IMG/VR virus record: IMGVR_UViG_3300028829_000820
Coordinates: 1-30,943 of that record
Strand: one strand, 5' to 3'
Length of the DNA: 30,943 bases
From: a virus
Shown here in pieces: positions 1 through 30,943 of this stretch. The notes beneath the pieces were generated by a model. It made no database searches and was not told the origin of the DNA. It was given only the letters and a program-made list of their open reading frames with translations. Every line of letters starts with the position of its first letter. The stretch's first letter is position 1. The position numbers and the translations under genes were made by a program.

Positions 1-448
1 AACGACCAGCATCGCCGGAAGTTGAGGAAGCCTTTACTTCTGAACCATTTGTAAGGACAAACGAAGTTCTGTTGTCAATCTTGATGTCTGCGATACGCAG
101 CCAGTCAGGAACATTTTGCATTATGTTCTTTACTTTCTTTACCAAGTTAGCAGCAACACCAAACTTGGTCGCAACAACCAGAACATTCTTGTCGCGGTAG
201 AAAAGCATAAGCCACACAATATATGCGGCTGATACAGTCGAAATACCCAACTGACGGGCTTTCAAGATTACGTTGAAGCGATAGTCCACAAAGTCTTGAA
301 GTAACTCTTCCTGATAAGGATAGAGAGCAAACGGAATAAGACCTTTGCCGGGGTGAGAAATCTTACAGAAGTTGTTGATAAAGTATACTGGGTCTTTACC
401 GCACTTGACGATTTCTTTGACTATGTGGGCTTTTGTTAACCGGGGCAT
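1..448 (-). CDS. Terminase large subunit (gp17-like), N-terminal 149 residues, cut by window edge
   Basis: This is the motor ATPase that packages DNA into the prohead. Only the N-terminal part is present, and the frame runs open off the left edge. Seen: a Q-motif-like YPYQEELL around residues 43-50, then the deviant Walker A segment LKARQLGIST (about 62-71). That segment corresponds to SRQLGKT in T4 gp17, and the arginine and ending differ from a classical P-loop. A hydrophobic strand (NVLVVAT) and a segment ending TNGSEVKASSTSGDAGR follow, matching the layout of the gp17 ATPase domain. Walker B and the nuclease domain lie outside the window. The ATG at 446-448 overlaps the stop of the preceding gene by one base (TAATG), with no strong ribosome site of its own, so coupled translation is likely. 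Family assignment is confident from the motif order. Confidence 0.9.
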   Translation of the reverse strand, partial: MPRLTKAHIVKEIVKCGKDPVYFINNFCKISHPGKGLIPFALYPYQEELLQDFVDYRFNVILKARQLGISTVSAAYIVWLMLFYRDKNVLVVATKFGVAANLVKKVKNIMQNVPDWLRIADIKIDNRTSFVLTNGSEVKASSTSGDAGR

Positions 449-846
449 TACTCAGTAGGCAGTTCGAGGTATGCCTTGAAAGAAGCCTCAATGCTGTCCT
501 TGCTTGGGCCGCGAACTGGATCAACTTCAACACCACCAATAGAGAAGGTCTTATTAGCAGTTACGAAGTATCGCACCTTGGAGGTGTTCTGGGCAAGAAC
601 CTGAACTTCGCCAACAGGAGTTAGTGTAAGAGCCTTGCCGGTTGCGGCGCGGAACTCTTTCTTGATAAAGTTTACGATGTCCTGAATGACTTTGAAACCG
701 TCCATTACTCGGCTATCAACGATGGGGCATCCCTCTTCTCTCTTAAGGCCGATCTCCACTGGGGATCCGTCCTTCATGCGGGCTCCATCGTAACCAAGTT
801 CAGAAACGATGTTTGAGATTGCTCTTACTATTTCAAGAATGTTCAT
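448..846 (-). CDS. Hypothetical protein of 132 aa upstream of the terminase
   Basis: No function is recognised. The frame is open to a TTG at 891, but the ATG at 846 has a good ribosome site (GGAG at 855-858, 8-base spacer), so 846 is the likely start, with a 14-base overlap with the preceding zinc-ribbon gene. The protein is soluble, with no signal peptide or membrane segment. It has a helical N-terminus, a conserved-looking IGLKREEG / DSRVMDGFKV patch in the first half, and TGKALTLTPVGEVQVLAQ followed by SKVRYFV in the second. I have the impression of longer relatives in marine phages with extra residues between these two halves, but cannot verify it. Sitting directly before the terminase with a TAATG junction, it may be a packaging or head-related accessory protein; that is inference from position only. 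Confidence 0.8.
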   Translation of the reverse strand: MNILEIVRAISNIVSELGYDGARMKDGSPVEIGLKREEGCPIVDSRVMDGFKVIQDIVNFIKKEFRAATGKALTLTPVGEVQVLAQNTSKVRYFVTANKTFSIGGVEVDPVRGPSKDSIEASFKAYLELPTE

Positions 847-1225
847 TTTTTGGTCTCCAACCTGATTTCCATCTTTCTTCTCTGCCCTCAACCCACTGAA
901 CGTGACACTTGGTACAACAGTCCCATTTTAGAATGTAAACGTCGTCTTTTGCTGTTCGGCTCTGTCGGTTACAGACAGGACACTTATCTATAAATAAGTT
1001 TCCTCTACTAAATAGTTTTTCAGTTACAAAAAAGCCGTCTTGTTCTACTTTGGTTTCTTTGTCCCAATGTTCTAACTCTTTTTCGTGAAGTTCTTTGGCT
1101 TGCTTCTTAAACTCTTCTTCTTTTTCTTCGTTCCAATGCTTGCGAGGGTTCTCAATACTTTCTTTGCCCCAACGCTTTGAAATGGCTCTTTCAAAGTTTG
1201 CGATTTCGTCAAAGTTCTTTTTCAT
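833..1225 (-). CDS. Zinc-ribbon protein of 130 aa
   Basis: Small charged protein whose first 60 residues are Lys/Glu-rich and probably helical. The C-terminal half holds CPVC (about residues 82-85) and CCTKCH (about 103-108), a typical four-cysteine zinc-ribbon arrangement. It ends in a tryptophan/arginine-rich tail around VEGREERWKSGWRP. Zinc ribbons of this kind usually bind DNA, RNA or protein, but nothing here fixes the partner. The ATG at 1223-1225 forms an ATGA junction with the stop of the upstream coiled-coil gene. The position between the putative lysis genes and the terminase is the only context clue. The zinc-binding fold is likely; the function is unknown. Confidence 0.8.
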   Translation of the reverse strand: MKKNFDEIANFERAISKRWGKESIENPRKHWNEEKEEEFKKQAKELHEKELEHWDKETKVEQDGFFVTEKLFSRGNLFIDKCPVCNRQSRTAKDDVYILKWDCCTKCHVQWVEGREERWKSGWRPKNEHS

Positions 1226-1680
1226 GGCCTGCTCAATAAGTTATCAATAGCATAAGCACTTGCGAACCCAACGGCAACCCCTCCAAGCACAGAACCTGTA
1301 ACAATAAGTGGAATATTGAGCTTCTTTTGCTTTGAGATGATGCCTCTCAACTCTTCTATTTCTTTATCTCGGGTCTCAACGCCTACGTTATACTTATCTT
1401 GTAACACGTCCAGAGAGATTTGCAAGTTTTGAACTTCAAGAGCGTGCTGAGCCTTCAACTTTTCCGTCTCCAACTCGTGCTTGATTTCAAACTCTTTTCC
1501 AAGAAACTCTTTCCAAGTCACAACCTTTCCAATAGCAAAGTCGTCAAAACAGGTTGCTCGGAAAGGTGCTCGCTCGCCTTTGTCTAAAAAGGTAAACTGC
1601 CCTTGGTCGGCAGCCGATGCTTCTGTGGGCCAAACAAGGAACAGGGCCATAAGAAGGCCCTTCAATAAGTTACTCAACAT
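1222..1680 (-). CDS. Signal-peptide, coiled-coil, C-terminal membrane protein (152 aa), possible lysis/spanin partner
   Basis: The chosen ATG at 1680 gives an N-terminus MLSNLLKGLLMALFLV ending WPTEASA, a good type I signal peptide with an AxA-like cleavage site around residues 21-23. An upstream TTG at 1704 would bury this signal. After the signal comes a short segment with LDKGERAPF, then a long charged coiled coil (about residues 65-115), then a glycine-rich membrane segment (LIVTGSVLGGVAVGFASAYAI). It overlaps the preceding gene by 11 bases. The next gene upstream encodes an inner-membrane coiled-coil protein, so the pair resembles a two-component spanin in layout. However, a C-terminal membrane anchor instead of a lipobox is atypical for an outer spanin. 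Envelope location is well supported; a lysis role is inference. Confidence 0.65.
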   Translation of the reverse strand: MLSNLLKGLLMALFLVWPTEASAADQGQFTFLDKGERAPFRATCFDDFAIGKVVTWKEFLGKEFEIKHELETEKLKAQHALEVQNLQISLDVLQDKYNVGVETRDKEIEELRGIISKQKKLNIPLIVTGSVLGGVAVGFASAYAIDNLLSRP

Positions 1681-2035
1681 ACTCAAATCCAAACTCGTCT
1701 TCAATGATGGCTCTTAGTTCTTCTGGCTTGTTCTTTCTGATGCGTGCTATTTCGCCTTGACGCTTGTCTCGCTCGCGTTCCAACTGCTCAATACGACGCA
1801 GGTATTGCTTCTCCAAGGAAGCAACAACCCTTTCGTAAGCCTCTAATGCTTCGTCTCTTTCTTCCAACTCTCGCTTGTGTGCTTTTTCAAGAAGGTCTTT
1901 TTCTTCTTTGTATCTCGCATCAGCGATTGCTATAACGTCTTCCAGAGAGTTATTGTGGTAGAGCCAACCACTAGCAAAAGAGAAACCCAGAAGGACAAGT
2001 AAAATGTCCTTCCAGTATTTCTTGATGAGGTCCAT
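1670..2035 (-). CDS. N-anchored coiled-coil membrane protein (121 aa), inner-spanin-like
   Basis: It has one membrane segment near the N-terminus (ILLVLLGFSFASGWLY, about residues 11-26) followed by an almost uninterrupted charged coiled coil (about 40-105, rich in Glu, Lys, Arg and Leu). This is the architecture of inner-membrane spanins of the Rz type, which bridge the periplasm in Gram-negative hosts. The ATG at 2033-2035 overlaps the stop of the holin-like gene (TGATG); a TTG one codon earlier is possible but unnecessary. AAGGG lies five bases before the ATG. The downstream gene encodes an exported coiled-coil protein. No sequence motif proves the assignment, since coiled coils with one anchor occur in other proteins too. 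Confidence 0.6.
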   Translation of the reverse strand: MDLIKKYWKDILLVLLGFSFASGWLYHNNSLEDVIAIADARYKEEKDLLEKAHKRELEERDEALEAYERVVASLEKQYLRRIEQLERERDKRQGEIARIRKNKPEELRAIIEDEFGFEYVE

Positions 2036-2229
2036 CAATCAAGGCCCTTCAACTTGGCGATAGCGTCAATAACAGACTGTCCACCAAGGTAAAGAGCAGA
2101 AATGACTACCCAATCGGCGCTGTCCACTGTCCCAGCAGCAGCCAAGCCAGTTGCTGTTAGCCACACAAGAAGCTTGCGTGATAGGACCTTTTCAAGTCCC
2201 TTATCTACTAATCCTTTTACTCTGCTCAT
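2035..2229 (-). CDS. Holin-like small membrane protein (64 aa)
   Basis: A 64-residue protein with a basic amphipathic N-terminus and two hydrophobic stretches: LLVWLTATGLAAAG (about 21-34) and WVVISALYLGGQSVI (about 40-54), separated by a short acidic turn (VDSAD). Size, charge distribution and position ahead of spanin-like genes fit a phage holin, the pore-former that times lysis. Holins are too diverse to prove by eye, and no lysozyme or amidase is present in the window. It has one of the clearest ribosome sites here: AGGAG at 2236-2240, six bases before the ATG. The junction to the next gene is TGATG, so the two are probably co-translated. Confidence 0.55.
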   Translation of the reverse strand: MSRVKGLVDKGLEKVLSRKLLVWLTATGLAAAGTVDSADWVVISALYLGGQSVIDAIAKLKGLD

Positions 2230-2249
2230 AATGAACTCCTTTATCTTAA

Positions 2250-5200
2250 TTAGTCTTCTCTGACGTAAGCAAACCCATCTTTTTTGCCGATTTCAATGGT
2301 AATGTCGGCTACATCCTTCAAAGCGTCAAGGTGAGAAATAAGGAAAATAGTCTTGAACTTCTCTTTGACCATTTCCAGCATTTGAGTAAATGCTACGAGG
2401 TGCGTTTCATCAAGTGCTGTTCCCGGTTCATCCAACACGCAGATGTCCGATTTCGGCAAGTTAGATACGGCGAGAAGAGAAAGACGAATAGCCATAGCAG
2501 CCATTGTCTTTTCCGCACCTGACGCCATAGAAAGCGGTCTTGGGTCGTGGTTGGGATGCTTGATAAAGATTTCCAACTTGCGACCGGCTTCCTCAAAGAA
2601 CACTTCAAAGTCCACAAGGTTCGCAAGTATCTTTGCGATTTCCTCGTTGATAATCGGAAGGCTCTTCTTGATAATGTCGTAAGCAATACCATTAGAATGC
2701 ATACAACGCATGTATAGGTCGTAAGCAGCGAACTCTTGACGAAGGTTTGCTTGCTCTTCTTCCTGCTCTCTTAGTGTTTCTAGTTTTTGCTCTGAGGATC
2801 CGATTGATCTTTGGAGAGTGTTACTTTCAGAGTTACATCCTGCGATCTCTCGCTCCTTAGATAGTAGGTCGGCAGAAGCGGTATCTCTGGCCAAAACCAA
2901 CTTTTCAAGGTTCTCAATAGCCTCTTTATTGTCTTCATAGGTCTTTTCCTTTGCCTCAAAGTCAAGTATGTCTTGCTTATAATGAGTAATGTTATTCTTC
3001 TCTCGCTCACTTGCGAGTTCCAACTTGGAAGTGTTCTTTTGAAGGCGACGCAACTTCTCGTAAATGGAGTTGTGCTTTTCAATGCTGTCGCTAATGTTTA
3101 GGGCAGCAAGTTCTTCACGGTCGTTCTGTAGGGCAGCAAGGTCGTCAAGCAGTGCCTTCTCTTCACCAACACCATCAACGGCGTCTTTAATGAACATGCA
3201 AGAAGGAAAGCTGTCGCCACAAGGAACCTTGGTTAGAAGCTCCTTCTTCTTATTGACCTGTGTAATGCGGTCTTCCAGATTGCTTATCTGGCGAAGAAGA
3301 ATAGAAAATTGCTTTTCCTTCTGGTTTAGATCTTCTAGGTCGAAGTTGTTTAAGAACTCCTTCATCTTCTTTACAAGACCCTTATTTTGCCTTACCTCTT
3401 CGTCATTGGATACAACAAGTGCCTCGGCTGCCTTCAACTGCTCTCGCAGGGAAGTCAAGTCACGCTTTACTTTCTTAATGTTGATGGGCTCTGACGGAGC
3501 AGAAGAAATCTTTTCGTCCAACTTGGAGATTTCAAGTCTTAGGGCGTCGGCTTCTTCGCCAAGGTTTCGGCACTCGGCTGTCTTCAAGATAAGTGTCTTC
3601 TCGGCTTCGTAAAGGACCTTCTCAGCCGCTTTTATTTCTTCTTCAAAGTCTCGGCCGCCCATACGACGCAAGGCTCCCTTGAGGTCAGAACAGGCTTCCT
3701 TGGCCAACTTGAACTTCTTTTCAAAAATCTCCAAGTCCAAGAACTTGGCCAAAATCTCCTTACGCTTGGTTGAGCCCTCACGAATAAACGATAGGCTATC
3801 CAACTGACTGGACATAGAAGTGTTTAGAAAGTCTTCAATGGTCCCGAATACACGACGAATGTTCTTATCTGTATCGTTTCTGGTTAGACCGTTGAGGCTT
3901 TCTACTTCTCCAGTTGTAAGATTCATACGCTCAAAGTTTAGGTCAACGCGGGCTTCTGTTGTAACCTCACCCTTCAACTTCTTTTGGTATTTCTCTGCTT
4001 CTCTCTCAACTGTATAAATGTGGTCGTCAATAATGATTTCAACTTTACCAGTTGCCCTGTCGCAGTTCTGGTTGATAACATTTAGGTTCTTACGCTCGTT
4101 TTTTGAAGTTGTGTTGTAGAGAGTAAAAAGAAGGCTATCAACAATACTGGACTTGCCTGAGAAGTTCTTTCCAAAAATACCAACAATACCGTTCATACGG
4201 TCAAGGTTCAAGTGATTGTCTGTTCCGTAGTTGAACAAGTTGTCCCACCACAGGTTCTTGATGTTCCAGTTGATGTTTCTGGATACTTCTTCATTCTCCT
4301 CAACAATAGAAGTGTATTTTCTGTTGAGTTCATAGATTTTTTGTAGAAGTTCTTCTGTTATCTCGTAGTCTTTTAGATACTCTTTGATAAGAGCCTCAAC
4401 AACTGCGACATCGCGAAGGTCCTCTCGCTCCAAGTCAGGAGTGAAGCGTTCAATATCGCCACGCTGACCAGCAGAGCGGTTCAGGAATGTAATGCTTTCA
4501 GGTTTAAAACGCTGGCGTGCTACATCCATAGCCTTGTGCATTTGCTGAACTGAGAGGTTATTTTGCGACATAAGACGAAGGCGAGCACCCTTTGGAGCGT
4601 CAAAACCCTTCGGCATACGGCCTGTCTTTGTGAGAGGAATGGTAATAAAAGGCGTAGGGTTGTCCAAGATGTGATGGTCGCAAGTAAAGTCATCTTTACT
4701 CTGGATGTCCCATAGTAAATAACCCTTGTCTGGTGTCTCGCCAAAGTTCTGCTGAATAGTTGAGCCGGGGTATCGGATCTTGCCGGCCTTATCCAAAATC
4801 TGATTGGTCTTGTGAATGTCGCCAAGCAGAGCATAATCAAAAGGCTCAAAGATAGAAAGCGTATGATCGCCCTCTTCCATTGTCCAGCCAATGTCGGTCT
4901 TGACGCCTGAGATGGCCCCGTGGTAAAGGGCAATGTTAATCTTGTCCTTGTCCGTTGGTAAAATCCAGTTGTCTTCGTCAAAGACTGAAAGCACATTTAG
5001 GCAAATGTCTTCTGAAATAATGGTCTCACCAGCATCTTTCAGAAGGTGAATGTCTGGGTGTTGTAGAGCATTTACGATAGGCGTAATGGCGTCCTGACGG
5101 TTGCCGTTCTTCAAGTTTCCATCGTGGTTTCCAAGAATAACATAAGTCGGTGCGATGTTCGCAAGCCCAGACAAAAACTCGGCAGCCAACTGGAAGTATT

Positions 5201-5363
5201 CTGGTGAAAGTTGTGTTTTCGTGTGAGCAATGTCTCCACAGTGGATAATCGCATCAACTTTCTGCTCTTTTAGTTTTTCAAAAAGTTGGCCAAATACGGC
5301 CCGGTATTCGCGATGATACTTGTAGTTTCGGATATGAGTATCACCGATGTGTGCTAAACGCAT
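2250..5363 (-). CDS. Fused Mre11-Rad50 (SbcD-SbcC, T4 gp47-gp46) recombination nuclease-ATPase, 1037 aa
   Basis: One polypeptide carries both subunits of the end-processing nuclease complex. Residues 1-250 are the calcineurin-like Mre11/SbcD part: GDTH (D8, H10), HCGDIAH (D44), GNHD (N79, H80), YHGAISG (H148) and GDIH (D182, H184) supply the metal ligands. About residue 390 starts the Rad50/SbcC part: Walker A GKNFSGKSS (398-406), a long coiled coil broken by a hook region with two cysteines (C715, C722), the ABC signature SGAEKTM (948-954), Walker B ICVLDEP with D-loop (974-985), and the H-loop FLISH (1007-1011). All catalytic motifs look intact. Known role of the family: resection of double-strand breaks and recombination-dependent replication. 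In T4 and in E. coli these are two genes. A dedicated promoter and hairpin lie immediately upstream. Confidence 0.95.
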   Translation of the reverse strand: MRLAHIGDTHIRNYKYHREYRAVFGQLFEKLKEQKVDAIIHCGDIAHTKTQLSPEYFQLAAEFLSGLANIAPTYVILGNHDGNLKNGNRQDAITPIVNALQHPDIHLLKDAGETIISEDICLNVLSVFDEDNWILPTDKDKINIALYHGAISGVKTDIGWTMEEGDHTLSIFEPFDYALLGDIHKTNQILDKAGKIRYPGSTIQQNFGETPDKGYLLWDIQSKDDFTCDHHILDNPTPFITIPLTKTGRMPKGFDAPKGARLRLMSQNNLSVQQMHKAMDVARQRFKPESITFLNRSAGQRGDIERFTPDLEREDLRDVAVVEALIKEYLKDYEITEELLQKIYELNRKYTSIVEENEEVSRNINWNIKNLWWDNLFNYGTDNHLNLDRMNGIVGIFGKNFSGKSSIVDSLLFTLYNTTSKNERKNLNVINQNCDRATGKVEIIIDDHIYTVEREAEKYQKKLKGEVTTEARVDLNFERMNLTTGEVESLNGLTRNDTDKNIRRVFGTIEDFLNTSMSSQLDSLSFIREGSTKRKEILAKFLDLEIFEKKFKLAKEACSDLKGALRRMGGRDFEEEIKAAEKVLYEAEKTLILKTAECRNLGEEADALRLEISKLDEKISSAPSEPINIKKVKRDLTSLREQLKAAEALVVSNDEEVRQNKGLVKKMKEFLNNFDLEDLNQKEKQFSILLRQISNLEDRITQVNKKKELLTKVPCGDSFPSCMFIKDAVDGVGEEKALLDDLAALQNDREELAALNISDSIEKHNSIYEKLRRLQKNTSKLELASEREKNNITHYKQDILDFEAKEKTYEDNKEAIENLEKLVLARDTASADLLSKEREIAGCNSESNTLQRSIGSSEQKLETLREQEEEQANLRQEFAAYDLYMRCMHSNGIAYDIIKKSLPIINEEIAKILANLVDFEVFFEEAGRKLEIFIKHPNHDPRPLSMASGAEKTMAAMAIRLSLLAVSNLPKSDICVLDEPGTALDETHLVAFTQMLEMVKEKFKTIFLISHLDALKDVADITIEIGKKDGFAYVRED

Positions 5364-5364
5364 A

Positions 5365-5403
5365 CACCCTCCTCACAACTATAATAACATTGTGAGGAGG
5401 GTG
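5365..5403 (-). promoter_or_regulatory. Perfect 14-bp inverted repeat enclosing the ribosome site of the Mre11-Rad50 gene
   Basis: Plus-strand arms CACCCTCCTCACAA (5365-5378) and TTGTGAGGAGGGTG (5390-5403) are exact reverse complements separated by 11 bases. In minus-strand RNA the 3' arm contains GAGGAGGG and ends one base before the ATG at 5363 (only position 5364 lies between), so folding would hide the Shine-Dalgarno site. The 5' arm, with CCUCCUCAC, resembles the 3' end of 16S rRNA. No U-run follows the stem in the minus direction, so it is not a normal terminator. It may act as an RNA switch, as an operator, or both. Confidence 0.8.
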
Positions 5404-5409
5404 AGTCAA
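5381..5409 (-). promoter_or_regulatory. Predicted sigma70-type promoter for the Mre11-Rad50 gene
   Basis: On the minus strand, TTGACT (5409-5404) is followed after exactly 17 bases by TATTAT (5386-5381). These match the -35 and -10 consensus in five of six positions each, with ideal spacing. The start point would fall near 5374, giving a leader of about eleven bases that begins at the ribosome site. The -35 to -10 spacer contains one arm of the 14-bp inverted repeat. Prediction from consensus only. Confidence 0.65.
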
Positions 5410-5424
5410 GGTTTTTTATACTTG

Positions 5425-5841
5425 TTATCGCTTCTTAGCCATCTTGGTTAGAGTAGCGTAGTAAATGCTCTTACCTTCTTTTTCGCCATACTGGTCAATG
5501 AAGTCCTTCATAGGAACCTTCTTTTCAAGGTCGGTTAGGGACTCTTTTTCGCCGGGAGTAAGCTTACGCTCTTCCACCTCTTCTTCTTCCATTAGTTCGC
5601 CAGAGACGAGGAAGTAGTCGCGAGCCTTGTTTAGATAGTCGGCAGCGATGGTTACCTTGCTCATCCACCAAGCAGGAAGCTCACCTTGATGATGTTGTAG
5701 GCCAGCAAGAATCTCGTGTGCATCTTCCATAGCGGTCTTCAACTTTCTAACGGCGGAAGGCAGGTCGTCGTGACCGTCTTCCATTATTCTTTCTAGCTCT
5801 TCTTTAATGATAGACTGAAGTTGTGACTTGGTGATTTTCAT
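5425..5841 (-). CDS. 138-aa protein with N-terminal KITKSQL-type amphipathic peptide and C-terminal YYAT motif
   Basis: No enzymatic function is recognised. Three blocks are visible. The N-terminus MKITKSQLQSIIKEEL (1-16) is an amphipathic basic/acidic helix; I recall similar N-termini on many otherwise unrelated proteins of marine T4-like phages. A middle block around LPAWWMSKVTIAADYL (55-70) is preceded by a predicted helix, and a Glu-rich linker follows at 82-92. The C-terminal block has DQYGEKEGKSIYYAT followed by KMAKK. The ATG at 5841 is preceded by GAGG with a seven-base spacer, and 15 bases separate it from the primase stop. The gene is followed by the promoter/hairpin region. It could be an internal virion protein sorted by its N-terminal peptide or a replication accessory; both are guesses. 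Confidence 0.75.
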   Translation of the reverse strand: MKITKSQLQSIIKEELERIMEDGHDDLPSAVRKLKTAMEDAHEILAGLQHHQGELPAWWMSKVTIAADYLNKARDYFLVSGELMEEEEVEERKLTPGEKESLTDLEKKVPMKDFIDQYGEKEGKSIYYATLTKMAKKR

Positions 5842-5856
5842 TTTATCCTCTTATCC

Positions 5857-6786
5857 TCAAAATGAGAACATTTCACTCAATAAATAGTTACTTGATGGGA
5901 TAAAAGTCGCTGATTTCTGCCTTTCAAGGAAAATGTCCAAACTCATTTCGCCAACATCTTCAAAACCGTCTGTGCTAATAAGGTAGGCATTCACGCCATA
6001 TGACAAAAGGTTCTTGATAATGCGGTTAGTTTTCTTTTTTGCGTCTCCGTCCAACGCAAGGTAAACCGGCTGGTTGTTTTCAATAATGGCTTGGAATAGA
6101 CTTGTGTCTTCGTAAAGCGTTGAGCCCAATAGCGGAACTGCGTTTGTGGCTTTGATAGCATCAAAAACCCCCTCAACAATAGTTACCGGTTTATCCCAGT
6201 CCATGTATAGTTCGTTGAAAATAATGTCTTTGGAAACAGGAGGGTTCTTGTAACGCATCCAGTCGTCCCTATAAGACCTCGCTATAAAATAGTTGACCCT
6301 ACCCTTCGCAGAGAAGGAAGGTATTATAACTCGGCCACCGTAGGCCCCAGAACGGCAGAAACCAATCTTCCACTTGAGGATGTCTTGGTCCGTCAAGCCC
6401 CGACCATAAAGATACTGGATGGCGGTTCGGCTTTCTTTGTCCCAGCCTCCACTTGTTAGGGTCTCAAACTCTTCTGGTAGAGGCACAACTTGTTCGTGAA
6501 TAATCGGAGCAACATCCATAAACAGTCTTTCAAACTGAGTGATTTCAATTTGTCCTGTTATCTCACGCCATTCCTGACGGAGTTCGTAAGAGCCCCACAA
6601 CTTTACAAGACGGCCAATGTCGCGGCCTGCTGTATCGCAGGTCCAGCACTTCCAGAAGTTCTTTTCAAAGTTTAGGGACAACTTCTTTTTGTGGTGGTTA
6701 CAAAAAGGGCAATGGAATAGATGTTCGTTTCTAGACCTGTAGCCATCGCCCAAAACATCTCTTACGACTTGGATTCGTTCTCGCAT
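5857..6786 (-). CDS. DnaG-type DNA primase (T4 gp61-like), zinc ribbon plus TOPRIM, 309 aa
   Basis: Makes RNA primers for lagging-strand synthesis. N-terminal zinc-binding domain: CPFC (about 26-29) and CWTC (about 47-50), with the intervening KKLSLNFEKNFWKCW typical of CHC2-type fingers. The catalytic TOPRIM fold is seen in VTIVEGVFDAIKA (glutamate in VEG, about 200-212) and YLALDGDAKKK (DGD acid pair, about 242-252). The region between (about 110-195, with KWKIGFCRSG and GGRVIIPSF) matches the primase core layout. At 309 residues it is compact, near T4 gp61 in size, and lacks a fused helicase; no helicase is visible in the window. The ATG at 6784-6786 lies inside the end of the resolvase gene (25-base overlap), so translation is probably coupled. 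Confidence 0.9.
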   Translation of the reverse strand: MRERIQVVRDVLGDGYRSRNEHLFHCPFCNHHKKKLSLNFEKNFWKCWTCDTAGRDIGRLVKLWGSYELRQEWREITGQIEITQFERLFMDVAPIIHEQVVPLPEEFETLTSGGWDKESRTAIQYLYGRGLTDQDILKWKIGFCRSGAYGGRVIIPSFSAKGRVNYFIARSYRDDWMRYKNPPVSKDIIFNELYMDWDKPVTIVEGVFDAIKATNAVPLLGSTLYEDTSLFQAIIENNQPVYLALDGDAKKKTNRIIKNLLSYGVNAYLISTDGFEDVGEMSLDIFLERQKSATFIPSSNYLLSEMFSF

Positions 6787-7292
6787 ATGTAACCCGCCTT
6801 CGCAATAACTAGTGAGTCAGCCATATCAAAGCAGTACGGCTTTGGCTTTCCCGTTCTCGTATATTCTATCTTGAAAGCAGGCTCGTTGTCAAGCAAATAC
6901 TGAATCACAACTTGTTTTGCCTTTTGTCCTCTCGGAACCTTTATTCCGCAGAGTTTGCGGGCCGATGTCGCCGCAATGTATTCTGGCGTCTTGCCGAAAT
7001 GGCTATAGATAACCCAAGATACAATACCATTGAAACGAGCAAGAGTAGATAAAGTTTTAGCAGAAGAAAAGCCTGAGCGGAAGGATTGGAGTGATTGCTC
7101 AATGTATACCGCGTCAATCCTGTCTCCATACTCTTCGTAAATCTTATGTAAGCCGTCTTTGACGACTTCTGCTTTTTTGAAAAAGTCTTTGTATTTTCTC
7201 GTGTCCCAAGCACCATTCAGTATTACCTTACCATCTTGATCTATAAGAGTATACCCTGTTATGCTCGTACTGATGTCAAGTCCGCAAATCAT
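6762..7292 (-). CDS. RuvC-like Holliday junction resolvase, 176 aa
   Basis: RNase H-fold resolvase that cuts four-way junctions. The acidic catalytic set is visible: D6 in GLDIS, E65 in YIEQS, and D156/D159 in FDMADSLVIA. Length matches RuvC and its phage relatives. A basic loop with KVPRGQKAKQVV (about 118-129) and GKPKPY precedes the last acids, as in this fold. Expected role: resolving branched replication intermediates before packaging. The ATG at 7290-7292 forms an ATGA junction with the stop of the HNH fragment, and its ribosome site GGAGG (7302-7306, nine-base spacer) lies in the last HNH codons. The downstream primase starts inside this gene. Confidence 0.88.
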   Translation of the reverse strand: MICGLDISTSITGYTLIDQDGKVILNGAWDTRKYKDFFKKAEVVKDGLHKIYEEYGDRIDAVYIEQSLQSFRSGFSSAKTLSTLARFNGIVSWVIYSHFGKTPEYIAATSARKLCGIKVPRGQKAKQVVIQYLLDNEPAFKIEYTRTGKPKPYCFDMADSLVIAKAGYICENESKS

Positions 7293-7561
7293 TTGCTGTT
7301 TCCTCCATATGTATCAGTCTTGCGGTGGCAACTTATACATAATGTTCTTCCATTTTCCATATCCCATAGAGCATCGCAGTTTCTTGCTTGTTCTTTATTT
7401 TCTATATTGTTTTCTCTGATAATGGAACTAAATGGCTTTATATGATCCGCATTTAGTGTCGTGCCTACTGTTCCGCAAAAGCAGCAGGTATAACTGTCTC
7501 TTTTATATATTTCGTCTCGCCACTTTATGCCAGTTATGATGTTGTTCGCCGCGAGGCGTGT
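7289..7561 (-). pseudogene. HNH catalytic domain of a homing endonuclease, frame-shifted from its N-terminal part
   Basis: Between the in-frame stop at 7562-7564 and the TGA at 7289-7291 one minus frame stays open and reads as a canonical HNH nuclease core. It shows IKWRDEIYKRDSYTCCFCG, then LNADHIKPF (first H), then WDMENGRTLCISCH (N and second H) and RKTDTYGG. Two CxxC-type pairs (CCFC and CISC) fit the structural zinc. It has no ATG, GTG or TTG start or ribosome site. It is offset by one base from the NUMOD3 reading frame just upstream. With that frame it would rebuild a normal NUMOD3-HNH homing endonuclease, so this is most simply the 3' part of a decayed gene; a sequencing indel or recoding is possible. 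The nuclease residues appear intact. Confidence 0.85.
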
Positions 7562-7877
7562 TCAATAACTGTTTCCTTCTCGCTTCAGCAGTATGTTTTC
7601 TACCTCTGTTTTTATTTCCAATCTTTTCTTTTACCTCGGGTGCCCAAGGTATTCCATAGTTCCAAGGCTTTGTTCCTTTTTTACTTTCGCTGATTTTCTT
7701 TTTTGTTATAGCATCGCAAGGAATACCAAGATTCCAAACTTGAAAGCCGCTTTCATATCTTTCTTTTGCGGCTTTAGATATTTTTTCGCTATGTCTCTTT
7801 GATCGCGGCTTACCCTTTCTTGATAAATCTAACTTTTTCCATAAAGTTCTAACTTTGGCTTCGGTAATGCCAAACAT
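7503..7877 (-). CDS. NUMOD3-containing N-terminal part of a broken HNH homing endonuclease (124 aa)
   Basis: Starts with a helix-turn-helix-like stretch (MFGITEAKVRTLWKKLDL) followed by two to three NUMOD3-type repeats: KRHSEKISKAAKERYESG, TKKKISESKKGTKPW and GRKHTAEARRKQLLNTP. These are the DNA-binding elements of phage and intron homing endonucleases. The frame reaches GEQHHNWH, a usual linker to the nuclease domain, then ends at a TAA (7503-7505), while the HNH core continues in another frame. Codons before the ATG at 7877 (reading IDIGAK) also look like part of the helix-turn-helix, but a TAG lies eleven codons before that ATG, so the true N-terminus may be lost as well. Selfish element inserted between the metalloprotease-like gene and the resolvase. 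Confidence 0.8.
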   Translation of the reverse strand: MFGITEAKVRTLWKKLDLSRKGKPRSKRHSEKISKAAKERYESGFQVWNLGIPCDAITKKKISESKKGTKPWNYGIPWAPEVKEKIGNKNRGRKHTAEARRKQLLNTPRGEQHHNWHKVARRNI

Positions 7878-7956
7878 TTTAGCCCCAATATCTATTACTA
7901 AATAGTATTGAAAAGTCTAAAACGCCAATAATAGAGGTAGAAATATCATAAAATCA
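7878..7956 (-). other. Short intergenic gap upstream of the broken homing endonuclease
   Basis: AT-rich 79-base gap. It probably includes eroded coding sequence of the endonuclease N-terminus (IDIGAK-like codons directly before 7877). A small inverted repeat TACTA-AA-TAGTA sits at 7896-7907; it is too short to call functional. No clear promoter or terminator. Confidence 0.4.
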
Positions 7957-8313
7957 TCAAACGGTATAATCCGTCCAAGCAAATAGTTGCCTGTTTGTGA
8001 TGTAGTTAGGATCGCTGTGATTGTCGTATGCTTCCTGCTCGAACCGAATGTTGTAATACGCCTCGGTCATGTTGCGGTACTTGAACCAGCCCATAAGATA
8101 GTCCCAGCCGTAAAGCAGGTAAAAGAAAATAACAAACATTTCCATTTGCTGATAGATGTGAATGGTCTCGTGACGAGTTGTTGTCTCATTCATCGGCTCA
8201 CGAGAAATAACAAAAGGAAATAGCGTGATCGCTCTGGTGTCAATAATGCCAGCGTTTATAATATTTATAAACTTCATAAATGTGGGCGAGACGATTGTAA
8301 TCGGTAGTCTCAT
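7957..8313 (-). CDS. Small HExxH putative zinc metallopeptidase, membrane-associated, 118 aa
   Basis: The segment TTRHETIHIYQQ contains HETIH (H48, E49, H52), the zinc-protease signature. About 40 residues later, FEQEAYDN (E92/E94) can supply the third ligand, followed by a YITNR motif. A hydrophobic stretch MFVIFFYLLYGWDYLMGWF (about 59-77) between the two motifs would anchor or pack against the membrane. The protein is far shorter than classical M48 peptidases, and I cannot assign a substrate. Possible roles include processing a phage protein or acting on the host envelope, both speculative. The ATG at 8311-8313 overlaps the preceding stop (TAATG), so it is translated together with the tail genes. 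The motif is clear; the activity is inferred. Confidence 0.65.
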   Translation of the reverse strand: MRLPITIVSPTFMKFINIINAGIIDTRAITLFPFVISREPMNETTTRHETIHIYQQMEMFVIFFYLLYGWDYLMGWFKYRNMTEAYYNIRFEQEAYDNHSDPNYITNRQLFAWTDYTV

Positions 8314-9656
8314 TACATGTCAACCTTTAGTTTGATAGTGTAAGATCTATCTTCGTCTTTCCGGAAAGGCTGTGCCAACTTACCGACAGCCACCAAGCGG
8401 CCATCTTCGCCATAGAGGTTCACCCTATTGACGTAAGTTGTTTTCTTAAACGATGCCGAAACATTTGCAAAAGAAGAACTCACTACATTATTAATAACAC
8501 GTTCTGATTCAAATGCAAATGTAGATCCTGTAACAAATCCTAAACCTTCGGCAGAAGAAGGCTCCAAGAATGTTGGATTGTTTGACCAGTTAAGTTGTCC
8601 CTTCTCCATGGAGGCAAAATACGTGTTTGTATGTGTGTATTTTGTTCCTTGAAATGTTAATCGGTAACTTCCAACTTTATCTGCCGGTGTGGTAATGCTG
8701 TTGCCCCAATGAATCCATTTAGGGTTACTTGTACCGTCGCTAACTGTTTGTCGTGACGCAACGCCAGTATCCAAATTGTATGCTCCGCTAAGAATCAGGA
8801 AACCTTCGCGATAAAGAACAATACCTGCTACTGTGTTGTTTTTGTCTGAAGCGAAACTGCTGCTTACCTGTATAAGTTCCCCATTTCTTTTCTTGTCTAC
8901 AAGGCTTCCAATATAAGTGCCCGTAATATAGTAGTCAAGTTTAACAGAACCGGGCTTTATCTCAGAGCCATAGAAGATAGAGGGCACAGAAACAAGAGTG
9001 GACCTAATAACATCAAAATCCCTTTTAGGTCCATCTTTGAAAGATGCTGAGTAGAAGAAATGTTGGCTGCGAATAGAGTTGTAATCGAGTGTTGCCTCTA
9101 GTGCTTTTAGAGCAGAGGCAGAAAGAAGCGGACGGATTGTTTGTGCGTTCTGGAAGTCTGACACTGCCTTACTTCTGTTCGCATTTAAGATTGTCGCATT
9201 ATTCGATTCTAGAGTTGCCAAATGATTTGTAGCAAACTCTTCACGAGCTATTGATGCTGATATATTATAAGAGCCTGTCAACACTACACCGGGCTGTGTC
9301 TTCTTATAAGTATCATTTGTTACGTTTTTGAATATAGGATCTGTTAAAAGGGACTCTTGACCCTTGATAACATAAGGGTATACAATTCCAAAGTTCTTTA
9401 CGTTTGTTCCACCATCAAGTAAAGACGAACTATCGCCTATGATCAAACCAGTATCGGCATTTTCGCGATCAACATTTATCTGATAAAGTGACGTATAGCC
9501 GGTCGGAATGTCATAGACGTTTGAAACATGAGCACCAGAAATAGCGTTTTGGTTTTGGTAATAGACGCTGGCACTATAAATAAAGAATTCGTTGTCTGGG
9601 TATGCTTTTACTGTATTGAAGAGCCTGTCTTCTTTGTCGAATCGAAAAATCGACAT
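8313..9656 (-). CDS. Tail/virion structural protein (447 aa), paralogue of the next gene upstream
   Basis: No enzymatic motif. Ser, Thr, Asn and Tyr-rich, beta-type composition typical of phage fibre, tail or baseplate components. The C-terminal 100 residues carry LNWSNNPTFL, then VNRVNLYGEDGRLVAVGKL and QPFRKDEDRSYTIKLKVD. These align by eye with the C-terminus of the neighbouring 364-aa protein (FNYSANPTYL, TTVGLYSADNELLAVAKL, EPLRKDPTQNYTIRVRLD). GIVLYREGFLIL matches GLVYYQAGVAVL in the neighbour, and the N-terminal VYDIP resembles its VYDYP. The pair therefore arose by tandem duplication, with this copy longer in its middle. Similar C-terminal blocks are familiar to me from T4-like marine phage structural proteins. 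The ATG at 9656 lies four bases after the upstream stop. Confidence 0.8.
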   Translation of the reverse strand: MSIFRFDKEDRLFNTVKAYPDNEFFIYSASVYYQNQNAISGAHVSNVYDIPTGYTSLYQINVDRENADTGLIIGDSSSLLDGGTNVKNFGIVYPYVIKGQESLLTDPIFKNVTNDTYKKTQPGVVLTGSYNISASIAREEFATNHLATLESNNATILNANRSKAVSDFQNAQTIRPLLSASALKALEATLDYNSIRSQHFFYSASFKDGPKRDFDVIRSTLVSVPSIFYGSEIKPGSVKLDYYITGTYIGSLVDKKRNGELIQVSSSFASDKNNTVAGIVLYREGFLILSGAYNLDTGVASRQTVSDGTSNPKWIHWGNSITTPADKVGSYRLTFQGTKYTHTNTYFASMEKGQLNWSNNPTFLEPSSAEGLGFVTGSTFAFESERVINNVVSSSFANVSASFKKTTYVNRVNLYGEDGRLVAVGKLAQPFRKDEDRSYTIKLKVDM

Positions 9657-9660
9657 AGCA

Positions 9661-10755
9661 TCAGTAATCCAGTCTTACGCGAATTGTATAGTTCTGTGTC
9701 GGGTCCTTGCGAAGTGGCTCAGAAAGCTTAGCAACTGCAAGAAGCTCGTTGTCAGCAGAGTAAAGACCTACGGTAGTAAAGTAGGAAACAGGGGTATCAG
9801 TTGAGTTGTTCTTAACCCGAATCTGTGATGATGAAAGATACGTCGGATTCGCTGAGTAGTTAAACTCGTTATGATCAGCCCTACAGAAGTAGATGGTAGA
9901 GTTTAGTTCAACAGTGTTGTTAAAGGAAATATCAAAAATTCTTCTACGGAAGTCGGCAGATAAAGTATTGATGTTATCTGTGCTTAAAGCTCCCTGCGAA
10001 CTGTCATCGTTACTGTATGAAACAGAGGTAGACAAAATGCCCGTTGAAGACTGACCCGCATCAAAGATAGCCGGCATGTTAAGAACTGCAACACCTGCCT
10101 GATAGTATACCAAGCCAACTGGTTGAGCACTAGCCCCGCCAGCTTGGATTGCTGTTCCACTAATCGGGGAGCCAGAAGAGTTGGTTGCATACAGTAGACC
10201 ATATTCACCGGCTGGTGAGTTAATCTTATAGCTGTTCAGTGCTCCGGAATCAAAAACCTTGATTCTTTCTCCGAAAGGAGCCGTATGCGACCTAGATACA
10301 CCAAGAATCATTGAGAAAGATTGCTTTTTGATCTCATCTTTTGTCAACAATCTTGAGAAAGGTACTGCGACAATGGAACGCATAGTTGAGCCGGTACCGA
10401 GAACGCCATCAACATCAAACTCGCGAATTGAACCGGTAACATCATAGCCAACTAGAACTTGTCCAAACTCTTGGTAAATATTTCTCTTCTTTTGATTTTG
10501 CGAAGTCAATGTGACGCTGAGGCTATCTAAGTAAGCCGGGTTAGCCCCTACAGTTACATCGAAGATGTGGTTAGCAGAAGATGAAAGATAAGGGTAGTCG
10601 TATACAGACTCGAACATACCATGAGCATAAGTCTTAATATTGTTATCTGAGTATGTTCCAGAAACAATAGAACCAGTAATAGGGATTGCTTCGTGCAGAT
10701 TGGTACGTGCAGAAGTAATATCTGTGTTACGAATGAGTTTAAAAGTGTTAGCCAT
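9661..10755 (-). CDS. Tail/virion structural protein (364 aa), paralogue of the 447-aa protein
   Basis: Starts MANTFKLIRNTDITSA. Composition is that of a beta-rich structural protein, with a conserved-looking C-terminal domain: FCRADHNEFNYSANPTYL, SYFTTVGLYSADNELLAVAKL, and a terminal EPLRKDPTQNYTIRVRLDY. The same blocks recur in the following gene, giving a tandem paralogue pair. There are no signal peptide or membrane segments. The ATG at 10755 has AAGG nine bases upstream and starts 20 bases after the stop of the 299-aa gene. A tail or baseplate surface component is likely from family resemblance and neighbours; the precise position in the virion cannot be told. Confidence 0.8.
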   Translation of the reverse strand: MANTFKLIRNTDITSARTNLHEAIPITGSIVSGTYSDNNIKTYAHGMFESVYDYPYLSSSANHIFDVTVGANPAYLDSLSVTLTSQNQKKRNIYQEFGQVLVGYDVTGSIREFDVDGVLGTGSTMRSIVAVPFSRLLTKDEIKKQSFSMILGVSRSHTAPFGERIKVFDSGALNSYKINSPAGEYGLLYATNSSGSPISGTAIQAGGASAQPVGLVYYQAGVAVLNMPAIFDAGQSSTGILSTSVSYSNDDSSQGALSTDNINTLSADFRRRIFDISFNNTVELNSTIYFCRADHNEFNYSANPTYLSSSQIRVKNNSTDTPVSYFTTVGLYSADNELLAVAKLSEPLRKDPTQNYTIRVRLDY

Positions 10756-10775
10756 TGTTTAATACCTTTTGGTTA

Positions 10776-11675
10776 TCAGCGGTTTCTAATGAATCTAATA
10801 GGAACATCAACTCGGTAACCGGTTGTTCCACCAGTTATACGAACTGTTGTATCAATAAAGTCGATATTGTTGCTGCTCAAAGTACCCTGTGAGCCTAGCT
10901 GCGAGAACAAGAAAGAGCTTGCATTAAGCTCAAGGCTTGCCTGAATCGAGAACCGGAGGCGAGTGCCGCGTGGGCCTGCGATTGCTTGGTTGCCGCCTGA
11001 GGTTGTATTGGTGATACTATCAACAAAATCAGGATCAGCGTCAAGTGACAATGTGTAAGAAGCAATCTGGTCATCATCAATGAATGTTAGCGGCGCTGCT
11101 ACACTTCCGTTCTCTGGGATAGAGGTGATTGAACCAAGACGATTGTCGATTTCTAGAATATATTGAGTCTCGACCAAGAGAGGATCAAGAGCACGGCTTG
11201 GTGAAATAGGAGTTGTGTCAAGTCCCTGATCAAGTCTAATATTATTATCAATGTTCCCTGCTCCGGTACCGTCGATAACACCAGCTACGGCTGAGAAGGT
11301 GGTAACTGTAGCGTCGTTAACAGCAATAGCGAACTGGTTGATCTCGGTGTTTCTGGCTGTACCAGCGAAGTTCTCGTTGAGCTTAACAACTGGTAGGTAT
11401 AGGAGATTGTTTCTAGGAATGGTTACTAGTCTTGAGTTCATAATAGAAGTATTATTAGTGAAAGACTCTAGGACTGGGGTTTGTAGTAGCTCAAGATCCG
11501 CATATGCAGAACCACTTGGGTGGTTAAGATCAAAGCGGGTGTAGTTGATTTCGTCGTCGCCAAGTGCGAACTTTACAATCTTAAAAGAGCCGTCGCCCTT
11601 AGCTAAACGCATTCTACCGGTGTCGGTTAGAACCGCATCAAGGATAATATCACCTGAGTTGTCCAAAAAAGCCAT
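10776..11675 (-). CDS. Tail structural protein (299 aa) with shared LTxxGRxxLA N-terminal domain
   Basis: The N-terminus MAFLDNSGDIILDAVLTDTG continues with GRMRLAKGDGSFKIVKFALGDDEINY. This is a module I recall from T4-like marine phage tail or baseplate proteins. A diverged copy begins the 328-aa protein in this window (LTGYGESLLAQGKFKPEYYSFSDDSVNY). The rest is beta-rich, with a C-terminal DTTVRITGGTTGYRVDVPIRF that resembles a small Ig-like or jelly-roll ending. There is no signal peptide. The ribosome site GGAG lies six bases before the ATG at 11675, one of the better ones in the virion block. Structural role likely; exact component unknown. Confidence 0.8.
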   Translation of the reverse strand: MAFLDNSGDIILDAVLTDTGRMRLAKGDGSFKIVKFALGDDEINYTRFDLNHPSGSAYADLELLQTPVLESFTNNTSIMNSRLVTIPRNNLLYLPVVKLNENFAGTARNTEINQFAIAVNDATVTTFSAVAGVIDGTGAGNIDNNIRLDQGLDTTPISPSRALDPLLVETQYILEIDNRLGSITSIPENGSVAAPLTFIDDDQIASYTLSLDADPDFVDSITNTTSGGNQAIAGPRGTRLRFSIQASLELNASSFLFSQLGSQGTLSSNNIDFIDTTVRITGGTTGYRVDVPIRFIRNR

Positions 11676-11710
11676 TTTATCTCCAGAAACCGTCTTGTTT
11701 CATTTTATAA

Positions 11711-12934
11711 TTAGTCATCTATAGGGAAAACATCTCTAATTTGTTTGCTTTGCTTAGAAATAAGATTTCTTCTTTCTTTCATTCTCGCGTCACTTACAGG
11801 AACTATCTTTTTAATTCTACTAGTGATGTTCTGATCTTCTAAAATATCATAATTTTTGAAGTTATCAACCGTTATAAAGGGCGTTGTAACAGTGCCTGTT
11901 AACCCTATATCTATTCTTGGGCTATCAAGAGGGCTTGATCTCTCTGGTAGAATCTCATCGGTTGCTAACGAAATGCTATCACTTTCAGTATTAAATTCAG
12001 TCTTTACTTCATTATTAACACATGTAATATTTATGTCAAATACTTTATTCGTATTTTTGGATTTAAATCTGAACTTGAACTTCTTGCCGGTACCGGGTAA
12101 CCCGAACATGTTATCATCGGTGTTGCCCAAGAACACTCTTTTGTTTTTGCTAGTACCGGGCTCACCATCTTCATCGAGTAGCTTAGATTCTTCCAAGTTC
12201 GGGGATACTTGGGCGAATATTGGCCTAATGTTGATCACTTTTGTCAGAGCCTTTGTTTCTCTTCGTGTCGATGGCTGTCCATCAAATATGTACTCTTCAT
12301 ACTCTAGCCTTGAAATCCCCTCTTCTGTGTTATACTTGACTTTAAAAATATTTGTAGGATTTGAGGCCAAGCCAAGTCTATTTCTAGCTATAAAAGTGAA
12401 GTAATAAGTTTTATTCTCTCTCAACTCAAGCACCAAGGCAGCAGAGTCAGCTAACAAATCACTGTCTTGTGCCCGAGTCGATACGCTTGCAAACTGCGAG
12501 TTTGTAAACTTGGAGTAGTCAATATCTTCGTCTGGGGGCCTTGTGGCAACATAAACTTCAAAGTTTGAAACTGTTGATACGCTTGTGTATTCAATGAAGC
12601 TGTTGTCTCTTGTAAGGAAGTTGTTCTGTAGAATAACATTGTTATTGACATTATCTTGATTGGTTAGCGGTTGAGACCTTTGTATTTCGTTTCCATAGCC
12701 AGAGTAGAAAACAACCTTGACTTTATTTTCTTGTCTTCTAATCGGCAGTATCTCTACTCTTGGAACTAGCGGTGGGGCTGCCAGTGTTGTGCCGAGACCA
12801 ATAAATGATGGAACTTCAACAACCTTGATTGAAGGATAGCAATTAACTTCCAGCATGTATGAGCCGTCATCTTTTCTTTGGACATTAACGTACTCGTACT
12901 CACATCCATGAATGGCAACCATGTAGTTAATCAC
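11711..12934 (-). CDS. C-terminal half of a two-frame tail protein (about 407 aa from a GTG; open frame extends to 13015)
   Basis: The interval given starts at an in-frame GTG (12934) without a good ribosome site; an ATG follows at 12922. The frame is open further upstream to 13015. That extension reads AWIDKYEKDIEYFDTQ then TIYGKQYTYVINYMVAIHGC, which looks like true coding sequence and not chance. It suggests that this is the second half of one protein whose first half is the preceding gene, one frame away. The N-terminal region resembles fibronectin-like beta repeats seen in tail proteins (FDTQ..YGK.YTY, then PSIKVVEVPSF). Another beta-rich stretch (ENKTYYFTFIARNRLGLAS) follows around residue 170-190, and the C-terminus is charged. 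Function is probably structural. Confidence 0.7.
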   Translation of the reverse strand: MINYMVAIHGCEYEYVNVQRKDDGSYMLEVNCYPSIKVVEVPSFIGLGTTLAAPPLVPRVEILPIRRQENKVKVVFYSGYGNEIQRSQPLTNQDNVNNNVILQNNFLTRDNSFIEYTSVSTVSNFEVYVATRPPDEDIDYSKFTNSQFASVSTRAQDSDLLADSAALVLELRENKTYYFTFIARNRLGLASNPTNIFKVKYNTEEGISRLEYEEYIFDGQPSTRRETKALTKVINIRPIFAQVSPNLEESKLLDEDGEPGTSKNKRVFLGNTDDNMFGLPGTGKKFKFRFKSKNTNKVFDINITCVNNEVKTEFNTESDSISLATDEILPERSSPLDSPRIDIGLTGTVTTPFITVDNFKNYDILEDQNITSRIKKIVPVSDARMKERRNLISKQSKQIRDVFPIDD

Positions 12935-12978
12935 GTAAGTGTATTGCTTACCATAGATTGTCTGGGTATCAAAATATT

Positions 12979-13015
12979 CTATATCTTTTTCGTACTTGTC
13001 GATCCAAGCGTTTCT
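12979..13015 (-). other. Overlap window for a -1 frame change between the two halves of the tail protein
   Basis: From 13015 to 12979 both frames are open: the upstream frame ends at TAG (12979-12981) and the downstream frame opens after TGA (13016-13018). A change to the -1 frame anywhere here fuses the halves. One candidate is the AAA AAG codon pair (G AAA AAG) just before the TAG, giving STSTKKDIEYFDTQ. An earlier switch gives VEETAWIDKYEKD. One additional A in the A5 run would also restore a single frame. Confidence 0.5.
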
Positions 13016-14124
13016 TCAACGTATCTTGTTGCGAATCTGTTTAACGTCTTAGTGAACTCTAGAACATCATCATAGTTGTTTACCGCCAAGTCCATACTAG
13101 GTGCATCGACGCTGTAGAACTTGATTGCTGCCATATCATCTGGCAATGCTCCCAATCTTGCAGGTGCTAGATCGTTAAACCAGTTTAGGAAAGAGTAAGA
13201 AGAAAGTTGGGTGCTAACAACTGGTTGCCCTACAGATGTATAACTAAACGATTGCTGTGAGATAAAAGCTTCGCTATTTTGTAGATGCCAGCGCATTAAC
13301 AGAGAGCCGATGTCTCCTTCCGGGTCTTTAGACTCCTGATTGGTATAGAAAAGATAGTTGTTTCCTAGATTTACAAAATCTTGCTTCTGGTCAATGTCGC
13401 CATTAGTGTCTTTTAGTTTTACTTTTGTCAAGAAGGGTATTTCTGACGTGTAGTCTAAGTCTTCTATCTCGTAACTAAACTGGCTCGTGTCGTCCAATAA
13501 GCTATTTGCCTCGATTACTGGGCCAACATTCTCTGGTGGGATAAATATATTTCTATACTGCTCGCGTTCATCGGTTGCCTGTGTAAGGACATTCTTTGCC
13601 ATTTTAACATAACTGTTTCTGTTTTTGACGTTTCTTACTCTAGGTTCATAGTAATTAACTAAAAACTTCTCATCAGCTACGTCTTGAATGGTATCTTCGT
13701 ATTCGATGTTTTCTCGAATGTAGAGATAGTCAGCATCTACTGTTGGCTTTGGTGAAGAGTTGTTGCCTCGATTATCAGCGATCACTTCTTGTCTACTGTC
13801 AGGGAGTACAACTTCAGCAGAGTAGTCTTGGTACCTTTCGTTTAGTTCGATACGCGAAATAATATTCTCTGCGCCTTGCTCATTGGTGGGCTGTAGTTCT
13901 AGCGACACCTTAAACCCAGAATCCAAAACAGAATCAGTCTTCGATGTTCCGAAAGTTTCAACTTGCTTAACAACCATTCTGAACGGTATATTCTTTCTTC
14001 TCTTATAGAAAAGACCTTGACCACGGATTCTCCAAGATCCTAATGCTTCATAAAATGGATCAGAAACACCAGTATCATCATTGGAAATGACTTCTGTATT
14101 GGCAATAATAACTTTCTTAGACAT
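12979..14124 (-). CDS. N-terminal half of a two-frame tail protein (381 aa)
   Basis: No catalytic motif; acidic, Asn and Tyr-rich, consistent with a tail or baseplate component. It begins MSKKVIIANTEVISNDD and contains VVLPDSRQEVIADNRGN near residue 105-120. The last third (LSSYSFLNWFNDLAPARLGA, then NNYDDVLEFTKTLNRFATRY) is helical and ends abruptly with VEETLGSTSTKKI. Long relatives I recall continue from this point into an FDTQ..YGK.YTY segment, which here lies in the -1 frame immediately downstream. This suggests that the annotated stop is the site of a frameshift, a programmed slip, or a recent gene split. The ATG at 14122-14124 follows the upstream stop by five bases, with GGGA eight bases before it. 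Confidence 0.75.
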   Translation of the reverse strand: MSKKVIIANTEVISNDDTGVSDPFYEALGSWRIRGQGLFYKRRKNIPFRMVVKQVETFGTSKTDSVLDSGFKVSLELQPTNEQGAENIISRIELNERYQDYSAEVVLPDSRQEVIADNRGNNSSPKPTVDADYLYIRENIEYEDTIQDVADEKFLVNYYEPRVRNVKNRNSYVKMAKNVLTQATDEREQYRNIFIPPENVGPVIEANSLLDDTSQFSYEIEDLDYTSEIPFLTKVKLKDTNGDIDQKQDFVNLGNNYLFYTNQESKDPEGDIGSLLMRWHLQNSEAFISQQSFSYTSVGQPVVSTQLSSYSFLNWFNDLAPARLGALPDDMAAIKFYSVDAPSMDLAVNNYDDVLEFTKTLNRFATRYVEETLGSTSTKKI

Positions 14125-14129
14125 TCCTA

Positions 14130-17100
14130 TTATCCCATACCACTATCTGCTTGTGCTATCGTCTGCACTGGTGTGGCAGATACGGGCGCTTGTAAGCTTG
14201 GTCTGTCGAACTCAAACTTAAGCTCCTTAACCTCTGTTGGTTGCACTACATAGATTGAAGTGGAAAAATATTTCTCAAATATATTGAAACCTATCTCATT
14301 AACAGTCTTAATTTGCTCTACGTCGCCGGCCAAGCTTATTCCAGTTACCGGAGGCTCAGGAGCCGTAATAACAACTTGAGTAATCAAGCTTGACAGTTCT
14401 AGTTGATTTTCATCAGGTCCTTGTTCGACAACAACAAAATGCTGATTTATAACTTTTTCATCTATTTGGTCGTACAAGTTTGTCAAAAACTCATCATTTG
14501 AGTATTTCTCTACCTTGCATAGGTACTTTGTGTTTAGTCCTAAGTTTTGTTCTTCGAGAATATCCTCTGATAGATTGGAGTAAATGGGCCTCATAGAACG
14601 ATCTTCAAATCCGGTAAGAATCTTAGTCTCTCCCAATAAGGCATAATTATAATAATAATACGCTAGGTTGTCTGTGTCAAATAATCTTAGATTTTCATTC
14701 GAGTCATATAAAACAAGATCGCTTACTGGTGATGAAAAACTATCATACTGAAATGGTATCTTAACATTCGGGTTGAAGCTTACCCCTAGAGGGTTCTTAA
14801 ATCTAAATACTGTAAATGACAAGGGGTTTTTACCGGGAGCATCAGTGATCAAAGCTGTTGCTGTCTTGTTAGCATTAGAGCTTTGGATTATTTTGGAAAG
14901 CGAAAGTGGTAGTTTAGAAGATATAGCGTCTAGGTTCACTAGCTTACTTTTATCTTCGGCGTCCTCCAATGCCTCTGCTCGGTTCTCGTTAACACTGCTA
15001 TTGATAGAAGCTTGTGAAAAGTCAAAATCAACTGAGATGCCATTATCTGTTAAGCTCTCAAGAATACTTACATAGCGATAATACTGCACATCTTTTTCTC
15101 CACGCAGAATCTTCTTTCTGTTTTTCTTTTTCGTTGTGGAGAACTCTAGTCTTCCAGAGTATCGGTCTTGCATACTCTGTCTAATACTATCATTTAATAG
15201 AATAGATAAATACTCTAGGTAATCGTTGTTATCTTCTATGCTTCCTATGCTTCTTTTTTGTACCAAATAATCCTTATCCAAGAAAACAGAATGTGGCTTG
15301 TAATAGGTCAAGAATGTATCGTCTGGTGCTGGGCTGGCCAATGACTCGTCTACACGATCAGTAGAAGAGATTGTATTTCTCGATACCGCTGGTAGGAATA
15401 CTGGGGCTCTAGTTGTTGTGCCGTTTGTTTCCAACTTGTAAATTGGGTTGTATGAATCGACGAAGTTTAGCCCAACAGACTTATCAAAGTTTAGATTCAT
15501 AGTATCAGAGGTAATCTCGATACTAATCTGCCTGTTTTCTTTGCCACTCAGAGAAGCCTCAATAGAGCCAACACCGGAGCCTACTTCCACTAATCCAAAT
15601 GTATTGGACAAGAATGTATATAGCTTTTCGTAAGCTTCATACACTTTTCGCATTTCATAGATATTGCCTGTTTCGGTATTAGAAGCGTAATATATCGACC
15701 TCAACAGGTTCGTTGGTGTTGTGTCCTGAAGGTCGAAGAAGAATGTTAGAGAGGAAACCATCACTGAAATAGCATCCACCAATGCATCATTGTTCTCGAT
15801 ACTCTTGGCTCTTTGCAAGAAGTTACCTTCTCTATCAAAGAAGGTTGGATTATTTAACTTAGAATAAAGAGTTTTGAAGTTCAATAGATTGTTTTCTATG
15901 TTCGTGATTTTTTCGGTTATAAACCTTCTTAAGCCATCTTGTATTCTTACTGCTACTCTGTAATAGAAGTCTGACTTCCTTAAAACCTGTGGGATCTCGT
16001 CTGTGAAGGATAGGACTTTGTATTTTTGTAGTGGGTTGCCAAATGAGTTTGTTTGTTCTTCTTCATAGTATGCATAGACGCTATACTTATTATCAGAGGT
16101 TATGAGTGAGTCAGATACATTTTTTATCTGTACTTTGCCAGTGACATCCCCTTCCTTAAAAGAGGTGCTAATAATCGTCTCTTGTCTTTCTTCGCTGTTT
16201 AAAACAGAGACACGATCAACCTCAAAGTTCTCAACATATGTAATCTTCTTAACATAGTCAAGTTCATTCTGATCCAGACGATCAATCAGGCTGGCATATA
16301 AAGAGTTCTCTCTTAAGATCTGCTCGGCATCCAAAAACATTACATTACTGGTGTGCTTTACTGGCTTATTAACAAGATTTAATCTTTCTTTCTTAACAAT
16401 ACTAGAGATTAACGGACTTACGCCTGATGTCTTGGCAACAAACGACAAAAGCTCTGAGGTCTGACTGTCTTGCAGAATCTTAGTTTCTTCTATAAAGTTA
16501 AAGTTTTGCAAAACAGTGTTGAAGATAACTTCAATATCGGTAGCTCGATTATCGAATACCTTATAGACATTAGTTTTCTCTGGCGTCAGGGTATCATGAG
16601 GTTCGTCAACATGCTTAAGTCCTTCCATGTATACTGAGGACTGTGAGCCATCCGGGGTGTGCCGGTGGACAGCGCCGGCCCATATTTGATTTTCAGAGTT
16701 CAAAAAATAATAATACTGATTAGGGACGGTGCCTTGGTTTAGCACTAGCTCACCGGTAACTCTGCCATAAAGCATGTTGCTTGATGCCAATGATACTCTC
16801 GCATTTTGCTTAGCATCTGTTGGAATAGTTACAAAAGAAAATACAGCAATGTTTTTGCTTTCCTTGGTCTGCATTGTAACAGTTTTGGTAAGCTTATAAT
16901 ACTCTACCTCTTCAGAGGATACAAGTGATATATTTTCTTCTAAATCTCTAAACGGGATAGTTTTATAGCTTATCTCACCACTTGTCAAGAGCCCTTGCAG
17001 TTCTTCAAACTTATAGTCGCCACCTCTTAATAGGTTTATTTTCTGCCTATTATCTGCGATCAAAACATACAACTGCATCTGTTGTCTGATTTGAAGATCT

Positions 17101-17348
17101 TCAAATGTTTTCTTATTGAGCATCAAGAAGACTTTTGTGTCTAGCATGATAGTATTTTCTACTTGTTGCTCTTCAGAAACAATAGGCGCTGTGGTAAACT
17201 TCTCGTTTCCATACTCGTCAATAAACCTAACGCCGGGTTGGTTAAAGATATTTATATCATTTTCATTTGGATAACGAATCACAACTTCTTCGATGTACGA
17301 AGGAGGTACGATTGTATCTCTTAGGGATGTAAAATTAAGTTCAGCCAT
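14130..17348 (-). CDS. Large tail/baseplate structural protein (1072 aa)
   Basis: Acidic protein without enzymatic motifs. Starts MAELNFTSLRDTIVPPSYIE. A conserved-looking block around residues 225-262 (WAGAVHRHTPDGSQSSVYME, then HVDEPHDTL) resembles segments I know from T4-like marine phage structural proteins. The middle is mixed helical and beta, with a helix-rich part around 480-590 (FITEKITNIENNLLNF, AISVMVSSLTFFFD). A basic stretch STTKKKNRKKILRGEK lies near 745-760. There is no signal peptide or membrane span. The start at 17348 lacks a strong ribosome site (AGGA is 17 or more bases away), and only 28 bases separate it from the preceding gene. Probably part of the tail-baseplate complex together with its neighbours. 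Confidence 0.8.
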   Translation of the reverse strand: MAELNFTSLRDTIVPPSYIEEVVIRYPNENDINIFNQPGVRFIDEYGNEKFTTAPIVSEEQQVENTIMLDTKVFLMLNKKTFEDLQIRQQMQLYVLIADNRQKINLLRGGDYKFEELQGLLTSGEISYKTIPFRDLEENISLVSSEEVEYYKLTKTVTMQTKESKNIAVFSFVTIPTDAKQNARVSLASSNMLYGRVTGELVLNQGTVPNQYYYFLNSENQIWAGAVHRHTPDGSQSSVYMEGLKHVDEPHDTLTPEKTNVYKVFDNRATDIEVIFNTVLQNFNFIEETKILQDSQTSELLSFVAKTSGVSPLISSIVKKERLNLVNKPVKHTSNVMFLDAEQILRENSLYASLIDRLDQNELDYVKKITYVENFEVDRVSVLNSEERQETIISTSFKEGDVTGKVQIKNVSDSLITSDNKYSVYAYYEEEQTNSFGNPLQKYKVLSFTDEIPQVLRKSDFYYRVAVRIQDGLRRFITEKITNIENNLLNFKTLYSKLNNPTFFDREGNFLQRAKSIENNDALVDAISVMVSSLTFFFDLQDTTPTNLLRSIYYASNTETGNIYEMRKVYEAYEKLYTFLSNTFGLVEVGSGVGSIEASLSGKENRQISIEITSDTMNLNFDKSVGLNFVDSYNPIYKLETNGTTTRAPVFLPAVSRNTISSTDRVDESLASPAPDDTFLTYYKPHSVFLDKDYLVQKRSIGSIEDNNDYLEYLSILLNDSIRQSMQDRYSGRLEFSTTKKKNRKKILRGEKDVQYYRYVSILESLTDNGISVDFDFSQASINSSVNENRAEALEDAEDKSKLVNLDAISSKLPLSLSKIIQSSNANKTATALITDAPGKNPLSFTVFRFKNPLGVSFNPNVKIPFQYDSFSSPVSDLVLYDSNENLRLFDTDNLAYYYYNYALLGETKILTGFEDRSMRPIYSNLSEDILEEQNLGLNTKYLCKVEKYSNDEFLTNLYDQIDEKVINQHFVVVEQGPDENQLELSSLITQVVITAPEPPVTGISLAGDVEQIKTVNEIGFNIFEKYFSTSIYVVQPTEVKELKFEFDRPSLQAPVSATPVQTIAQADSGMG

Positions 17349-17376
17349 CGTTTACTAACTAGTTTCCTATGAATAT

Positions 17377-18363
17377 TTAACACTTATCGGAGCTAGGAAG
17401 GCCATTGATATAGGCATTATCCTTGACTACATTCACTTCTTCTCTCAGACACATCTCCTCGATAGAAGCATCCAAAGCAAAATCTTTTCTTCTCAGTTCT
17501 GCTACTAGAGAACATATAAAATTGTCGGGTATTTCATTATATGCATCGGTAAATACATTGAAATAGTATTCCACATCATCTGTTGTATTTGGGTACTTGT
17601 TGACAAGATTAAGCTTTTCATTTCTTTGAGCATCTGTCAGATAGATATTATCACTATCAACATATAAATCTTCTATTTGCTTTTGGAAAGTGAGTTTTCT
17701 CAGAACTTCAGCGGACGCTGTACCCTCTTCTAATACTTCAAATACCTCAACTTCAAAGTCTCCAAAACTAGATGGAACACCTTCTTCTTGGATCAATAGA
17801 GTAACTTGTTCGGAACTAACATAAATAGAACCGCCATCTACGAACAGTTCTTGCTGGCTTAGCCCAGTGTCTGGCTCAAATACAACTTTTGGATTTTCAA
17901 AATCATCTATCGCCGTACTAAACTCAAGGTTCACATCAAATTGTGGTATAGGTAAGTCTGGATGTGTTTCATTGGAAGAAGTGTAGAAGTTACTAAATGT
18001 CTCGATTTCATTATCTAGTACAAATATTTTTAGTCTTGAACTGCCACTTGAAATCGTATTACATTTTCCTAATGATTCTCTTTTCGCTATTTCGGTCTCT
18101 AAATCAATGCCGGTAATATTAATAGATTTATTATCTTTAGAAGTGGAAAATCTATTCTTTTGTACTCGCAAGTAAGGTGTCTCTAGTTTGATCCGGCCAT
18201 CAATATTGTTTTGACCTTCTCCGGAAGAAGAAAAGTTATAGTTAACACTATCATCAGAAAAAGAATAATATTCAGGCTTAAACTTGCCTTGTGCTAAAAG
18301 ACTTTCGCCATACCCAGTAAGCTTAAATTCCAGAATGTTTTCTTTCTGATTAAAGAAGGTCAT
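17377..18363 (-). CDS. Tail/baseplate structural protein (328 aa) with LTxYGxxLLAxGxFxPEYY domain
   Basis: Begins MTFFNQKENILEFKLTGYGE and continues SLLAQGKFKPEYYSFSDDSVNY. This is a module diverged from the N-terminus of the 299-aa protein in the same cluster, and one I recall at the start of tail proteins in marine T4-like phages. The remainder is acidic (runs such as DTGLSQQELFVDGG and EVEVFEVLEEG), with a helical C-terminal third. There are no signal peptide or membrane segments. The ATG at 18361-18363 overlaps the stop of the giant gene (TAATG), so it should be translated in step with the giant protein. A structural role is likely; the module's function is unknown to me. Confidence 0.8.
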   Translation of the reverse strand: MTFFNQKENILEFKLTGYGESLLAQGKFKPEYYSFSDDSVNYNFSSSGEGQNNIDGRIKLETPYLRVQKNRFSTSKDNKSINITGIDLETEIAKRESLGKCNTISSGSSRLKIFVLDNEIETFSNFYTSSNETHPDLPIPQFDVNLEFSTAIDDFENPKVVFEPDTGLSQQELFVDGGSIYVSSEQVTLLIQEEGVPSSFGDFEVEVFEVLEEGTASAEVLRKLTFQKQIEDLYVDSDNIYLTDAQRNEKLNLVNKYPNTTDDVEYYFNVFTDAYNEIPDNFICSLVAELRRKDFALDASIEEMCLREEVNVVKDNAYINGLPSSDKC

Positions 18364-21300
18364 TATCTACTTCCGCCTTGGTTAATAGAGTTTGGGTTGC
18401 TCGTTACCACAACTGTCGTTTGAGTGCCGTCTGGCTGAGTTGCAATAACGGTTTGCTGATTAGTGCCTGCTGGCGACTGAGTTAGCCCACCTTGCGATCT
18501 TGCAGTCTCTGCTTTCGATGCAACATCAGCACTGAAGACGCCTTCTTGATTAGTCCCTTGTAGCTGATCGTTGATACCAGAGATGTCTTGTCTAATAAAC
18601 TCGTTAGAAAGCATATCAACTTGAACATCTAGTTTGCCCATCTCGACAAGGCTAAAGTGATCGTATGGCCAGTTAAAGCCAAAGAACCTCTCGCCTTCAG
18701 CCTCAGATACTGTTTTGCCAAGAATATCTCTTTCATAGCTTGTCTTTGCTTTCTGCTTAACCTTGAACACCATCCACTGAATATCCTCTGGGATTTCGTT
18801 TCTGTAGAAGACTTCGCTGTACCAGCCAAGTAGTTCTCTCGTGCGAAGATTGTGAGTAACTGTCTCTTCAACTTCCTCGATTATCTGCCCAGATGGTGGA
18901 GTCAAGTTCTGCCAAATGTAACTTAGATCGTTCTCATCAAAAGTATGCTCAAACTCAAAAATGTATGCGCTGTAAGGCTCAACCTTATCGGCGTACTTGA
19001 TAAAGTCAAGATAAGGAGGGAAGTTATATCGCTTCATCTTTTGGATTTGCTTACCAACACTGTTTAGAGCGTTTGGCGAAGTGCTATCATCTACAGTGGC
19101 AATAATGTCTTGGATTCTCTCTCTAGCTCCTTCATTATCTTGAACTAGGCTAAACAACTCTTTCTCGCCGTTTACATTCCGGAATGGGATAGCTACAACA
19201 GCTTCTCTAACAGTAAGTTGTTTTCTTAGCTTGCCAACCTTGACTGGCTCGCTAGTAAACCCGCAAACATCTGCCAACGAAATATCTGTGTCTACGCCAA
19301 CAGCAATCGAATCATCCCCAAACGGCCTGATAGTGTATGCGTTTCCAGCACCGGTTGCCCCAACTCCAGTCTGATCTCGTCCAGTGCCAATGACGCCACT
19401 TGGGTGGTTGTTAAGCCAGTTTACAGGAATCTCTTCGACCTTCAAGTAAATGCCTTCATCCTCTTTTGGTATTCTACCAAACTGATGCCAGATACCACGA
19501 GGAACAGAAGCAGAAAGCTCTCCATTTGGTTGTGTGACTGAACTATAAGATGTAAGGTGCCCGAAGTTCAGAACAGGAGTTTCAAACTTAAGCTGGATTG
19601 ACCACCTAGCATCATCACCTTCACCGACGACCTCAAAGGCATCAATGCTTGCAGAAATTTGCATTGCGTTGCTGTTGAGTCTATCGTCTCTCGCTGGAAG
19701 GCCGTCACCTCTGCCCGGATTCTCGCCCGCATCCTTATCAAATCGCCAATACTTGACAAAAAGACCGTCTTGTCTTCTATCAAATGTAGTTGCGGCATCC
19801 GAGTCAGGGAAACTAAACAACTGCTTGCTTGAGTTAGGGTCTCCGGTAATGACGGGCTTGAATCCTTCTTGATCGGCTGCTGTAGCGCCTGAAATGCTGG
19901 TTCCCGGTGGCACATAAACAACATCCAACCAAGCTTCTCCATCGTAATAAGGAGGGGTATATGGCAAGTTATAACCGTTTGCAGAGTCGTATGTGCCAGA
20001 GAATACACTTGCAGGTGAGTTTGTTCCTGTCATACCAACAATAGGCGGTCCAAAAGCAGTTGGTCGTGAATACATAGTGACGGTTGGGCGAGCGTAAGTA
20101 TTCGCTGCGCCAGCACCTGTAAAACTACCAGAGCCGATTCGAGCTTTCGCATTATCTGTTTGGGTTGTAATATCCTCATCAATGTCTGCTAGGTTCTGGT
20201 TGCTTACAAAGAAGAAGTTATCTAGGCCATTATCAGTATTAGCAGGTGTATTACTATTAGACACATGAAGCGTCACTCCGTCTTCATTAGTAACGGACTC
20301 CACTTTGATTACTACAAAGTCTGAATATTCTTCTGTGCTTGGTAAAGTGCCAGCACAACTACCACTGGTGATAGCAGTGTAGTCAATCTCAGCTTCAAAA
20401 CTTGTTGCATTGTAATGCGGGCTTAGGTTGATTACAGACACCAAGTTTTGTGCGACAGATTGCCAGTTTCTAGTCTGACCGGGGCCTGCCACTGTGTCAA
20501 ACTCAAACTCATTACCGGCTGCACTGTAAGTATCGTCCTGTTCTGAAGAAGCATCAAAAGATGATTTGCCATCAACTCTCCAAATTCCTTGTGTTGTCCC
20601 AGAAAATATGAATGATGCAGAAAAATTGGATCTCCAATTTGTATCTGCTGAATCTGCAATGCAAGGGAATTCTGGATATATTGCACCGACTTCTGAACCG
20701 GCCAAGAGCCCCTTGTTAATATAAATGTATATCTCTGGTCTCTTAAAATCTTCTTCAACAATTTGTGGTACAGGATAGTTCCCATAACTACCAGAGTTTA
20801 GTCTAGCTCTATCAGCGGAACGATACATCTTGATTCTCATTCCATATGCTTTACCGGGAGTTACAGTATTAAAGTTAGCCTGTCTATCAGATAGAATCCT
20901 CGTTGTCTGCCCACTGTCTAAGAAGAAGTTGACTGACTCTGCTAGATAGTTATTCACCATATCAATGTAAGTATTATCATTACTGGCAATATTAACGATG
21001 TTCGTTAAGCGGTTACTAATCGGCCCTAAGTTAGCCATCTGTGTTGGCTCATTATCCACGATTACGCCTTGCAGTAATGATGGCTTGTAAAGCGCCTCAA
21101 ATGGAATCCTCTTGTGGAAGTCAGATCCAATGCCTCGATATGCATTATACCTGATTGTACTGCCTGCTGGACTATCATTCTCGTTTAAGCCCGGAGATAT
21201 AACTCTGGCTGTTTCGCTATATGACCCAGTAAATATTGGATAATCTACAGCCATACCAGACTTAACAGCATTGTAAAGAAGGCCCGGTGCAAAAAGCGTT

Positions 21301-24300
21301 TGCAGAACAGGTCTATATTTATTTGTATCCGAGAACTGAGTCCCAGCAGTACCGCTTGGAAGCGTTATTGATGTGTCGCGATAAACATCAAAGAACTTCT
21401 GCGCTACTTCTGTTGATCGCTCGGCTGGATAGAAACCATTATAAGGCAAGAACTTTTTGATTCCTCTGAAGCGCAAAGTAAGAGCACCCGGCTCTAAGCC
21501 ACCGTCAGCAGCACCGTCTCTAACCTCATCAAAATGTTTCAGAAAATCACTGTGTGAGTAAATCTTGAAGAAATCTTTTTGTGAAGAGTTCTGTGGTAGT
21601 CCTCTCAGCAGTGGCCTGACTGCATCTCTAGAGGGATTTGACAATTTGATCGAGAAGTTCTCATTGAATGAGGAAGAACTAAATACATCAATATTCTCTA
21701 GCCCAATAAAATCTGAAGAGATATATTCTGGAATAATAGAAAGGTCTTTTCTCTTTGTCTTGACGTCTAGATTATAGACATCGTAACTATCGTCAAATGG
21801 CGCTGATGACTTACTGGCAAATGTCTCTACCCCGTTAGAAGAAGTAAAGTATCCGGCTTGAGCGCCTGCTTCCCATTTTGCAAACCCTGAACCAAGCAAA
21901 GAATATACATGGTTACTTGCACTTCCGGGTGGGTTTGGCAAATCTTGAATAGGAACACCGCCACTCAATTCAATTTGCATACCGTGTCTAGAAACTGTGC
22001 TGCGTGGGTCTTGGAGGAAGTGGTTCCTGTAAAGTAGAGGCTGGACATTGATATTTGTTGCCCCACCAAGACGCGGCTGGCCGGGGAAACTAGGCCCACC
22101 AGTCGCATTATTACGAACTTTGTTGTAAGTTGTAGTGTTCTGTAGTATTCCGGGCTTAGTGTCAAAAGCCGATGGGCTTGTGTTTGCACCCGGAGTAGAA
22201 GTCTTTCCTGTACCAGAGTTTCCAGCAGTCTTAAATGTCGCTGTTTCAAACTCATCAAATATATCCAAGTCCCAAGCCGATCTAGCATAGAAGGAGTTGT
22301 TATCAGTTGCACCGAAAGGTTTGGTATTACCACCCTTTGAACTTCTGTTGGTCTGCGTATCTCTCCAGAAGTTGTTTTGGAAACCGGCTCTTTCACGAAC
22401 CTTCTCAAGATATGAGTTTTCTTCTGACGGCCAAATAGTTTCACGGTACTTAATGTTATTGATGACAAAAGTATCGTCCTCTGTGAGGGTGCCTATCATA
22501 TTGTCAAAGGCCGAATCATTGGCTCCGGCAATCAAATCATAGCCGTTATTGATGACATCTTGTGAGAAGTACAGCTTTTGGTTTCCGTTCTCTACATTAA
22601 GGATATGATCTCTGCCATCAATCGTGACTCTGATTTCAACTGGATCGTATCTGCAAGAAATAACTGATTGGGTTGTTACCAGAGTTGTTTCTTCAATGAT
22701 AGTTCTGGAAATCGGGAACGGATCAAATACTGTTCTTTCCGTCGTGCTTGGGTAAGCAAACAAGTTATTATTCTTCAAGTACCGATTTACTCTATTCTCT
22801 CCAACTCTTACTTGCTTAAATGAGGAGTAACCATAAGGGCCATTAGTATTGAGAATAAAGTCGTTTACCAATACACTTGATGTGGAGGGGAAAGTGACTG
22901 TCAATGTATTTGTGTCGATTGTCGGAACTGCGGAGCGCAAGCCATCAGTCACAACATATAGGTTAGCACCAACAAATGAAAGTGAAGAGTTTCTATCAGA
23001 TCCAGATGTGAACACTATCTCACTGATTAACCCAGCAGAGGTAGATACTTCGCCATCAGCGGTTTGATAACCTAGAATATAGCTTGACTCATATGAAGAG
23101 GTAATCCAAGCATAACGAAGTTCTGACCCCGGCAAAGAAGATACAACATAGTAGTTGTCGTAGAGGGTCTTTGTTGTGCTATTAGCCGCTGCTCCTGTCA
23201 AGAAGTCAGAACCGGTGTATGACCATCTTACTTGTCTTCCTGCTCTTTGAGTCTTATGGAAACTTGGAACACCTACGCCAAATACAGAAGAAGTTCCAAG
23301 ATAGTTCGATGAAGTTACATTTGACGGATTATAAAGAATCGTGCCACTATTGTTCTGATCACTACTGAAGCCACCTGTAACAGCATGGTTAACAAGGAAT
23401 ATCGTATTAAGAGGTATTCTTGTTACCAAGTTCCTGTAGTTCATATGACTGTAAGGACTCAACTCTGCTGCTTCATAATCCAGACCAACACCACCTTGGT
23501 TGTCGCCTGCGGTAAGCGGATCACCGGGAGAAGAGAAGCGGTTAACAATAATTTGCTTTCTTGCTGGTCTCGTTGGTTTCGTATAATCTGCGACGCCTGT
23601 TATAAACGAAGAAGTCAAACTTCCTGTTCCAAATCCTTCTGCCTTAACAAAGTCAGGATTGTTTGTATTTCGGCCATTAAGTTGCATTAAGTTGTATTCG
23701 TAACGATAGTTACCGTATACTTGTGAGCCTGTTCCGTATTTGATATTCCGAATGTTTATCGGACGCTTCGCACCTTCGTCTCGGGTCCAAGGAGCGTATG
23801 GGAGATCTGTGTCTACAGTTGTGATTGCAAGATTGGCTGCTTGTGGTGGGCCGAGGAAGACCCTTTGTTGTGTGGCATTGTAGCCAATCTTAAATCCTTC
23901 AGGGCGTTCAGTTGTCGCTGAGCTTGTATTGAGATCATTATGCCGATATTGTAGGCCGCCAACATGGGCTTCGGTAAAGACTCCCTGCATTGGGATCTCA
24001 TTTGCTAGACCATAGTCCAAATGAATGTTGCCAATGTTAATGTTGTTTGCCGCAGTATTATTATAGCCGGCAAGAGAGGGGCTATTGTAGGAGGCACTAA
24101 GAATATTACCGGGGAAAAGTGTCTCTACATTTCCACTAGCAAAGTTTGATACTTTTCTACCAAGATCGCCATCAAATGACTGAATGTCAAAATCCCTTTT
24201 TCTCTTATCGTCAAGTTCAACATCATCATTAATAGTTAAAGTTTCAACAAAGTCAGACCGAACTCTAATATCTGCTGCGTCAACAAAGCGGCTTACAATA

Positions 24301-27300
24301 CTGCGAAGTAGATTAATATCTTTCCGTGCGGCAACATTAAGGCCACCAAAAACAGTTTTGTCTTGCTCAATCTTAACAGAGACATTTTCCATGATCTGAT
24401 TATTTACAGAGTCAGGTTTGAAATATGAAACTCCAGCAGGAGTAAAGTTCTTTCTATATTCACGAATATTTCTGCTTTCTTTAATAATCTTGATTGAAGC
24501 TATATCAGCGTCTACAGAGTTATCTCCACTGCTAACAGATCCAGTTCTTTCTGCTCTCTGCTGCCACCAAACTGCATTATTATTTTGATTGGTCGTGTCT
24601 GTTACGGGTGCGTGACCATACTTCCAGTTGTAATCTAGATCATTAATACCTTGTAGCGTTGCACCAAAAGTATTTGTGTCCTCCACAACTTGACGGAAAA
24701 GAGGGTATGGATTTAGAACCTTGTCTCTTTCGAGCATATGATTCTCAATAATGTCCTGCATACCTGTTCTAAGGTTTGCTGTTTCTGGTACCAACTGTAG
24801 GATAAAGTTGAATACACTATCATCAAACCACTTGTAATAATCATAGAACTTGTTGAAGTCCTTAACGCTTCTTACCCTCTGGAAGAACAGAGTTCTGAGA
24901 TTGTCTAGCTTACCGTAGTCTTGGCGATAGAATGCACCAGCTTCACCAATAATGTTGTTAAACTCTGTAACATTGCCGATAAAATCTACGATTTCTCTTG
25001 AGAATGCACCCGCAAAACTCTTTTCTAAAGAGTAATATAAAGTTTCTGGACTGAAGTCACTGTTAAATACTTCGTCGTCAGAAGTTAGAACCTTAACAAG
25101 GTCTGAAGTATTGACCTGTTCAGGGAACTGAATATCGGAACCAATGATAATCTTGTTGTCAACGAAGCCTGTACTACTAGCAGGGAATCCGATGCCCTTA
25201 AACTCATATTGAGTAGCAAACTCTGCTCCGTAAGGAGCGGTATAATCATTACGAATATCTTGACTTGCGGACAAAGAACCAGAAGCAAAGTCAACAGCCA
25301 AGAACTCACCAGAAGAATCTGAACCAGTTACTGTCTGGAAGTCTACATTGAATAGGATAGTGCTTACTTCGGGAATGTATGAGCCGGTTGCTGCCCCTGC
25401 GTTAAATAGGGAGAAGTTCTTTGTGGCTCTTGATGTGCCGAAAATATTACGGTCCTTAGCGTGGGCTTCTACGGCCTCCTGCGAAAGGATAACATTATCG
25501 TAATGCCTGATGTGTCCGATTTCGACATCTGTCTTTGTAAGAACCGTTCCGGAGAAGTTTGTTCTGTCGGCACCAGCAAAATAGGTCTTTTCCTTAGTTA
25601 GCAGCCTCTGTGCGTAAGCAGTGGCCACTGAAGCTGAAACAGTAAAGTTATCCTTTACAAAATCACCCTCGGTGTTATAGCCCGATAATGAGAAAAAGTA
25701 TTTTGGAGATGATCCGCTGACACCCGTACCCCAATCTTCCAAATCACTAAACACTGAGACTGCGAAAGTCCACTCGTTCCCAGTATAGACTTCTTTGTAA
25801 AGACTAGAGGTAAGAAGAATGCTGCCGGCTGCATTTCTTAATGCAAACTTAGCATCTCTAGACTCTTCAAAAGGCCGGAGTGCGACAAGATGGAAGTTGC
25901 TATCAGGTGTATTAAAGTTGTATGAACCCGTATTGTCAAGTAAGTGAATACCAAATATTGATGATGTCAAGAAGTTAGTCGTGTAGTACCCAACCTCGTC
26001 TACCTCTTTCTTTCGAGGGAAAAAGACATTTACCTCCGAAGAGAAAGATCCGGTGGCATTCTGGGTCCCTGTTACATAGAACTGCCCGCGTGCGTTTGGA
26101 TTACCAGAAGATGCAGTCTGAAAGATTGTAGCGTTGAGTAGCGAGCCGCTATCAAAAGAAATATACTTTTTTGGAAGCAAGTTGTTCTCGAAGCGATCTT
26201 CGATGGTATACTTTCTGTTAGAAGAGTAACCCTTAAGCTGTACGATCTGCTCAGAAACTCCAATTGTTCTTAAAAAGTTTCTTACTGACTTCTGAGTACC
26301 TTTGGACTTTAATAAATGAACTGCGTTGTTGTAGATGTTGCTATAGATCTGATTTCTAACATCAGTAAGATCTAATGGGTTCTTAAATATCTTCTTATCA
26401 TTTCTATTTCTTGCAAACTCTAGTAGAGTTTCATTATTGAAAAGCTCTTTAGTGTCCAAACCAACAGACTCAAGAACTCTGTCCATATCTGGATATGCTT
26501 TTTGATCTATGTCTTCTTCTAGAGAAGTTTTTGATCCATAAGAAATATCTTTTACTTTATTGATCTCTTGAATCTGTAGGTAGAGTTCGTCAAAAGTATT
26601 TGCAACAATCTGAACTGTTTGTTTCAAGTTGTTGTCTACATCTTCGTCAATAACAAAGTTCGGGAAAGTGTTGAACAACATGGAAGAGTTCTGAGAGTCA
26701 TGCAAACTTCCACTTGCTACCAGTGCATTCAATGTTGAGATATAGTCTGGATGGTTCTTGTATATGACTGGATCTTTGAACTCTTGAGGCGCTACACCTG
26801 CCAATACAATAGCAGAACTGGTTGACCGTGCCCCAGATCCGGGGTAGCCAGTCCACTTACCGTTTGAGATTCTTCCTGAATAGTCAAGGACTACAGAATC
26901 TAGAGTATCTATATTGGAAATACCTTCGTTGAACTTGTAATATGCGCCAAGTTCAGTGTTTGCTATATCCGTGTTTACACCGCCATAAATATTCGTTCTG
27001 TAATACTTAGCAACATTTTCGACGGATCTTTCTGTCTTCCAGTACCGGAACTCATCAAGTGAAGCGGATAGCTTACCAGCAGTTGCGACGGCTGTGGTGC
27101 CAGAGGGAGCGGTAAGGAGAGCGCCGATGCGAGCCTTAATCCCGCCTGTTACATCACCGAGGTTAAATGATGAAGTGAATGTAGATTTTAGTTCGCCGTC
27201 TAGGTAAACTCGAATCCTATCATTGCCACTTGTTGGGTTTTTGATAGATACTGCGTAGTGATGCCAGTTTCCGTCTGCTAGGGTACCAGTGGTTTGGCTG

Positions 27301-28094
27301 GTGTTAAGAACTATGTCGCGCTGTCCTGAAGATCCAGAAAATAGATTCAACCTAAATGGATCTGAGCCGTCAGCAGAAGCACTAACATATAGTGTTACTC
27401 GGCCATAAGAGTCGCTACCAGAAGTCTCTCCGTTCCAAAGATCAAAAATGACTTCCTTCTCTGTCAAGCTAGGTATAAACTCAGCTTTGTTCATCCAGAA
27501 CTCAACTGTCACACCTCTATTGAAATCCATTAAGAAGTTATCAGTTCTTGTTCCATTGCGACCCAAGTCAGTGAGCCCAAGTGTATCATAAGGGTCTTCG
27601 TCATACTTGTTTGACAAATCGAAAGTGTCGCTAAGTGGCTTGCCTATCATGCCGCCAGAAGCAGTGTTCATAGTTCCGCGAATAGTGATATATTCTGGAG
27701 TCGCAGGACGGCCATAACCACCTGCTGTACTTGCTTGTGTTCCCCAACCATCTGATGAGAATACAATATGACCATTCTGTCGAGGATAAATATTCTCGAA
27801 AATATATAGGTCGATATAAGACGAGGAGTTTAGAAACTGAACCTTCTCATATTCAGATCCATCATACGGATACTGATTTGAGATGTTCTCCATCGCACTG
27901 CGATAGTAAAGCTCAGCAGAACCAAACTTAGCAAAGCTAGAAGCACTACTAAAGTTAATATTAGGGATCAAACGCTTCTTGAGTTCGACCTTGGCTCGGA
28001 GGTTCCGAACGGACTCAATATCGTTAAAGTTCTCTTCAAGATTAGTGTTTTGGACGACCTTCTTAGGCCCAAACAGATCTCTTGCTTTTGGCAT
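18363..28094 (-). CDS. Giant virion protein (3243 aa) with laminin-G/concanavalin-like domains
   Basis: At 9.7 kb this gene is nearly a third of the window. Residues about 190-370 form a LamG-type jelly roll: VTVEFWMNKAEF, then DGNWHHYAVSIKN, RIRVYLDGEL and LSASLDEFRYWKTERS. A second related fold is likely at about 690-890 (NEWTFAVSVFS, FAGADRTNFSGT, VEIGHIRHYDNVILS, EAHAKD). Between them is a helical block with SSMLFNTFPNFVIDED and QIYSNIYNNAVHLLKSKGTQ. Around 1083-1107 lies FYDYYKWFDDSVFNFILQLV. The centre is long, Ser, Thr, Asn and Gly-rich and beta-type. The C-terminal part has KLRKQLTVREAVVAIPFRN, YIFEFEHTFDENDLSYIWQN and RWMVFKVKQ-like WMVFKVKQKA, then a Gln/Thr-rich tail. Very large proteins with these blocks are familiar to me from marine phages, but their place in the virion is not. 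LamG folds suggest glycan binding. GAGG lies six bases before the ATG at 28094. Confidence 0.88.
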   Translation of the reverse strand: MPKARDLFGPKKVVQNTNLEENFNDIESVRNLRAKVELKKRLIPNINFSSASSFAKFGSAELYYRSAMENISNQYPYDGSEYEKVQFLNSSSYIDLYIFENIYPRQNGHIVFSSDGWGTQASTAGGYGRPATPEYITIRGTMNTASGGMIGKPLSDTFDLSNKYDEDPYDTLGLTDLGRNGTRTDNFLMDFNRGVTVEFWMNKAEFIPSLTEKEVIFDLWNGETSGSDSYGRVTLYVSASADGSDPFRLNLFSGSSGQRDIVLNTSQTTGTLADGNWHHYAVSIKNPTSGNDRIRVYLDGELKSTFTSSFNLGDVTGGIKARIGALLTAPSGTTAVATAGKLSASLDEFRYWKTERSVENVAKYYRTNIYGGVNTDIANTELGAYYKFNEGISNIDTLDSVVLDYSGRISNGKWTGYPGSGARSTSSAIVLAGVAPQEFKDPVIYKNHPDYISTLNALVASGSLHDSQNSSMLFNTFPNFVIDEDVDNNLKQTVQIVANTFDELYLQIQEINKVKDISYGSKTSLEEDIDQKAYPDMDRVLESVGLDTKELFNNETLLEFARNRNDKKIFKNPLDLTDVRNQIYSNIYNNAVHLLKSKGTQKSVRNFLRTIGVSEQIVQLKGYSSNRKYTIEDRFENNLLPKKYISFDSGSLLNATIFQTASSGNPNARGQFYVTGTQNATGSFSSEVNVFFPRKKEVDEVGYYTTNFLTSSIFGIHLLDNTGSYNFNTPDSNFHLVALRPFEESRDAKFALRNAAGSILLTSSLYKEVYTGNEWTFAVSVFSDLEDWGTGVSGSSPKYFFSLSGYNTEGDFVKDNFTVSASVATAYAQRLLTKEKTYFAGADRTNFSGTVLTKTDVEIGHIRHYDNVILSQEAVEAHAKDRNIFGTSRATKNFSLFNAGAATGSYIPEVSTILFNVDFQTVTGSDSSGEFLAVDFASGSLSASQDIRNDYTAPYGAEFATQYEFKGIGFPASSTGFVDNKIIIGSDIQFPEQVNTSDLVKVLTSDDEVFNSDFSPETLYYSLEKSFAGAFSREIVDFIGNVTEFNNIIGEAGAFYRQDYGKLDNLRTLFFQRVRSVKDFNKFYDYYKWFDDSVFNFILQLVPETANLRTGMQDIIENHMLERDKVLNPYPLFRQVVEDTNTFGATLQGINDLDYNWKYGHAPVTDTTNQNNNAVWWQQRAERTGSVSSGDNSVDADIASIKIIKESRNIREYRKNFTPAGVSYFKPDSVNNQIMENVSVKIEQDKTVFGGLNVAARKDINLLRSIVSRFVDAADIRVRSDFVETLTINDDVELDDKRKRDFDIQSFDGDLGRKVSNFASGNVETLFPGNILSASYNSPSLAGYNNTAANNINIGNIHLDYGLANEIPMQGVFTEAHVGGLQYRHNDLNTSSATTERPEGFKIGYNATQQRVFLGPPQAANLAITTVDTDLPYAPWTRDEGAKRPINIRNIKYGTGSQVYGNYRYEYNLMQLNGRNTNNPDFVKAEGFGTGSLTSSFITGVADYTKPTRPARKQIIVNRFSSPGDPLTAGDNQGGVGLDYEAAELSPYSHMNYRNLVTRIPLNTIFLVNHAVTGGFSSDQNNSGTILYNPSNVTSSNYLGTSSVFGVGVPSFHKTQRAGRQVRWSYTGSDFLTGAAANSTTKTLYDNYYVVSSLPGSELRYAWITSSYESSYILGYQTADGEVSTSAGLISEIVFTSGSDRNSSLSFVGANLYVVTDGLRSAVPTIDTNTLTVTFPSTSSVLVNDFILNTNGPYGYSSFKQVRVGENRVNRYLKNNNLFAYPSTTERTVFDPFPISRTIIEETTLVTTQSVISCRYDPVEIRVTIDGRDHILNVENGNQKLYFSQDVINNGYDLIAGANDSAFDNMIGTLTEDDTFVINNIKYRETIWPSEENSYLEKVRERAGFQNNFWRDTQTNRSSKGGNTKPFGATDNNSFYARSAWDLDIFDEFETATFKTAGNSGTGKTSTPGANTSPSAFDTKPGILQNTTTYNKVRNNATGGPSFPGQPRLGGATNINVQPLLYRNHFLQDPRSTVSRHGMQIELSGGVPIQDLPNPPGSASNHVYSLLGSGFAKWEAGAQAGYFTSSNGVETFASKSSAPFDDSYDVYNLDVKTKRKDLSIIPEYISSDFIGLENIDVFSSSSFNENFSIKLSNPSRDAVRPLLRGLPQNSSQKDFFKIYSHSDFLKHFDEVRDGAADGGLEPGALTLRFRGIKKFLPYNGFYPAERSTEVAQKFFDVYRDTSITLPSGTAGTQFSDTNKYRPVLQTLFAPGLLYNAVKSGMAVDYPIFTGSYSETARVISPGLNENDSPAGSTIRYNAYRGIGSDFHKRIPFEALYKPSLLQGVIVDNEPTQMANLGPISNRLTNIVNIASNDNTYIDMVNNYLAESVNFFLDSGQTTRILSDRQANFNTVTPGKAYGMRIKMYRSADRARLNSGSYGNYPVPQIVEEDFKRPEIYIYINKGLLAGSEVGAIYPEFPCIADSADTNWRSNFSASFIFSGTTQGIWRVDGKSSFDASSEQDDTYSAAGNEFEFDTVAGPGQTRNWQSVAQNLVSVINLSPHYNATSFEAEIDYTAITSGSCAGTLPSTEEYSDFVVIKVESVTNEDGVTLHVSNSNTPANTDNGLDNFFFVSNQNLADIDEDITTQTDNAKARIGSGSFTGAGAANTYARPTVTMYSRPTAFGPPIVGMTGTNSPASVFSGTYDSANGYNLPYTPPYYDGEAWLDVVYVPPGTSISGATAADQEGFKPVITGDPNSSKQLFSFPDSDAATTFDRRQDGLFVKYWRFDKDAGENPGRGDGLPARDDRLNSNAMQISASIDAFEVVGEGDDARWSIQLKFETPVLNFGHLTSYSSVTQPNGELSASVPRGIWHQFGRIPKEDEGIYLKVEEIPVNWLNNHPSGVIGTGRDQTGVGATGAGNAYTIRPFGDDSIAVGVDTDISLADVCGFTSEPVKVGKLRKQLTVREAVVAIPFRNVNGEKELFSLVQDNEGARERIQDIIATVDDSTSPNALNSVGKQIQKMKRYNFPPYLDFIKYADKVEPYSAYIFEFEHTFDENDLSYIWQNLTPPSGQIIEEVEETVTHNLRTRELLGWYSEVFYRNEIPEDIQWMVFKVKQKAKTSYERDILGKTVSEAEGERFFGFNWPYDHFSLVEMGKLDVQVDMLSNEFIRQDISGINDQLQGTNQEGVFSADVASKAETARSQGGLTQSPAGTNQQTVIATQPDGTQTTVVVTSNPNSINQGGSR

Positions 28095-28113
28095 ACTTAT
28101 CCTCTAGTACTAA

Positions 28114-29604
28114 TTACTCTGCCTGAAGTTTTTCTACTCTAAATTTGAACACTTCTGACTGAATATCCCACTTGCCGGTATATTCATTATAGTGGCAGAG
28201 TTGAATGCCATATCCATAATCTGGTTCGAGCATTCCAATGTCCAACTCAAAATAATTTCCTCTGTCATCATAATTTAACAAGGTTTCGAGATCTGAGCCA
28301 GTACCAAATGGAATTATTTTTAAATCATCTGCTAAACGGTATACCGAGAAGCTTGAACTTGGAATGATTGTTGTTTCAGGTCTCGCAGTAGATACAGTAT
28401 AAATAGTTGGAGACCAGTTTCTTGGACGTGTATAAACTCTAAACTGTGCTGTTTCATCCGGGTAATAAACAGGCTTAAGATTTGTGATTTTATTCAAATA
28501 TCTCTCGGAGAAGGCATCTGTAGAAGCATCAAATGTGATCGGTTCTATAGAGCCGGTCTTGAACTGTGTTGTAAGATCTCCGTTATGCCAGACATCGAAC
28601 AAGGTCTCCAAAGGAGTAGATGAAGCTGTGATAGCAAAAGTACACTTGTAAATACCAGTTGAAACATGGGAACCGGTTGCGACTGTAGGTGCTCCCGAGT
28701 TAACATTTGTGTTATCGACTACCAAGTTTAGTGCCGCACCACTTGGCGCTGTTGAGCCAGAGAAGACCGAAACATAAATGTTTCCGGTGCCAATAGAAGG
28801 GATATTTACAAGTCTGCCCCTTACCCTATTGTATAAATAAAGTGTATTTAGATTGTCCGCTGCGGGCGCAAGAGAACTTGAATAGTAGAACTGCCCCCTA
28901 TCATCAAATACAGTTGGAGCAAAGCGGGCTTCAATGATTGGGCGCTTATAAAAGAACTCCGAGGAGCGAGCAAAGAACTTTTTGGTGTAGTATGAACGGC
29001 TTGTAGAATCTTCTTCAGAAGAGGTAAAGAATACGCCAAGACCGTAGTTTGGTCGTGTACCATCCAGCCACTCTTCAATAATAGTTGTTACATCAACTTC
29101 AAGGTCTTCTGTTCCAATATCAAAAAACTGGCTACCAGTGGGATCGCCAGAGGCCGTTAAAAAGTCGCCACCTTGGCTTGCCCAAGCATTGCCTTGGCTT
29201 GCAGAAATCCAGTTTGAAACACCTGCATCAGAATAGTTCTCCATATCAAGGCCGACACCTTCGGTCCAAGACTGTGATATAGACGCATCCACAAGATTAA
29301 ACTGCTTTGGAAGAGTTTGGCCGTGTTTGGCGTTGTAGAGTTTGAAATAAAAGTTCACAGACCCGGAAGCAGGTATTTCACCAGATGTCCTAGAAGTGGA
29401 AATCTGTGTTGTATCAAACTCAATAATGGCTCTTGACTTCTCAGTTGTGAGCCCTGAGGAAGAGCTTGCTTGCCCATAAATAGAAAAGACTTCAAGTATA
29501 TCAGCAGCACCCATGTTTGAACCAGTACCGCGAGTAGTTAAGTTAGCCTCAAAAGCATTCGTAATAGTGTTATCTTTTGTAGCATAATATCTTTTGATAC
29601 CCAT
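28114..29604 (-). CDS. Virion structural protein (496 aa), DNRLRE-like N-terminal domain
   Basis: Begins MGIKRYYATKDNTITNAFEA and continues with NLTTRGTGSNMGAADILEVF. Then SRAIIEFDTTQI, SWTEGVGLDMENYSD, LEVDVTTIIEEWLDG, and NYGLGVFFTSSEEDS with SYYTKKFFARSSEFF. This order (beta strands, 'SWTEG', 'DVT..I..W', 'N.G..') is that of DNRLRE-type beta-sandwich domains found on surface and fibre proteins. The C-terminal half contains YYSSSLAPAADNLNTLYLYN and RGRLVNIPSIGTGNIYVSVF, likely a second beta domain. I recall close relatives in uncultured marine phages. It lies between the gp6-like gene (TAATG overlap) and the giant protein gene (19-base gap). Probably a baseplate- or tail-associated component. 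Confidence 0.8.
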   Translation of the reverse strand: MGIKRYYATKDNTITNAFEANLTTRGTGSNMGAADILEVFSIYGQASSSSGLTTEKSRAIIEFDTTQISTSRTSGEIPASGSVNFYFKLYNAKHGQTLPKQFNLVDASISQSWTEGVGLDMENYSDAGVSNWISASQGNAWASQGGDFLTASGDPTGSQFFDIGTEDLEVDVTTIIEEWLDGTRPNYGLGVFFTSSEEDSTSRSYYTKKFFARSSEFFYKRPIIEARFAPTVFDDRGQFYYSSSLAPAADNLNTLYLYNRVRGRLVNIPSIGTGNIYVSVFSGSTAPSGAALNLVVDNTNVNSGAPTVATGSHVSTGIYKCTFAITASSTPLETLFDVWHNGDLTTQFKTGSIEPITFDASTDAFSERYLNKITNLKPVYYPDETAQFRVYTRPRNWSPTIYTVSTARPETTIIPSSSFSVYRLADDLKIIPFGTGSDLETLLNYDDRGNYFELDIGMLEPDYGYGIQLCHYNEYTGKWDIQSEVFKFRVEKLQAE

Positions 29605-30943
29605 TACTTAATCTCTCCCTTAATATCGGTAGTTGGGAACTTGACTTGGAAAGCAACATTTTCTGGTGGGATGATTCTGCGACCGTCAGGTGTTGTATAT
29701 CTTGCCAAGTTAATGAAGTTGTCGTTATAATTAGTTCCAGTCTTTACGACAAACTCTGCCTTAGAAACATCGGCAACACCGTCCACTTCTTTAAGAACCG
29801 AATATACATCAAGAATACTTAACGGCTCACCAATAAATGTGGGTCTAGAATAGAAGTTTTGAATCGCTAGAAGTGAGTTCTCCAAAACCTCAAAAGCGTT
29901 ATACGGCTGCAATACGGATATTGAGAAGTTAATCCCAACATTAATAATGATACCGTTCTGGACATCAATAGTGTCGCCAATCATGCGGTAGCGATTGATC
30001 CAGTTCTTGATGTTGTTTTTAGTAGCTAAGTTAGGAGCCTCAAGCCTACCATTTTGATCTGATGATAAAACATATAGATTGATGTTTCTATTGTTCGCAT
30101 CTGCGTCTCGAACTGCTCGGACTCTCCTGATGTTGCCAAACTGGGAAGGTAGCGTATAGCAAAGTGCTTCGTAGTCTTGTGCTGTGACGGCTCGGTTTTG
30201 GGCAGCAAACGCATCAAGAGCCAACTGTTTTAGATCTTCGAGTGTCGGGATTGCACTACTGGCATTAATAGGCTCTTCGTTGAAACATTCCAAAGATCCT
30301 AGAACATCTGCTCTCTGTGTTGCGGTAGTATTTTCAATATTATTAAAATCAATAACCGCAGTTGCCACATTAACAATACTGCCAACACTGGAGTTTGTTG
30401 TTGCATCAATATTTCTTCTGTACCTGACTGTAAGAGTAGTGTTCTCTGGTGCGATACCAAAAGCATTGTTTGAGATTAAGTTTTTGGGGTCAAAAGTAGT
30501 GTCAGTGACGTATGATCTTCCAAACTGTTGGAATGTGACTGCCGAGGGTTCTGGAACTCTATTCTCTTCTACTGTGTTTTCCGATCCATGCCCAAACACC
30601 AATACAGTGTTTGCTAAAGACTTCTCTGTAATGAATCTTCTGGGTACTGGTGTCGGAATAAGCAACGAAGGAGACTGTTGTCTGGTCGATTGATTGACGT
30701 TGATTTGCTCTTTATAGACGACCTCTTCTGACAAGTTTTCAACTTCAAAATATTCATTACCATCAGTATCAACAACTGAGATTATCTCTGTTATATTCGC
30801 ATCGTTAATGGTAACTTTCTTGAACTTTTGGAATGCTCCAACATCAATCTCGACAGTTCTAAACTCTCCAGATATTACATCTGCGTATGCTTTGACCGCA
30901 AATGACGTTGGCAAGCCAGTAGTGTCGCTAATCCTTGCATCTA
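29604..30943 (-). CDS. Baseplate wedge protein, T4 gp6-like / baseplate-J-like, 5' end outside the window
   Basis: The frame is open to the right edge (reading DARISDTTGLPTSFAVKAY at its visible start), so the TTG at 30914 is not a convincing start and the gene is partial. The diagnostic block is RAVTAQDYEALCYTLPSQFG, then NIRRVRAVRDADANNRNINLYVL, KNNIKNWINRYRMIGDTIDV and INVGINFSI. These follow the C-terminal region of T4 gp6, which forms the ring of baseplate wedges in contractile tails. After that, NFYSRPTFIGEPLSILDVYS and VDGVADVSKAEFVVK match the same family order. This is the best evidence that the phage has a contractile tail. The stop overlaps the next ATG (TAATG), and GGAG just before serves the next gene. 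Confidence 0.85.
   Translation of the reverse strand, partial: DARISDTTGLPTSFAVKAYADVISGEFRTVEIDVGAFQKFKKVTINDANITEIISVVDTDGNEYFEVENLSEEVVYKEQINVNQSTRQQSPSLLIPTPVPRRFITEKSLANTVLVFGHGSENTVEENRVPEPSAVTFQQFGRSYVTDTTFDPKNLISNNAFGIAPENTTLTVRYRRNIDATTNSSVGSIVNVATAVIDFNNIENTTATQRADVLGSLECFNEEPINASSAIPTLEDLKQLALDAFAAQNRAVTAQDYEALCYTLPSQFGNIRRVRAVRDADANNRNINLYVLSSDQNGRLEAPNLATKNNIKNWINRYRMIGDTIDVQNGIIINVGINFSISVLQPYNAFEVLENSLLAIQNFYSRPTFIGEPLSILDVYSVLKEVDGVADVSKAEFVVKTGTNYNDNFINLARYTTPDGRRIIPPENVAFQVKFPTTDIKGEIK

Follow-up and report, generated by a model that had tools for sequence, protein, structure and literature searches.

A host-type promoter nested in a hairpin probably locks the ribosome-binding site of a viral Mre11-Rad50 gene

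Within the 30,943 nucleotides of viral DNA analysed here (IMG/VR record IMGVR_UViG_3300028829_000820; hereafter the window, by which we mean the whole stretch), a host-sigma-type promoter nested in a hairpin fills the 61-bp gap between the stop codon of a 138-aa gene (5425) and the ATG of a gene encoding a Mre11-Rad50 fusion (5363), both on the minus strand. Predicted folds suggest that this element probably acts as a lock on the ribosome-binding site (RBS) that only the gene's own promoter opens. RNA arriving from the primase side would contain both arms of the hairpin, form a stem of 14-15 bp and bury the Shine-Dalgarno (SD) sequence, and the Mre11-Rad50 fusion would remain untranslated from such read-through RNA. 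RNA made from the nested promoter would start inside the 3' arm, lack the 5' arm and leave the SD free. The gene's own promoter would in this way license translation and decouple the Mre11-Rad50 fusion from the upstream genes. The model builds on the sequence, on the register of its elements, on the predicted folds, and on recurrence in relatives with arms that vary and covary.

Direct reading of the sequence confirmed the architecture of the original prediction, which had described exact arms, an SD in the ATG-proximal arm, and TTGACT-17-TATTAT across the same bases (Table 1). The 14-bp arms are 100% complementary and lie 11 nt apart. The minus-strand gap reads, in order, TTGACT CACCCTCCTCACAATGT TATTAT AG TTGTGAGGAGGGTG T ATG, and the choice of ATG is correct, as residue 1 lines up with the starts of relatives. 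No other perfect short-loop arms of 14 bp occur in the window. The count of perfect inverted repeats of at least 14 bp (spacer 3-20) was one in the window and zero in 30 order-1 Markov resamples; for repeats of at least 11 bp it was four against a resample mean of 0.07, with nested registers of the 14-bp repeat counted separately. The promoter has 10 of 12 matches, with TG preceding the -10, and such a match is by itself at chance level in the region (7 found versus 6.3 expected). The non-chance feature is the register of the promoter within the dyad: the stem starts at the first base beyond the -35 hexamer, and relatives show this register again. The nested promoter belongs to the sigma-70 type and does not fit the late-promoter motif TATAAATA. 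No Rfam family matched at gathering score in the window, and the exact dyad had no match in the viral contigs searched. Two other candidates were set aside. A plus-strand terminator is at odds with a T-run that does not directly follow the stem, a U score of 0.43 and the lack of an evident plus-strand gene at this place. An N4-type hairpin promoter for a virion RNA polymerase is unlike the long stem and sigma-70 hexamers seen here, and the 3243-aa open reading frame (ORF) of the window lacks a match among PHROG families.

Table 1. Elements of the hairpin-nested promoter and genes around it in the window
Feature	Positions	Strand	Remarks
5' arm CACCCTCCTCACAA (RNA sense)	5390..5403	-	anti-SD-like, in the -35/-10 spacer; not in locally started RNA
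Loop region, 11 nt	5379..5389	-	contains the -10 element
3' arm TTGTGAGGAGGGTG (RNA sense)	5365..5378	-	contains the SD and the predicted local RNA start
-35 hexamer TTGACT	5404..5409	-	stem from next base
-10 hexamer TATTAT	5381..5386	-	TGT before it (5389-5387), extended -10
Predicted transcription start, ~5374	5373..5376	-	inferred from -10 spacing
Shine-Dalgarno GAGGAGG	5368..5374	-
Fused SbcD-SbcC (Mre11-Rad50), 1037 aa	2250..5363	-	start ATG 5363-5361
Upstream 138-aa gene, no function given	5425..5841	-	stop 15 nt before the -35
DnaG-like primase	5857..6786	-	upstream, same direction; phrog_47, E 1.7e-41
RuvC-like Holliday junction resolvase	6762..7292	-	upstream, same direction

The gene downstream of this element joins SbcD and SbcC in a single protein, relatives of which are encoded in at least 585 viral stretches; its best cultured match, in Microcystis phage Mel-JY01, stands at 29%. 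A match to an Rz-like spanin lies just downstream of the repair gene (1670-2038), and the 3243-aa ORF occupies positions 18363-28094. A 31-kb contig (L059 / G016) encodes the C-terminal 116 aa of the SbcD-SbcC fusion at 100% identity and is probably the same phage species continuing. A DNA search of the locus among cultured phages returned no match, and a close relative was absent from the collections searched, the nearest covering relatives having 57% protein identity.

Folding of the two kinds of RNA supports the difference that had been proposed between them. The read-through leader, the RNA whose existence we infer, folds with a z of -5.4, and no shuffle folds equally well. The SD has an unpaired probability of 0.64 in the predicted fold of RNA from about 5374, against 0.00 in that of read-through RNA. 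With the -10 in the loop and the 5' arm in the spacer, RNA from the start predicted from the -10 would be free of the 5' arm. About 21 nt separate the upstream stop codon from the stem, a distance at which a terminating ribosome would probably leave the hairpin closed. The two RNAs would presumably differ in translation; that of the local RNA may itself be modest, because its leader would be only about 11 nt long, with the SD at its 5' end.

The literature supports the precedent that had been invoked, namely T4 hairpins that hide an RBS and are accompanied by internal promoters (PMC3014915, PMC2988022). In T4 e and I-TevI, RNA started upstream is folded and poorly translated and locally started RNA is free (PMC3014915, PMC2988022). 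The T4 genes e, soc, 49 and I-TevI, to which T4 segB and Aeh1 mobE are similar, resemble the window in that upstream RNA folds over the SD and local RNA lacks the 5' arm, as is predicted for the window. However, the T4 hairpins are relieved by late promoters (PMC3014915, PMC2988022), and the genes that they regulate are all late according to a review (PMC2988022), whereas the window carries a host sigma-70-type promoter with a -35 and, unlike the T4 cases, places the 5' arm exactly in the -35/-10 spacer. Beyond the late-promoter cases originally cited, the nearest matches to the window's form occur at other genes and at T4-type early promoters.

Relatives of the fusion were gathered in two overlapping sets, first 57 viral ones (47-57% identity over whole proteins) and then 80 more. 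They provided 113 distinct upstream regions, of which 48 carry a promoter with at least 10 of 12 matches. A strong nested hairpin is present in 11 of these 48 (the window and 10 other distinct relatives), and since most promoter-bearing relatives are without it, the hairpin is optional at the Mre11-Rad50 gene. In all 11, the -35 marks the beginning of the stem (offset 0 or -1), and the -10 is found either within the loop or where the 3' arm starts. Their arms form several families: that of the window, and others that are AACTCTACCAC-like, GCCTCTATTGACAG-like and GCCTCTACTGAACAAG-like. The stem of the relatives ends about 19-30 nt ahead of the start codon, before the SD, and most members of the largest group, the AACTCTACC family, have a U-run after the stem; these same-gene relatives therefore look like overlaps of a terminator with a promoter. 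Consequently, what is conserved is the promoter nested in a hairpin, and RBS hiding is the form that it takes in the window.

As a check, the original prediction had named compensatory changes in the dyad upstream of the same gene in relatives. Such changes are present in the relatives' own arms, on a stem that leaves the SD outside. Within the AACTCTACC family (9 sequences), 97.8% of cells pair, three pairs have double changes, and covariation reaches a score of 0.280 versus 0.169 when shuffled (0/500), in an alignment made of selected sequences whose counts lean towards structure. The window's arms, for which there is no close relative, stand outside this evidence. Covariation would also be seen in a palindrome if a dimer bound both halves, and the dyad extends from the spacer to the start site, so that a protein bound to it would stand in the way of RNA polymerase. 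Both points fit a protein operator over the promoter, bound by a phage or host repressor, perhaps even the encoded nuclease itself. We give this explanation little credence. The arms vary among same-gene relatives and between genes, which makes a single shared operator less likely; the dyad occurs only once in the window record; and one AACTCTACC-family pair is seen as C-G, U-G and U-A, that is, with G-U steps that fit pairing in RNA.

Promoters that overlap hairpins also occur elsewhere in the genomes of related phages. A survey of related contigs totalling about 1.5 Mb found overlapping hairpins with a score of at least 30 at 8 of 162 strict promoters versus 4 of 3240 random positions, and the eight are not all independent, as several represent the same gene in related phages. 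Pattern scans delivered 29 and 21 stretches. The second set is type B, which reads TTGACTTAGCCCCCTCAAACAGTTATAATATAATATAACTTGAGGGGGTTATTTACATG and has a nested promoter and the SD in the 3' arm, the layout of the window ahead of unrelated genes. The matches closest to the window's form precede UvdE-like, deaminase-like and 5'-3' exonuclease-like genes, so named from sequence motifs only. A comparison of one type B element with cultured phages gave only short matches at chance level. In L254-L274, type B remains associated with a RecA-like gene and with a small protein of secreted appearance (names again from motifs). In G003 (173308-173354 and 202030-202068), terminator-like hairpins have the -35 of the next promoter in their loop or 3' arm, which is another register of promoter/hairpin overlap.

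Several of these patterns would also be expected of a compact operon junction, in which the intrinsic terminator of the upstream operon, or a derivative of it, overlaps the next promoter and RBS hiding is a by-product; locally started RNA would have no 5' arm and hence would not be terminated. A U-run comes after the stem in L010, L043, L138, L131, L265, L094 and L262 (U scores 3.2-4.9), and in L138 and L131 promoter, stem, U-run and ATG all fit within about 50 bp. Furthermore, the distance from the preceding stop codon to the element is mostly 7-13 nt, and 15 nt in the window, and type B keeps the same genes on its upstream side whereas the one on its downstream side varies between contigs. 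The window shares with the terminator/promoter overlaps of the same gene (the L010 group) a hairpin that forms only in read-through RNA, but differs from them in its SD inside the arm and its lack of a U-run: its GC-rich stem would suit an intrinsic terminator, but the tail TATGCGTTT has a U score of only 1.64. The T4-type nested hairpins described below, where scored, have no U-run either (0-1.04). An operon junction is thus an unlikely account of the window, and its poor U-run makes RBS hiding the likelier read-out there.

Cultured phages were scanned with the same rule, using a control that swaps downstream halves among promoters within one genome. Hairpins with a score of at least 22 were observed at 8 of 31 promoters in T4 (0.17 expected from swaps), 8 of 31 in RB69 (0.72), 9 of 36 in JS98 (1.12) and 3 of 35 in RB49 (0.14). 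In HTVC008M, S-PM2, T5 and Mel-JY01, which offer few testable promoters, no nested promoter with this score had a downstream RBS and ORF; the promoter-like sites of Mel-JY01 were mainly AT-rich repeats. Examples of nested early promoters in T4 precede ndd.4, alc, denV, regB, nrdC.8 and alt.-3. Nested early promoters of T4, RB69 and JS98 share with the window the order -35, 5' arm, -10 in the loop, 3' arm with SD, and ATG, as well as a -35 that starts a few nt past the upstream stop; they differ in a -35 of the form TTTAC[AT] and are without a U-run. The number of cases with the SD core within the 3' arm is 5 of 8 in T4, 3 of 8 in RB69 and 4 of 9 in JS98. A contrast in predicted SD accessibility comparable to that of the window was obtained for type B elements, for L138 and for T4 -166806, -65412 and -53942.

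Orthologous early promoters of the T-even phages retain pairing with different letters. Nine sequences picked for their layout contain five pairs with double changes and give a covariation score of 0.338 versus 0.133 (0/500 shuffles), a count that leans towards structure through the omission of two other-register sequences, both of which pair in their own register. Because about half of the T4-type nested hairpins leave the SD outside and are without a U-run, RBS hiding cannot on its own account for the design. Four T4 early promoters in strong hairpins (-57989, -20611, -65798 and -73938 in AF158101) are of this kind, and in hairpins such as the first two some other benefit must exist. An effect on DNA or on RNA stability would accommodate this half: a dyad at the -10 may help melting, or the hairpin may protect the upstream 3' end or set a processing site. 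As an explanation of the element it has very little to recommend it in our view, given that the SD lies within the arm in the window, in type B and in several T-even cases, and that double changes preserve the pairing in the T-even phages, an outcome not necessarily expected of such effects.

Among the T4 reviews to which our comparison was confined, the one on early transcription makes no mention, in the part covered, of hairpins at early promoters (PMC2988021), and a search of the literature on promoter/terminator nesting found nothing pertinent. Early-type promoters nested in hairpins may represent a device that is general among T4-type phages and has apparently gone unremarked, by which translation of a gene is confined to RNA from its own promoter, a generalization that we advance tentatively and rate as not quite an even call. 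If true, the free spacer between -35 and -10 accommodates the 5' arm, and the gene is silent on RNA coming from upstream. The arrangement would be the mirror image of the late-gene cases, with regB, denV and alc of T4 silent on read-through RNA after early promoters have been shut down. A single element of 45-60 bp would serve as promoter and RBS lock, and in some phages also as terminator, and the promoter from which a message came would govern its translation, without any protein taking part. T4 is well suited to tests of these ideas, since regB, denV and alc share the layout and its genetics are mature. The design would offer a compact insulator for synthetic operons, and it could help explain how early proteins stay off long read-through messages.
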